A stretch of 55,478 nucleotides of DNA from Halococcus salifodinae DSM 8989 (GTDB lineage: Archaea > Halobacteriota > Halobacteria > Halobacteriales > Halococcaceae): positions 4,835 to 60,312 of the forward strand of contig NZ_AOME01000016.1 of assembly GCF_000336935.1 (NCBI RefSeq). The letters are read 5' to 3'. The first letter of the stretch is position 1. Every line of letters begins with the position of its first letter. The notes beneath the pieces were generated by a model. That model did no database searches. It had not been told where the DNA came from and saw nothing but the letters and a program-made list of their open reading frames with translations. Below, piece after piece: positions 1 to 55,478 of this stretch. The translations under genes and the position numbers were made by a program.

Positions 1-124
1 TAGGATTCTTTGTCTCGTTTTCGGCGTCATTCCGGTGTGAAGCCGCGATTTTGCTGCCACCGTTATCGATAGAGTGGACAACTAGCGATTGTTGACAGGG
101 TAGTGCTCTGGCGTGACAGGCGGG
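1..124. other. No gene seen at window start
   Basis: I see no convincing reading frame or RNA gene here. It lies downstream of the leftward gene that ends at 125 and may hold the 3' end of that transcript. Confidence 0.4.
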
Positions 125-385
125 CTATCGGGGATCAATGGCGACACGCGCATCTTCCGTATTGATATTGGGTCGGTCGTCTTCGTCGATCCACGACTCA
201 GCGTGCCAGTGGAGCAAGTGAGTCGGATAGCACTGGTCGTCGGTGATGACCTGAAACCCGTCGGCGTCCGGCAAATATACTACGCGATCGAGAGTGTCCA
301 CCTCGGGAAATCGGCGGACGATTCCAGGACCGACCGACAGCCCCATAGACTCCGCCGTTTCGCCACCACCAGGCATCGAACTCAC
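125..385 (-). CDS. Hypothetical haloarchaeal protein (about 86 aa or shorter)
   Basis: I do not recognise this protein. The C-terminal two thirds have the look of real haloarchaeal coding sequence: many Asp and Glu, three His and two Trp in a row of charged residues, and a clean stop. The first residue in the longest frame is a GTG. ATG codons at 376 and 346 are alternative starts, and the one at 346 gives a more protein-like N-terminus. A neighbouring frame also encodes a Trp-rich stretch at about 335-395 (REFDAWWWRNGGVYG), so the gene could be the 3' part of a longer frameshifted gene. It lies 53 bp downstream of the zinc-ribbon gene on the same strand and may be co-transcribed with it. The call rests on composition only. 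Confidence 0.42.
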   Translation of the reverse strand: MSSMPGGGETAESMGLSVGPGIVRRFPEVDTLDRVVYLPDADGFQVITDDQCYPTHLLHWHAESWIDEDDRPNINTEDARVAIDPR

Positions 386-438
386 GCTCGGTTTCGGCTC
401 CTGGCCAGTGCCGTCTCACCACCGCGATCAGTCGCGCG

Positions 439-675
439 CTACTCGGTCCGCGAGTCGTCGCACATCGCTCGGCCGATCTCGGTCCGAACGAACTCCTCGG
501 TGATGACCTCGTACCGGAGCGTGCCGTCGTCATCGGTGGCACACGCCGTGCAGAACGTCATGCGGCGCTGAGTCCCGTCTTCGAGCACGTACTCCTCGGT
601 TTCGCGGTCGGTCGCCGTGGTCGAACCGCAGTCCGGACACGGGTGATCGGCCGCGGTGAGCGCGTCGTCCGCCAT
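439..675 (-). CDS. Small zinc-ribbon protein (78 aa)
   Basis: Two CxxC knuckles, C13/C16 (CPDC) and C42/C45 (CTAC), are about 26 residues apart. That is the spacing of a zinc ribbon that packs two beta hairpins around one zinc. The stretch between them (ETEEYVLEDGTQRRMTF) looks like the strand of a ribbon, and the tail is acidic. I start it at the ATG at 675 because the upstream extension is basic and unlike haloarchaeal protein. Zinc ribbons of this size in haloarchaea may bind nucleic acid or act as protein adaptors; nothing here decides which. The gene is divergent from the MgsA-like gene that starts at 774. Confidence 0.75.
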   Translation of the reverse strand: MADDALTAADHPCPDCGSTTATDRETEEYVLEDGTQRRMTFCTACATDDDGTLRYEVITEEFVRTEIGRAMCDDSRTE

Positions 676-773
676 CGTCGATGGTTGTGTACGAACGGGA
701 TGGGCCTTCAATCTACTGCACCCGTCGGTCCGGATGGTCATGCACATGTGTGCGCCGTGCCTCCGCCACGGCC

Positions 774-1568
774 ATGAGCGACGAGAAACAGGCCACGCTC
801 GGCGGCGGCGAGGCCGACACGCGCGATCCGGACGAACACGCGACCAACGACTTCGGCGACGAACTCGGCGAGCACGAGACCAAGGGCGGGTACAACCGCT
901 ACGACGTCACGAGCCTGCTCCAGAAGGCCGTCCGGCGCTCGGACGAGGAGTGCGCGGCGTGGGCGGCGTGGGAACTCGTCCGCTCCGGGTACGCCTGGAA
1001 CCTCTGGGATCGGCTCGCGCTCTACGTCGTCGAGGACCTGCGGGCGGGCGCGGATGTCGTCCTCACTATCGATCGCTACGAACGTCTGGCCACCGAACGG
1101 TGGGACGACGACGGCTGGGAGGGGCGACTCTGTGGGATCCACGCGGCACTCGCCGCCGCCCGGGCCACCTCGACCCGGGAGGCGACGTACGCAAACGGGT
1201 ACTTCGAGCGGGTGGCCGAGGAACGCGCCGCAGCGCGCGAGGCGGGCCGCGAGCCGGTCGAGACCTTTCCGGTCGGCGACCTCGAACCCGGTGGCGAGTT
1301 CGACGTGATCTTCGACCAGCACACCTACGACGGCAAGAAGATGGGCCGCGACGGTCGGTACTTCACCGTTCACGGCGCGCGCGTCGGCCCGACGGGCGAG
1401 TCCGAGCTGAGCAAGCGGTGGCGACGCCGAGGTCTGTCCCTCGCCGATCGCTCGTACAGCGACGCGGAGCGATCGCACGCGCTCGCGCCGGTCGATCCCG
1501 ACGACCGCTGGGCCGAACCCGAGCAACCCAGCCCCGATGATTCGACCGAGGACGAGAACGAGGACTGA
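774..1568 (+). CDS. Conserved protein resembling the MgsA/RarA C-terminal helical region
   Basis: A 264-residue acidic protein. Residues about 28-120 contain a run, LLQKAVRRSDEECAAWAAWELVRSG followed by WDRLALYVVEDL, that resembles the C-terminal helical/tetramerisation region of the MgsA/RarA (replication-associated recombination protein A) AAA+ family. No Walker A or B motif is present, so this is not a complete RarA ATPase; at most it is the stand-alone C-terminal module. I place the start at ATG 774 because the upstream in-frame stretch is Cys/Ser/Arg-rich and unlike the rest. The tail (residues 235-264) is low-complexity acidic. A role near replication forks is a family-based inference and uncertain. 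Confidence 0.7.
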   Translation: MSDEKQATLGGGEADTRDPDEHATNDFGDELGEHETKGGYNRYDVTSLLQKAVRRSDEECAAWAAWELVRSGYAWNLWDRLALYVVEDLRAGADVVLTIDRYERLATERWDDDGWEGRLCGIHAALAAARATSTREATYANGYFERVAEERAAAREAGREPVETFPVGDLEPGGEFDVIFDQHTYDGKKMGRDGRYFTVHGARVGPTGESELSKRWRRRGLSLADRSYSDAERSHALAPVDPDDRWAEPEQPSPDDSTEDENED

Positions 1569-1912
1569 CGACCCGATTCGAACCGAGCCGAACGATCAAG
1601 CGATACCCGTGGCTCGCAGGGGTTCGGAGCCAGCCGATCCGCACTCGGCGATGAAAATGGGCCGGACGTGCTCCCCCCGGCCCATGGTTCGCGTATGCTC
1701 CCACGCTCAGTGGTCCCGTGTTGGCCGAGCGTAGCACAGGCAACACGCCTGCACGATCCACTACGTCGGCCGACTCGCTTAGTTCTTGTTACCAGTTGCC
1801 ATATTGTTTGGTATCGATCGATCCCGCGTGAGCGACCGTCGTCCGGAACCGGCAGAGTCGACCACGGCAGATCGGGTCGCGCGGAACGAGACGATCGCGA
1901 CTGAAACTCCCC
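1569..1912. other. 344-bp intergenic region with a strong inverted repeat
   Basis: There is no credible protein gene. The region separates the convergent ends of the MgsA-like gene and the Eis-like gene. It contains the 9-bp perfect inverted repeat at 1657-1685 (separate entry) and a stretch at about 1690-1800 with no coding character on either strand, so a small RNA is possible but unproven. Confidence 0.5.
1657..1685 (-). terminator. GC-rich hairpin, possible terminator or RNA stem
   Basis: ATGGGCCGG (1657-1665) and CCGGCCCAT (1677-1685) form a perfect 9-bp stem with an 11-nt loop. Read on the minus strand the hairpin is followed by ATTTTC, a short U-run as at some archaeal terminators. 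On the plus strand no T-run follows. If it is a terminator it would end a minus-strand transcript starting near 1800, where no protein gene exists. Confidence 0.4.
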
Positions 1913-3121
1913 TCAGAAACTCTCTGGGAGGAACACCTCGTGCTCGGGGAACAGCCGCTCCAGCACGTCGACGGTCTCCGAGGTTCGAACGTCGAGACCG
2001 CCAACCGTCCTGGCACGCTCGGCCGAGCAGTAGCCCACGAGAAGCTGTGAGAGCGTCCCGATGTCGGTCGTCGCGTCCGGCTCGGCGTCGGCATCGACTC
2101 GTTCGACGGACGCCACCCCCTCAGCGACCCGAACCGAGAACGTCGCGTCGTTCCACGGCGCGTGTGGATCGTCGACGCCGACGGTGAGGGTGGCGTCCTC
2201 GATACCGGGGTACGGGACGGCTTCGAGGGCCGCCGGGACGTCGACGATCCGGAGCATCTTGCCGGCGGCCACCTCGACTTCGATCGCGTCCCGATCGGTG
2301 ACGACATCGAGGAGCCGGTCGTGGTCGTACCCGTACAGCTCGACCGCGCTCACCTGTGAGTCGTGATCGTGGCAAAAGCGCAGGAGGTTCAGATACGCTT
2401 CGTGGTCGGTGAACGCCATCTCGTCGACCACCAGGCGTCGGCCGTCGTCACCATCCTTGATTCGGTAGACCAGATAGCCTCGGGGTTCGTCCCCCTGGAG
2501 CCACGCGTAGCAGTACCGTTCCGTATCGTAGCCCTGGAACACCCGATCGCGCCACCAGTCGTCGTTCCGGCGGGTCGCGAGGTTGACGCCGTCGAGCCAT
2601 TTCTCGAAGACCGGCTCCAGAGTGGCGTACTCCTCGGGCTCGATCCGACGGAACTCACCGGCTGCGGCGGATCGCACCGTCGACAGCGCCGCGGGAGCGA
2701 CGGTCGCGGTGTGATACCGACAGCCGGTCGCCCAGCCGTAGCGCGCGTAGAAGTCGTGTTTGAACGGTCGGAGAGCGGCGATCGGCCAGCCCCACTCGCG
2801 GTACTCTTGGAGCGAGGCTTCGAGCAACTCTCCGACGAATCCCTGGCGTCGACGTTCCGGCGGGGAGGCCACCCCCGAGAGGCCGGCCATCGGCAGCCAT
2901 TCGCCGCGCAGCCGGACGGTGAACTCGATGTGGGTGCCGCAGGCCACGAGGTCGTCGCCGTCGAAGATCCCTCGATCCTCGCCGAACGCCCACCGTCGCC
3001 GACGGCGCTCGTCGATCGGTTCGTCCGGATCGTACGGCCCCGATCCGGCATCGAAGGCGTAGCCCGTGATCGCGTGGTGGCGCTCCTCGTACTCCTCCGA
3101 GATGGGACGATACTCGGCCAT
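1913..3121 (-). CDS. Eis-family GNAT N-acetyltransferase
   Basis: A 402-residue protein with the layout of the Eis (enhanced intracellular survival) family, which is normally about 400 aa. It has an N-terminal GNAT domain, a second GNAT-like domain and a C-terminal sterol-carrier-like domain. In the first GNAT domain the acetyl-CoA loop is GVASPPERRRQGFVGELL (about residues 95-115), preceded by MAGLSGV. The segment GWPIAALRPFKHDFYARYGW that follows is typical of Eis. Family members acetylate amines using acetyl-CoA; the substrate here is unknown. The start at ATG 3121 (MAEYRPISEEY) matches the family N-terminus; the in-frame extension upstream is Arg-rich and unlikely. It lies 64 bp downstream of the Fe-S oxidoreductase gene on the same strand. 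Confidence 0.85.
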   Translation of the reverse strand: MAEYRPISEEYEERHHAITGYAFDAGSGPYDPDEPIDERRRRRWAFGEDRGIFDGDDLVACGTHIEFTVRLRGEWLPMAGLSGVASPPERRRQGFVGELLEASLQEYREWGWPIAALRPFKHDFYARYGWATGCRYHTATVAPAALSTVRSAAAGEFRRIEPEEYATLEPVFEKWLDGVNLATRRNDDWWRDRVFQGYDTERYCYAWLQGDEPRGYLVYRIKDGDDGRRLVVDEMAFTDHEAYLNLLRFCHDHDSQVSAVELYGYDHDRLLDVVTDRDAIEVEVAAGKMLRIVDVPAALEAVPYPGIEDATLTVGVDDPHAPWNDATFSVRVAEGVASVERVDADAEPDATTDIGTLSQLLVGYCSAERARTVGGLDVRTSETVDVLERLFPEHEVFLPESF

Positions 3122-3185
3122 ACCGATCCGGAGGTGTCGTGCGTGAAATACTTTCAGGCTGTCCGGTAGATCGCCGTCGTCGATC

Positions 3186-5357
3186 TCAATCGTCCGCCGG
3201 GGCTGCGCCCGTCTCCGCATCCGCGTCCGTGTCTGCCGCCGCTCCCGCTGCCCCGCCCGCATCGAGCGCCTCCGCCAGGAGCTCCGAAAGCCCGACGATC
3301 TCGATGTCGTCCTCGAAGCTCCCTGTCTTGCGGCCGTCCTCGTACATCGTCATGCACATCGGACACGCGACGACGAACTTCTCGACAGCAGCCCCCGCGT
3401 CGGTGTCCTCCAGGGCCTCCCGAAGGCGTTCCTCGCTGGGTTTGGGCTCCTCGTCGAAGTCCATCCAGAGCCCACCGCCACCGCCGCCACAGCAGAAACT
3501 GTTCGCCCGATTCCTGGGCATCTCGTTCAGGTCACACCCCGTGCGCCGGACGAGATCTCGGGGAGCCTCGTACTCGTCGTTCATCCGGCCGAGGTGGCAG
3601 GGGTCGTGATAGGTCACGGTGTGATCGAGTTCGGTGCCCGTGAGATCGAGCGCACCACTATCCGCGAGTTCCTGAACGACCTGCGTGTAATGGTGGACGT
3701 CGATCTCGCCGTCGGCGTTCCACTCCACGCCGTCGAGTTCGGGGTACTCGTTCGAGAACGTGTTGTAGCTGTGCGGATCGGTGCAGACGATGGTGTCGAA
3801 CTCGCAGTCCTCGAAGGCCTCGACGTTGTCCTCGGCGAGCATCTCGTAGAGTCCCTCCTCGCCCACTCGCCGGACGTCGTTGCCGTCGTTTTGCTCGTCC
3901 TCGTAGAGGATGCCGTAGTCGACGCCCGCGTGCTCGAAGATCGTGGCGAGCGACCGCGCCACCCTCCGGTTGCGCTCGTCGTAAGAAGGATAATCGCCGA
4001 CGTACCAGAGGTACTCGACGGCTTGTTCGCGCGCGTCGGGCACTTCGAAGTCGAGCTCCTCGGTCCACTCGGGGCGCTTGCGCTCGGGCTCCCCGAAGGA
4101 GTTGCCCTGGCCGAAGATGTCCATCATGGTCTCCTGGACGTTCTCGTCCATCTCGCCCGATTCGGTGAGCCGGCGGTTCATCTCGGTGAACTGCGGGACG
4201 TGCTCGATATCGACGGGGCAGGCGTCCATACACGCCATACAGGACATACACGACTCCATCGTGCGCGAATCGATGACGCTCGTCCCGCCGTCCGCGACGA
4301 TTTCTTTGGTTTCACCGCCGGCGTTCACCGACTCGCGATACCCCTTGAGATCGAGGATCACGTCGCGCGGATCGAGCGGCCGTCCCGACGCCTTCGCCGG
4401 ACACACCGACGAACACCGGCCGCACTTGGTGCAGGCGTCCTGATCGAGCATCTGTCGCCACGACATGTCTTCGATTTCGGTGAAGCCGATCTCGTCGGGA
4501 TCGGCGTCGGCGGGCACGCCCGGCAGCCGGGTGCCTGCCTTCTCGTCGCGGGTGACGACGTTGGCGAAGCTCGACAGCATGTGGAACGGTTTGGCGTAGG
4601 GCACCCACGCCACGAACCCGAGCGCGAGCAGGGAGTGCGACCACCACGTCGCCGGGTAGAGCGTGGTTGCGAGCTCCGGCGAGACGCCGACGCCCTCCAG
4701 AACGAGTGCGACGAACCAGCCCACGAAGCTCACGGTCTCGAACTCGGGAAAGCCAGTCGCGAGGATCCGCACGCCTTCGACGAGATAGCCGCCGGCAGCG
4801 AGGAGAAACAGCGTCCAGACGAACAGTCCGTCTTCGAGATCCGTATGCTTGCCCCACAGCCGCTCGTTCCGGACGACGTACCGCCGGTAGATCGCCATTC
4901 CGAGCCCGACGACGAACAGAAAGCCCATCGCGTCCATCACGAGCGAATACGAGAGGTAGAAATCGCCGACGAAGAAGGACTGCTCCTCACCCAGCAGGCC
5001 GGTCACGAGCCGGTAGCCGTCCATGTCGATCCCGAGGATGGTGGTACCGATCAGCAGCGTGAGAAACCCCCACATGATGAACGCGTGCATCAGTCCGCCG
5101 TAGAGGTCGCGATTGAACTGTTTCTCGTTGGTGACGACGGTCTTCGCGGCGCTCACGATCCGGCTGGGGAGGTCGTCGAGCCGGGCGAAGGCGTCCTCGG
5201 TTCCGCGGGTGTACCGCGAGAACCGCTCGTAGACGCCATACAGGAAGACCGTGACCGCGAGCGCCGTGAGGAAATAGAAGAGTGCTTTCCCGACGGGACC
5301 GATCAGCCAGAACGTCTCTCGGGTGACGGTGTCTCCCGCCTGGAGCACGAGTGTCAT
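3186..5357 (-). CDS. Membrane Fe-S oxidoreductase, EMR/FadF type (HdrD-like with cytochrome-b-like N-terminus)
   Basis: A 723-residue protein. Residues about 10-270 carry five to six hydrophobic segments of the nitrate-reductase-gamma-like cytochrome b type. Next comes a two-[4Fe-4S] ferredoxin domain with CTKCGRCSSVCP (about 310-321) and CMSCMACMDACP (about 368-379). A C-terminal HdrD-like region has one intact CCG motif (HDPCHLG ... FCCGGGG, about 585-620). The first CCG copy (WYVGDYPSYDERN) has lost its cysteines, as is usual in this family. Proteins of this build (EMR, FadF) pass electrons from electron-transfer flavoprotein to menaquinone during acyl-CoA oxidation; that role is inferred. 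The tail (about 700-723) is Ala/Asp low complexity. Transcription runs leftward from an AT-rich upstream region near 5385-5395. Confidence 0.88.
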   Translation of the reverse strand: MTLVLQAGDTVTRETFWLIGPVGKALFYFLTALAVTVFLYGVYERFSRYTRGTEDAFARLDDLPSRIVSAAKTVVTNEKQFNRDLYGGLMHAFIMWGFLTLLIGTTILGIDMDGYRLVTGLLGEEQSFFVGDFYLSYSLVMDAMGFLFVVGLGMAIYRRYVVRNERLWGKHTDLEDGLFVWTLFLLAAGGYLVEGVRILATGFPEFETVSFVGWFVALVLEGVGVSPELATTLYPATWWSHSLLALGFVAWVPYAKPFHMLSSFANVVTRDEKAGTRLPGVPADADPDEIGFTEIEDMSWRQMLDQDACTKCGRCSSVCPAKASGRPLDPRDVILDLKGYRESVNAGGETKEIVADGGTSVIDSRTMESCMSCMACMDACPVDIEHVPQFTEMNRRLTESGEMDENVQETMMDIFGQGNSFGEPERKRPEWTEELDFEVPDAREQAVEYLWYVGDYPSYDERNRRVARSLATIFEHAGVDYGILYEDEQNDGNDVRRVGEEGLYEMLAEDNVEAFEDCEFDTIVCTDPHSYNTFSNEYPELDGVEWNADGEIDVHHYTQVVQELADSGALDLTGTELDHTVTYHDPCHLGRMNDEYEAPRDLVRRTGCDLNEMPRNRANSFCCGGGGGGLWMDFDEEPKPSEERLREALEDTDAGAAVEKFVVACPMCMTMYEDGRKTGSFEDDIEIVGLSELLAEALDAGGAAGAAADTDADAETGAAPADD

Positions 5358-5519
5358 CGATTATCGTTGTAGAGCCGACCAGCGGGGTTAAATCTTGCCC
5401 ACCCGTGGCGATCGGTTCGCAGTCGGCGACAAACTGCCAACTAATTCTTCGTTTTGTCCGGATCCGATCGAGGCTTGCTCTCCGCTCGGATCGCGGGATT
5501 CGTGATCGCTATGGAGAAC

Positions 5520-6224
5520 TCAGACGAGCGCCCAGCCGACGAGCGCCGCAGCCAGACCGAGCACCGGCAGGTCGCGACGCGCGAACCGAAGGTGTGGCAG
5601 CGTCGGATTCCACGCGAAACACCGTGCGCGGAGCGCCACGCCGAGCTGATCGGCCCGCCCGAACGCCCGCCGGATTCCCGCACTCGTGACGATTTCCATC
5701 CGCTCGACGAGTCCGCGCTCGCTCCCGAGTCGCGCCCGCATCGCCGCGCGCGTCCGCGAGAGATCGGCCACCAGCACCGGCAGAAACCGGAAGACCAGCG
5801 CTACGCCGACGCCGAGAAAGCGGCCTGGGCGACCGGGGACGAGCCGCTGGATCGCCGCCCGGGAGTCGCGCACACGCGTCGTCCGAACGTAGACGACGCT
5901 CACGACGAGCACGAGCAGCACGCGATAGCTCGCGAGTGCCGGCGCGACCGCCTGCGAGGGGGCGATCCACGGCGGTCCGAGGGTAAGGACGGCGATCGCC
6001 GGCCCGACGACGAGGAAGGGAAGCGCGTAGCGCGCCTCGGCGAGGGCGGCGGCCGGCGACAGCCTCGCTGCCGCGAGGACGCTCCCCGCGAGCACGGTCA
6101 GGATCGCGAGGCCGCGCGGCGTGGTGTGGGCGAACGCCGCGATCGCGAACCCCACCTGCACCGCGAGCTTCGCCCGCGGATCGAGGCGGTGGGCGAGCGA
6201 GTCGCCGGACTCGTAGCTCAACAC
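5520..6224 (-). CDS. ECF transporter T component (EcfT/BioN-like)
   Basis: A 234-residue integral membrane protein of the CbiQ/EcfT family with about five hydrophobic segments. The N-terminus SLAHRLDPRAKL is the family signature, and the two coupling-helix motifs appear as AMRARLG and ALRARCF (Ala-Arg-x motifs that contact the ATPase). It transmits ATPase motion to the substrate-binding S component. Its start overlaps the last codons of the ATPase gene by 7 bp. With BioY upstream it completes a dedicated biotin importer, so BioN is a reasonable name but is inferred from context. Confidence 0.9.
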   Translation of the reverse strand: MLSYESGDSLAHRLDPRAKLAVQVGFAIAAFAHTTPRGLAILTVLAGSVLAAARLSPAAALAEARYALPFLVVGPAIAVLTLGPPWIAPSQAVAPALASYRVLLVLVVSVVYVRTTRVRDSRAAIQRLVPGRPGRFLGVGVALVFRFLPVLVADLSRTRAAMRARLGSERGLVERMEIVTSAGIRRAFGRADQLGVALRARCFAWNPTLPHLRFARRDLPVLGLAAALVGWALV

Positions 6225-6988
6225 GGCGCGCGCACGCCGAGCGTGGAGAGCTGATCGATCGCGTCGTCGGGCGGCGCGTCGAGCGCGACCCGCCCTTCGT
6301 TCATCACGAGCACGCGATCGGCGGGATCGACGAGATCACGGAGGTCGTGGGTGACGACCACGATCCCCGTTCCATCGGAATGGAGCGCCCGGAGCCGGTC
6401 GAGCACCGACTGTCGCGCCGGCTCGTCGAGGCCCGCGAACGGCTCGTCGAGCACGAGGTGATCGGGTGCCATCGCGAGCGCGCCAGCGATCGCGACCCGC
6501 GCCCGCTCGCCGCCCGACAGTCGGTCGATGCGCTCTGCCTCCCGGCCGTCCAGGCGCACCGCCGCGAGCGCCTCACGTACTCGTCGATCGATCTCGTCCC
6601 TGTCGAGGCCGAGGTTCTCGGGCCCGAACGCGACGTCCGCGCCCACCGTTGCGGCCACGAACCCGTCGCGCGGGTCCTGGAACGTCATCGCCACTGCGGT
6701 CCGCGCGGCCACCACGTCTCCACCGACCGGCTGGCCGTTCACCGACACGGCCCCCGAATCGGGATCGAGCAGGCTGTTGAACTGCCGGACGAGCGTCGTC
6801 TTTCCCGAACCATTGGGACCCGCGAGCACGACGAACGAGCCGTCGTCGATGGTGAGCGAGACATCGTCGACCGCCGGCCGCGGCTCCGTTTCGGTCGCGT
6901 CGTCCCGGTCGGCGGTGGACTCTCGACCCGCTTCCGCCGATCCCTTGGTGTCGTCGTAGCGATAGACGAGATCGCGGACCTCGATCAT
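6218..6988 (-). CDS. ECF transporter ATPase (EcfA/BioM-like)
   Basis: A 256-residue ABC ATPase. It shows Walker A (GPNGSGKTT), Q-loop (TFQDPRDGF), signature (LSGGERARVAIAG), Walker B (HLVLDEPFAGLD) and H-loop (VVTHDLRDL), all intact. Between strands 1 and 2 there is an acidic insert of about 30 residues (KGSAEAGRESTADRDDATET region) not needed for the fold. The start ATG at 6988 overlaps the BioY stop in an ATGA arrangement, which implies translational coupling. A longer upstream frame exists but runs antisense to nothing useful and through bioY in another frame. It drives biotin uptake with BioY and EcfT. Confidence 0.93.
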   Translation of the reverse strand: MIEVRDLVYRYDDTKGSAEAGRESTADRDDATETEPRPAVDDVSLTIDDGSFVVLAGPNGSGKTTLVRQFNSLLDPDSGAVSVNGQPVGGDVVAARTAVAMTFQDPRDGFVAATVGADVAFGPENLGLDRDEIDRRVREALAAVRLDGREAERIDRLSGGERARVAIAGALAMAPDHLVLDEPFAGLDEPARQSVLDRLRALHSDGTGIVVVTHDLRDLVDPADRVLVMNEGRVALDAPPDDAIDQLSTLGVRAPC

Positions 6989-7569
6989 GACGTGGCGGCG
7001 ATCGCGTCGCTCCGGACGATCCCCACCCCGGCCGCGATCTTCAGCGCCTCGGCCGGGATGAACGCGGCCGCACCGCCGACGAACGCCTCGGCAGGACCGA
7101 GATTTTGGACCACCATCAGTCCCGTTACCCCGAACGTGTAGATCACGACCACACCGAGAACCATCGCACCGACGAGCCGCGCGAGGCCGGCCGCTTTCGG
7201 CTCGGTGAGTGAGGCACCCCCGTGAACGACACCGCCGATCGCGGCCGCCGCGAACGGGTACGACCAGAGGTAGCCCGCCGTGGGACCGACGAGGACGCCG
7301 AGTCCCGCCGATCCGCCGGCGAACACCGGTGCGCCGAGCGCGCCCGCGAGGAGGTAGAGCCCACAGGCCGCCCCGCCCCACACCGGACCGAGCAGGATGC
7401 CTGCGAGGAAGACCCCGAGCACCTGGAGCGTGACCGGGGCGGGCGAGACGGGGTTCGGGAAACTGACGTAGGCGAACGCGCCGATCAGGGCGGCGAACAG
7501 CGCAGCGCGCGCGAGGTTGCTCGCGGTCGCGTCGCCAACGAGTTCCACGTCACCGGTTTCGGCGCTCAT
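6985..7569 (-). CDS. bioY: Biotin ECF transporter S component BioY
   Basis: A 194-residue membrane protein with about six hydrophobic helices. BioY family motifs are present: FPNPVSPAPVTLQVLGVFLAG near residues 35-58 and GLYLLAGALGAPVFAGG near 70-88, followed by GPTAGYLWSYP. BioY binds biotin and, with the downstream ATPase and EcfT, imports it. First gene of a three-gene operon with overlapping joints (ATGA with the ATPase). The promoter should lie in the 7570-7715 gap shared with the divergent Cmi4-like gene; I could not identify a convincing biotin-regulator operator there. Confidence 0.93.
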   Translation of the reverse strand: MSAETGDVELVGDATASNLARAALFAALIGAFAYVSFPNPVSPAPVTLQVLGVFLAGILLGPVWGGAACGLYLLAGALGAPVFAGGSAGLGVLVGPTAGYLWSYPFAAAAIGGVVHGGASLTEPKAAGLARLVGAMVLGVVVIYTFGVTGLMVVQNLGPAEAFVGGAAAFIPAEALKIAAGVGIVRSDAIAATS

Positions 7570-7715
7570 CGCTCCCTCCCTCGTCGGTCCTGGCGTGGGT
7601 CGGCCATCGATACATCCCTCCAGCCGTCAACTCTCTTAGCCTCGTCGGTCGACGAACCCCCTGCATCGCCGGCAGGCTTTTACCGATCGATGTCAGACGC
7701 TTCGTTCGCGTGACG

Positions 7716-8375
7716 ATGGACGAGAAAACTGAAGAACTCCGCGACATCTTCGTTGACGTCACCGACGAGTCGACGGTCACCGAGCGCCAGGAGGACACCC
7801 CCGGCTCGCTCGCGCGCGACGAACCGGCTGCCGAGCGCGTGGAGGGGGTCGTGGCCTCGATGCGCGAACGCTACGACTTCGATACCGACCTTCCGGACGC
7901 GGCGCTCGCCGATCTGGTCGAAGGGTTCTACGACGGCGCGAGCGACGACGCCCTCTCGGAACGCGCGGTGGACGAAACCGGCGCTGACGACGAAGACGGG
8001 GATCTCGACGACGCTTCGACTGCCGACGCGTCCGAGCTCTCCAGCCACGATGTCTTCCGCACGCGGATGGATCTCCACCTCGTCCGCGAGGCCGACACCG
8101 ACGCCTCGTTCGCCCTCGGCGACCTCCGGGATCGCCTCGCGAACGACGAGTCGATCGACGAGATCGCCACCGAGTTCGACATTGCGGAGTCGACGGTGCG
8201 GCGCTACCGTCGGGTGCTCGAAACCCAGGCCGAACGCCGGCGCGTCGGCGATCGCTTCCGCGAGGAGTTCGACGAGATCCTCGCCGACGCCGATCTCGCC
8301 TCGCTCACCGAGGACGTCACCCGTGACGGCCTCGACGACGCCACCGACGGGATGGAAAACGACCTCTCGTTCTGA
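7716..8375 (+). CDS. Conditioned-medium-induced protein 4-like (Cmi4), C-terminal HTH
   Basis: A 219-residue, very acidic protein matching, from memory, the haloarchaeal family annotated 'conditioned medium-induced protein 4' (N-terminus MDEKTEELRDIFVDVTDE). Residues about 130-185 (LRDRLANDESIDEIATEFD ... ESTVRRYRRVLETQAERRR) read as a helix-turn-helix with a recognition helix. The middle (about 75-110) is a low-complexity Asp/Ala linker. The start is the ATG at 7716; a GTG two codons earlier is also possible. Function is unknown; DNA binding is inferred from the HTH. Confidence 0.72.
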   Translation: MDEKTEELRDIFVDVTDESTVTERQEDTPGSLARDEPAAERVEGVVASMRERYDFDTDLPDAALADLVEGFYDGASDDALSERAVDETGADDEDGDLDDASTADASELSSHDVFRTRMDLHLVREADTDASFALGDLRDRLANDESIDEIATEFDIAESTVRRYRRVLETQAERRRVGDRFREEFDEILADADLASLTEDVTRDGLDDATDGMENDLSF

Positions 8376-8464
8376 TCGCCGTGTCCCCGCTGTCGGTCGT
8401 CTGGTCGTGACCCGAGTAGCGCACGCGAACGGGTTATCCGTCCGTGGCTCGTCGTTTCGGCCGA

Positions 8465-9187
8465 ATGCAGGTCGCGCTTCTCACCGTCGGCGACGAACTC
8501 CTTGCGGGCGACACCCAGAACACCAATGCGACGTGGCTCGCGGGGCAGATCACCGATCGCGGCGCGACGGTCGCACGGATCCTCGTGGTGCCCGACGACC
8601 GTGATCTGATCGCCAGAAAAGTGAGTGAGTTCGCCGAGAGTTTCGACGCCGTGATCGTGACGGGCGGGCTCGGTGGGACGCCTGACGACGTCACGATGGC
8701 CGCGGTAGCGCAGGCGTTCGACCGTCCGCTCGCCCCTGACGACCGTGCGCTCGCGGACGTCGAGGCCACGGTCGAGGCCGTCCGCGAGGAGTTCCCCGAC
8801 ATCGACCTCGACCGCGAGGCCGAGGCGTCGATCCCCGACGGGAGTCGACCGCTGCTGAACGAACCGGGCCTCGCCCCTGGCTGTGTGATCGAGAATATCT
8901 ACGTACTCCCTGGCGTTCCCGACGAGATGACGGCGATGTTCGAATCGGTCGCCGACTCGTTCGGGGGCGACATCGAGTCGCGGACGTTCCACACCGCGAC
9001 GCCGGAGGCCGACCTTATCGACGACCTCGAAACCGCTGGCGAGCGTTTCGACGTCGCCGTCGGATGTTATCCCGATCCTGCAGTCCGCCACAACCGAATC
9101 AAACTCACCGGCGAGGATCCCACCGAACTCGACACGGCGGCCGACTGGTTGCGCGAGCGCGTCGACGTGACGACGCCCGCGGAGTGA
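8465..9187 (+). CDS. CinA-like / MoCF-domain protein
   Basis: A 240-residue protein of the molybdopterin-binding-like (MoCF/MoaB) fold as found in the N-terminal half of CinA. Diagnostic stretches are TVGDELLAGDTQNTNATWLA at the N-terminus, VTGGLGGTPDDVT at about 70-82 and LPGVPDEM at about 150-157. There is no C-terminal CinA nicotinamide-deamidase domain, so it is the short archaeal form. CinA-type domains act on pyridine nucleotide derivatives (ADP-ribose pyrophosphatase activity in characterised members); the activity here is not shown. ATG 8465 is chosen because family members begin right at this strand. Confidence 0.88.
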   Translation: MQVALLTVGDELLAGDTQNTNATWLAGQITDRGATVARILVVPDDRDLIARKVSEFAESFDAVIVTGGLGGTPDDVTMAAVAQAFDRPLAPDDRALADVEATVEAVREEFPDIDLDREAEASIPDGSRPLLNEPGLAPGCVIENIYVLPGVPDEMTAMFESVADSFGGDIESRTFHTATPEADLIDDLETAGERFDVAVGCYPDPAVRHNRIKLTGEDPTELDTAADWLRERVDVTTPAE

Positions 9188-9215
9188 GCGCCGGACCGTC
9201 GACACCGGATCGCCG

Positions 9216-10394
9216 TTACCGGATCGTTTCGTCGGCCGATCGCGGTGTGTCTGGCGCGGATGTCGTGTTCTCGCTCGACTGGAGGATCGTGAGCGCGGTC
9301 ATCAGATCGGTCCGCGAGACGAGACCGGTGAACTCCCCGCGGAGATCGACGACCGGGAGTCGGCCGACGCCTTCGGACTGCATTGTGGAGAGTGCGGTCA
9401 TCGCGTCGGCGTCCACCGGGACTGTCGTGAGATCGCGGGTCATCACCTCCTCGACCCGGTAGGCGTCGCGCTCGACCTCACGGACTTCGCGAGCGTCGGA
9501 CAGCGTGACCAGCCCGACGAGTTCGCCGTCAGCGAGAACCGGATAGCCGGTGTGGCGCTCGGTCAACATCCGGTCGATCAGCTCGGCGACCGACGTTTCC
9601 GGCGTGACGGCGTGGATCTCGGCGGCCGGTGTCATGACTCGCTCGATCGCGACGCCCTCCAGGGCGGCTTTCGTGGTGGCCTGCTGGGCCTCGCCGGCGG
9701 CGCTCATGTAGATGAAAAAGGCGATCGCGATCAGGACGATGCCGCCCGAGAGCAGCCCCGCGAGACCGAGGAGGAACGCGAACCCCTTGCCGACCTCGGC
9801 GGCGAGCTGCGTCGCCCGAGCGTGGGTGCGATTGCGCGCGAGCAGCGCACGCAGGACGCGACCACCGTCCATCGGGAAGCCGGGGAGGAGGTTGAACCCC
9901 GCGAGGACCACGTTCGCCAGCGCGAGATACGCGAGCACGAACCGTGCGGCTCCGAACGATTCGGGGAGTGCGAGGAAGCCGAGATACGAGACCGCACCGA
10001 CCGCGATGCTCACGATCGGCCCGGCGACCGCGACGGCGAACTCCTGTCGCCAGTCCTCGGGCATCTCGGTCAGCTGGGCGATCCCGCCGAGGAACCAGAG
10101 CGTGATCGAGTCGATGGGGTAGCCGTACCGCATCGCCACCAGCGAGTGGCCGAGTTCGTGGAGCACGACCCCGACGAACAGCCCGATGGCGGCGACGCTG
10201 CCGAGCACGAGCGGGGTCTGGCCCGCCGATAGCGACGCTGCCGGGAGGTTCGCCCCCACGACGTCGTTCATGATCGAGATCCACCGTCCCACGTCCGTGG
10301 CGATGAGCCACGCGAACAGGGGGAGGACGAGCAGGAACGACAGACCCACCTTGATGGGGATCCCGGCGATGCGGCCGATCCGAAAGCTGGGCAT
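9216..10394 (-). CDS. Site-2 protease (M50) with C-terminal CBS pair
   Basis: A 392-residue intramembrane metalloprotease of the SpoIVFB-like S2P group. The zinc site is HELGH (79-83) with the distal ligand in FPMDGG (D176). Six or so hydrophobic helices span residues 15-235, followed by two CBS domains (about 245-310 and 315-375), which usually bind adenosyl ligands and gate activity. The architecture S2P-CBS-CBS is known in archaea and bacteria; the substrate is unknown. It is divergent from the cupin gene and convergent with the CinA-like gene. One of three S2P-type proteases in this window. Confidence 0.92.
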   Translation of the reverse strand: MPSFRIGRIAGIPIKVGLSFLLVLPLFAWLIATDVGRWISIMNDVVGANLPAASLSAGQTPLVLGSVAAIGLFVGVVLHELGHSLVAMRYGYPIDSITLWFLGGIAQLTEMPEDWRQEFAVAVAGPIVSIAVGAVSYLGFLALPESFGAARFVLAYLALANVVLAGFNLLPGFPMDGGRVLRALLARNRTHARATQLAAEVGKGFAFLLGLAGLLSGGIVLIAIAFFIYMSAAGEAQQATTKAALEGVAIERVMTPAAEIHAVTPETSVAELIDRMLTERHTGYPVLADGELVGLVTLSDAREVREVERDAYRVEEVMTRDLTTVPVDADAMTALSTMQSEGVGRLPVVDLRGEFTGLVSRTDLMTALTILQSSENTTSAPDTPRSADETIR

Positions 10395-10472
10395 ACCCCG
10401 AGTAGGGCTGGCGGCATCTTAAGCCCGCCCCCGCCCACGAACGCTTTTGCCCGCGCCGATCGTCCGTGACCC

Positions 10473-10844
10473 ATGAGCGAGTCATCCCCGGTGGTGCAGC
10501 GAGTGGAAGACATCGAGTACGAGAGCGTCGATGCGGCTGATGGCCTCGAAAAGGGCGTGCTCGTCGACGAGGAACGCGGTGCGCCGAACTTCGCCATCCG
10601 ACGGTTCACGCTCGCACCCGGAGCTGAGGTCCCGAAACACACCAACGAGGTCGAACACGAGCAGTACGTTCTGGAGGGGGAGTACGTCGTCGGTATCGAC
10701 GACGAGGAACACGCCGTGAGTTCGGGCGACTCGCTGTTGATCCCCGCCGGAACGGTCCACTGGTATCGCAACGAGGGGAACGAAGAAGGGGCGTTCATCT
10801 GCGCAGTGCCGAACGGCGACGACGCGATCGAACTCGTGGAGTGA
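10473..10844 (+). CDS. Small cupin-domain protein
   Basis: A 123-residue single-domain cupin. Cupin motif 1 reads G-x5-H-x-H-x3-like as EVPKHTNEVEHEQYVLEGEY (two His plus Glu as metal ligands, about residues 50-70). Motif 2 reads LLIPAGTVHWYRNEG (about 90-104, His ligand). The fold binds one divalent metal; substrates range widely, so no reaction is assigned. It starts at ATG 10473 and is divergent from the S2P-CBS gene. Confidence 0.9.
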   Translation: MSESSPVVQRVEDIEYESVDAADGLEKGVLVDEERGAPNFAIRRFTLAPGAEVPKHTNEVEHEQYVLEGEYVVGIDDEEHAVSSGDSLLIPAGTVHWYRNEGNEEGAFICAVPNGDDAIELVE

Positions 10845-10913
10845 GGTGGCCGGCTCGGGCGGTCTCGACGATCGTTCGAGTGACTGAAATACCTCACTCG
10901 CGTACACCCAAGC

Positions 10914-13010
10914 GTGTCACAGCAGGTCGGGCGGGTCGAGACGCTGTTCGTCCACGGCATGGGCGACGAGTATCTCGTAGCCGCGGTTCGCGACGGGACG
11001 CGGCTCTTTCGCGCGCGGCTCGAACTCGGAACGACCGATGCCGGCCCGCGGCCCGCAGCCTTCCGGATCAAGGAAGGCTCGGGCGAGGAGCCGCGCAGCC
11101 CGGATCAGTTCGTCGAGATCGCGCGCCGCGCCGGCCGCATCCGGATCTCCGAACAGACGAGCCGCCACGACCGCGACGCGATCCGCGAGATGCTGTCGGG
11201 CTACCAGCTCGACGCGAAAACAGTGAGGACCTGCCGGTACTGCGCGTCGGTCGGGCGCTACTCCCCGATCACGAGCGAGACCGCGATCGAGGCCGACGGC
11301 GAGACCATCTGTCCCGACTGCGCGCGGACCGAACTCGAACGCGAACTCGCCCACCACGACGTGAGCGCGACCGCGGGCGATCGGCTCGAAGAACTCCTCC
11401 TCGAGGTTCAGGACCTCGATCGCGTGGTCAATCTGCTCTCGGGGCATCTCGATCCCGACCTCACGAAGTTCGACGAGATGAGCGCCACTACTGAAGCTGT
11501 GGACCCCGTTCCGGTGGGCGATCTCGACCTCCATCCCGACATGCAGGAGCTGCTCGACGACCGCTTCGAGACCCTGCTTCCCGTGCAGAGCCTCGCCGTT
11601 CACGGCGGCGCACTCGACGGCGAGGATCAACTGGTCGTGAGCGCGACGGCGACGGGCAAAACCTTGATCGGTGAGATGGCGGGGGTCGATCGGCTGCTGC
11701 GCGGCGAGGGGAAGATGTTGTTTCTGGTGCCGCTTGTCGCGCTTGCGAACCAGAAGTACGAGGACTTCAGCGACGAGTACGGCCACCTCGCCGACGTCAC
11801 CATCCGAGTGGGCGCGAGCCGCGTCCGCGGCGACGGCGAGCGGTTCGATCCCGACGCCGACATCGTGGTGGGAACCTACGAGGGGATCGATCACGCGCTC
11901 CGGGTCGGCCAGGACCTCGGCGACATCGGCACGGTGGTGATCGACGAAGTTCATACCCTCGAAAACGACGACCGGGGCCACCGCCTCGACGGGCTGATCG
12001 CGCGGCTCAAGGGCTACTGCGAGGGCCGTGCCGGCGGCAGCGGTGGCGGTTCCGGCGGTGGCGGTTCTGGCGGTCGCAGCGGAACGGCCGGAACAGTGGG
12101 AACACAGTGGCTCTACCTCTCGGCGACGGTCGGCAACCCGCGCTGGCTGGCGGGGCGGCTCGACGCGAACCTCGTGGAGTTCGAGGAGCGCCCGGTCCCG
12201 ATCGAGCGCCACGTCACGTTCGCCGACAGCCAGGAGAAAGCCCGCGTGGCGAACAAACTCGTCAGGCGGGAGTTCGACCGCGAGTCCTCGAAGGGGTATC
12301 GCGGCCAGACCATCGTGTTCACCAACTCCCGGCGACGGTGTCACGAGCTGAGTCGAAAGTTGGAGTACGACGCCGCGCCGTATCACGCTGGCCTCGATTA
12401 CTCCCGCCGGAAGACGGTCGAACGCCAGTTCGCCGATCAGGACCTCGCCGCGGTCGTGACGACGGCGGCGCTCGCGGCCGGCGTCGACTTCCCCGCCTCC
12501 CAGGTGATCTTCGACTCGCTCGCGATGGGGATCGAGTGGCTCACGGTCCAGGAGTTCCACCAGATGCTCGGGCGCGCGGGCCGGCCGGACTATCACGACC
12601 GGGGCGTGGTCTACGTCCTCGTCGAACCCGACGGGAGCTACCATTCGAGCATGCCTGGCTCCGAGGACGAGACCGCGTTCAAACTCCTGAAGGGCGAGAT
12701 GGAGCCGGTCGCGATGCGCTACGACGAGACCAGCGCCGTGGAAGAGGTCCTCGCGAACATCACCGTCGCGGGCGAGGGTGCGAAGGGACTCACCGATCGG
12801 ATGGTGGGTGAGGTGCCGCTGAAACACGCGGTCGGCAAGCTGCTCGATTACGGGTTCATCGACGGACTCTCCCCCACGCCGCTCGGCCGCGCGGTGACGC
12901 GTCACTTCCTCGAACCCGGCGTCGCGTTCACGATGCTCGATGGGATCCGAAAAGGGGCTGATCCCTACGATGTGGTGGCAGACGTCGAACTCCGCGACGA
13001 GGAGGAGTGA
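10914..13010 (+). CDS. DUF5814-type superfamily 2 DEAD/DEAH helicase
   Basis: A 698-residue SF2 helicase starting at GTG 10914. An N-terminal region (1-200) has a zinc-ribbon-like knuckle (CRYCASVGRYS ... CPDCA, about 103-140), as in the haloarchaeal DUF5814 helicases. The motor core follows: motif I SATATGKT (243-250), motif II DEVH (about 344-347), motif III LSATVGN, motif V/VI VVTTAALAAGVDFPA and QMLGRAGRPD. The last resembles Hel308/Ski2-like enzymes. Between motifs II and III lies a Gly/Ser stretch (about 370-392) of flexible-linker type. Likely an RNA or DNA unwinding ATPase; the substrate is unknown. Confidence 0.9.
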   Translation: MSQQVGRVETLFVHGMGDEYLVAAVRDGTRLFRARLELGTTDAGPRPAAFRIKEGSGEEPRSPDQFVEIARRAGRIRISEQTSRHDRDAIREMLSGYQLDAKTVRTCRYCASVGRYSPITSETAIEADGETICPDCARTELERELAHHDVSATAGDRLEELLLEVQDLDRVVNLLSGHLDPDLTKFDEMSATTEAVDPVPVGDLDLHPDMQELLDDRFETLLPVQSLAVHGGALDGEDQLVVSATATGKTLIGEMAGVDRLLRGEGKMLFLVPLVALANQKYEDFSDEYGHLADVTIRVGASRVRGDGERFDPDADIVVGTYEGIDHALRVGQDLGDIGTVVIDEVHTLENDDRGHRLDGLIARLKGYCEGRAGGSGGGSGGGGSGGRSGTAGTVGTQWLYLSATVGNPRWLAGRLDANLVEFEERPVPIERHVTFADSQEKARVANKLVRREFDRESSKGYRGQTIVFTNSRRRCHELSRKLEYDAAPYHAGLDYSRRKTVERQFADQDLAAVVTTAALAAGVDFPASQVIFDSLAMGIEWLTVQEFHQMLGRAGRPDYHDRGVVYVLVEPDGSYHSSMPGSEDETAFKLLKGEMEPVAMRYDETSAVEEVLANITVAGEGAKGLTDRMVGEVPLKHAVGKLLDYGFIDGLSPTPLGRAVTRHFLEPGVAFTMLDGIRKGADPYDVVADVELRDEEE

Positions 13011-13012
13011 GT

Positions 13013-13288
13013 TCAGGCCAGCAGACCGACGACCGCGGGAACGAATGCGACCCCGAGCACTGAGAGAAGCACTACGAGGACCGCGCCGGGCAGCCCCCCG
13101 ATCGCGACGATCGCGAGCGTGAGCCAGTTGATCTCGACCCCGACGCCGAGCCACTCCGCGACGAGGAAGACCAGCAGGCCGACGACCGCGTTGATCAGCA
13201 GCGGTCGAACGGCTTGAACGATCCGCGCCGCACCGAGCAGGAAGACGACCGCGACCGCGAGCGCCGCGATTTCGATTCCTGTAACCAT
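13013..13288 (-). CDS. BofA-like small membrane protein
   Basis: A 91-residue, highly hydrophobic protein with about three membrane helices. The pattern VRPLLINAVVGLLVFLVAEWLG (about 27-48), with a conserved Asn after a Leu pair, is that of the pro-sigma-K processing inhibitor BofA family found across haloarchaea. In Bacillus, BofA restrains an intramembrane S2P protease; haloarchaea lack sigma K, so any link to the S2P proteases in this window is inference only. Its stop is 2 bp past the end of the helicase gene on the opposite strand (tail-to-tail). Confidence 0.85.
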   Translation of the reverse strand: MVTGIEIAALAVAVVFLLGAARIVQAVRPLLINAVVGLLVFLVAEWLGVGVEINWLTLAIVAIGGLPGAVLVVLLSVLGVAFVPAVVGLLA

Positions 13289-13338
13289 ACCCGGACTCCG
13301 CGGCCGTGACGTATCCCTTCTGCGATCGAACGGAAGGG

Positions 13339-13345
13339 TTTATTC
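13339..13345 (+). promoter_or_regulatory. Box A (TATA) of tRNA-Pro gene
   Basis: TTTATTC centred about 28 bp before the first base of the tRNA, the expected distance for an archaeal TATA element. It is the only AT-rich stretch between the BofA gene and the tRNA. Confidence 0.6.
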
Positions 13346-13369
13346 GCTGCCGGACGGTAGAAGAGACAC

Positions 13370-13442
13370 GGGACCGTGGGTTAGCCTGGTATACTTGCAG
13401 CCTTGGGTGCTGCCGACCCCGGTTCAAATCCGGGCGGTCCCA
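13370..13442 (+). tRNA. tRNA-Pro (anticodon UGG)
   Basis: A 73-base cloverleaf. The acceptor stem GGGACCG pairs with CGGTCCC and is followed by discriminator A. The D arm contains GTTAGCCTGGTATA. The anticodon stem GCAGC/GCTGC encloses loop CTTGGGT with anticodon TGG. The T arm is CCCGG-TTCAAAT-CCGGG. No intron is present and the 3' CCA is not encoded. It reads CCA and wobble proline codons. A decayed endonuclease gene lies immediately downstream. Confidence 0.96.
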
Positions 13443-13481
13443 CTACCGTTCTTATTCGAAGACGGAACTACTCGATCCTGA

Positions 13482-13898
13482 ATGGAGACTCATCGGAAGG
13501 GCGACCTCACCGAAGCCGTCGTCATCGCCGAGCTCAAGAAACGAGCGATCCCGGTTTCGATCCCGTTTGGGGACAACGAACGGTACGACGTTGTAGCAGA
13601 GAACCCTGACGGTAGTTTGTTGAAGGTGCAGATCAAGACCGGCTAGATGGCCGACGGAAAAGTGACGTTCCACGGCAAATCACAGCACACGAACGCGAGC
13701 GGGAACGTCTATGAGACGTACGACGGTGATGTCGATTTCCTTCTGGTGTACTGCCACGAACTCGAACGGATGTACTAGATCCACGAAAACGAATTCCGGA
13801 CGCAGATGTCGCTGTGAGTCGAAGAGCCCGAACAGGTGAAGCCGAGCACCAACTGGCCCGAAGAGTACGAGTTCGACGCGAACTGGCCGCCGGCGTGA
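13482..13898 (+). pseudogene. PD-(D/E)XK endonuclease (intron-associated type), three in-frame stops
   Basis: One continuous frame of 138 codons runs from ATG 13482 to TGA 13896-13898. It begins METHRKGDLTEAVVIAEL, then PFGDNERYDVV, then LLKVQIKTG. That is the D...(Q/E)XK core of the 'group I intron-associated PD-(D/E)XK endonuclease' family, followed by family-like FHGKSQHTN and YDGDVDFLLVYCHEL. The frame is broken by TAG at 13644 (where homologs carry Trp after KTG), TAG at 13776 and TGA at 13815, with no indel. Each stop is one base from a sense codon, so this looks like a recently silenced gene. It starts 39 bp after tRNA-Pro, a typical integration neighbourhood. Stop-codon readthrough cannot be excluded from sequence alone. 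Confidence 0.82.
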
Positions 13899-14003
13899 CC
13901 CACGCCGCACTCGGGCGGCGAAGAATCTCCACGCCGTCTCGTCCACTTTCACTCCCCACGTTGCGAAGGTTCTTACCCGGAAGCGCACTACCCGAGGCCA
14001 ACG

Positions 14004-17000
14004 ATGGCTCGTGCGGAGAACACCGAACTGATCGACGACTTCGAGGAGTTCTACCGCAACTACTACCGGAACGAGATCGGCGAGCTCGCGCGGCAGTACC
14101 CCAACGAGCAGCGGTCGCTGTTCATCGACTGGGACGATCTCTATCGGTTCGACTCGGATCTCGCCGACGACTACCGCTCGCAGCCGGGCCAGCTCCAGGA
14201 GTACGCAGAAGAGGCGCTTCGACTGTACGACCTCCCCGTGGACGTGGGGCTCGGGCGCGCACACGTCCGAATCAGGGGGCTTCAGGAGAACACCGAAATC
14301 CGGGAGATCCGGGCACGACATCGTGGCCAGCTCCTCTCGGTCCAGGGAACGGTCCAGAAGGCAACCGACGTACGTCCGAAGATCACCGAGGCCGCCTTCG
14401 AGTGCCAGCGTTGCGGGACGCTCACCCGGATCCCACAGACGGGTGGCGATTTCCAGGAGCCTCACGAGTGCCAGGGGTGTGAGCGCCAGGGCCCCTTCGA
14501 CATCAACTTCGACCAGTCGGAGTTCGTCGACGCTCAGAAAATTCGGGTCCAGGAGAGCCCCGAGGGACTGCGCGGCGGCGAGACGCCCCAGGATATCGAT
14601 GTCCACATCGAGGACGACATCACCGGGAAGGTGACCGCAGGCGACCACGTTCGCGTGACGGGCGTGCTCCATCTCGATCAGCAGGAATCCGGCCGCGAGT
14701 CGACGGCGATGTTCGACGTGTTCATGGACGGCGTGTCGGTCGAGATCGAGGACGAGCAGTTCGAGGACATGGACATCGACGAGGCCGACAAGCGCGCGAT
14801 CGTCGACCTCTCGACCGCCGACGACATCTACGAGCAGATGGTCGCCTCGATCGCGCCCTCGATCTACGGCTACGAGCAGGCCAAACTCGCCATGACGCTC
14901 CAGCTCTTCTCGGGCGTTGCGAAACACCTCCCCGACGGCTCGCGGATCCGCGGTGACTTGCATATGCTTCTGATCGGGGATCCTGGTACAGGCAAGTGTG
15001 TCAAGGGTGATACCAGCGTGACGCTCGCGGACGGCTCGGAGCGACCGATCCGCGACGTCGTCGAATCGAACCTCGACGCACCGACCGCGATCGAGGACGG
15101 CGTTTACGACGAGGTCGACCTTTCGCTGCCGACAATGGGGCCGGATGGGACCATCACCGAAGGACGGGCGACGAAGGTGTGGAAGCGCGAAGCACCGGAG
15201 AGGATGTACCGTCTCCGAACGACGAGCGGCAAAGAGATCGAAATCACACCCTCCCATCCGCTGTTCGTTCAATCGGAAGGACAGTTCTCCGCAACGAGGG
15301 CGTCGGAGCTACACGAAGGGGTCTTCGTTGCGACGCCACGGACAGTGCCGACCGCCGGGGACGACGCGCTCGATGTCGACTATCGCCGGTCGGCGTCGCC
15401 CAATGCCGTTCGGCTGGATCTACCGGCTGATTGGACGCCATTGCTCGCCCGCCTTCTCGGCTACGTCATCGCGGAAGGACACGTCCAGCTCCGTGACGAT
15501 CACACCGGCAGCGTCTACATCACGAACAACGATCCAGAGATCATCGCGGACGTCGCGGCCGCGTACGACTCGCTCGGGGTGAACTACTCGGTCGACGAAC
15601 CTCGTGACGGAAAATCGGCGGAGCGCATCCGATCCTCGTCCGGCGAACTGGTCAGCTTCTTCGAAACTCTCGAACCCGCGATTCTCGAACGCTCGGCCGA
15701 ACAGCGGGTGCCCGACGCGGTACTGCGTGCAACGGCGGAGACGAAACGTGCGTTCCTCCGTGCGTACGTCGACGCGGAAGGCCACGTCTCGACGAGCCAG
15801 CGCGAGCTGGCGATCGCCTCGATGAGCCGCGAGCTTCTCGATGGGGTTCAGTCACTGCTGGTGTCGGTCGGCGTTCAGTCGTCCATCGAACCACGTAACA
15901 ACGGGAGTTACCGGGTCCGTATCAGTGGCGCGGCCTTCGAACGATACGTCGAACGCGTCGGCTTCGTCACCGACCGAAAGGCGGACGCGGCTCACGACTT
16001 CGATGACAGCCCCCACAATACGAACCGCGACATCGTGCCAGACGTGGGCGACGAACTCCGACGCGTCCGGGAAGCGCTTGCGCTCTCGCAGTTCGAGTGC
16101 GGTGTCGCACGGACGACCTATCAGCACTACGAACGTGGCGATCGGAACCCGAGCCGCGACTCGCTGCTGACCGTCGTCGAGGCCTTCGAGGAACGGATCG
16201 AGTGGCTTCGCGAGACGAAACGACGAATCGAGACCGGCGGTTGGGAAGACATCGAATCGGTGAGGGACGAACTGAACGTCTCACAGACCGATCTTGCCGA
16301 CGAGATGGGCGTCGAGCAGACCGCGGTGAGCTACTACGAACGGAACGACGTGGTCCCCGACGGTGGGCGAACGATGGCCGGGAAGAACGCGATCCTCGAA
16401 CGCATCGCGTCGGCCCTCGATGCCGTCGATAGCGTGGCGCGCCTCCGGGACCTCGCCGAAAACGATGTCCGGTGGGATCGGATCGTCTCCATCGAGGAAC
16501 TCACACCCGAGTACGACTGGGTGTACGACCTCGAAGTCGACGACACCCACACGTATCTCTCGAACGGTGTCGTCTCGCACAACTCCCAACTCCTTCAGTA
16601 CATCCGACAAATCGCGCCCCGATCGGTGTACACCTCGGGGAAAGGGAGCAGTTCGGCAGGGCTGACGGCGAGTGCGGTCCAGGACGACTTCGGCGAGGGC
16701 CAGCAGTGGACCCTCGAAGCAGGGGCGCTGGTGCTCGCCGACCAGGGGATCGCGGCGGTCGACGAACTCGACAAGATGAAATGCGTGACTGGCGACACGC
16801 TGGTCCACCTCGGTGATCGAATCGCTCGAATCCGGGACATCGCCCACGAAGCGGTTCGAGACGGCACCATCGAGTCACTCGAGAACGGCCGGAGCATCCG
16901 TGATGTCGACCTCGAGGCGTGGACGATGACCGATGACGGGCGGCTGGTGACGCGTCCCGTGACGGCCATCCACGAGTACGATGCACCCCAGTCGCTCGTC

Positions 17001-19628
17001 GAGGTCTCGCTCTCGACGGGCGAACGGTTGAGTGCGACCGCCGATCACCCGTATTTCGTTTTCGAGGACGGCGAGCGCGTCGAGAAAGCCGCTGCCGACG
17101 TCGAATCGGGGGACTGGGTGTACGTCCCCCGGTCCATCGAGGCACCGGCGACGGACGGCGGGACGCTAAGTCAGCGCGGCGATTCGAACGCCGTTCGGCG
17201 TTCGTTCTCGGACGAAACTCCCGGACAAGATGGCGTCTCGCCATCCCTGGGGAGAGTGCTCGGCTACCTCGCCGGCGATGGGAACCTGTACTACCAGCGT
17301 GATGCCGGCGTCTACGGCATTCGGTTCACGAACACCGAAGAAGAGCTACTGGCGGACTTCGAACGAGCCTGTGAGGGCGCGTTCGACGCGGAGACGGTTC
17401 GACCACCGAGCGAACGGCGTGAGGACGGCGTCGAGACGGTTCGACTGTGTGGCCGGGAGTACGCCGACGTCGTCCTCGAAGCGGGGATGAATCTGGAGAC
17501 GTACGACGGCAAACGCGTGCCCGAGGGGGTCACCGAAGCGTCCCGCGCTGCGAAGGCGGCGTTCGTGCGTGCGTTCGCCGACAGCGAGGGGAACGTCGAC
17601 GGCCGGATGGTGAAACTTTGCTCGGCAAGCCACCAACTGCTACTGGGCGTCAAACACCTCCTGTTGGAGTTCGGTATCTCCTGTCAGATCCAACACCGCG
17701 TGCGGGAGGGAAAACGCGATATCTATCTGCTCGTCATCACCGACGCCGACTCGCTGGCCGCGTTCGACCGGCAGATCGGCTTCACCCTGGATCGAAAACA
17801 GACGGCCCTGACGGAGACGGTCGAGACGGTCAGCGGCGATCGAACGATTCTGGATGTCCTCCCCGACTGCGGGGCCGTGCTTGAGACGTGTCGAACGTCG
17901 CTTCGCCTCCACCAGTCCGAATGCGGGATCGACGACGCCACGTACTGTGACTTCGAGAACGGCGACGCCGATATCTCGTTCCGTCTGGCGCGTGTCGTCT
18001 TGGTGGCGTTCGAAGATCGCAAACGCCGGGCGTCGCTCGCACTCGACGAACTCGACAGCGCCGGGTGGGACGATCTGGAGCGGATTCGGACCACGTTCCA
18101 CGTTTCGCAGTCGGGGCTCGCCGAAGGGACGGGATTCAGCCAGCAACAGGTGTCCCGGCGCTGGGGAGAGGACGAGGGGATGAAGGAGACCGTCGCCGAC
18201 CGGCTCCGATCGGTCCTCGGGTCGGTCGCCGATACGGACCTCAGTCGGTTCACGCAACTGGTCGACGGCGACGTCAAATGGCGACGCGTCGAGACCGTCG
18301 AAACGGTTCCTGCGACGGTCGACGACGACCGTATTCGCCTGCTGGAGGAAGATTTGGCGGACGTCTTGGGCTGTTCGACCGACGAAGCCCGCGAACGAGC
18401 ACGCGCGTTCCGCACGGACGATCCCTCGCCCGCGGGGTGGGACGAACTACGCACGGTTCTCGAGCGATACGGCATCTCGATGACGGCAGCCGCGGACGAT
18501 CTGGGCGTCGATCAGGCGACGGTTTCTCGCTGGTTCAACGGCCACGTTTCGACCGATGAGTTCGAGACTGTCAGGGACGCTGTTCTGGATCGGGCCGACA
18601 TCGTCCGTTCTGCGGCGGTCCGCAAACTGGAGGAGATCGAGGAACGCGAACGACCCAGCGTGTACGACCTGACCGTGGACGGGACACACAACTTCGTTGC
18701 GAACGGCATGATCGTCCACAACTCCGACGACCGCTCGGCGATGCACGAGGCGCTCGAACAGCAGACCATCAGCATCAGCAAGGCGGGCATCAACGCCACT
18801 CTCCAGTCGCGGTGTTCGCTGCTCGGTGCGGCGAACCCCAAGTACGGGCGATTCGACCAGTACGAATCGATCGGCGAGCAGATCGACCTCGAACCGGCCC
18901 TCATCTCGCGGTTCGACCTGATCTTCACGGTGACCGACGACCCCGACCCCGATCGGGATAGAGAGCTCGCCGAACACATTCTCAGAACCAACTACGCTGG
19001 CGAGCTCAACACCCAGCGGACCGAACAGACCGCGGCGAACGTCAGTCAGGCGGAGGTCGATGCGGTCACCGATACGGTCGCGCCCGCGATCGAGCCCGAC
19101 TTGCTCAGAAAATACGTCGCCTACGCCCAGCGCAACTGCTTCCCGACGATGACCGAAGAGGCGAAAGAGGCGATCAGCGATTTCTACGTCGATCTTCGGG
19201 CCGAGGGGGCCGACGAGGACGCGCCGATCCCCGTCACGGCACGGAAGCTGGAGGCGCTCGTCCGGCTCGCGGAGGCATCGGCGCGAGTGCGGCTCGCGGA
19301 TACGGTCGAGATCGAAGACGCCGAGCGCGTCATCGAGGTCGTCCGCACCCAGCTCCAGGATATCGGCGTCGATCCCGAAACCGGGGAGTTCGATGCCGAT
19401 ATCGTCGAAACGGGGACCTCGAAGACCCAGCGCGACCGGATCAAGAACGTGAAGGCACTGATCGCGGAGATCGAAGAGGAGTACGACGCTGGCGCGCCGA
19501 TCGAGGAGGTGCTCGATCGCGCCGAGGAGACCGGAACCGAGCGCTCGAAGGCCGAACACGAACTCGAAAAGCTCCGGCGGCAGGGCGAGGTGTACGAGCC
19601 ACAGACCGACCATCTCCGGACGACCTGA
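14004..19628 (+). CDS. mcm: Replicative DNA helicase MCM interrupted by two inteins
   Basis: A 1874-codon frame. Removing residues 332-860 and 927-1573 leaves a 698-residue MCM, the usual haloarchaeal size. The N-terminal domain has a zinc site CQRCG ... CQGCERQ (about 133-158). The AAA+ core has Walker A GDPGTGK|S, split by intein 1, then Walker B VDELDKMK|S, split by intein 2. After intein 2 come SDDRSAMHEALEQQTISISKAG, sensor-1 LGAANPKYG and arginine-finger LISRFDLIF, and a C-terminal winged helix (about 1790-1874). MCM is the hexameric 3'-5' helicase that unwinds the replication fork. Because both inteins sit in the ATPase centre, the unspliced protein should be inactive, so splicing is required for replication. 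Confidence 0.97.
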   Translation: MARAENTELIDDFEEFYRNYYRNEIGELARQYPNEQRSLFIDWDDLYRFDSDLADDYRSQPGQLQEYAEEALRLYDLPVDVGLGRAHVRIRGLQENTEIREIRARHRGQLLSVQGTVQKATDVRPKITEAAFECQRCGTLTRIPQTGGDFQEPHECQGCERQGPFDINFDQSEFVDAQKIRVQESPEGLRGGETPQDIDVHIEDDITGKVTAGDHVRVTGVLHLDQQESGRESTAMFDVFMDGVSVEIEDEQFEDMDIDEADKRAIVDLSTADDIYEQMVASIAPSIYGYEQAKLAMTLQLFSGVAKHLPDGSRIRGDLHMLLIGDPGTGKCVKGDTSVTLADGSERPIRDVVESNLDAPTAIEDGVYDEVDLSLPTMGPDGTITEGRATKVWKREAPERMYRLRTTSGKEIEITPSHPLFVQSEGQFSATRASELHEGVFVATPRTVPTAGDDALDVDYRRSASPNAVRLDLPADWTPLLARLLGYVIAEGHVQLRDDHTGSVYITNNDPEIIADVAAAYDSLGVNYSVDEPRDGKSAERIRSSSGELVSFFETLEPAILERSAEQRVPDAVLRATAETKRAFLRAYVDAEGHVSTSQRELAIASMSRELLDGVQSLLVSVGVQSSIEPRNNGSYRVRISGAAFERYVERVGFVTDRKADAAHDFDDSPHNTNRDIVPDVGDELRRVREALALSQFECGVARTTYQHYERGDRNPSRDSLLTVVEAFEERIEWLRETKRRIETGGWEDIESVRDELNVSQTDLADEMGVEQTAVSYYERNDVVPDGGRTMAGKNAILERIASALDAVDSVARLRDLAENDVRWDRIVSIEELTPEYDWVYDLEVDDTHTYLSNGVVSHNSQLLQYIRQIAPRSVYTSGKGSSSAGLTASAVQDDFGEGQQWTLEAGALVLADQGIAAVDELDKMKCVTGDTLVHLGDRIARIRDIAHEAVRDGTIESLENGRSIRDVDLEAWTMTDDGRLVTRPVTAIHEYDAPQSLVEVSLSTGERLSATADHPYFVFEDGERVEKAAADVESGDWVYVPRSIEAPATDGGTLSQRGDSNAVRRSFSDETPGQDGVSPSLGRVLGYLAGDGNLYYQRDAGVYGIRFTNTEEELLADFERACEGAFDAETVRPPSERREDGVETVRLCGREYADVVLEAGMNLETYDGKRVPEGVTEASRAAKAAFVRAFADSEGNVDGRMVKLCSASHQLLLGVKHLLLEFGISCQIQHRVREGKRDIYLLVITDADSLAAFDRQIGFTLDRKQTALTETVETVSGDRTILDVLPDCGAVLETCRTSLRLHQSECGIDDATYCDFENGDADISFRLARVVLVAFEDRKRRASLALDELDSAGWDDLERIRTTFHVSQSGLAEGTGFSQQQVSRRWGEDEGMKETVADRLRSVLGSVADTDLSRFTQLVDGDVKWRRVETVETVPATVDDDRIRLLEEDLADVLGCSTDEARERARAFRTDDPSPAGWDELRTVLERYGISMTAAADDLGVDQATVSRWFNGHVSTDEFETVRDAVLDRADIVRSAAVRKLEEIEERERPSVYDLTVDGTHNFVANGMIVHNSDDRSAMHEALEQQTISISKAGINATLQSRCSLLGAANPKYGRFDQYESIGEQIDLEPALISRFDLIFTVTDDPDPDRDRELAEHILRTNYAGELNTQRTEQTAANVSQAEVDAVTDTVAPAIEPDLLRKYVAYAQRNCFPTMTEEAKEAISDFYVDLRAEGADEDAPIPVTARKLEALVRLAEASARVRLADTVEIEDAERVIEVVRTQLQDIGVDPETGEFDADIVETGTSKTQRDRIKNVKALIAEIEEEYDAGAPIEEVLDRAEETGTERSKAEHELEKLRRQGEVYEPQTDHLRTT
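14997..16583 (+). mobile_element. Intein 1 of MCM (Walker A site), LAGLIDADG plus two HTH modules
   Basis: 529 residues, starting Cys-1 (CVKGDTSVTL) and ending SNGVVSHN before Ser+1. Block B is TPSHPLF. Two LAGLIDADG motifs are visible, LLGYVIAEG (about 15453-15479) and AYVDAEG (about 15763-15783), so the homing endonuclease looks intact, though the acidic residue is Glu in both. After the endonuclease come two HTH-like repeats: about 16045-16200 (VREALALSQFECGVARTTYQHYERGDRNP) and about 16255-16350 (VRDELNVSQTDLADEMG). The splice blocks F and G then follow (VYDLEVDDTHTYLS). The HTH pair is shared with intein 2, so the two inteins are related. Confidence 0.93.
16782..18722 (+). mobile_element. 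Intein 2 of MCM (Walker B site), LAGLIDADG plus three HTH modules
   Basis: 647 residues, beginning CVTGDTLVHLG and ending VANGMIVHN before Ser+1. Block B is TADHPYF. The LAGLIDADG motifs are VLGYLAGDG (about 17257-17283) and AFADSEG (about 17572-17592). Two HTH repeats (about 17870-18040 and 18070-18200) align by eye with those of intein 1 (compare HQSECGIDDATYCDFENG with SQFECGVARTTYQHYERG, and FHVSQSGLAEGTGFSQQQVS with LNVSQTDLADEMGVEQTAVS). A third HTH (about 18430-18590, TAAADDLGVDQATVSRWFNG) sits in an extra segment before block F and is absent from intein 1. Cys-1, His-Asn and Ser+1 are all present, so splicing should work. Confidence 0.93.
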
Positions 19629-19655
19629 GACCGGCGGCGTGAGCCGCGGACCGAG

Positions 19656-20507
19656 TCACGCGCGCAGCGCCTGGTAGGTCGCCCGGAGCGTCACCGGCGT
19701 CACGTCGGCGACCTCCGCAGCCGCCTGCTGGGTGAGGCCGTGGTCGGTTTCGGTCGCTGCGGTGTAGAGACAGGCCGCAGCCACCCCGCTCGGGTTCCGA
19801 CCGCTGACGAGGCCACGGTCGCGACCCTCGGCGACGAGTTCCCGAGCCCGGGCCTCGACTCCGTGAGGTAAGTCGAGCTGGCTGGCGAATCGAGCGAGGT
19901 ACTCGCTGGGATCGATCGGCCCGGTCGGGAGGCCGAGATCGCGATTCAGCGCGTCGTAGGCCGCGGTGAGTTCGTCCCGTGATGCCTTCGCGACCGTGAC
20001 GATCTCCGCGAGCGTGCGCGAGACGCCGTCGGTTCGACAGACCGCGTAGATCGTGGCGGCGGCGAACCCCTCCAACGAGCGCCCTCGAAGGAGGTCGGCG
20101 TCCTGAGCCGACTCGAACAGCACGCAGGCCCGATCCCGCACGCTGTCCGACAGCCCGAGCGCACAGACTTGACGGCGGATCTCGGTGAACGCGTACACCC
20201 GGTTGCGCTCGGCTTTCGAGGCGATCCGCGAACGGGTGTGCTGGCGGCGGAGTCGCGCGAACAGTCGGCGTTTCCGTCCGGTGAGCCTGGTCGAGCGCCC
20301 GATCTCGGTCGAGAGGCCACGGTCGTGGCGCGAGCGCGTCAGCGGTGCGCCGGTTCGCTTGCGTGTCTCACGCTCGAACGACCGCCACTCGGGACCGCGG
20401 TCGATCTCGTCGACCGCGACGACGAGACCACACTTGGTGCAGACCGTCTCCTCACCGACAGCGACTAGCCGTCCATTGCATTCCGGACAGCCACCGCTTG
20501 ATTTCAT
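19656..20507 (-). CDS. tfb: Transcription initiation factor TFB
   Basis: A 283-residue TFIIB homolog. The N-terminal zinc ribbon uses C7, C10, C23 and C26 (CPEC ... CTKC). The B-reader region RGPEWRSFE is at about 37-46. Two cyclin-like repeats follow (about 95-180 and 190-280), including GRSLEGFAAATIYAVCR and GRNPSGVAAACLYTAA. TFB bridges TBP at the TATA box and RNA polymerase. Haloarchaea carry several TFB paralogs that select promoters; which one this is cannot be told here. It is slightly short (most are about 310-330 aa), mainly in the linker after the ribbon. It lies 69 bp downstream of the HIT gene on the same strand but has its own AT-rich upstream region. Confidence 0.95.
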   Translation of the reverse strand: MKSSGGCPECNGRLVAVGEETVCTKCGLVVAVDEIDRGPEWRSFERETRKRTGAPLTRSRHDRGLSTEIGRSTRLTGRKRRLFARLRRQHTRSRIASKAERNRVYAFTEIRRQVCALGLSDSVRDRACVLFESAQDADLLRGRSLEGFAAATIYAVCRTDGVSRTLAEIVTVAKASRDELTAAYDALNRDLGLPTGPIDPSEYLARFASQLDLPHGVEARARELVAEGRDRGLVSGRNPSGVAAACLYTAATETDHGLTQQAAAEVADVTPVTLRATYQALRA

Positions 20508-20511
20508 ACTC

Positions 20512-20555
20512 GTAGATAACTACATTCTATGAACTTAATAGTTTATGATTTGTCG
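20512..20555 (-). promoter_or_regulatory. AT-rich promoter region of tfb
   Basis: A strikingly AT-rich stretch in a GC-rich setting directly upstream of the TFB start. On the minus strand it contains AAACTATTAAG about 30-40 bp before the ATG, a plausible BRE/TATA. I cannot fix the transcription start. Confidence 0.45.
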
Positions 20556-20576
20556 TTCGAGTCGTTCGATGACCGA

Positions 20577-21002
20577 TTACTGCGAATCGCGAACGTCGTC
20601 GGCGATCCGATCGAGATCGTCGTCGGCGAGATCGGGCCGGTCGCCAGCGACGACGTGGATCGGCGCGCCGCCGTCGCCCTCGAACCGCGGGATCACGTGG
20701 CCGTGGACGTGTGGCACCTCCTGGCCGGCGGCCGAGCCGTTGTTGAACGCCACCGTGGTGGCGTCGGCGTCGACCGCCGCCTCGACTGCCGGCGTCAGCC
20801 GGTGGAGCGCAGCGAAGACATCGCTAGCGAGGTCCTCGGAGAGGTCGTCGAGGCGCTCGTGGTGGTCGTTGGGAACGACGAGCGTGTGGCCCGGCGCGAG
20901 TGGGTTCGCGTCGAGAAAGGCGGTCACGGTGTCGGTTTCGTGGACGATGCGGCCGGGGATCTCGCCGGCGATGATTCCACAAAAGGGGCAGTCGGCGGAC
21001 AT
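20577..21002 (-). CDS. HIT-family nucleotide hydrolase
   Basis: A 141-residue histidine-triad protein. The active site is HVHGHV (98-103) preceded by NNGSAAGQEVPH, and the N-terminus CPFCGIIAGEIP is the standard Hint/HIT start with a possible zinc pair C5/C8. HIT proteins hydrolyse nucleoside phosphoramidates or dinucleotides; the exact substrate is not determined. The start is the ATG at 21002; the longer frame upstream is Arg/Ser/Thr-rich shadow sequence. It lies 58 bp downstream of the uracil-DNA glycosylase gene on the same strand. Confidence 0.93.
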   Translation of the reverse strand: MSADCPFCGIIAGEIPGRIVHETDTVTAFLDANPLAPGHTLVVPNDHHERLDDLSEDLASDVFAALHRLTPAVEAAVDADATTVAFNNGSAAGQEVPHVHGHVIPRFEGDGGAPIHVVAGDRPDLADDDLDRIADDVRDSQ

Positions 21003-21060
21003 GGCTGATCCATCGCGCGCACGAGGCAAGAACGTTCTGCCGTGGGTCGTTCTGCGGGCG

Positions 21061-21690
21061 TCAGCCGATCCCGGTGAGCGTCTCGTCGATCGCAGCGAGA
21101 TACGATTTGTAGGTATAATCGAGCCGCGACACCCAGACTTCTTGGTAGGAGGGGTGGAGCACCGGGACCAGTGTGGTGTCGAGACCAGGCAACGAAACGG
21201 GTTCGAGCACCGATTCCAGAAATCCGTCGATCGCCCGGTTTTCGGTCGCCAGCAGACTCTCGGTCGCGTGCTTACCCGTCGCAACTACGGCCCGCGGCTC
21301 GACCCTTCCGATCTCGCGTTCGAGGTACGGTCGGCAGTTCGTGCGTTCGTCGGCGGTGGGTTCGCGGTTCGAACCGTCCTCACCTTCAGGGAAGCACTTC
21401 ACAGCGTTCGTGAAATAGAGTTCGTCGGGGTCGTAGCCGAGATCGGCGAACAGTTCCCGAATTTTCCGGCCGGAGTGACGTGCTGTGTAGGCCATCCCGG
21501 TCCAGTTCCCGCCCTGCCAGCGATCGGCCTCGGGCGTGCCGGCCCCTGGCGCTTCGCCGACCACCACGAGATCGGCGTCGAGCGAGCCGTTGCCCCACGA
21601 GATGCACTCGCGAGAGTCGACCAGCGCGGGACAGCGCCGGCAGTCGGCGGCGAGGGCGTTCCTCGACTCCGGATCCGGGAACTCGGGCAC
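21061..21690 (-). CDS. Uracil-DNA glycosylase, Fe-S family (4/5-like)
   Basis: A 209-residue base-excision repair enzyme. GEAPG (45-49) is the water-activating motif and HPSY (179-182) the DNA-intercalation motif. Four cysteines, C17/C20, C99 and C119, match the [4Fe-4S] pattern of family 4/5 enzymes (CxxC ... KCFP ... NCRPYL). It removes uracil arising from cytosine deamination. It is divergent from IleRS, with 114 bp between the two starts, so the two promoters share that gap. Confidence 0.9.
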   Translation of the reverse strand: MPEFPDPESRNALAADCRRCPALVDSRECISWGNGSLDADLVVVGEAPGAGTPEADRWQGGNWTGMAYTARHSGRKIRELFADLGYDPDELYFTNAVKCFPEGEDGSNREPTADERTNCRPYLEREIGRVEPRAVVATGKHATESLLATENRAIDGFLESVLEPVSLPGLDTTLVPVLHPSYQEVWVSRLDYTYKSYLAAIDETLTGIG

Positions 21691-21804
21691 GGTCGGATCA
21701 GCGGTCGGCGCGGGCTTGAGTCTGGTCCCTGGCTCCGGTCGCGATCCCGCTGGCCGGTCTGCCCAACCGAGGCTGCTTTAGTCCCCGGGACGGATACCAC
21801 TGCC

Positions 21805-24800
21805 ATGAGCAGGTTCGAGGACGTCGCGGATCGGTACGATCCCGACACGGTCGAGGAGCGGGTATTCGACCACTGGGACGAGACCGACGCCTACCAGCAG
21901 ACGAAAGACCACCGCGCGGACGAGGAGCCCTTCTTCTTCGTCGACGGTCCCCCCTACACTTCGGGTGCAGCCCACCTCGGCACGACGTGGAACAAGACGC
22001 TAAAGGACGCCTACATCCGGTATCACCGAATGCGGGGCTACGACGTGACCGACCGTCCCGGGTTCGACATGCACGGCCTCCCGATCGAGACGAAGGTCGA
22101 GGAGAACCTCGGCTTCGAGAACAAGAAGGACATCGAGGCGTTCGGGATGGAGCCGTTCATCGAGGAGTGCAAGGAGTACGCCGAGGCCCAGTTAGAAGGC
22201 CTCCAGTCCGATTTCGAGTCCTTCGGCGTCTGGATGGACTGGGAAAACCCCTACAAAACTGTCTCTCCGGAGTATATGGAGGCGGCGTGGTGGGGGTTCG
22301 AACAGGCCGCCGACCGGGGCCTCGTCGAGCAGGGGAAGCGCTCGATCACCCAGTGTCCGCGGTGTGAGACCGCGATCGCCAAAAACGAGGTCGAGTACCA
22401 CGAGGTCGAGGACCCCTCGATCTACGTGGAGCTCCCGCTCCGCGAGCGCGAGGGGAACCTCGTGATCTGGACGACCACCCCGTGGACGGTCCCCGCGAAC
22501 GCCTTCGTCGCGGTCGACGAGGACGTAACGTATCAGGAGGTCCGCGCCGAAAGAGACGGCGAGAGCGAGGTGCTCTATCTCGCGGCCGACGTGGTCGAGG
22601 AGGTCCTGCAGAAGGGCCGCTATGAGGACTACGAGGTGCTCGACGAGTTCGACGGGAGCGAGATGCTCGGCTGGGAGTACGACCACCCGCTGGCCGAGGA
22701 AGTGCCCGACCACGCCGACGGCGACGGTGCGGGACAGGTGTACCACGCCGATTACGTCGAGGTCGACAGAACTGGTCTGGTCCACTCCGCCCCCGGTCAC
22801 GGTCAGGAAGACTTCGAGCGGGGCGAGGAGCTCGGCCTCGACGTGTTCTGTCCGGTCGAGGGCGATGGCGTCTACACCGACGAGGCCGGAAAATACGCCG
22901 GCGAGTTCGTCCGCGACGCCAACGACGGGATCATCGCGGACCTCGACGAGAAGGGACTGCTGCTCGCCGAGGAGACCTACGTCCACGACTACGGCCAGTG
23001 CTGGCGATGCGACACGGACATCGTGTTCCTCGCTACCGACCAGTGGTTCATCACCGTCACCGACATCAAAGACGAACTGCTCGCCAACATCGAGGACAGC
23101 GAGTGGCATCCCCCCGAAGCGCGCGACGAGCGCTTCCGGAACTTCGTCGAGGACTCGCCCGACTGGAACGTCTCCCGTCAGCGCTACTGGGGCATCCCCG
23201 TCCCGATCTGGACGCCCGAGGGTGAGGAGGACCGCTCGGAGAACGGAGTGACCGACGACGAAAGCGAGATGGTCGTGGTCGGAACGCGCGAGGAGCTCGC
23301 CGAGCGGGTCGATCAGGACGTCGATCCCGACGCGATCGACCTCCACCGGCCCACCGTGGATGACCTGACGATCACCGAGGACGGCACCACGTACACCCGC
23401 GTCCCGGACGTGTTCGACGTCTGGCTCGACTCGTCGGTGGCGTCGTGGGGCACTCTCGACTACCCCGGCGAGACGGAGGCGTTCGACGAACTCTGGCCCG
23501 CCGACCTCATCATGGAGGCCCACGACCAGACCCGTGGCTGGTTCTGGTCCCAGTTGGGAATGGGCACCGCGGCGCTCGGCGAGGTTCCCTACGATGAGGT
23601 GTTGATGCACGGCTACGCCAACATGCCCGACGGGCGCGGGATGTCGAAGTCGAAGGGTATCACGATCGAGCCCGGTGAGATCGTCGAGCGCCACGGGGCC
23701 GACGCGATGCGGCTGTTCCTGCTGTCGGTCACCCCGCAAGGCGACGACATGCGCTTCTCGTGGGATGAAACGGAGGAGATGGAGCGTACGCTCAACATCC
23801 TCTGGAACGTCTTCCGATTCCCGCTGCCGTACATGCGCCTCGACGGGTTCGATCCCCAGGAGACGACCCTGGCTGCTGTCGAGGATGCGCTCGAACGCGA
23901 GGATCGGTGGGTGCTCTCGCGACTTCAGACTGTGAAAGCGGAGATGGCCGACGCATGGGCCGACTTCCGCCAAGACCGTGCGCTCGACGCCCTGCTCGAT
24001 TTCGTCGTCGAGGACGTCTCCAGATTTTATGTCCAGGGGGTCCGCGAGCGGATGTGGGAGGAATCGGACAGCGACTCGAAGCGCGCGGCGTACGCCACGT
24101 TCTACCGCGTGCTGGAGGAAGTCGTCGCGCTGCTCGCGCCGTACGCGCCGTTCGTTGCCGAGGAGATTTATGGCACGCTCACCGGCGATGCGGGCTTCGA
24201 CACCGTCCACATGTGTGACTGGCCCGAACCCGACGACGACCTCCGCGACCCCGATCTCGAACGCACGGTGGCGGTCGCGCGCGCCGTCGAGGAGGCGGGT
24301 TCGGCCGCCCGCCAGCAGGCCGAACGCAAGCTCCGGTGGCCCGTCACTCGGGTCGTGGTCGACGCCGAGAGCCAGGCGGTCGCGAGCGCGGTCGACGACC
24401 AGCGCGATCTCGTCGCCGACCGATTGAACGCCCGTCGGGTCGAGCTGATCGACCCCGAAAACCGGTGGGACGAACTCACATACAGCGCCGAGGCCGACAT
24501 GAGCCTGCTCGGCCCCGAGTTCGGGGATCGTGCGGGAGAAGTGATGACCGCGCTCAACGAGGCCCGTGTCGAGGAGCCCACGCTCGCGGCACTCGAAACC
24601 GCCGTCGCAGAGCAAATGGGCGAGACGGTTAATCTCACCGAGGAGATGGTGACGATCGTGACCGAGACGCCGGACGGAGTCGCCGCGGCCGGGTTCGATG
24701 TCGAGGGCGGCGGCACGGTTTACGTCGATACCGCACTCACTGAGGACATCGAGAGCGAGGGCTACGCTCGCGACGTCATTCGCCGAATCCAGGAGATGCG

Positions 24801-25020
24801 CAAGGAGCTCGATCTCGATCTCGAAGAGCGGATTCGCGTCGAGTTCGCCGTCGCCGACGACCGGGTCGGCGATCTCGTCCGCGAGCACGAGGCCCTGATC
24901 GCCGAGGAGGTCCGTGCCGACGAGTTCGGGGCGGTCGAGGACGGCCACCGCCGCGAGTGGGACGTCGAGGACACCACGGTGGAGATCGCGGTCAAGCCGC
25001 TCGCCGACGTGCGAGCGTAG
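21805..25020 (+). CDS. ileS: Isoleucyl-tRNA synthetase
   Basis: A 1071-residue class I synthetase, the usual archaeal length. The HIGH-type motif reads HLGT (57-60) after FFVDGPPYTSGAA, and the KMSKS loop reads GMSKSKG (about 613-619). An editing (CP1) domain lies between, with TTTPWTVPANAF near residue 230. WYFVT-type elements and a C-terminal anticodon-binding region follow. The start is ATG 21805; the frame stays open for 420 codons upstream only because of codon bias, and that stretch overlaps the HIT and glycosylase genes on the other strand. It charges tRNA-Ile with isoleucine and edits valine. Confidence 0.97.
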   Translation: MSRFEDVADRYDPDTVEERVFDHWDETDAYQQTKDHRADEEPFFFVDGPPYTSGAAHLGTTWNKTLKDAYIRYHRMRGYDVTDRPGFDMHGLPIETKVEENLGFENKKDIEAFGMEPFIEECKEYAEAQLEGLQSDFESFGVWMDWENPYKTVSPEYMEAAWWGFEQAADRGLVEQGKRSITQCPRCETAIAKNEVEYHEVEDPSIYVELPLREREGNLVIWTTTPWTVPANAFVAVDEDVTYQEVRAERDGESEVLYLAADVVEEVLQKGRYEDYEVLDEFDGSEMLGWEYDHPLAEEVPDHADGDGAGQVYHADYVEVDRTGLVHSAPGHGQEDFERGEELGLDVFCPVEGDGVYTDEAGKYAGEFVRDANDGIIADLDEKGLLLAEETYVHDYGQCWRCDTDIVFLATDQWFITVTDIKDELLANIEDSEWHPPEARDERFRNFVEDSPDWNVSRQRYWGIPVPIWTPEGEEDRSENGVTDDESEMVVVGTREELAERVDQDVDPDAIDLHRPTVDDLTITEDGTTYTRVPDVFDVWLDSSVASWGTLDYPGETEAFDELWPADLIMEAHDQTRGWFWSQLGMGTAALGEVPYDEVLMHGYANMPDGRGMSKSKGITIEPGEIVERHGADAMRLFLLSVTPQGDDMRFSWDETEEMERTLNILWNVFRFPLPYMRLDGFDPQETTLAAVEDALEREDRWVLSRLQTVKAEMADAWADFRQDRALDALLDFVVEDVSRFYVQGVRERMWEESDSDSKRAAYATFYRVLEEVVALLAPYAPFVAEEIYGTLTGDAGFDTVHMCDWPEPDDDLRDPDLERTVAVARAVEEAGSAARQQAERKLRWPVTRVVVDAESQAVASAVDDQRDLVADRLNARRVELIDPENRWDELTYSAEADMSLLGPEFGDRAGEVMTALNEARVEEPTLAALETAVAEQMGETVNLTEEMVTIVTETPDGVAAAGFDVEGGGTVYVDTALTEDIESEGYARDVIRRIQEMRKELDLDLEERIRVEFAVADDRVGDLVREHEALIAEEVRADEFGAVEDGHRREWDVEDTTVEIAVKPLADVRA

Positions 25021-25026
25021 CTCGGA

Positions 25027-25878
25027 CTATTCCGACAGCGCGTCGGCGAGCGCTGGCGCGACGCTCACGGTGCTCTCGGCGCGTTCGATCGTGTCGGTGC
25101 CGTGGACGGCTTCGACGCCGGCGCGGGCGAGACGGGTTCGAGCCGTGCCCGCGAGCACAGGATGAACGCAGGTGACGAACGCGCGGGCGGCGTCGCGCTC
25201 GCGGAGATGCGAGATGGCCGTCGCCATCGTCGAGCCGGTGGCTACGATGTCGTCGACGAGCACGGCGTCGCGCCCGGCGACGTCGGCCGCGTGGGGTTCG
25301 ATCTCGACCTCGGTGGCGCTGTGGCGGGTTTTCTCGAAGTGATCGGCCGATCCCTCACCGTACGCGTCACGAACGGTCGTCGCGAGCTCGCGCGCGCCGG
25401 CGTCGGGCGCGAGGAACACGGGATCGTCGAGAGCGGGGAGGGGAGCTGCGAGTTGGCCGGCGGCGTCGACGGTGTCACACGGCACGTCGAAGAACTCGCT
25501 GACGCTCGTTTCGTGAGGATTCACGGTGAGCACGCGGTCGGTGCCCGTGCTGATCGCGCGGGCGACCGCACGGGCCGAGACGGGCTGGCCCGCCGCGAAC
25601 GCGCTATCTTGGCGGGCGTAGCCCATGTACGGCAGGACGGTGACGACCTCGCTCGCGCCCGCCTCGCGCACCGCGTCCTGGAGCTGGAGGGCTTCGAGGT
25701 GGGCGTCGCTCGTCGTGGTCGCACAGACCACGATGGCGCGGTCGGCGTCGAACTCCGGAACCGAGGCACAGAGCTCGCCGTCGGGAAACCGCTCGTACTC
25801 GGTGGCCGCGAGCGGCTCGTCGAGCTCGGCGGCGAGCGAACTCGCGAGCGATTGGGACGTCGAGGCGCTAACGATCAT
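25027..25878 (-). CDS. prs: Ribose-phosphate pyrophosphokinase (PRPP synthetase)
   Basis: A 283-residue enzyme of the short archaeal type. The PRPP-binding loop is DAVLVDDIVATGST (about 205-218), and the MGYARQD segment (about 85-91) and FPDGE near the N-terminus are conserved. It makes PRPP from ribose 5-phosphate and ATP for purine, pyrimidine, His and Trp synthesis. It is convergent with ileS, with only 6 bp between the stops, and is transcribed leftward. Confidence 0.95.
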   Translation of the reverse strand: MIVSASTSQSLASSLAAELDEPLAATEYERFPDGELCASVPEFDADRAIVVCATTTSDAHLEALQLQDAVREAGASEVVTVLPYMGYARQDSAFAAGQPVSARAVARAISTGTDRVLTVNPHETSVSEFFDVPCDTVDAAGQLAAPLPALDDPVFLAPDAGARELATTVRDAYGEGSADHFEKTRHSATEVEIEPHAADVAGRDAVLVDDIVATGSTMATAISHLRERDAARAFVTCVHPVLAGTARTRLARAGVEAVHGTDTIERAESTVSVAPALADALSE

Positions 25879-25899
25879 GCGCGTGTGTTCGCGGGCCGC

Positions 25900-26736
25900 C
25901 TAAACCTGTTTTCGATCCGGCCGTGCGACGACCGCCCGGACGCCGCGTAGCCCCAGTGGGTGATCGCGCCAGCCGTCGTCGGTTTCAGAGAGTAGCGTTC
26001 CGTCCGCCGTGACGGCATAGACACCGCCACCGGACGCTGATTTCGCCCTGCCGTATGCGACATCGACGACCGCCCGATCGACGCCATCCACAGCCGACCA
26101 CTCGCCCTCGGTGTGGCGATACAGCGTCTCAGCGGTCGCGGCGTGTGCCCGACCGATCGCCCCCAGCTCGGCCGTCCCGCGATCCGTGCTCACCATCGAA
26201 AATGTTCCATCAAGAGCTGGCAGCCAGCCGTTGCCGAGTCGATAGAGACCGTCGGTGGTCGCGGCGTGGGGCGTTCCCGCGGCGGCGACATCGTTGGCGT
26301 CGTCGAGTCCGACGTGCTGGCAATCGGTGCCGGTGCATCGATAGACGCCATCGGCGGCCGCGATGAGGCTGCCGTCGATTGCGTGCGGCTCCTCGACAGC
26401 TCCGGCTATTTCCCACTCGCCGTCGATGCGGCGCGCCACGGTCCCGTCAGGGGCAGCGGCGAGGAGCGTTCCGTCCGAGCCGACCGCCGCTGCCCGACCG
26501 AACCCGGTCGACTCAGCGTCTTCGCCGGTGCCGAGGAACACGTCTTCGTCGGTCGCGGCCGCGAGTCGATCGTCGTGGACCGCGAGATCGTTGGTCGCGT
26601 CGCGGTCGAGGAGCTCGATCTCGCCGATCCGTGCGCCGACGACCGCGACGCGAGCCAGCCCCGTCTCGCTGGCGACGAACAGCGCCGTCTCATCGCTATC
26701 CGGCCCGTACACCCGCTTCTCGTCGATGCTGCTCAT
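25900..26736 (-). CDS. HVO_0234-like beta-propeller protein
   Basis: A 278-residue acidic protein built of repeated about 35-40-residue units with D-G-x-Y/L-x turns (for example AATTDGLYRLGNGW, AATAETLYRHTEGEW, AVTADGTLLSETDDGW), as in the haloarchaeal beta-propeller family typified by HVO_0234. There are two cysteines only (CTGTDCQ), no catalytic motif, and no signal peptide, so it appears cytoplasmic. The start is ATG 26736 (MSSIDEKRVYGPD). The function is unknown. It lies 21 bp upstream of prs on the same strand and could be in its operon. Confidence 0.85.
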   Translation of the reverse strand: MSSIDEKRVYGPDSDETALFVASETGLARVAVVGARIGEIELLDRDATNDLAVHDDRLAAATDEDVFLGTGEDAESTGFGRAAAVGSDGTLLAAAPDGTVARRIDGEWEIAGAVEEPHAIDGSLIAAADGVYRCTGTDCQHVGLDDANDVAAAGTPHAATTDGLYRLGNGWLPALDGTFSMVSTDRGTAELGAIGRAHAATAETLYRHTEGEWSAVDGVDRAVVDVAYGRAKSASGGGVYAVTADGTLLSETDDGWRDHPLGLRGVRAVVARPDRKQV

Positions 26737-26796
26737 GCCCGAACACGACCGCCGACCGTCGAAAGCGTTCCGGCGCACGGGCGGCCGGCGGCCGTT

Positions 26797-27930
26797 TCAC
26801 GGCATGACGAGCTCGAACGGCACCGGCGTGAAACAGAGCGCGCCGAGACCGAACGTGACGATGCCGAGCGCAGTCCGTTTCGCGTCGAGTCCGTCCTCGT
26901 AGATCGGGGTTGCGGGACCGGCGTACGCAAAGCCGAGGGTGAACACGCCCCAGAGAACCCAGAGGAAGACGGCGTTGAACGCGGCCTCGCGGACGTAGTA
27001 GAGGTACGCTGCGAGCCCGAACAGCGCGGCCGGGACCAGCGCGCCGACGGTCTCGTGGCGCTTGCCGACCATCGCGCGCACGAGGTGGCCGCCGTCGAGC
27101 TGGCCCACCGGGATCAGGTTGAGGAAGGTGACGAACATCCCGACCCAGCCCGCGAACACCACGGGGTTGACGACATCGCCGCCCGGATACGTGAGTGGCT
27201 GCCCGGTGAGATCGGCGAGTATCTGGACCAGCGGCGGGTAGTTGAACGTGATCGGGATCGCCGGCTCGGGCACCGGATCGAGATACAGCCCGACGACCGT
27301 GACGACGCAGGTCGCAATCAGGCCGGCGAGCGGCCCGGCAACCCCGATGTCGAACAGGCTCTTTCGATCGGGCATCCGGCCGCGCATCCGGATCACCGCG
27401 CCCATCGTCCCGATCACGTTCGGCAGCGGGATGAAATAGGGCAGACTCGCGTCGACGCCGTGATACCGACTCAGCGCGTAGTGGCCGAGTTCGTGAACTC
27501 CGAGCACCGAGAGCACCGCGAGCGCGAACGGCCAGCCTGTCAGTAGGTTCGTGGGATCGCTGAGGTCGGCTCCGTACCACCGGCTGCCCGCAACGAGCGT
27601 CGAAAGCACCGTGAGCGCCGCGAAGAGGAGGTTGGTCCACGGTACCCCGTCGATCCCGGTCGAGCGCGGTGTGGCGACGAGGACGTATCGTCTGCCGCCG
27701 GTCTCGACGCCAGTCAGCGGGTCTCGCCGAGGTTCGTTCGTCAGCCGGACCTCGTAACCCCAATCACGGAACACCGGCCAGAGCCGGCGTTCGAGCCGTT
27801 CTCCCGAGACGAGTGGTTCGCCGTAGTATCGGAGTTGCCCGTCGTCGACGGTGACTTCGGCGACGCGAAAGAGTCCCGCGAACGCCTCGGGCGGCGGTCC
27901 CTCGGCGCGCGGCTCGCTGTCGTCCATCAT
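26797..27930 (-). CDS. Site-2 protease (M50), membrane metalloprotease
   Basis: A 377-residue protein. A cytosolic N-terminal domain (1-95) is followed by about eight hydrophobic segments. The zinc motif HELGH is at 146-150 and the third ligand in NLIPVGQLDGGH (D279 region). The family cleaves membrane-embedded regulators; no substrate gene is adjacent. The start could be 27930 or 27927 (two adjacent ATGs). It has no PDZ or CBS domain, unlike the other two S2P proteins in this window. It lies 60 bp upstream of the propeller gene on the same strand. Confidence 0.9.
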   Translation of the reverse strand: MMDDSEPRAEGPPPEAFAGLFRVAEVTVDDGQLRYYGEPLVSGERLERRLWPVFRDWGYEVRLTNEPRRDPLTGVETGGRRYVLVATPRSTGIDGVPWTNLLFAALTVLSTLVAGSRWYGADLSDPTNLLTGWPFALAVLSVLGVHELGHYALSRYHGVDASLPYFIPLPNVIGTMGAVIRMRGRMPDRKSLFDIGVAGPLAGLIATCVVTVVGLYLDPVPEPAIPITFNYPPLVQILADLTGQPLTYPGGDVVNPVVFAGWVGMFVTFLNLIPVGQLDGGHLVRAMVGKRHETVGALVPAALFGLAAYLYYVREAAFNAVFLWVLWGVFTLGFAYAGPATPIYEDGLDAKRTALGIVTFGLGALCFTPVPFELVMP

Positions 27931-28036
27931 CCATTTCTCGTGACGGGGAGGGATAAGCCTACAGACCGTTCGTCGAGCGGGATGCGCCAACGGGGACCCG
28001 ATTCAGAGCGGGAGCGCGAACAGCCTACCCGGACGA

Positions 28037-28279
28037 TTACGCCGGCTCGACGCGCCACGTCGTCGCGCTGGTGTACGACCACTTCTCGATCTCCAGATCG
28101 GTCGCCGCGTCGCTGAGCTTGCACATCAGCGCGCCGATCTCCTTCGGCGAGAGTCCCACTTCGTCCGCGATGAACTTGCTCTTGAAGTAGAGCTCGCCGT
28201 CGGCAGCGTTGCGTTCGAGATACGCCTTCAGCCGCTGTTCTTTGGGGTTCGCATCGACCGTGGGCTGTGTCGTGCTCAT
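28037..28279 (-). CDS. DUF7123-family small protein, winged-helix-like
   Basis: An 80-residue protein with the haloarchaeal DUF7123 pattern: EQRLKAYLERN, then ELYFKSKFIADEVGLSPKEIG, and a C-terminal IEKWSYTSATTWRV. The middle reads as a winged-helix recognition region, so DNA binding is plausible. No partner is evident. A good TATA element lies about 35 bp upstream. Confidence 0.88.
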   Translation of the reverse strand: MSTTQPTVDANPKEQRLKAYLERNAADGELYFKSKFIADEVGLSPKEIGALMCKLSDAATDLEIEKWSYTSATTWRVEPA

Positions 28280-28313
28280 TGTCGGCCTCCATCCAGGATG
28301 TACAACCCCAATG

Positions 28314-28321
28314 TATTATAC
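28314..28321 (-). promoter_or_regulatory. TATA box of the DUF7123 gene
   Basis: On the minus strand the sequence is GTATAATACAT, placed 35-42 bp before the ATG at 28279. This gives a short leader, in keeping with haloarchaeal promoters. Confidence 0.55.
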
Positions 28322-28553
28322 CCGACAGATGCTTCGCGTAGCTTCGGGTCCCTTCACGATGTGATCGGTCCATACGCTCGTTTCACGACGCTTCGAGAGG
28401 GCGCGAGACGTTTTATCCGCCACGCTACGTTTCTCGATTCTTTTTTCGGCGCACTCGCCGTCCTCCGCGGGCCGGGAGCGCGTCACACGACGTGTTCGGC
28501 CATATGCCGGAGAAAATTGCCGATTTGTGGTCGATAGAGTGCGTCGTGATGGC

Positions 28554-29381
28554 TTACGCGCGCTCGTGGAGCCAGAACTGCTCGTCGGCCGTGACCTCCT
28601 TCTTGAAGATCGGGACTTCGTCCTTGAGTCGGTCGATACCGTCCGAAACCGCCGTGAACGCCGCCTCACGGTGGCCCGCGAGCACCACCACGAACACGAT
28701 GTCCTCGCCCGCGGCGATGACACCCGTGCGGTGGTGGGCGAGCACGCGCTGGACGCCGTCACGGGCTTCGAGGTCGTCGATGATGGCCGCGAGACGCTCG
28801 TCGGCGACGCCCTCGTAGGCCTCGAACTCGAGGTGTTCGGTGGGTGCGTCGTCGTCGGCGTCTTTCGTCCGGACGCGGCCGGTGAAGGTGGCGATCGCGC
28901 CCGAGCGGTCCGCGTTCGGTGCGGATTTGACCTCCGTGACCAGCGATTCGAGCGTGACACGGGGTTCGAGGTCGTCGATCGCCGCACACACCGCGTCGAG
29001 ATCGATCCCATCCGAATCGGCGGCCGCCGCGAGTTCGTGGCCGGCGTGGTCGCGGTCGCCGAGGACCACTGCCGGGAGGTGACGGCCCGAAAAGCCCTCG
29101 ACGATGGCGTAGTCGTGGTCAGGTGCGAGATCGTCGAGGATCTCGTCGAGGTCGCGTGCGTCGCCGGTGGCGAACCAACCATCCTCACTGACGCCGTAGG
29201 TGACCGCTGCGCCCGCGCTGCGGTGGCGATCGGTGTCCTTGCCGTGGGTGTCGATGTCGGGCGCGTGATCGAGATGTTTGATCGTGGCGACCGATCCGCG
29301 CTCGTCGAGGCGGTCGACGAGTCGCTCGATCAGCGTCGTCTTCCCCGAGTCCGAGGGGCCGACGACGGCAAGGGTTTTCAT
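28554..29381 (-). CDS. MobB-MoaE fusion (molybdopterin cofactor biosynthesis)
   Basis: A 275-residue two-domain protein. Residues 1-140 are MobB-like, with P-loop GPSDSGKTTL (8-17), VATIKH, and DYAIVEGFSG. Residues about 150-275 are MoaE, the large subunit of molybdopterin synthase, with FTGRVR, EAYEGVADERL, VLAHHRTG, and the catalytic lysine pair in PIFKKE. MoaE transfers sulfur to precursor Z with MoaD; MobB helps load guanine nucleotide onto the cofactor. The fusion is known in haloarchaea. The start at 29381 fits MobB; the longer frame upstream is antisense noise. It is divergent from pyrH. Confidence 0.92.
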   Translation of the reverse strand: MKTLAVVGPSDSGKTTLIERLVDRLDERGSVATIKHLDHAPDIDTHGKDTDRHRSAGAAVTYGVSEDGWFATGDARDLDEILDDLAPDHDYAIVEGFSGRHLPAVVLGDRDHAGHELAAAADSDGIDLDAVCAAIDDLEPRVTLESLVTEVKSAPNADRSGAIATFTGRVRTKDADDDAPTEHLEFEAYEGVADERLAAIIDDLEARDGVQRVLAHHRTGVIAAGEDIVFVVVLAGHREAAFTAVSDGIDRLKDEVPIFKKEVTADEQFWLHERA

Positions 29382-29464
29382 ACCGGATCGGGAGGCCGCG
29401 ACGCGCTTGTACCCTTCGGCGGGGTTGACAACCCTTATGCGTGCGTCCGGGCAATCCGGCAGCA

Positions 29465-30181
29465 ATGAAACTCGTTCTCTCGCTCGGTGGGAGCGTTCTC
29501 GCACCGAGGGATCCCGAACGCGTCGGCGCACACGCTGCCGTCATCGAGGATCTCGTCGAGGCGGGCCACACCGTCGGTGCGGTCGTCGGCGGCGGCACCG
29601 TCGCTCGCGAGTACATCCACACCGCCCGCGAGCTCGGCGCGAACGAGATCGAACTCGATCAGCTCGGCGTCGACACCACCCGGCTCAACGCCCGCCTCCT
29701 GATCGCGGCGCTCTCAGAGCGCGCAGCGACACGCCCCGCACGCAACTACGAGACCGCAGGCGCGGCGCTCAGACGCGGCGAGATCGCGGTCATGGGTGGC
29801 GTCGCACCCGGCCAGACCACCGATGCGGTGAGCGCCGCGCTCGCGGAGTACGCCGGCGCGGATCTGCTGGTGTACGCCACTAGCGTTCCGGGCGTGTTCG
29901 ACGCCGATCCCGCCGAGGACGACAGTGCGCATCGGTTCGAGGAGCTCTCGGCCACCGAACTCGTCGACGTGATCGCGGACATCGAGATGACGGCCGGCGC
30001 GAGCGCTCCCGTGGATCTGCTCGCGGCGAAGATCATCGAGCGCTCGGGCGTTCGGACTGTCGTGCTCGACGGCACCGACCCCGACCGGGTCGCGGAGGTC
30101 GTCGACACCGGCAGCCACGACGGCACCGACATCATCCCCCAAGCCGCGGACGAACCCACCTACTGGGCGATGGATGACTGA
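29465..30181 (+). CDS. pyrH: UMP kinase, archaeal type
   Basis: A 238-residue amino-acid-kinase-fold enzyme: MKLVLSLGGSVLAP at the start, VVGGGTVAREYI near 45, LDQLGVDTTRLNARLL near 65, and GVFDADPAEDDSA near 145. It phosphorylates UMP to UDP in pyrimidine synthesis. Its last codons overlap the lysS start by 8 bp (ATGGATGACTGA), so the two genes are translationally coupled. Confidence 0.95.
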   Translation: MKLVLSLGGSVLAPRDPERVGAHAAVIEDLVEAGHTVGAVVGGGTVAREYIHTARELGANEIELDQLGVDTTRLNARLLIAALSERAATRPARNYETAGAALRRGEIAVMGGVAPGQTTDAVSAALAEYAGADLLVYATSVPGVFDADPAEDDSAHRFEELSATELVDVIADIEMTAGASAPVDLLAAKIIERSGVRTVVLDGTDPDRVAEVVDTGSHDGTDIIPQAADEPTYWAMDD

Positions 30182-31856
30182 CGAGAGGTCAACCGGCAGC
30201 GAAACGCCCGACGACGCCGTCGACGACCCGTACGTCCTCAGTGGTTCGCAGCCACACGACTTCTGGGCCGAGTCGGTCGCAAAGCGAATCATCGAACGCA
30301 ACCCGGACGATCCCATCGTCATCAAGGGCGGGATCTCGCCGTCGGGAGTACCCCATCTCGGGAACATGAACGAGATCGCGCGGGGGTACTTCGTGGCCGA
30401 GGCGCTGCGTGACCGGGGGCGGACGGTGCGACAGATCTTCACCGCCGACGACCGTGATCCGCTTCGGAAGGTTCCCCGCAAGCTCGCCGACCTCGACGGC
30501 AACGTCGTCGGACTCGACGAGGTCGACGCCGGCGCGCTCGGTCGCAATCTCGGCAAACCCTACACCGCGATCCCCGACCCGTTCGGCTGCTGTGATTCGT
30601 ACGGAGCACACTTTTCGAACCTCATCGAACGGAGCGCAGAGTTGCTCGACATCCCCGTCGAGACGGTCTCGAACACCGAGCGCTACGAGTCGGGTGCGTT
30701 CGACGACGTGATTCACCAGCTCCTCGAACACCGCGAACAGGCACGGAGCGTGCTCGCGAAGTACCAGGACAAAGTCGACGACGACTACGTTCCCTTCCGG
30801 CCTATCTGCGCCGAGTGTGGCCACGTCACCGAGACGGACGCCGTCCAGAGCGTCGATCTCGACGCTGAAACCGTCGAGTACGTCTGTACTGACGTCGAGG
30901 CCGGCGATCGGATCATCGAGGGCTGCGGTCACGAAGGGACCGCCACCTTCCGCGAGGGAAAGCTCCCGTGGCGCTTCGAGTGGCCCGCCCAGTGGCAGGT
31001 GCTCGACGTGGACTTCGAGCCGTTCGGGAAGGACCACGCCGAGGGCTCGTGGCCGAGCGGGGCCGATATCGCCCGGAACGTCCTCGGCGACACTCCACCA
31101 GTCCCGATGGCCTACGAGTGGTTCACGCTCGACGGCGAGCCGTTCTCGTCCTCGACGGGCCACGTCATCATGGTTCAGGACGCCCTGGAGTTCCTCGAAC
31201 CCGAGGTGCTCCGGTATTTCTTCACCAAAGACCCGAGCAGGGCACGGGATTTCTCCATCGAGCGCGCCGATCAGTTGGTGGACGAGTTCGACGAGTTCGA
31301 ACGGACGTACTTCGGTGAGTTTGCATCGGGACACAAAATGGAGGGCGAGGCCGAAGCGGCCTACCCACTGCTCGTCGAATCCACAGCCGAGCAGCCGATT
31401 CGCCTTCCGTACACCTTCGCCGCCGTGCTCGGCATGACCGACGACATCGAACTCCGTGAGAAGATGGCTCGTCGTCAGGACCATATTCCCGAGAGTGCCC
31501 CAAAGCGTTCGGTCGAGGAGGCTCTCGGGCGTGTCGAATACGCACGCACGTGGGCAGAGCGCGTCGACAACGCCTACAACTACCGCCTCGCGGCCGACCT
31601 CCCTACCACGGAGTTCGACGCCACCACCGCGGCCGCGCTCGACGACCTCGCCGACTTCGTCGAGGCGGGCCACGATGGCGAGGCGATCCAGAGCCATATC
31701 TTCGAGACAGCACGGCGACACGACCTCGACCCCGGCGACCTGTTCGCCGCTGGCTACCGACTCTTCTTCGACACCGACCAGGGGCCACAGCTCGGCACCT
31801 TCCTCGCCGATCTCGACCGCGCGTTCGTGGTCCGTCGCCTCCGGCGCGAAGCGTAG
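30174..31856 (+). CDS. lysS: Lysyl-tRNA synthetase, class I
   Basis: A 560-residue class I LysRS, the form typical of archaea. The HIGH-type motif is HLGN (61-64) in ISPSGVPHLGNMNE, and the KMSKS-equivalent is FSSSTGH (about 324-330). Zinc-knuckle-like cysteines (CAECGHV, CGHEG) lie between. The C-terminal alpha-helical anticodon-binding cage spans about 400-560. It charges tRNA-Lys. It overlaps the end of pyrH. Confidence 0.95.
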   Translation: MTDERSTGSETPDDAVDDPYVLSGSQPHDFWAESVAKRIIERNPDDPIVIKGGISPSGVPHLGNMNEIARGYFVAEALRDRGRTVRQIFTADDRDPLRKVPRKLADLDGNVVGLDEVDAGALGRNLGKPYTAIPDPFGCCDSYGAHFSNLIERSAELLDIPVETVSNTERYESGAFDDVIHQLLEHREQARSVLAKYQDKVDDDYVPFRPICAECGHVTETDAVQSVDLDAETVEYVCTDVEAGDRIIEGCGHEGTATFREGKLPWRFEWPAQWQVLDVDFEPFGKDHAEGSWPSGADIARNVLGDTPPVPMAYEWFTLDGEPFSSSTGHVIMVQDALEFLEPEVLRYFFTKDPSRARDFSIERADQLVDEFDEFERTYFGEFASGHKMEGEAEAAYPLLVESTAEQPIRLPYTFAAVLGMTDDIELREKMARRQDHIPESAPKRSVEEALGRVEYARTWAERVDNAYNYRLAADLPTTEFDATTAAALDDLADFVEAGHDGEAIQSHIFETARRHDLDPGDLFAAGYRLFFDTDQGPQLGTFLADLDRAFVVRRLRREA

Positions 31857-31949
31857 CACCGAGACGGAAGCGCTGCTCGGCGTGGGGCTGGCCCGGCATC
31901 GCACGGGCAAACCAAACCCTCATGGCCGCGAGGACCGTCCGAACGGGTG

Positions 31950-33734
31950 ATGGTTAGCACGCTGGTATGGGTGCTTTCGGGGTTTCTCCTCTATACGCTC
32001 GTTGCGACGGCGCTCCAGTCCTGGGGCGTCCTGCCGAGTTCGGTCCGGGTGTCGGGCCCGATCACGACGATCCACACTCAGCGTGGGAAGCAGTTTCTCG
32101 ACTGGCTCGCGACGCCGAAGCGGTTCTGGCGGGCGTGGGCCAACGTCGGCGTCGGGATCGCGCTGGTAGTGATGGTCGGCTCCTTCCTCGCGGTGATCGT
32201 GAGTGCCGTCCAGATCTTCAACCGGCCCGAGTCCACGGTCATCAGACAGCCACAGGACGCGCTGGTGATCCCCGGCGTCAACCAGTTTTTGCCGCTGTCG
32301 GTCGCCCCCGAGATCGTGTTCGGCCTCCTGGTCGGATTGGTGGTCCACGAGGGCGGCCACGGCCTGCTCTGTCGGGTCGAGGACATCGACATCGAGTCGA
32401 TGGGGCTCGCGCTGCTCGCGGTGATCCCGATGGGCGCGTTCGTCGAACCCGACGAAGAGAGCCAGGCGACCGCCGACCGTGGGGGCCGGACCCGGATGTT
32501 CGCCGCGGGCGTCACCAACAACTTCGCGATCACGGTGATCACGTTCGCCCTCCTCTTCGGTCCGGTGGTCGGCTCGATCGCAGTCGCGCCCGGCGTAGCG
32601 GTCGGCGGCGCGCTCAACGGCACTCCTGCGGCCGACGCCGGGATCGATCGCGGCGACGTCATTACTGGTGTCGACGGTCAAGCGGTGGCGAACGCGAGCG
32701 AGTTCGACGCTGCCCTCGCCGACGCGAACCGCACAGTCGACGTCTCGTTGCAGGACGGCAACACCACCACGGTACAGCGGTCAGTCGTCGTCACCAGCGC
32801 GGTCGCGGACGGTCCGCTCGCCAAGGGGACGACGATCGAGGCGGTCAACGGCACCACCGTCGGCACCGAGCGCGCCTTCCGCGCGGCGCTCGACAACCGA
32901 TCAACGGCACAGCTTTCGACCGACAACGGGACCGTGACGATCCCCGTCGGCGCGGCCGCGACCGTCACGCCCGGTGGCCCGCTGGCGAACGTGAGCGACG
33001 GCCTCGCGGGTGAGTCGGCCGTCATCACCCACATCGCCGGCGAGCGCACGCCGAATCGAACGGCGCTGAGCAACGAGCTCGATGGAACCGAATCGGGCGA
33101 GACGGTGCGCGTCACGGCGGCCGTGAACGGCGACCGCGGGAACTACTCGGTGCGGTTGGGCGAGAACCCCGACACCGGCAGTGGGTTCCTCGGCGTCAGA
33201 ATCTCGCCGGGCACGACCGGGCTCGTGGTCGATGACTTCGGGATTCGGTCGTATCCCGCCTCGCAGTATCTCGGCTTGCTCGGCGGCGACGGTGCGGGTG
33301 GCGACGGAGCGGGCGGAGCCGGTGGACTGGGTGGTTCGCTGATCGCCCAGTTCCTCGTGGTGATCTCGCTGCCGTTCGCGGGGGCGGTCCCAGGAGGTGG
33401 CGGGCTCGTCAGCTTTGCGGGCTTCGTCGGCCCGGTTCGGCAGTATTTCACCGTCACGGGGCCGCTGTCGTTCCTCGGCGGTGGCGTGTTCACCCTCGCG
33501 AACGTGCTGTTCTGGACCGGCTGGATCAACGTCAACCTCGGGCTGTTCAACTGCATTCCATCCTTCCCGCTCGACGGCGGCCACATCTTCCGGGCAAGCA
33601 CCGAAGCGGTGGTCTCCCGACTCCCGATCGGAAGTCGCCAGGCGCTTGCCGGCGCAGTGACGACGGCGGTGACGCTCACGATGGTCGGCGCGCTCGTCGT
33701 GATGATCTTCGGGCCGACGTTGCTGACCGGCTGA
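31950..33734 (+). CDS. Site-2 protease with internal PDZ region
   Basis: A 594-residue membrane protease. The zinc motif is HEGGH (133-137) and the distal Asp is in SFPLDGGH (about 535). A PDZ-like segment (about 205-255; GTPAADAGIDRGDVITGVDG) and a second such repeat lie in the extracytoplasmic loop, which is Asn/Thr-rich. It resembles the archaeal S2P-metalloprotease group with a tandem PDZ loop. A Gly/Ala/Asp run (GGDGAGGDGAGGAGGLGG) precedes the last helices. The start is ATG 31950, or the GTG codon before it. It likely processes membrane-bound signals; the substrate is unknown. It lies downstream of lysS on the same strand, 93 bp away. Confidence 0.92.
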   Translation: MVSTLVWVLSGFLLYTLVATALQSWGVLPSSVRVSGPITTIHTQRGKQFLDWLATPKRFWRAWANVGVGIALVVMVGSFLAVIVSAVQIFNRPESTVIRQPQDALVIPGVNQFLPLSVAPEIVFGLLVGLVVHEGGHGLLCRVEDIDIESMGLALLAVIPMGAFVEPDEESQATADRGGRTRMFAAGVTNNFAITVITFALLFGPVVGSIAVAPGVAVGGALNGTPAADAGIDRGDVITGVDGQAVANASEFDAALADANRTVDVSLQDGNTTTVQRSVVVTSAVADGPLAKGTTIEAVNGTTVGTERAFRAALDNRSTAQLSTDNGTVTIPVGAAATVTPGGPLANVSDGLAGESAVITHIAGERTPNRTALSNELDGTESGETVRVTAAVNGDRGNYSVRLGENPDTGSGFLGVRISPGTTGLVVDDFGIRSYPASQYLGLLGGDGAGGDGAGGAGGLGGSLIAQFLVVISLPFAGAVPGGGGLVSFAGFVGPVRQYFTVTGPLSFLGGGVFTLANVLFWTGWINVNLGLFNCIPSFPLDGGHIFRASTEAVVSRLPIGSRQALAGAVTTAVTLTMVGALVVMIFGPTLLTG

Positions 33735-33783
33735 TAGGGACGTGCTGCCGCAGGCTTATCACCGGCCGTGGACTGGTTCGATC

Positions 33784-34203
33784 ATGGGCCGACGACTGCT
33801 CGTCCCGCTGACCGACTCGACACACTCGTGGCCCGGACTCGACCACGCACTCACGGTCTTCCCGAAGGCCGACGTCACCGTACTGAACGTCATTGACCCC
33901 ACGGGAGCGGGCTACGGCGAGCGATCCGGCGATAGTGAATCGGACGCCGACACCGCCGAAACGGCTGCCGAGGAGCTGTTCGCGGCGGCCGACGAGCTGG
34001 CGGCGGAGTACGGCGCGACGCTCGATACGGCGGTCGTGGAGGGTCGTCCTGCCGATGCCATCACCGCGTACGCCGACGATCACGATATCGACGCGATCGT
34101 CATGGGCAGTCGCGGGCGCTCCGGCGTCTCGCGCGTTCTGTTGGGAAGCGTCGCGGGAACGGTCGTGCAGGATTCGTCCGTTCCGGTGACTGTCGTTCCC
34201 TGA
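33784..34203 (+). CDS. Universal stress protein (UspA family)
   Basis: A 139-residue single UspA domain. The ATP-binding motif is GSRGRSGVSRVLLGSVAGTVV (G-2x-G-9x-G-S/T pattern, about 110-130) and the N-terminus MGRRLLVPLTDST is typical. Residues 45-60 are acidic. The start is ATG 33784. Such proteins often aid stress survival; no specific role can be named. It is 49 bp downstream of the S2P gene. Confidence 0.93.
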   Translation: MGRRLLVPLTDSTHSWPGLDHALTVFPKADVTVLNVIDPTGAGYGERSGDSESDADTAETAAEELFAAADELAAEYGATLDTAVVEGRPADAITAYADDHDIDAIVMGSRGRSGVSRVLLGSVAGTVVQDSSVPVTVVP

Positions 34204-34297
34204 TTCCCGTACCGAAAATCTCGGCGGAGCAGCCACCATCGATCGCCACCGATCGGGATTCAGGGGCGTTTTAGGCGCGGCCATCGAACCACCGACG

Positions 34298-34822
34298 ATG
34301 GACGATCGGCTCGCCACGGGCCTCCATACGGGGCTGCTCATCGCCGTTATCGGTGTGCTCGCGTGGGCAACGGGCCTGCCGGCGCTGTTTCCGAGCCTCG
34401 GCCCCTCGGCGTTCGTTCTCGCCACCTTCCCCGAGAGCGAGGCGAGCGACACCCGGCGAGTGGTCGTGAGCCACGCGATCGGTGTCGTCGCCGGCCTCGC
34501 TGCGTACCATCTCTTCGCCGGCGGTATCGTCGTGACGAGCGAGATCGCGCCGCTCTCGCTCCTCGGCCTCCGACTCGCCGCCAGCGGGGTCGGAGCCATC
34601 GTGCTCACCGTGATGGGGATGATCCATCTCGGTGTCCGCCATCCGCCGGCGTGTGCGACCACGCTGATCGTCGCGCTCGGGCTGCTATCGAACCCTCTCG
34701 AAGGCGTCCTGATCGTCGCTGCCGTGGTCGTTCTCGTCGTGATCCAGCGATTGCTCCTCCTGACCGACGCGGCACTCGACAGGCGTGGCGTTTTCGCCAT
34801 CGGTCGATCGCGTTCCGACTGA
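34298..34822 (+). CDS. HPP-family membrane protein
   Basis: A 174-residue protein with four or five hydrophobic helices. The name-giving motif RHPPACATTLIVALG is at about 113-127, and GPSAFVLATFPES in the first half is also conserved. Some HPP proteins are nitrite transporters in plastids and cyanobacteria, which is suggestive because a formate/nitrite-family transporter gene is the next gene, convergent with it. The substrate is uncertain. Confidence 0.88.
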   Translation: MDDRLATGLHTGLLIAVIGVLAWATGLPALFPSLGPSAFVLATFPESEASDTRRVVVSHAIGVVAGLAAYHLFAGGIVVTSEIAPLSLLGLRLAASGVGAIVLTVMGMIHLGVRHPPACATTLIVALGLLSNPLEGVLIVAAVVVLVVIQRLLLLTDAALDRRGVFAIGRSRSD

Positions 34823-34868
34823 AGGTGTGTTGAAGGGGTGTGTCGACGCGTGCGGACAGTCGCCGGGG

Positions 34869-35714
34869 TCAGGAATCCTCGATACCGTTCGCCTGAAAGT
34901 CGACATCCTTCTCCTCGCCCGCGAGGGCGATGTGGCCGTAGTTGAGGAGCGCGACGAAGACCGTCCCACCGAGCACGTTGCCGATGGTCGTGAAGACGAT
35001 GAACGGGACGAACGCGCCCGGCGCGACGCCCGCATCGAGTACGATCGCCGAGAGCACCTCGGTCGTGCCGAGGATCGCGTGGTGGAACGGACCGAACCCG
35101 ATGGCGGCGGTCGTGAGCAACACGAAAATGATCCGACCGACGGTGTCGCGGCTGGCGGCCGACAGCCACGTTGCCATCCCCATCAGCCACCCCGCGACGA
35201 CTCCCGAAAGGGTGATCGTCCACCACGGAAGGCCGACGAGCGCGCCCGCGAGCGAGCCGAACGCGCTCGGATCGGCGATCCCCATCGGTTCGCCGATCGC
35301 CGCGATGAGCGCGACGAACGCCGCACAGCCGAGCAAGTTCGAGACGTAGGTCACGCTCCAGATGCGCCCGAGGTCGCGGAGCGAGGCCCGGCCATCGAGC
35401 ACCGGGAGGACGGCCATCGTGGAGTGGGCGGTGAACAGTTCGGTCTGGCCGATGACGACGAACAGAAACGCGATCGAGGAGACGCCCGCGAGCGTGACTT
35501 GTTTGGTGAGCGTCGAGTCGAACCCGCCCGCGAAGGTCAGCACCATCGCCATGAACAGCGCGCCGAAGCTCAGGTTGAGACCGGCCGAAAAGCCCGAGAT
35601 GAACGTCCCGACCGCGGGCCGGTCCATCTCCTTCAGGGCGTTCTCCATCTCGCGTTCGAGGATCTTGCGATAGGAGAGCGTCGCGCCGGTGGGACCGTCC
35701 TCGTTTGCACTCAT
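34869..35714 (-). CDS. Formate/nitrite transporter family protein
   Basis: A 281-residue protein with six hydrophobic helices of the FNT fold, a pentameric aquaporin-like channel. Family motifs are FISGFSAGLNLSFGALFMA (about 38-56) and the DRA-like segment GCAAFVALIAAIGEP (about 153-167). The N-terminus is an acidic cytosolic stretch. FNT channels move formate, nitrite or hydrosulfide; which one is not evident. It is convergent with the HPP gene. Confidence 0.9.
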   Translation of the reverse strand: MSANEDGPTGATLSYRKILEREMENALKEMDRPAVGTFISGFSAGLNLSFGALFMAMVLTFAGGFDSTLTKQVTLAGVSSIAFLFVVIGQTELFTAHSTMAVLPVLDGRASLRDLGRIWSVTYVSNLLGCAAFVALIAAIGEPMGIADPSAFGSLAGALVGLPWWTITLSGVVAGWLMGMATWLSAASRDTVGRIIFVLLTTAAIGFGPFHHAILGTTEVLSAIVLDAGVAPGAFVPFIVFTTIGNVLGGTVFVALLNYGHIALAGEEKDVDFQANGIEDS

Positions 35715-35815
35715 CGAACTACTGTCCGTGGATACCCACGGGCGCTAAACGGTTGGGACTGCTTGTGCCGGCGTCGAAACACAAACGCCCTTGTCGTTCG
35801 GCCCGTAGTTGCGAC

Positions 35816-37309
35816 ATGGACCGACGAGAGCCACCGCGGACCGAGGAAGGGTGGTACGTGCTCCACGACTTTCGGACGGTGGACTGGGACGCGTGGCGGG
35901 CGGCTCCCGATCACAAGCGCCAGCGCGCCATCGAGGAGGGTATCGACTACCTCGCGGCCCACGAGGCCGTCGCGGACGCCGACGCGGGCGGGTCGGCGAC
36001 GTTCAGCGTGCTCGGCCACGACGCCGATCTCCTCGTGCTTCACCTCCGGCCGTCGATGGCCGATCTCGATACCGCCGAACGACGGTTCGAGGGAACGGCC
36101 TTCGCCGACTTCACCGAGCAGACCGATTCGTATCTCTCGGTCACGGAAGTCTCGGGGTACATGTCTCAGGAGTACTTCGAAGGCGAGGAGGTCGAGGACA
36201 CCGGGATGGCGCGCTACATCGAATCCCGGCTGAAGCCCGATATCCCCGACATGGAGCACGTCTCCTTCTACCCGATGGACAAGCGCCGCGGGCCCGAGGA
36301 CAACTGGTACGATCTTCCCTTCGACGAGCGGGCCGACCTCATGAGCGGCCACGGCGACATCGGCCGCGACTACGCCGGCGACGTCACCCAGATCATCACC
36401 GGCAGCGTCGGCTTCGACGATCACGAGTGGGGCGTCACCCTGTTCGCGGACGACCCCGCCCAGATCAAGAAACTCCTCTACGAGATGCGGTTCGACCCGT
36501 CGAGTTCGCGCTACGCCGAGTTCGGCCGGTTCCGCTTCGGTCGACGATTCCCTCCGGAGGACCTCGGCGCGCTCCTCGCCGGCGAGCCCGTCCCCACGGG
36601 CGAGGACACCGGTCATCACCACGGCGACGCGAGCGCACACGGCGACAGCCACCACGACGAGGGCGATCACGGCAGTCGTTCCAGCGACGGAGACGATGGC
36701 GAAAGCGAACAGGACATCCGGGCGGCACTCGCCGACGAGGACATCTACGCCGGCCAGCCCCACGGCGAGGACGTCCACGCGATGGTGCTCTACTCCGAGG
36801 CCGATCCCGCGGACCTCGCCGACGATGTCGACGGCCTCCGCGGCAACTTCGAGCACTACGACACCCACGTCAAGACTGCAGTGTACGAAAATCCGGACGA
36901 GGGGAACGCGGCCGTCGTCAGCATCTGGGACACCGCGAGCGCCGCCGAGACCGCCGGTGGCTTCCTCACCGACCTTCCAGGCGTCGTCTCGCGCGCGGAC
37001 GTCGGCGAGCTGGAGGGCGAAGAAGCGGGCTTCGGCACGATGGGGATGTTCTACACCACGAAGCCCGAACACCGAGACGACTTCGTCGAGAAGTTCGCCA
37101 CCGTCGGCGACCTCCTCGATGACATGGACGGCCACCACGACACCGATCTCCTCGTCAACCGCGAGAACGAGAACGACATGTTCATCGCCAGCCAGTGGCG
37201 CTCGCGCGAGGACGCGATGGAGTTCTTCCGGAGCGACGCGTTCGCCGACACCGTCTCGTGGGGCCAGGACGTGCTCGCGGATCGGCCGCGCCACGTTTTC
37301 CTCTCCTAA
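35816..37309 (+). CDS. pitA: PitA-like chlorite dismutase-ABM fusion (heme-binding)
   Basis: A 497-residue fusion. Residues about 1-255 are a chlorite-dismutase/coproheme-decarboxylase-like domain with FYPMDKRRG carrying the catalytic Tyr152, and SGHGDIG carrying the proximal heme-ligand candidate His179, spaced 27 residues as in HemQ. The Arg/Lys stretch QIITGSVGFDDHEWGVTLF follows. Then comes a His/Asp/Ser-rich linker (about 268-300), and an ABM (antibiotic-biosynthesis-monooxygenase) domain to the C-terminus (WRSREDAMEFFRS). PitA proteins of haloarchaea have exactly this order. A role in heme handling, likely coproheme decarboxylation, follows from the conserved residues. An insertion sequence begins about 12 bp after the stop. 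Confidence 0.92.
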   Translation: MDRREPPRTEEGWYVLHDFRTVDWDAWRAAPDHKRQRAIEEGIDYLAAHEAVADADAGGSATFSVLGHDADLLVLHLRPSMADLDTAERRFEGTAFADFTEQTDSYLSVTEVSGYMSQEYFEGEEVEDTGMARYIESRLKPDIPDMEHVSFYPMDKRRGPEDNWYDLPFDERADLMSGHGDIGRDYAGDVTQIITGSVGFDDHEWGVTLFADDPAQIKKLLYEMRFDPSSSRYAEFGRFRFGRRFPPEDLGALLAGEPVPTGEDTGHHHGDASAHGDSHHDEGDHGSRSSDGDDGESEQDIRAALADEDIYAGQPHGEDVHAMVLYSEADPADLADDVDGLRGNFEHYDTHVKTAVYENPDEGNAAVVSIWDTASAAETAGGFLTDLPGVVSRADVGELEGEEAGFGTMGMFYTTKPEHRDDFVEKFATVGDLLDDMDGHHDTDLLVNRENENDMFIASQWRSREDAMEFFRSDAFADTVSWGQDVLADRPRHVFLS

Positions 37310-37326
37310 GAACCACTTTTTTATAC

Positions 37327-38348
37327 TCAAAGACAGAGGTATTGATAGACACCTGGCGGACTAATCGATTCGAGTGCTGTCCAGACTGCTGATCGGATTT
37401 CGGCACAACTGCCGAAGTAGCGGTTTGCTAAGGCGAATTTGAGTCGACGCCAGTATTCTTCAGTTGGGTTCAGATCCGGCGATCCAGTCGGGAAATACAC
37501 CAGCTCAATCGGTTCATTGGCGGCGAAGTCCTTCACCGCCCCAGCGGTGAAGTACGTCGCCTGGTCCAACAGTACAACCAGCTTCTCGCCGAACTCCGCT
37601 TGGAGATGCTCCAGAAAGCGGATCGTCACCTCACCGGTGAACGATCCGCCACACTCCAGCACCGACGTCTCGCCGTACTCAGTGACTGCTCCCAACAGGT
37701 TCACTCCCTCGCGAGAGGCCGACACGCCCACGGTCGGCCTCTCGCCTACCGGATACCATGCCGCATAGAGATCCGCTCCAACCGCTTTGCGGGTCTGATC
37801 GATCGTGACGACCGTGGCGTCCTCGTCACGGTGGCCTACTTTTTTTCGACCGTCTCTTCGAACTCCTCGCGTTCGTCTTCATCCGCAGAGGCGGGCTCCG
37901 GCCGGGGTCTCTTCGGTGAGACCCCGGCCTTGTGCATGAGCCGGCGAGTGTGACGGCGGGAGAAAGCGATATCGAACGCCTCGATGAGGTAATGCTGGGC
38001 GAGAGCTGTACTCCACGCTGGGTCGTCATATCCAGCTTCTTCAGGAGGTTCATGGAGTACAGCGGAGAACTCCTCAAGCTGTTCGTCGCTGAGCTGGGAA
38101 GGACGCCCGGGGCGAGACTTGTCGTAGAGCGCGGCGTCGAAGCCGCGCTCTTCGAAGCGGTTCAACCAGTTGTAGACGGTCTGGTGGTGCCAGCCGTACT
38201 TGTTTTCAATTGCCTCTGGAGAAAGTCCCTCTAAGTACTCACGTGCAGCGGTAAGGCGCTTGATCGCCTTCGGATCGGCCTCGTCCGCGAGTTGCTCGCG
38301 GACTCGTTCCTTCGTCAAACCGGAAATCTTGTTTCCGGATTTCGTCAT
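37327..38348 (-). CDS. IS630-family transposase made by -1 frameshift
   Basis: A first frame from 38348 to the TAG at 37836 gives 170 residues with a helix-turn-helix (EYLEGLSPEAIENKYGWHHQTVYNWLNRFEERGF) for binding the ends. A second frame to 37327 holds the DDE catalytic residues: TVVTIDQT (D), VVLLDQATYF (D) and SPDLNPTEEYWRR (E). They join at an A7-G run (slippery A-AAA-AAG on the minus strand) where the ribosome can slip back one base, yielding an about 340-residue transposase, the normal IS630 size. All DDE residues are intact, so the element may be active. Confidence 0.85.
37840..37847 (-). promoter_or_regulatory. Slippery site for -1 ribosomal frameshift in transposase
   Basis: Seven T on the plus strand (37840-37846), read as A-AAA-AAG on the coding strand just before TAG. 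Slipping one base back at AAA-AAG reads on into GTAGGCCACCGTGAC, the second frame. IS630 elements often use such a heptamer. Confidence 0.6.
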
Positions 38349-38396
38349 GCTCTGGTTTGCTGCTGGAGCTTATCGAGACTTCCGGCCGAGAGTATA

Positions 38397-38776
38397 CTTC
38401 GTCGGATTCGCGCGGAGCGCGAACCACTCCTCGCAAAAACCTGGACTAAAAACACCCGCTCGCTCACTACCGTTCGCTCGCGGTAGAACTGCTGGCACTC
38501 TCCGCAATCGCACAGCACCGCCCGAGCCCTCGGCCCTCCGGGCCTCGCCCTCGATCCGCCAGGACCGCTGCCGCCCCACGACCGCGCCCGCACCGCCGAA
38601 GCCCTCGATCCGCCAGGCCCGCAACCGCACCGCCCTGCAGGCGCAAGTCGTCCCGCCGAACGCCCCACATCGATCGCTGTTCAAACCGTTCACGCACGAA
38701 AACGGACGGAAGGGCCGACAACGACGCCAAACGGTCTCGGCCGTTCATCCCTGTCGACGACCACGATTCGCCCGTC
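38397..38776. repeat. 380-bp non-coding stretch with GC-rich direct repeats
   Basis: I see no plausible gene. CCCTCGATCCGCCAGG occurs at 38548-38563 and again at 38602-38617, 54 bp apart, and the surrounding sequence is made of near-repeats of CCCGC/CCGCC. The left half includes GCTCGCTCACTACCGTTCGCTCGCGG, an inverted-repeat-like stretch (CGCTCGC/GCTCGCGG) typical of haloarchaeal intergenic repeats. I take it as decayed mobile or repeat DNA next to the IS630 element. Confidence 0.5.
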
Positions 38777-39145
38777 ATGTCCGATGTGCCGCTCGACTCG
38801 ACCGACGGTCGCTCCGGCACCGACCTCGACACGACGCCATCGGTGACACCCGAAGACGCGTTCGCGGCGCTTGCCGATCCACGACGGCGAACCGTCGTCA
38901 CCGCGCTCCGCGAGCACACCGGCGACACCATGGCCATCGAGACGCTCGTCGATCACGTCGTCTCGCAGGAAGCCCCCTCCGCAGCGACCCGCCGGCACGT
39001 CCACACGTCGATCACCGACGTCGAACTCCCGAAACTCGACGACTGGGGTCTCGTCGAGTACGACTGCGCCCGGAGTACGGTTCGATACATTGCTTCGCCG
39101 CTCGTCGAAGGACTACTGGCACACATCGCCGAGAACGACCGATAG
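38777..39145 (+). CDS. DUF7344 winged-helix transcriptional regulator
   Basis: A 122-residue protein of the haloarchaeal DUF7344 family. It has a disordered Asp/Ser/Thr N-terminus (1-22) and then a winged helix: EDAFAALADPRRRTVVTALREH, a long helix around VDHVVSQE, then RHVHTSITDVELPKLDDWGLVEYD and ...RYIASPLVEGLL. Family members are ArsR-like DNA binders. A second member is at 40414-40797. It is convergent with the aldo/keto reductase gene, 1 bp apart. Confidence 0.88.
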   Translation: MSDVPLDSTDGRSGTDLDTTPSVTPEDAFAALADPRRRTVVTALREHTGDTMAIETLVDHVVSQEAPSAATRRHVHTSITDVELPKLDDWGLVEYDCARSTVRYIASPLVEGLLAHIAENDR

Positions 39146-39146
39146 C

Positions 39147-40304
39147 TCAGTCGCCGGCGTACTTCGCCCCGACCGCGTCGAGATCGGCACCCTCGACCGA
39201 GGACCGAAAGCCCGCCATTCCGTCGTCGCGCTCGATGTCGAAATCTCGCTCGTAGAGGCCGGCGACGCGCTCGAACTCTTCGTCCGACAGCGGCGGCGTC
39301 TCGGGGGCCGCCGCCCACTCGTCGATGTCGGCGGCAGTACGAAAGGTCGGCGTCACCGAAGCGACCGCGTCGTGGGCGAGCAGCCACTGGATCGTGGCCT
39401 GGCCCATCGTGCGCTCACGGTCGCTCCCGTCGGTCGTTCCCTGCCGTCCGCTCGCTTCGTCACCGGCGGCAGAGCCGCCGGTTTCCAGCGGGACCTCCGG
39501 TCCCGCCCGGCTCGCGGGGACCCCCTCGCGTTCGAGGAATCGCAGCTTGTCGAGCTTCTCCCAGCCCGTGTCGTACCACTCGTCGGGTCGGAATCCCCGA
39601 TGATCGCCCTCGCCGAGTTCGGTCTCGGGCGTGACCTGCTCGTTCAGGAGTCCCGAGGAGTGCGGCACCCGGGGGATCAGGCTCGTGTCGGCGTCCAACT
39701 CCTCGATCGTCTCGATGAAGTGCTGTCCGGGGACCTGCTCGAACAGGTTGAAAACGACCTGGATCGCGTCGAACTCGTTCTCGATCGCGGCGTCGCCCTC
39801 CGCGAGCCACCCGATCGAGGGGCCGAGCGCCCACCCGATCGCCTCGACTTTTCCGGATTCGCGGAGTTCGTCGAGCGCTTCGAGAATATCCTCGTCGACC
39901 TCGTCGACGTTCGCGTTGTGGAGCTGGAGGAGATCGATGTACTCGGTGTCGAGCCGGTCCAGACTCCGCTCGACCGCGGTGTGGAGGTACTCCGCGTCCA
40001 TCTCCTTCGGGAGTTCACCGTGGCCCGCTTGCGGGTTGTTGTAGAAATCGTAGCCGACTTTGGTGGCCAGGGTGACCTCGTCACGGACGTCGGCGAGCGC
40101 TTCGCCGACGAGCTCCTCCGAGCGGCCGTGACCGTACACGTCGCCGGTGTCGAAGAAGGTCACGCCCCGATCGAACGCGTGTCGCAGCATCTCGATCCCT
40201 TCCTGTTCGCTCCGATCGCCCCACCAGTCGGTGCCGACGGTCCACGCGCCGAAGCCCACCTCGCTCACCTCGACGCCGGAATCGCCGAGTTCGCGGTAGT
40301 GCAT
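39147..40304 (-). CDS. Aldo/keto reductase
   Basis: A 385-residue (alpha/beta)8 oxidoreductase. The catalytic tetrad is visible: D52 and Y57 (FFDTGDVYGHG), K82 (LATKVGYD) and H129 (LLQLHN). An acidic insert near residues 285-310 (ETGGSAAGDEASGRQGTTDGS) is unusually long, a linker-like extra segment, and the C-terminal third is family-typical (RTMGQATIQWLLAHDAVASVTP). It reduces aldehydes or ketones with NAD(P)H; the substrate is unknown. The start is ATG 40304. Confidence 0.92.
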   Translation of the reverse strand: MHYRELGDSGVEVSEVGFGAWTVGTDWWGDRSEQEGIEMLRHAFDRGVTFFDTGDVYGHGRSEELVGEALADVRDEVTLATKVGYDFYNNPQAGHGELPKEMDAEYLHTAVERSLDRLDTEYIDLLQLHNANVDEVDEDILEALDELRESGKVEAIGWALGPSIGWLAEGDAAIENEFDAIQVVFNLFEQVPGQHFIETIEELDADTSLIPRVPHSSGLLNEQVTPETELGEGDHRGFRPDEWYDTGWEKLDKLRFLEREGVPASRAGPEVPLETGGSAAGDEASGRQGTTDGSDRERTMGQATIQWLLAHDAVASVTPTFRTAADIDEWAAAPETPPLSDEEFERVAGLYERDFDIERDDGMAGFRSSVEGADLDAVGAKYAGD

Positions 40305-40413
40305 ACGCACCGCTTGGTCTCGGGGGCACTTAGCGGACGTGGTTCGACAGAGCGCACACCCGATTCGTCGTTGTACTGCCAACCGACTCCATCGTCCGAG
40401 TGGTCAGTGTCGC

Positions 40414-40797
40414 TCAAGCGACGTCGAAACGGCGCGACTCGGTCTCGATCTCGGTGTATCGCTCGTTCGTGTGCGTGTCGGTGCGTACCGTCATCCGGCT
40501 TTCGGGGTCGTACTCGACGAACCCCGCCTCGATCAGTTCGGGGATGTCGATGTGGTGAAGTCGGATGGCTGTCCGCTTGCGCGCCTCGTCGCTGACGGTG
40601 TCGACGGGGACGTTATCGCGTGCCGCCACGACGTACGCCGCGAGCGTCCGGAGCTCGACCGGGTACGCGAACCTGCCGAGCTCCTGAAGCGCGACCCGCT
40701 GTCGGGCCGTCGTGATCGGCTCCGACTCGACCGACACTGGCTCCGCACCGTTCCCTACCGTTACGTGGCCGGCGGCTGGGGACGAGCGACCTGTCAT
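40414..40797 (-). CDS. DUF7344-type haloarchaeal regulator
   Basis: A 127-residue protein. After a short N-terminal stretch (1-25) comes the winged-helix pattern TTARQRVALQELGRFAYPVELRTLAAYVVAARD ... RKRTAIRLHHIDIPELIEAGFVEYDPES, close in layout to the 38777 gene. Likely a DNA-binding regulator. The start is ATG 40797; a GTG three codons earlier is also possible. A TATA element lies at 40829-40838. Confidence 0.82.
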   Translation of the reverse strand: MTGRSSPAAGHVTVGNGAEPVSVESEPITTARQRVALQELGRFAYPVELRTLAAYVVAARDNVPVDTVSDEARKRTAIRLHHIDIPELIEAGFVEYDPESRMTVRTDTHTNERYTEIETESRRFDVA

Positions 40798-40828
40798 ACC
40801 TAACACTCCATTCGAAACAGGGAGCCGT

Positions 40829-40838
40829 CATAAAGAAA
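40829..40838 (-). promoter_or_regulatory. TATA box of the DUF7344 gene at 40797
   Basis: On the minus strand TTTCTTTATG, about 32-41 bp before the ATG at 40797. Confidence 0.45.
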
Positions 40839-41045
40839 TCCCATGAACTCTCCGTGTGAATAAATAGTTCACCGCACCGGTGCCGAAACGACGGAACGCT
40901 TCGGCCAAGCTCGATCGATCCCGAAAATCACTCTTCTCGTGGCTGGCTCGCTTCGCCGTCCCGCGCTCGTTCGACTGAACGAACGACGAGACCCGTTGCA
41001 GTCGGCGAGGGCGAGGCTTTTGCCCGCGGAACGAGTGGCCACGCC

Positions 41046-41771
41046 ATGAGCCGGGCCGTGGCGATCAACGTCGGTGCCAACACCAACACCCCGGGCGTTC
41101 GCGGACCGGTCTGGGCCGACGGTCGGTTCGAGTACGTGCCGATCCCCGAAACCGAACCGGTCGCCGAGCCGGTGCCGACCTACGCGGATCTCGATCTCGC
41201 CACCGACCTCCCGGCGGACGTTCTCGACACTCCTGTGCATCTCGACCCCGAGTTCCCGGAGTACCCCTACGGCGAACGGTACAGCTACGGCGATCCACAC
41301 GGGGTGAAGGCCCGCCCGCTCGCCGATCTCGCTACGGGCGATTACGCCTTCTTCTACGCGACACTCGCGACTGTGGACGAACCGGCGTCGTGGCAGGCTC
41401 CCGAGTGGGGTGCGTATCTCATCGGCGGGTTCGAACTCGCCCGTGATCCCGTGACCGGCGCGGCCTATTCCGATCTCCCGCCCGCCGACCGCGAACTCTT
41501 CGCCTCGAACGCTCACGTCAAGCGAGAGACGTTCGACGCCGAAGTCCTACTTGCCGGCGATCCCGACGGATCGGCGCTGTACGAGACGGCGCTCCCGTTG
41601 AGCGGCCGTGCGGCCGGTACCGACGCGAACCGGATCGTCACCGAGCTATCGAGCGATTCGGGCAAGGGACCGTGGTGGCGGCGGCCGCTTCGCTTCGACG
41701 CGGAAGCGACCGCGGAACTGCTTGCTATCCGCCGGAACGATCGCTTCACGGACTGTTTCTATAGGGATTAG
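41046..41771 (+). CDS. Nmad3-like protein (putative nucleotide modification)
   Basis: A 241-residue protein starting MSRAVAINVGANTNTPGVRGPVW, the characteristic beginning of the Nmad3 ('nucleotide modification associated domain 3') family. Further motifs are FEYVPIPE, GDPHGVKARPL, DYAFFYATL and GAYLIGGFEL. The family is tied by genome context to modified-base metabolism in phages and prokaryotes; activity is unproven, and here no modification enzyme is adjacent. It ends just where the AT-richer patch begins. Confidence 0.85.
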   Translation: MSRAVAINVGANTNTPGVRGPVWADGRFEYVPIPETEPVAEPVPTYADLDLATDLPADVLDTPVHLDPEFPEYPYGERYSYGDPHGVKARPLADLATGDYAFFYATLATVDEPASWQAPEWGAYLIGGFELARDPVTGAAYSDLPPADRELFASNAHVKRETFDAEVLLAGDPDGSALYETALPLSGRAAGTDANRIVTELSSDSGKGPWWRRPLRFDAEATAELLAIRRNDRFTDCFYRD

Positions 41772-42132
41772 GAACCAAAACCATACCTTGGTTTGGGGCT
41801 GTCTATATGAGCGATTTCGACCGAATGAGTGTAGCTTTCTGGAGAATTGTTTCAGGTTCAGACGGAGATTCTCGACCAAGCCGCTGATCGTCTCTCCAGT
41901 TCACCAGTCGGCAAATCGGTTCTTGGCTCAGTCTCCCAATCAGCTTGATCCCTCAGCCCGCCGAAATCAGCCGATCCGCCTTAACTATACAGTGCCTTGG
42001 TTTGCATTCTCTCTGATGACTGTCAGAAACCCTTCACAAGATACAGAGGCTGTATTCAGCAGTCCCGTTTTGGAAGAAGGGGTTATTTTCAAACCCGTTA
42101 GTGACTGTCGCTGAGGATCCCGGTAGGAAACA
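41772..42132. other. AT-richer stretch without a clear gene
   Basis: No frame here has haloarchaeal coding character; the only long one (about 41608-42114) is basic and Ser-rich. Composition is visibly poorer in GC than the flanks. A short inverted repeat ATACAG-AGG-CTGTAT lies at 42041-42055. It could be decayed mobile DNA, as the patch to about 43380 is different in composition from its surroundings. Confidence 0.5.
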
Positions 42133-42384
42133 TCATCGATTTACGCGACTCAGCCCCGCCCGGACAATGATGCTTCCCACGAACGAAGCTATCGCACCGA
42201 TGACCGTCCACTCCACTGATCTTCCAGTGATGGGTTCACAGTCTCCGGCACACAGAATGGGATCTATCTGGACGATTCCGAGTCCCTGAACCAGCCATAG
42301 CATCCCGAGCAGCGCCACGATGGCACCACCGGTCATTAATCCAGCCGCTTTCGCGTTTCTCGTGTTGATATTTCGAGTCTCCAT
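42133..42384 (-). CDS. Small membrane protein (83 aa)
   Basis: Two clear hydrophobic helices, about residues 15-40 (LMTGGAIVALLGMLWLVQGLG) and 58-75 (WTVIGAIASFVGSIIVRAG), separated by a loop with a cysteine pair (LCAGDCEP) that could form a disulfide. The N-terminus is short and positively charged. I do not recognise the family. It is transcribed leftward with a TATA element at 42441-42448, and it lies in the AT-richer patch. Confidence 0.7.
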   Translation of the reverse strand: METRNINTRNAKAAGLMTGGAIVALLGMLWLVQGLGIVQIDPILCAGDCEPITGRSVEWTVIGAIASFVGSIIVRAGLSRVNR

Positions 42385-42440
42385 CAGAGTGGGATAGAGG
42401 CCGTGTATTCTCAGGGATGACGCCGAGCATGCACGCTATC

Positions 42441-42448
42441 TTTATAAG
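42441..42448 (-). promoter_or_regulatory. TATA box, likely for the small membrane protein
   Basis: TTTATAAG/CTTATAAA, nearly symmetric, about 57 bp before the ATG at 42384. This would give a leader near 30 nt. It could instead serve the rightward gene at 42544, but it is further from that start. Confidence 0.45.
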
Positions 42449-42543
42449 CTACCACACTATCTCATTTGCATGTTGGCGACGATAGCGCTTCATCTGAGGC
42501 ACGATTCGAGGCGGGTCCGACAGTGCCACCGAGTACATGAATA

Positions 42544-43233
42544 ATGACGATGGTGAGATATATAACCGTCATCATCGCTTTGGAAGAACACATTCGATCA
42601 AAGAACGGCCAACCGATACGGAGAGGCCTCAACGATCCGAGGGAGGTCTGGATCGATGGGGCGCTTGTTGCGACACAGGAAGCGATACAGTATCTCAATC
42701 TTCTCGATGACGGTACCGTTGTTGGGGTTGCCCGGTTTAGAGGCGATGCTAGCCGACTCGCAACGATAGAAGACGAAATCCTGAGGATTGTATCTTGTAC
42801 TGTGACAGGTGGTGAGACGTGGCTGGCGTATATGCACTACGAGCCTGGCGAGGTCGAAACAGCTCTTCTCGAACGTATCGATACCGAAGCAATCAGTATT
42901 AACTGGCCGATGAGAGAGACTACTGACGGGCTGGAAGTCACGCTCTTCGGTGAGGATGCAGCCCTCCAACAATTGATCGCTGGTTTCCCTAACGAAGTGG
43001 ACGTGACTCTCAAACGCGCGGGAGAGTATCAACCGGAGATGGATGACCCAACGGGGCAACTCACCGACCGCCAGAAAGAAATCCTCCGGGCAGCACTCGC
43101 CGCCGGATACTACGATATCCCTCGTCGTGCAACTCAACGTGATTTGGCTGCCGAGCTTGGACTGTCACGGGGGACGATCGGGGATCACCTTCGGCGGATC
43201 GAAGCGAAAATCATCCGATCAATAATTGTGTGA
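42544..43233 (+). CDS. Bat-type helix-turn-helix regulator (HTH_10)
   Basis: A 229-residue protein with a C-terminal bacterio-opsin-activator-type HTH (about 170-225): LTDRQKEILRAALAAGYYDIPRRATQRDLAAELGLSRGTIGDHLRRIEAKI. The N-terminal 150 residues are a sensor-like alpha/beta region (bacterioopsin-activator family input domains are like this) without a recognisable PAS or GAF motif. It likely controls nearby genes by DNA binding. The start could be ATG 42544 or 42550. It is markedly less GC-rich than neighbours, which suggests recent acquisition. Confidence 0.85.
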   Translation: MTMVRYITVIIALEEHIRSKNGQPIRRGLNDPREVWIDGALVATQEAIQYLNLLDDGTVVGVARFRGDASRLATIEDEILRIVSCTVTGGETWLAYMHYEPGEVETALLERIDTEAISINWPMRETTDGLEVTLFGEDAALQQLIAGFPNEVDVTLKRAGEYQPEMDDPTGQLTDRQKEILRAALAAGYYDIPRRATQRDLAAELGLSRGTIGDHLRRIEAKIIRSIIV

Positions 43234-43406
43234 AACAAGCTCGAATTCACCTGTATCTATCTCTCCGACCACTTGCCAGACCCCGACTAGTCAGTGATCA
43301 ATATGCGCTCTGTATCTTGCACGGCGATTCCAACGAATCGACAACCTGTGCTGTGGGGAACTCTGAAAACAGTACTAATCCCTGAAACTCGTTTCAAGCC
43401 GGCGGC
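43234..43406. other. Intergenic region with nothing recognised
   Basis: 173 bp between convergent genes. I see no gene, hairpin or repeat worth naming. It is AT-richer at the left, returning to typical composition after about 43390. Confidence 0.4.
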
Positions 43407-44399
43407 TCACGCGGTGGCGATCGACGGGAACAGCGCGTCGAGATTCGGATCGGATTCCACGAGGCGGTACTTTCGATCCGTCCGCTCGACGACGCCGTCC
43501 GCCGCGAGGTGATCGAGGTGGGCGTACGCCTCGCCCGGTCCGTGGAGGATGTGGATACTCGAGAGATCGCCGAACAGGTGTGCGCTCACCGTCCACGCAT
43601 CGGCTGGCCCCGTTTCGGCCAACACGTCGACGACTCGTCCCGTGCGCTCGCGGTGGTGGGCGGCGATCTCGCGTGCGCGGCCCGCGGGATCGTCGATCGG
43701 ATCGCGGTGGCCCGGATATGCACGATCGAACTCGCCGTCGACGATCCGTTCGAGCGTCGTGAGATACCGGGCGAGCGGCCCCTCGACACGCACGTCCGCG
43801 CCGCCGACGTTCGGCGTGTAGTGTGGCAGAAGGGCGTCGCCGCTGAACAGCTCTCGGCCCTGCTCGCTGTCGAGGGCGAATCCCGAGAGGCCGGCGGCGT
43901 GCCCCGGGAGATGGATCGCTTCGAGCGTGCCCGCAGCCGTCTCGAATCGTGCGCCGTCGGTGAACGGCTCGACGGTCGGCGCGGGACCGGTCAGCTCCCC
44001 GTGGCTGTCGAGGAACGCGAGGAGTTCCTCGCGAGGATCGTCGGGTATCCCCCACTCGTCGAGCAGGTCGCGCTGGCGCTCGTTCATCACCGACCACGCC
44101 CCGTCGTCCTGCTCGACCAGCGGCGCGTCGTCGGCGTGGACGCGGACGGTCGCGCCGCCGGCGTCCTGGATCGTGCCCGCGAGGCCGACGTGGTCCTCGT
44201 GCCAGTGGGTGAGAACCACCTCGTCGACATCAGCAAAGGCGAGATCGTGTTCGGTGAGCCCTTCGGCCAACTGCTCGCGGACGTCCGGCGTGGCGACGCC
44301 CGTATCGATCAGCGTCGTCTTCGCGTCTGGCTCCGTCCCGATCACGTAGCTGTTGTTCAGCCCCTCGAACACCGCGTTACCGAGTCGAATCCGTTTCAT
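43407..44399 (-). CDS. Metallo-beta-lactamase-fold hydrolase
   Basis: A 330-residue MBL-fold protein. The zinc motif is THWHEDH (64-70), with further ligands in LPGHAAGL (about 173-180), FSGDALL and YPGHRDP. A C-terminal winged-helix-like segment (about 255-325, TVSAHLFGDLSS...EAYAHLDHLAADGVVERTDRKY) is as in the LACTB2-like subgroup, where it may bind nucleic acid. It probably hydrolyses esters or phosphodiesters; not assigned. The start is ATG 44399. Confidence 0.9.
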   Translation of the reverse strand: MKRIRLGNAVFEGLNNSYVIGTEPDAKTTLIDTGVATPDVREQLAEGLTEHDLAFADVDEVVLTHWHEDHVGLAGTIQDAGGATVRVHADDAPLVEQDDGAWSVMNERQRDLLDEWGIPDDPREELLAFLDSHGELTGPAPTVEPFTDGARFETAAGTLEAIHLPGHAAGLSGFALDSEQGRELFSGDALLPHYTPNVGGADVRVEGPLARYLTTLERIVDGEFDRAYPGHRDPIDDPAGRAREIAAHHRERTGRVVDVLAETGPADAWTVSAHLFGDLSSIHILHGPGEAYAHLDHLAADGVVERTDRKYRLVESDPNLDALFPSIATA

Positions 44400-44565
44400 C
44401 GCGACCGTCCCACGATCCGTTCGTCGCGCGCTCGTCGGCTCGGGTTCCGATCGTCATCGCACTCGGCCTGCATATTTCCTTTACTGCTCCCGTCCACATA
44501 CCACCCGCGGTGTCGATCCACCGCACCGACTCGATCCACCGCGCCCGTCCGATCCGCCGCGCTGA

Positions 44566-45588
44566 TCAGTCGTCGCCGGCGGCGTGGGAGGCCGAACTCG
44601 ATCGCAGATCGGCCGATACCGCCGGTACGTCCTCGCTGTCGACCCCACCGGCGGCCTCGAGCTCTTCGATGCTCATCGGGAACCGCCGGAGGTCGTAGTG
44701 AATGGCGATCCCGGCTTTCGCGCCCTGGCCCATCGCCACCGGGATCTGGTTGTGGCCCGGCGTGAGGTCGCCGACCGCGAACACTCCTTCGACGGATGTC
44801 CGCCCGTGGTCGTCGACCGCGACCGTCCCGTCATCGGTGAGCTCACAACCAAGCCCCGCCGCGAGGTCGTTGTTGTACTGCGAGCCGTACATCGCGAACC
44901 CACCCTTGTACTCCCGCCGGGTTCCGTTCTCGAATTCGAACCCGCCGAGCCATTCTGGACTCTGCTCGTCCGAAAATTTGCTCTCGATCTCGCTGTCGAC
45001 GATCTCGACTGGGTGCGCGCGGAGCTGGCGGTCGGTGTCGTCGGACCACTCGGGGTCGTGCCCCCGCAGCAGGAGATCGACCTCGTCGGTGAAGTTGAGC
45101 ATGATCATCGCGACGTGGGCGGCCGACTCGCCGTGGCCCATCACGTACACCGACTCGTCGACGAACATGTACGCATCACAGTGGAGGCAGTAGTGGAGAC
45201 CGCGGCCAGTACGAGGCAGCGGCGGGTCGGGGTGCTCATCGGAAAAGCCGGTGGCGAGCACCACGCGGTCGACCGCGAGCTCGTCCTCGCCCGTCTCGAC
45301 CCGGAAATCCCGCGGCCCGTCGACACTCTCGACGTTCGTGACGACGCCGCGGCGGTACGTCGCGCCGTAGTCCTGAATCTGATCGATCGCGGCCTGGAGG
45401 AGTCCGTTGCCGCTCACGTCCTCGGTGATGCCGATGACGTTGTGGGTGTCACGCATCATCGCGGCGCGCCCGCCGCCGCGGTTGACGACCACCGTATCGT
45501 GGCCCAGACGGGTGGTGTAGAGGGCGGTCGTGAGGCCGGCCGGCCCGCCGCCGACCACCACGACATCGAAGTCGTTCTCGTCGTCCAT
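44566..45588 (-). CDS. Thioredoxin-reductase-like flavoprotein
   Basis: A 340-residue FAD/NAD(P) enzyme. The FAD fold starts GGGPAGLT (13-20), the active-site disulfide is C134-L-H-C137, and the second dinucleotide motif GHGESAAH is at about 151-158. The final motif GVFAVGDLTPGHNQIPVAMGQG is classical. This is the low-molecular-weight thioredoxin reductase layout; CLHC instead of CATC suggests a different electron acceptor. It reduces thioredoxin or a related disulfide protein. The C-terminal 35 residues are Ser/Ala/Glu low complexity. It starts at 45588. Confidence 0.9.
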   Translation of the reverse strand: MDDENDFDVVVVGGGPAGLTTALYTTRLGHDTVVVNRGGGRAAMMRDTHNVIGITEDVSGNGLLQAAIDQIQDYGATYRRGVVTNVESVDGPRDFRVETGEDELAVDRVVLATGFSDEHPDPPLPRTGRGLHYCLHCDAYMFVDESVYVMGHGESAAHVAMIMLNFTDEVDLLLRGHDPEWSDDTDRQLRAHPVEIVDSEIESKFSDEQSPEWLGGFEFENGTRREYKGGFAMYGSQYNNDLAAGLGCELTDDGTVAVDDHGRTSVEGVFAVGDLTPGHNQIPVAMGQGAKAGIAIHYDLRRFPMSIEELEAAGGVDSEDVPAVSADLRSSSASHAAGDD

Positions 45589-45660
45589 GTGTAAAATAAT
45601 AGGGTCGCGAGCCCCATAACGGGCCGGATCGCGGTCGGTGCTGCGACGCTCGATGGAGTT

Positions 45661-46392
45661 CTACTCGCTTGCGACCACGACCGCGCCCTTCATCCCGAGC
45701 GATCGGTGTGGGTTACAGTAGTAGGGATACACGCCCGGCGAGTCGAGCGTTTCCTCGTAGGTCACGTCCTCGCCCATCTCCGGCTGGCCGCTGTTGAGCG
45801 GGCCGTCCTCGGAGACGACGTTGTGTGTTCCCCCTTCGCCGGTCCACGTCCACGTGATCGTGGTGCCGGGCGAGACGCGGACGGCTGCTGGGCCGAACGC
45901 GAACCCGTTCTCGCCGGCACCGACAGCGATTTCGATCGCATCGGAGCCGGTCTCGTCGGCGATCGAGCCGTCGTACCCCTTCGCCTCGGCGAGATACTCG
46001 TCGACGGCTCCCGTCCCGACGGTCGTCCCCGCCGTGCCGTTCGTCGCGGACGTGTCGTTCATCCCCGCCGTTCCGTTCGTCGCCGTGGTGGCGTTTGCTC
46101 CGGTGGTACCGTTCGCTTCTCCGGTCCCGTTCGCTCCCGCGGTCCCGTTCGCGCTCGAAGCGTTGCCCGACGACCCGTTGTCGGTCGATTCGGACGTGGC
46201 TTCCCCATCGGCTGCTGTGGTTTCGTTCGTCGCGTCCCCGCCGGTGGCTGCCTCGCTGTCCGTTCCCGAGCCATCGGAGCCGTTCGACCCGCTGTCGCCG
46301 CCGGAACAGCCAGCGAGTGCTCCCGCGGCCAGCACGCCGGCCGCGCCACGGAGGACGGTTCGTCTGTCGAGGGCGTCGGTATCGGGAGTCAT
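45661..46392 (-). CDS. Halocyanin-like blue copper lipoprotein with sequon-rich stalk
   Basis: A 243-residue secreted protein. The Tat signal has the twin arginine R10-R11 and lipobox LAGC with Cys29 as the lipid anchor. Residues about 30-140 form an Asn/Gly/Thr/Ala/Ser linker with about eleven N-x-S/T sequons (NGT, NAT, NET and similar). The cupredoxin domain (about 150-243) has the copper ligands His (GGTHNVV), Cys and His (YYCNPHRSLGM) and Met. It carries electrons on the outer face of the membrane. The start is ATG 46392; the longer upstream frame is not used. It is divergent from the photolyase gene, so both are controlled from the 46393-46599 gap. Confidence 0.92.
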   Translation of the reverse strand: MTPDTDALDRRTVLRGAAGVLAAGALAGCSGGDSGSNGSDGSGTDSEAATGGDATNETTAADGEATSESTDNGSSGNASSANGTAGANGTGEANGTTGANATTATNGTAGMNDTSATNGTAGTTVGTGAVDEYLAEAKGYDGSIADETGSDAIEIAVGAGENGFAFGPAAVRVSPGTTITWTWTGEGGTHNVVSEDGPLNSGQPEMGEDVTYEETLDSPGVYPYYCNPHRSLGMKGAVVVASE

Positions 46393-46599
46393 CAGTCGTT
46401 TCGTGTTCGTTCGTTCGGCCCAAAAGACCGCCGATTCCGTCGTCGGCCCCGAAACCGGCCGGGTTCGATACACCGAACCGAGTGCAGACGTCGGGGCGAA
46501 AAGCCGAAGCCGTCGCCGCGGCCGGGCCGCTTTAGCGGTTGGTGCGCCTCGTGTGGGTGTGAATCACTCACTGCGTCGGCAGTCGTGGTCGGGATCGAA

Positions 46600-48132
46600 A
46601 TGACGACTTGGGTTCTCGGCGATCAGCTTACTCGCGACGTCGGCCCGCTCTCCCGCGCTGACGCCGACGAGCGGGTGCTCATGATCGAAGCCCACGCCTT
46701 CGCCCGGAAACTGCCGTACCATCCTCACAAACTCGTGCTGGTGTTCAGCGCGATGCGACAGTTCCGCGACGAACTCCGGGCCGACGGCCACGATGTCGAA
46801 TACCACCAGGTGGAAACGTTCGGCGACGGACTCGACGATCACTTCGACGCCCACCCCGACGACAGCCTGGTCACGATGACACCCGCGGGACACGGCGCGG
46901 CCGACCGGCTCGAAACCCTCGTCACGGAGCGCGGCGGCGAGATCGAGTTCGTCGCCGACGAGCGATTCCTGTGTTCGATCGAACGGTTCGACGAGTGGGC
47001 GGGTGACGACGAACGCTTCCAACACGAGGGGTTCTACCGGATGCTGCGGCGCGAGACGGGCTATCTGATCGAGGACGGCGAGCCAGTCGGCGGCGAGTGG
47101 AACTACGACGAGGCGAACCGGGAGTTCCCTGGCGACGAGTACGATCCGCCCGATCCACCGCGATTCGAGCCCGACGACCTCACCGAGGAGGTCGCGGCGT
47201 GGGTCGACGAGGAGTTCGCTGGCGGCTACGACGAACCGCCCTACGGAGGGGAGTGGGCCGATCCCGGCGCGTTCGTGTGGCCGGTCACGCGCGAGGGGGC
47301 GCTCGACGCGCTCACGGATTTCGTCGAGCATCGTCTTCCGGAGTTCGGCCCGTACCAGGACGCGATGCTCGGAGAGGAGTGGGCGCTGAACCACGCGCTG
47401 CTGTCGACTTCGATGAATCTCGGTCTGCTCCACCCCCGCGAGGTCGCCGAGCGCGCGCTCGACGCTTATCGGGAGGACGACCTCCCGCTCGCGAGCGTCG
47501 AGGGGTTCCTCAGACAAGTGATCGGCTGGCGCGAGTTCATGCGTCACGTCTACCGGCGCGCGATGCCCGATCTCGCGACCGCGAACCTCCTCAATGCCGA
47601 TCACACCCTTCCCAACTTCTACTGGACCGGCGACACCGAGATGGCCTGCCTCGCGGATGTCGTCGGGAGCGTTCGAGAACGGGGGTACTCCCACCACATC
47701 GAACGGCTGATGGTGCTTTCGAACTTCGCGCTGCTGTACGGCGTCCGCCCAGACGAGATCAACCGCTGGTTCCACGCGGCGTACGTCGACGCCTACCACT
47801 GGGTCACGACGCCGAACGTGGTCGGGATGGGCGTGTTCGGCAGCGATCGACTCTCGACCAAACCCTACGCCGCCTCCGCGAACTACATCGACGACATGAG
47901 CGATTACTGTGGGGACTGCCGATACGCGAAGACGAAGACGGTCGGCGAGAACGCCTGTCCGTTCAACGCGCTCTACTGGGACTTCCTGGGTCGAAACGAG
48001 GACCCGCTCCGCGAGAACCACCGGATGGGGCTCGTCTACAGCCACTGGGACGACAAAGACAGCGAGGAACGCGCGGCGATCCGGGATCGCGTCGACGGGA
48101 TCCGCGAACTGGTCGAAGTCGACGACCTGTAG
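46600..48132 (+). CDS. Fe-S photolyase/cryptochrome (FeS-BCP type)
   Basis: A 510-residue photolyase-fold protein of the deoxyribodipyrimidine photolyase-related FeS-BCP group. The N-terminal segment TTWVLGDQLTRDVGPL and HPHKLVLVFSAMRQF are typical. The FAD region includes FLRQVIGWREFMRHVYR and YSHHIERLMVLSNFALL. Four cysteines (about 350, 437, 440 and 452; MACLAD, YCGDC, ENACPFN) form the [4Fe-4S] site. Members repair (6-4) photoproducts or act as light sensors. The start is ATG 46600; a much longer open frame upstream is a shadow of the halocyanin gene. Confidence 0.94.
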   Translation: MTTWVLGDQLTRDVGPLSRADADERVLMIEAHAFARKLPYHPHKLVLVFSAMRQFRDELRADGHDVEYHQVETFGDGLDDHFDAHPDDSLVTMTPAGHGAADRLETLVTERGGEIEFVADERFLCSIERFDEWAGDDERFQHEGFYRMLRRETGYLIEDGEPVGGEWNYDEANREFPGDEYDPPDPPRFEPDDLTEEVAAWVDEEFAGGYDEPPYGGEWADPGAFVWPVTREGALDALTDFVEHRLPEFGPYQDAMLGEEWALNHALLSTSMNLGLLHPREVAERALDAYREDDLPLASVEGFLRQVIGWREFMRHVYRRAMPDLATANLLNADHTLPNFYWTGDTEMACLADVVGSVRERGYSHHIERLMVLSNFALLYGVRPDEINRWFHAAYVDAYHWVTTPNVVGMGVFGSDRLSTKPYAASANYIDDMSDYCGDCRYAKTKTVGENACPFNALYWDFLGRNEDPLRENHRMGLVYSHWDDKDSEERAAIRDRVDGIRELVEVDDL

Positions 48133-48196
48133 ATCGCTGCGGGTGCAGTCCGTCCACTTATTTTCCCCGGCCACAGACCGGCGGCCGAACAGCACG

Positions 48197-49144
48197 ATGG
48201 GATCCTCGACCACCGTTCGAACCGATGGCGGAGCGTCGACCGACGCCCTCGAAAAGCGCGTCGTCGTGAACCCCGAGAGCGGGTCGGGCGACCATCTCGA
48301 TTCGGTCTACCGCCTCGCCAACGAGCGTGGCTACACCGTGTGCGAGACGGACAGGGCAGGACACGCTGTCGATCTCGCTCACGAGGCCGCGGCCGAGGGC
48401 GTCGACGTGCTCGGCGCGTGCGGCGGCGACGGCACCCTGAAGGAGGTGATCGAGGGGCTCGTGGCGGCCGAAGCGCTCGACGACGTTCGCCTCGGTGTGC
48501 TCCCCGCGGGCACGGCGAACATCGTGGCGACCGATCTCGGGATCGAGGAGATCGAACACGGGTTCGCGATGCTCGATGAAGGCGCGGTCCGCGCGCTCGA
48601 TCTCGGTGTCGCCGACGGCGAACCGTTCGTGAAGTCCTGCGTCGCGGGGCTGACCGCCGACGCGAGCGCTGCGACCACCTCCGACGTCAAAGAACGGTTC
48701 GGCCCGCTCGCGTTCGTCATCACGGGCGTCCAGCAGGCGGCGACGTTCGACCCGCTCGACGTGGCGATCGAGGCGGTCGCCGACGGCGAGACGTGGTCGT
48801 GGTCGGGCGAAGCGCTCTGCGTGCTGGTGGGGAACTCCCGGCGGTTCACCAACCGCATCGGCCAGGCGAACGTTGAGGATGGGCTGTTCGACGTCACCGT
48901 GATCGAGGAAATGCCACAGAGCGACCGCGTCACGGAGGCGATCGCCCAGCAGCTCCTCGGCCGAGACACCGAACACGTCGATCGGCTCTTCGCCCGACGA
49001 CTCCAGATCGTGGGCTGCGACCGCTCGATCGACTTCAGTCTCGACGGCGAGATCAGCACCCACGACGAACTCGACCTCCAGGTCCGGCCAGGCGCGCTCT
49101 CGATGGCCGTCGGTCCGGAGTACGACCCCGATCCGACCGACTGA
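48197..49144 (+). CDS. Diacylglycerol/lipid kinase family protein
   Basis: A 315-residue DAGK-fold protein with RVVVNPESGSG at about 21-31, the catalytic glycine motif CGGDGTLKEV (75-84), and VLPAGTANIVATDLGI (about 107-122). The C-terminal beta-sandwich holds LVGNSRRFTN and FDVTVIEE. It phosphorylates a lipid alcohol with ATP; the precise lipid is unknown and in archaea could be an ether-lipid intermediate. The start is ATG 48197. It follows the photolyase gene by 64 bp. Confidence 0.9.
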   Translation: MGSSTTVRTDGGASTDALEKRVVVNPESGSGDHLDSVYRLANERGYTVCETDRAGHAVDLAHEAAAEGVDVLGACGGDGTLKEVIEGLVAAEALDDVRLGVLPAGTANIVATDLGIEEIEHGFAMLDEGAVRALDLGVADGEPFVKSCVAGLTADASAATTSDVKERFGPLAFVITGVQQAATFDPLDVAIEAVADGETWSWSGEALCVLVGNSRRFTNRIGQANVEDGLFDVTVIEEMPQSDRVTEAIAQQLLGRDTEHVDRLFARRLQIVGCDRSIDFSLDGEISTHDELDLQVRPGALSMAVGPEYDPDPTD

Positions 49145-49201
49145 ACGCCGTGTGAGGGATCTGTCCGAAAAAGTGTCAGTTTAGTCTCGTGTGTGGCGTC
49201 G

Positions 49202-49546
49202 TTACGATGCCATCCGTCGGCAGGACTCGACGCAGTCACGGAGAACGTCCGCGCAGGCCTGGCAGTGGTCGTGATCGTGACTCTCGCACTCGTCGGCACA
49301 GGCCTCACAGACGTCCGCGCAGGTCGCGGCCAGATCCTCGCTGTACGCCGAATCACGCGCCATCAGTCGTGCATGGAGCGACGCGATGTCCGCGACGTCT
49401 CGACAGAGTCTGATACACTCCGCCATCTCCTCGCCGTGACTCGCACACTCGTCGGCACACCACTCACAGACCTGTGCGGATTCGAGGCAGTTGTCGAGAC
49501 ACTCGCGCGCGTCGTCGTCGAGGTGGTCGATCTCTTGGAGCGCCAT
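49202..49546 (-). CDS. Cysteine-rich four-helix-bundle copper-binding protein (Csp/DUF326-like)
   Basis: A 114-residue protein with 15 cysteines in helical spacing (C16, C20, C27, C30, C34, C44, C48, C76, C80, C83, C87, C95, C98, C105, C109). This is the pattern of the copper storage protein Csp/DUF326 family, in which Cys side chains line a four-helix bundle that holds many Cu(I). No export signal, so cytosolic copper buffering is likely. It is divergent from the permease gene and belongs with the metal module at 49.2-51.5 kb. The start is ATG 49546. Confidence 0.9.
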   Translation of the reverse strand: MALQEIDHLDDDARECLDNCLESAQVCEWCADECASHGEEMAECIRLCRDVADIASLHARLMARDSAYSEDLAATCADVCEACADECESHDHDHCQACADVLRDCVESCRRMAS

Positions 49547-49706
49547 TGCAGGCTTTTCTTCGGGAGGACGGCTTTCGTCCGTTGTGGCTAACGAACCGAA
49601 GTCGATGATCTGATGTGAGGGGGTCTGTCGCTGGTCATCCCCCTCGCCCCCGGCGGTTTGGTCTCGAAGGCAGAATCCACGTAACTTCGGAGGCCCTACC
49701 GCACAC

Positions 49707-50927
49707 ATGGCTATCGTCGACGGTCTCGTCGAGGCGGGACGGTTCGTCGCCGAGATGACGTGGAAGACGTGGTGGGCGCTCGTGCTCGGCTTCACGATCG
49801 CGGGTGCGGTCCAGGCGTTCGTGACCGAGGAGCGAATGACCGATCTCCTCGGCGGGCGGGGCCTGCGCGCGCTCGGCCTCGGCTCGTTTTTCGGCTTCCT
49901 CTCGTCGAGCTGTTCGTTCGGCGCGGTCGCCACCACGAAATCGATCTTCAAGAAAGGAGCCTCGCCGGAGGCTTCCTTCGGGGCCTTCCAGTTCGCGAGT
50001 ACGAACCTCGTGATCGAGATCGGGCTCGTGATGTGGATCCTCTTGGGCTGGCAGTTCGTCGCCGCCGACGTGTTCGGCGGCATTCTGATGATCCTGTTGC
50101 TCGCGGGGATCACGAAGTACGTCGTCCCCGACGAGTGGTTCGCGGCCGCGCGCGAGAACCTCGGCGACGAGGGAGCCCGCGATCCGGTCTGTGGGATGGA
50201 GGTCGATCCCGAGGAAGAGGACACCTACTCGGTCGAGACCGACGACGGAACCGAGTACTTCTGCTCACAGTCGTGCAAGGAGACCTATCGGAATCGCGAC
50301 ACCGACGACACGTGGCGGGACAAGCTCTTGACCAGGGAGGGCTGGAAGAACGCCTTCCGGAACGCGATCGGCGAGTGGGACATGCTCTGGAAGGACATCG
50401 CGGCGGGCTTTGTGGTCGCGGCGCTGATCGCGGCGTTCGTCCCGGAGTCGTTCTGGACTGGCCTGTTCTCGCTCGCGCCCGAGGGCACGTTCGCGTGGGT
50501 AGCGCTGGGCAGCGTGATCGGTGTCGCCGTCGGCGTGCTGACGTTCGTCTGCTCGGTGGCGAACATTCCCTTCGCGGTGGTGCTCTGGAACGCCGGGATC
50601 CCCTTCGGCGGTGTGATGAGTTTCATCTTCGCCGACCTGATCGTCCCCCATATCGTGAACATGTACCGGAAGTACTACGGCGCGCGCCTCGCCGCCGTGC
50701 TGTTCGTTTCGATCTTCACGCTCGCGGCGGTCTCGGGGGTCGTGATCCACTACACGTGGGCCACCGTGGGGCTGATCCCGCAGCCAGGCAGCGCCGGTGG
50801 GACGGCCCCGAGCGGGTACGCCACGATCTTGAACGTCGTCTTCTCCGCCGTGTTCCTCGCGGAGATCTACGTCACCTTCTTCGAGTCGAGCGGCGGCGAC
50901 GAGGGGACGATGGCACACGCGGACTGA
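49707..50927 (+). CDS. Permease with embedded YHS domain, probable metal exporter
   Basis: A 406-residue membrane protein with two blocks of about four helices each, of the SO_0444/DUF318 permease type. The first block carries the signature FLSSSCSFGAVATTKS (65-80). A soluble YHS domain sits between the blocks (about 157-195) with DPVCGM and the pair C186/C190. The second block has a matching FVCSVANIPFAVVLWNAG motif. Related permeases export Cu or Zn; the flanking Csp-like and TRASH genes favour copper. The start is ATG 49707, and the promoter lies in the shared 49547-49706 gap. Confidence 0.88.
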   Translation: MAIVDGLVEAGRFVAEMTWKTWWALVLGFTIAGAVQAFVTEERMTDLLGGRGLRALGLGSFFGFLSSSCSFGAVATTKSIFKKGASPEASFGAFQFASTNLVIEIGLVMWILLGWQFVAADVFGGILMILLLAGITKYVVPDEWFAAARENLGDEGARDPVCGMEVDPEEEDTYSVETDDGTEYFCSQSCKETYRNRDTDDTWRDKLLTREGWKNAFRNAIGEWDMLWKDIAAGFVVAALIAAFVPESFWTGLFSLAPEGTFAWVALGSVIGVAVGVLTFVCSVANIPFAVVLWNAGIPFGGVMSFIFADLIVPHIVNMYRKYYGARLAAVLFVSIFTLAAVSGVVIHYTWATVGLIPQPGSAGGTAPSGYATILNVVFSAVFLAEIYVTFFESSGGDEGTMAHAD

Positions 50928-50944
50928 AGGCTGCTTCGGGAGAT

Positions 50945-51541
50945 TCAGTCCGCCGCACCCTCGCGGAGCGATTCGTAGCGCTCGGTGAACTGCGACTCAC
51001 ACGACGGACAGCAGAAGTGGTACAGCTCGTCGTCGAGTCGCGCCGTCGTCCCCTCCTCGTCGACGGTGTTGTCACATTCGACGCATTCGGGCGCGAACAC
51101 TGCGTCGCCGATCCGTGGCGTCCACGACGTGCTCGACAGCGGCCGGACGTCGTACTCTCGTACTGTGTCGAGGTCGATCGTCTCGACGAGGAGGTCGCGA
51201 ACGTCACGGCCGTCGAGCGTGGCGTCGAAGACGATCCGTGCGTCGGCGGTGGTAAAGACGTGCTCGACCGGCGTCGCGGCCTCGATAGCCGCCCGGACGT
51301 CGTCGAGCGTCGCGGGCCGAACGCGTAGCTCGACGAGGACGTGGCGTCCGGCGTCGAGCAGCGATCGATCGAGGTCGAGCGTGAACCCGCGGATGACGCC
51401 GAGCTCGCGGAGCCGGTCGACCCGATCGGAGACCGCCGGTGGCGAGAGATCGACTCGGTCGGCGATCTCGCGGTAGGGCCGACGGGCGTCGTCGGTGAGA
51501 AGGTCGAGGATCTCGCGGTCGGTGTCGTCGAGGCCGCGCAT
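50945..51541 (-). CDS. Lrp/AsnC-type regulator with C-terminal TRASH domain
   Basis: A 198-residue regulator. The N-terminal winged HTH (LDDTDREILDLLTDDARRPYREIADRVDLSPPAVSDRVDRL, about 4-45) and a short RAM-like domain (65-140) are followed by a TRASH metal-sensing domain (about 148-190) with CVECDN and FCCPSC. In archaea this architecture senses copper and controls efflux genes. It lies tail-to-tail with the permease gene (17 bp apart). It is the likely regulator of the module. Confidence 0.9.
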   Translation of the reverse strand: MRGLDDTDREILDLLTDDARRPYREIADRVDLSPPAVSDRVDRLRELGVIRGFTLDLDRSLLDAGRHVLVELRVRPATLDDVRAAIEAATPVEHVFTTADARIVFDATLDGRDVRDLLVETIDLDTVREYDVRPLSSTSWTPRIGDAVFAPECVECDNTVDEEGTTARLDDELYHFCCPSCESQFTERYESLREGAAD

Positions 51542-51679
51542 ACCGTCCGCAGGCCCGGCGCGGCAAAGGCCCTTCCGGCGTTCGGCACGTCAGCTACCCA
51601 CGAGTGACAGTAAGCAAGCGGAAGCCTCACCGACTTCCGTCGTGGGTCCGAGCGCCACTGGCGGCTACATGGCTGGGTC
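51542..51679. other. Left flank of the TnpB element, with an IS-end-like hairpin
   Basis: No gene. The short repeat GAAGCCTCACCGACTTCCGTCGTGGGT (within 51621-51647; described as two parts: CAC-C-GAC stem, TTCC loop, GTC-GTG) resembles the right-end hairpin of the TnpB element at 53163-53183 (CACGAC-TTTA-GTCGTG). It may be a degenerate copy or an old end. Confidence 0.35.
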
Positions 51680-51811
51680 TCAACCGTCTTCAAGCTCCTC
51701 GGCGGCCCGAAGCAACATCCCGCGCCACGTCAACCCGTGGTCGTTCTTCACACGTGAGAGGCGTTCGTACTCCGATTCGTCCGGCACTTCGATGTTGATA
51801 TACTTCGACAC
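51680..51811 (-). CDS. 43-residue ribbon-helix-helix-like protein, divergent from tnpB
   Basis: A short frame starting at GTG 51811 and ending TGA 51680-51682. The N-terminal strand KYINIEVPDE, helix ESEYERLSRVKNDHGL and helix TWRGMLLRAAEELED give the ribbon-helix-helix topology (CopG/MetJ-like). This size and position, back-to-back with tnpB, recurs, to my memory, in haloarchaeal IS605-type elements. It may bind DNA at the shared 53-bp gap and repress tnpB; that is inference. Start codon certainty is moderate. Confidence 0.6.
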   Translation of the reverse strand: MSKYINIEVPDESEYERLSRVKNDHGLTWRGMLLRAAEELEDG

Positions 51812-51816
51812 GTTTT

Positions 51817-51832
51817 CTATGGGAAACCATAG
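51817..51832. promoter_or_regulatory. Perfect palindrome with GAAA loop between the divergent genes
   Basis: CTATGG-GAAA-CCATAG, a 6-bp stem with a GNRA-type loop, 5 bp from the GTG of the small ORF and directly before the tnpB TATA box (TTTATCTTA, 51834-51842). It could be an operator for the RHH-like protein, or a subterminal end hairpin as recognised by IS200/IS605 transposases. Confidence 0.5.
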
Positions 51833-51833
51833 G

Positions 51834-51842
51834 TTTATCTTA
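51834..51842 (+). promoter_or_regulatory. TATA box of tnpB
   Basis: TTTATCTTA, about 23-31 bp before the GTG start at 51865. Transcription would start almost at the codon, giving a leaderless mRNA. Confidence 0.5.
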
Positions 51843-51864
51843 GTTCCGGTCGTGACTGCATCCC

Positions 51865-53175
51865 GTGAGACGGACCAACACGTTCGAAGTGGTTCCGATG
51901 TCCGAGACGGACGAGGAGTTACTTCGCCGCGTGATGGATGCGACCGCTTCGCTGTGGAACGAACTCACCTACGAACGCCGCCAACAACTCTTCGACGGCG
52001 AAACGGTGTGGGAGACCGAAGACTATCGCAAGCGATACATCGGTGTTCTCGGCTCCGCATCGGCACAGCAAGCCATTCGAAAGAACGACCAAGCGTGGAA
52101 AGGCTTCTTCGATTCGGACGAACCCGACAAAGGCTTGCCCGGCTACTGGGGCAACGAGGACGAAGGGCGTGAACTCCGCTGGTACGGTCGAAACGATCAA
52201 TACACGATTCAGTGGGGCGACCGCTCGCGTCTCGAAATCCCAGTCGGCAAAGATCTCAAGGACGAGTATGGTCTGTCCGGGCGGCTCCGCTTGGAAGTGC
52301 GCGGCGAACCACGGTGGGACGGCAAGCAGTGCCAGTTAGAGATACAGTACGACGAGCAACGCGGCCAGTTCAGGGCCTATCAGCCGGTCGAGGTAGCGGA
52401 TCTTCACCCTCGACTCGGAACACCAGTAGCCGACGAATCGGCTGCTCTGGACATCGGCGCGAACAATCTCGTCGCCTGTACGACCACAACTGGCGAGCAG
52501 TACCTGTACGCCGCACGCGACCAATTCGAGCGGTTTCGTTCGACCACTCAAGAGATTGCACGCCTGCAATCGAAGCTCCGCGACGGAAGGTACACGTCGA
52601 AGCGCATCCGGCGACTGTACCGGCAGCGGACCATGAGACGCGACCATATGCAGGACGCACTTGCGCGAGACCTCATGCAACGGTTGCACGAACAGGGCGT
52701 TTCGACGGTGTATGTTGGTGCGCTCACCGACATCCTCGAAACGCACTGGTCGGTAGAGTCGAACGCCAAGACGCACAACTTCTGGGCGTTCGGAGCGTTC
52801 ATCGACCGACTTGAAACTACCGCCGAGGAGTTCGGCATCGGAGTAGTCGAACGTTCCGAAGCGTGGACTTCCCAAGAGTGTCCGCAGTGTGGTGCGACGG
52901 AACGGACTACACGCCACCGCGACACGCTCACTTGCGAATGCGGCTTCGAGGGACACGCAGATTTGGTCGCGTCAAAAACGTTCCTTCAGCGACAGACGAC
53001 GGTAGCAAGGCCGATGGCACGGCCCGTGCGATACGAGTGGAACGACCACGAATGGTCGGGGATGTCACACCCTCACGAAAGTTCCAAAGTAGCGCGCACA
53101 AACCCGCAAGTTGCCCCCGTGGGGGAGGGCGCTAATGCCCGACGAGACCCCACCGGAGGAATCCCACGACTTTAG
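51865..53175 (+). CDS. tnpB: TnpB-family RNA-guided endonuclease-like protein
   Basis: A 436-residue haloarchaeal IS1341-type TnpB. The N-terminal region (1-180) is the RNA/DNA-binding part. RuvC-I is ALDIGANNL (D196), RuvC-III is [10 protein letters not shown] (D366), and the zinc ribbon is C339/C342/C357/C359. The RuvC-II strand reads [12 protein letters not shown]: the Glu found after the hydrophobic strand in canonical TnpB (as IVVEDL) is Gly285 here, and the nearest Glu is E292. Close relatives as I recall have VYVGDL, so this subfamily may use another acid or be nuclease-dead. It starts at GTG 51865. Confidence 0.9.
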
Positions 53176-53407
53176 TCGTGTGGTGGATGTCAAGCGGGAG
53201 CAGGTTCATCGTTTCGAGCACCAGGCTGTCGTGGGAGTCGAACGTGTCCTCGTTCGCCTCGTCGATGAGGTCGCCGAAGTTCACCTCGCCGTCCGCTAGG
53301 AGAACGGTCGTTTCACCCAGTTGATCGACGACGGCCTCGCGTGACACCGGATACTCTAACTCAGCGGGAACGGGTGCGATCCGTCCGAGTTTCACCGCTT
53401 GAGACAT
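53132..53407 (-). pseudogene. DUF5789-family protein, C-terminus replaced by IS end
   Basis: A 91-residue frame. The N-terminus MSQAVKLGRIAPVPAELEYPV and VLLADGEVNFGDLIDE (37-52) match the haloarchaeal DUF5789 family. After about residue 71 the codons run into the IS right end, giving the tail [20 protein letters not shown], which is the reverse of the element's hairpin and not DUF5789. It overlaps tnpB by 44 bp on the opposite strand. Usually the family is about 90 aa, so the length is by chance preserved. It may still be functional. I did not find the lost tail in the left flank of the element. Confidence 0.75.
53158..53194 (+). repeat. Right-end hairpin of the TnpB element
   Basis: CACGAC (53165-53170), loop TTTA, GTCGTG (53175-53180), extended by CC/GG with one bulged T. 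Followed by TGGATGTCAAG, the usual terminal bases of haloarchaeal IS1341-type elements. In such elements the hairpin is part of the guide (omega) RNA scaffold. Confidence 0.7.
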
Positions 53408-53554
53408 GCCATCGATACGGCGGCAGTTGGCTTAACCGTGCTGTGTGTGTCTGTAGGCCACGAACCTGACCCCGAGATCGAGGGTCTCCTCGCTGGTGGG
53501 GCCTGGACCGGGTTCGACGACGTTTCACGAGTACACGTTCGTGGGTGGGATCGG

Positions 53555-54445
53555 TCACGCAGCGATCAGCGCCACGCCGGTGACGGCGATCACGGCAGCA
53601 CCGAGCCGGGAACGAAGACGCTCCTCGTGGAGCACGACACCACCCAGAAGAACCGCCACTATCGCCTGTGTGTTGATGATCGGCGAGGCGATGCTCGCCG
53701 GGGCGACATCGAACGCGAGGGCGGTGAGATGCTCGCCGACGACGGCGAACAGCGCGGTCGCGACGAACTTCGGCGCGTCACGCCGCGTGCCCTCCGGCCA
53801 GGATCGTATCGCGACGGGGGCCACGAGGAGGGCCATCCCTCCGAACAGTCCGAGCACCCACACCCGCGGTGGGATCGTGAACTCCTGGAGGATGACCCGT
53901 CGAGACACGTCGACGATCCCGAACAACATCGCACTCAGCAGGGCGAACTGCGCCGGTCGGTACGTCACCGTCTTCCGGAGCGGCACGAGCAACCCACCGC
54001 CGCGGTAGTTCATGAGGTAGACCGCGAACGTCGCTATCACGACGCCCGCGATCTGGACGGGCGAGAGATGCTCGCCGAGGAGCACGATTTCGAGTGGCAG
54101 GACGAAGACGGGAACGATCTTGCTCACCGGGGCGACGTAGGAGACGTCGCCGACCGCGAGTGCACGAAACATCGAGCCAGTCGCGAGCGCGGTGACCCCG
54201 ATGACACCCAGCATGAACAGCCACGCGGTCGGCTCCAGCGATCCGGGCAGTAGCGGCGCGTTCGATGGAGTAGTCAGGACGGCGACTGGAAGGTACCAGC
54301 AGAACGCCGCGACGTTGATTCCCACGAGGATCACCGAGGCGGGGTAGCCAGCGAAGTACGACTTGATGACGAACAGGTAGCCACCCCAGACGAACGCCGC
54401 AAGTACGGCGAAGGCAACTCCCGGGCCACCGAAACCACCGATCAT
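53555..54445 (-). CDS. DMT-superfamily transporter (EamA-like)
   Basis: A 296-residue membrane protein with about ten helices in two repeats (EamA1 at about 8-135, EamA2 at about 155-290), the drug/metabolite transporter layout. Family-like segments are FAVLAAFVWGGYLFVIKSYF and SYVAPVSKIVPVFVLPLEIVLLGEHLSPVQIAGV. The substrate is unknown. The start is ATG 54445. The gene is 97 bp downstream of the AhpD-like gene, both leftward. Confidence 0.9.
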   Translation of the reverse strand: MIGGFGGPGVAFAVLAAFVWGGYLFVIKSYFAGYPASVILVGINVAAFCWYLPVAVLTTPSNAPLLPGSLEPTAWLFMLGVIGVTALATGSMFRALAVGDVSYVAPVSKIVPVFVLPLEIVLLGEHLSPVQIAGVVIATFAVYLMNYRGGGLLVPLRKTVTYRPAQFALLSAMLFGIVDVSRRVILQEFTIPPRVWVLGLFGGMALLVAPVAIRSWPEGTRRDAPKFVATALFAVVGEHLTALAFDVAPASIASPIINTQAIVAVLLGGVVLHEERLRSRLGAAVIAVTGVALIAA

Positions 54446-54542
54446 ACCATATGTTCGATCGGCGGGGGCGTCCGCCTTCCCGTTTGCGAAGCGTGCCGAT
54501 CGGTGTTGCGAGCGGGAGCGATCCGATCGGCCGCAGCCCGAT

Positions 54543-55127
54543 TCACTCGTCCGTTTCGGGGGCACTCCGTCCGAGCGTGTGGAACTCCTCGTTCGGGCGG
54601 ATGTCGGCGAACGTCGACATCCGGTTCGAGAGGTTGAAGAAGGCGGTCACGCTGGCGATGTCCCACGCCGCTTTCTCGGAAAAGCCCACCTCACGGAGCC
54701 GGTCTACGTCGCTCGAATCGATAGTGCCAGGGGATTCGGTGAGCTTCACCGCGACGTCGAGCATCGTGCGATGGGCCTCATTGAGATCCGCGGCACGGTG
54801 GTTGGCGGCGAGCTGATCGGCGAGTAGCGGATCGTCGGCGTAGATCCGTAGGAGCGCGCCGTGAGCGACGATGCAGTAGTAGCAGTCGTTCGCACCGCTG
54901 ACCGCGACCACGATCATCTCGATCTCCTCGCGTTCGAGGGCCGTGTGCTCGACCAGCGCGTCGTGGTAGGCGAAGAAGGCCCGGAAGTGAGAGGGACGAT
55001 ACCCGAACGCCTGGAAGACGTTGGGGGTGAACCCGGCGTCTTCGGTTTCCTCGGCGATCCGTTCTTGGAGGTCGTCCGGGAGCTCCTCGACAGCGGGTGT
55101 CTCGAACTCGCGCATGGGATCGACCAT
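54543..55127 (-). CDS. AhpD-like peroxidase-related protein (carboxymuconolactone decarboxylase fold)
   Basis: A 194-residue all-helical protein. The redox/proton-relay motif is C82-Y-Y-C85 with His89 (NDCYYCIVAHGALLR), and a C-terminal SEKAAWDIASVTAFFNLSNRMS is typical of the peroxidase-related enzymes of this family. It likely removes peroxide with a thiol partner. The start is ATG 55127 or the ATG four codons later (MREFETP). Confidence 0.9.
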   Translation of the reverse strand: MVDPMREFETPAVEELPDDLQERIAEETEDAGFTPNVFQAFGYRPSHFRAFFAYHDALVEHTALEREEIEMIVVAVSGANDCYYCIVAHGALLRIYADDPLLADQLAANHRAADLNEAHRTMLDVAVKLTESPGTIDSSDVDRLREVGFSEKAAWDIASVTAFFNLSNRMSTFADIRPNEEFHTLGRSAPETDE

Positions 55128-55210
55128 GCCACACGGGCGGCGCGCTGGCGTTTAGCTGTTGTGCTGGTATCGTCCGGTGCCGGTCTGTCCGGCGGGCGTC
55201 GATCGGTGGC

Positions 55211-55360
55211 TTACTGGCCGGCGAACCACCGGTTGAACAGGAACAGTGCAGCGTAGCCGACGAGACCGACGACGAAGACGGTCGCGGGGATGACGAACGG
55301 TCCGAACGTTCGAAACAACACCTCCACGATCGTCTCGAACGCCGCCACCAGGCCAGCCAT
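55211..55360 (-). CDS. Small membrane protein (49 aa)
   Basis: A short frame from ATG 55360 to TAA 55211-55213: MAGLVAAFETIVEVLFRT, then one clear helix FVIPATVFVVGLVGYAALFLF and a short tail FNRWFAGQ. The amphipathic N-terminus and one membrane span are the sort of layout seen in conserved short haloarchaeal proteins; I do not recognise a named family. It precedes the AhpD-like gene by about 83 bp on the same strand, perhaps in one transcript. Confidence 0.6.
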   Translation of the reverse strand: MAGLVAAFETIVEVLFRTFGPFVIPATVFVVGLVGYAALFLFNRWFAGQ

Positions 55361-55426
55361 AGCGCGTCTTCGATGGCGGGTGGGTTAACTTCAGCCCTTG
55401 AGGAATCTGAGACGAGGAGGAAGCCC

Positions 55427-55473
55427 GCGCCTACGTTAATCACAGGCGCAGAGCCTCGCCCTTCAGAGCGGGG
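55427..55473 (+). repeat. Two adjacent hairpins resembling an IS605-type end (partial)
   Basis: GCGCCT (55427-55432) pairs with AGGCGC (55444-55449). Next, CCTCGC (55454-55459) pairs with GCGGGG (55468-55473, including one T-G pair), with the loop CCTTCAGA. The second hairpin with TTCAG loop resembles the right ends of haloarchaeal IS1341-type elements. No tnpB lies upstream, so this may be a small non-autonomous copy (PATE-like) cut by the window end. Confidence 0.35.
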
Positions 55474-55478
55474 TACGC

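Follow-up and report, generated by a model that had tools for sequence, protein, structure and literature searches.

The MCM helicase gene of Halococcus salifodinae DSM 8989 harbors two in-frame inteins whose HTH modules, at a probability of roughly 0.85, are accessory DNA-recognition domains of the LAGLIDADG endonucleases that aid homing. According to this proposal, the saddle of the endonuclease would grip an empty mcm allele at its cleavage site while the HTHs would contact flanking bases, setting both affinity and the choice of site, and these contacts would help the intein to copy itself into the empty allele. The second intein features a further HTH, housed in a hairpin loop within its splicing domain, and this HTH probably has the same purpose; when an endonuclease is lost, the HTHs would usually be lost with it. 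Three observations speak for this role: the HTHs co-occur with the endonuclease, the recognition helix of the first HTH is conserved among inteins that invade the same P-loop codons of MCM, and the closest structural relative of both inteins, TliVMA, places its HTH accessory domain in the same position. The suggestion of the initial annotation that the modules help the endonuclease to find its site is therefore well supported; contact between the HTHs and the homing site is our inference.

The gene lies in a window of 55,478 nucleotides (the whole stretch of DNA analysed) and encodes a precursor of 1874 codons, with joined exteins of 698 aa. Its features are as follows, with a slash marking the splice junction.

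14004..19628, + strand: MCM helicase gene with two in-frame inteins (open reading frame; Pfam MCM, MCM_OB and MCM_lid)
14997..16583, + strand: intein 1 at the MCM-a site (GDPGTGK/S), 529 aa, residues 332-860 (CVKGDT start, VSHN/S end; Intein_splicing E 2.7e-21)
14997..15341, + strand: intein 1 Hint-N splicing half (TIGR01445, AlphaFold2)
15429..15995, + strand: intein 1 LAGLIDADG endonuclease, motifs LLGYVIAEG and LRAYVDAEG (LAGLIDADG_3 E 2.9e-28; E160/E261 in homologues)
16029..16235, + strand: intein 1 HTH-A with a long linker helix (HTH_3 at 354-404; helices 351-413)
16242..16418, + strand: intein 1 HTH-B, Cro/C1-like (second HTH_3 stretch; P22 C2 repressor profile match)
16461..16583, + strand: intein 1 Hint-C splicing half (TIGR01443; strands 491-528)
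16782..18722, + strand: intein 2 at the DELDKMK/S site, 647 aa, residues 927-1573 (CVTGDT start, IVHN/S end; Intein_splicing E 1.8e-23)
16782..17132, + strand: intein 2 Hint-N splicing half (TIGR01445, AlphaFold2)
17235..17828, + strand: intein 2 LAGLIDADG endonuclease, motifs LGYLAGDG and VRAFADSEG (LAGLIDADG_3 E 7.6e-22; acids D166 and E269)
17853..18059, + strand: intein 2 HTH1, homologous to HTH-A (profile alignment; helices 364-426)
18066..18230, + strand: intein 2 HTH2, homologous to HTH-B (profile alignment; helices 429-483)
18267..18311, + strand: intein 2 first strand of Hint-C, GDVKWRRVETVETVP (aligned to NDVRWDRIVSIEEL of intein 1; strand 498-510)
18327..18650, + strand: intein 2 HTH3 domain in the Hint-C hairpin loop (HTH_3 at 556-590, E 1.2e-10; helices 516-623)
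18657..18722, + strand: intein 2 end of Hint-C, VYDLTV...IVHN (TIGR01443)

Intein 1 directly follows the Walker A lysine, and intein 2 follows DELDKMK, 66 extein residues downstream; the Pfam intein model finds no other splicing domain in the genome. Their positions correspond to site A (Hvo 335) and site C (Hvo 401) of PMC3972481 and to MCM-a and MCM-d of PMC10643990, respectively, with residue 401 flanking the C-terminus of MCM-d. The second site is likewise MCM-d in InBase naming. Our survey labels this site c and uses d for the site that lies another 14 residues downstream.

Domain content, placement, co-occurrence with the endonuclease, conservation and structure models were all obtained by computation. 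Intein_splicing, LAGLIDADG_3 (four stretches) and HTH_3 (three stretches; E 1.6e-25 for the whole precursor) exceed the Pfam cut-offs, and HTH_3 scores 57.7 bits in intein 1 and 41.7 in intein 2 against a gathering cut-off of 23. Both inteins belong to the Hint family, as they start with Cys, end in the pattern C...HN/S and score above cut-off for Intein_splicing, TIGR01445 and TIGR01443; their predicted models match known intein structures, and the intact MCM frame around them suggests that both splice in vivo. Each endonuclease carries two LAGLIDADG motifs with conserved acids, and E160 and E261 of intein 1 are invariant or nearly so among homologues. The coordinates of the two LAGLIDADG inteins in MCM given by the initial annotation are exact, and the observation itself is confirmed.

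AlphaFold2 models, built from alignments of this MCM protein with related loci, place HTH-A at 351-380 and HTH-B at 416-450 in intein 1 (pLDDT 91.8) and HTH1 at 364-392, HTH2 at 429-460 and HTH3 at 553-586 in intein 2 (pLDDT 82.6). The count of two and three modules that had been read from the letters therefore stands on Pfam, profile alignment and confident structure models. Pfam run on intein 2 alone marks only HTH3, so that HTH1 and HTH2 rest on the model and on homology to intein 1. The two inteins align across nearly their full length (30% identity, E 1e-48; profile-profile E 3e-71), which makes their first two HTHs homologous; that these align had been noted initially.

TliVMA (7qss) is the top PDB fold match for both inteins, with TM scores normalised by target length of 0.81 for intein 1 and 0.70 for intein 2. 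This intein, at the VMA-b site, shares with the MCM inteins a Hint domain, a LAGLIDADG endonuclease and an HTH accessory domain between the endonuclease and Hint-C, and it shares with intein 1 the insertion after the Walker A lysine (PMC10643990). Its accessory domain controls the use of an alternative cleavage site; deleting or grafting the domain alters the site that is cut, and deletion leaves the Hint and endonuclease folds undisturbed (PMC8966425). The host protein differs, being the V-ATPase of a hyperthermophile; no extra HTH inside Hint-C is described, and the sequence match to the inteins here ends before the accessory domain. The isolated TliVMA accessory domain also added little affinity, which counts against a homing role (PMC8966425). 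PI-TkoII (PDB 2cw7), the second and fourth fold match, likewise contains an HTH-like accessory domain (PMC8966425), in a DNA polymerase host and with a further domain IV.

Homing itself is documented at the same two sites of the same gene. The MCM-a and MCM-d endonucleases of Hfx. mediterranei, also of the LAGLIDADG type and also found in the double-intein state, cut the empty site and home in vivo (PMC10643990); the main text of that paper makes no mention of an HTH. Haloferax MCM-a inteins examined here, which are others than that of Hfx. mediterranei, contain HTH-A and thus one HTH rather than the two of intein 1. We found no description of HTHs in haloarchaeal MCM inteins in the literature searched, the coverage of which was incomplete.

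Across relatives, HTHs track the endonuclease. We surveyed 100 MCM loci from haloarchaeal genomes together with the window, recovering 172 inteins at four sites; the genomes were chosen mostly for long MCM frames, and the counts are therefore not frequencies in nature. HTH_3 is present in all 47 endonuclease-bearing site-a inteins (29/29 in the two-HTH group and 18/18 in a group of 466-477 aa) and in 27 of 29 at the second site, relative to 6 of 47 endonuclease-less inteins, the 41 without it being the mini-inteins at sites a and c. Fisher tests of the association give p 1e-14 and 1e-10, uncorrected for kinship. None of the 23 site-b inteins contains HTH_3, and only 1 of 20 does at site d, where the profile still aligns to site a across the HTH region. 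The modules had been described as unlike most inteins; within this group, however, MCM inteins with an endonuclease carry them as a rule. Such HTHs are a known and widespread kind of module, and what is unusual is a single placement, that of HTH3 in Hint-C.

Two observations from the survey stand apart. The site-b inteins feature a possible HTH-like stretch, FGTLRDAAAALDLSEDFIYDxL, located before rather than after the endonuclease and without a Pfam call, and a MAG labelled as a Mollicutes bacterium (L188) contains a haloarchaeal MCM with two inteins and is most likely mislabelled or a contaminated bin.

The initial annotation had also proposed that DNA binding by the modules ties replication licensing to a signal, such that an HTH bound to DNA (an origin, damaged DNA or its own gene) would speed or block splicing and so set the amount of active MCM. 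There are grounds for the idea: both inteins interrupt the ATPase centre, so that splicing is needed for MCM activity (PMC3972481), HTH3 is located inside the splicing domain, some endonuclease-less inteins keep their HTHs, and PMC5790916 and PMC6195587 report conditional splicing for inteins of other replication and repair proteins. The modules, however, are not kept wherever the intein is kept. The hosts of the 41 HTH-less mini-inteins at the same two sites need spliced MCM, so the splicing domain appears to work without HTHs, and in five congeneric genomes (G044, G209, G236, G250 and G256) the MCM frame is not long enough to contain an intein. Because many MCM inteins splice without an HTH and congeners lack the inteins altogether, a licensing switch is unsupported and was ruled out as the main reading; conservation of HTH-A is explained equally well by a conserved target, and we consider such control of splicing improbable. 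By and large, the modules look like the usual DNA-recognition subdomains shared by this group of MCM inteins, an outcome that the initial annotation had named as grounds for dropping the regulatory idea.

The accessory-domain reading must also accommodate inteins in which the two parts have come apart. Six site-a inteins of 268-339 aa contain HTH_3 and lack LAGLIDADG_3. The endonuclease was lost while HTH-A was kept in at least four lineages (G079/G269, G001/G007, G099 and G166), both HTHs being retained in two. This is a new point and it counts against a homing role. Among the matches listed from 391 genomes, there was no additional full-length intein of this kind. Retained HTHs of this sort, together with the HTH in the splicing domain of intein 2, could in principle reflect DNA-responsive control of MCM splicing, which we again judge improbable; we regard these inteins as steps in a process of decay, and a residual role of their HTHs in splicing or DNA binding is a minor possibility.

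In the endonuclease-less inteins L101 and L106, short CGCGA matches flank the endonuclease deletion, which stops immediately upstream of HTH-A, and a single deletion event fits because eleven derived HTH-A bases are common to both loci. The HTH pair of L101 versus L106 has a dN/dS of 0.126, similar to that of Hint-N (0.16). We had at first read this ratio as selection on the HTHs after endonuclease loss; the claim was dropped because much of the difference between L101 and L106 is shared with endonuclease-bearing relatives and the private changes show no constraint. The same ratio speaks for a reading of the HTHs as a structural spacer on which the Hint halves depend for folding, with DNA binding incidental, as do inteins, cited in PMC10643990, that need the endonuclease or linker region in order to splice. 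Yet HTH-less mini-inteins arose several times, with at least five independent changes forced on the tree. Furthermore, the private L101/L106 branches carry 4 silent and 8 replacement changes in HTH-A relative to 5 and 3 in endonuclease-bearing relatives, which looks more like relaxation, although the numbers are small, and conserved HTH residues have been lost in two of the four lineages (L046 and L134). A spacer function is thus unlikely.

Loss also proceeds in the reverse order, which is again a point against accessory DNA recognition. The site-d intein of L108 (936-2108; 391 aa) keeps both LAGLIDADG motifs, and the HTH-like accessory region that follows them is gone; the site-d intein of L149 is shortened to 381 aa.

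The initial annotation positioned every HTH after the endonuclease and ahead of the C-terminal splice block. This is true of HTH-A and HTH-B, and hence of all accessory HTHs of intein 1, and of HTH1 and HTH2; HTH3, however, is inside Hint-C. Strand 498-510 of intein 2 aligns to the stretch with which Hint-C of intein 1 begins, and since helices 516-623 lie between this strand and strand 626-632, HTH3 is an insertion in the splicing domain rather than part of a linker. The DNA recognition region of PI-SceI is not known to be an HTH and probably occupies a different place in Hint than HTH3. The two are alike in that an accessory DNA-recognition part is inserted in Hint itself (PMC8966425).

A gap of 123-128 residues between the Hint-C motifs, around HTH3, occurs in 41 of 43 endonuclease-bearing second-site inteins, the pattern being unmatched in the other two. 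Shorter second-site inteins (n = 22) have the motif in two cases, where the gap measures 19 and 37 residues; the others, as read from their sequences, leave no room for HTH3. No HTH3 was found in endonuclease-less second-site inteins, which weighs further against control of splicing, and L159 has lost both its first LAGLIDADG motif and HTH3 while HTH1 and HTH2 are retained. The presence of HTH3 in Hint-C of nearly every endonuclease-bearing MCM-d relative, on top of stacked HTHs, is new.

The same modules extend beyond the haloarchaea. A search of 295 genomes of the phylum with the HTH-AB segment matched 36, in open frames of MCM-like length. Seven matches from two other archaeal families (f15 and f16) were read, and each is an MCM-a intein that has HTH-A in the same position; the recognition helix of this HTH is near-identical in most and degenerate in L243, and both HTHs are present in L241. 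HTH-A is therefore probably an old part of the MCM-a intein, and its recognition helix may be conserved because the targeted P-loop codons of MCM are themselves conserved. Viral contigs searched for relatives yielded only distant or partial matches. Separately, a MAG labelled Candidatus Nanohalarchaeota (L209, 330-2645) contains an MCM-a intein match at 44% identity, a hint of intein transfer between haloarchaea and their small symbionts or of mis-binning.

This distribution also bears on whether the HTHs are autoregulators, acting as transcriptional repressors of the host gene or of the intein itself. They are of the Cro/C1 type, the HTH-B profile resembles the phage P22 C2 repressor (E 4e-4), and WhiA, in which a LAGLIDADG fold is joined to an HTH according to PMC11701221, is among the fold matches of intein 2. 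WhiA is, however, a free-standing bacterial transcription factor and not an intein. At E 1e-6, the 295-genome search returned no short stand-alone regulator with HTH-AB, only frames of MCM length, and the HTHs track the endonuclease. Autoregulation is most improbable.

Overall, HTH accessory domains, of which a few crystal structures of inteins had given examples, are near-constant in the commonest haloarchaeal MCM homing inteins and also occur in other archaea. Extra HTHs can stack or lodge within the splicing fold, and endonuclease and HTH parts are lost in differing orders. Together, these inteins represent a natural series of parts for engineering the site choice of intein endonucleases, and those that keep HTHs in the absence of an endonuclease are a clean test set for the gain of a second role.

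Finally, downstream of the MCM gene, the similarity of the 1491-aa frame at 20545-25020 (+ strand) to class I (I, L, M, V) tRNA synthetase domains does not begin until residue 440. Its true start is likely MSRFEDVADRY near codon 422, and the upstream remainder is probably a chance open frame.
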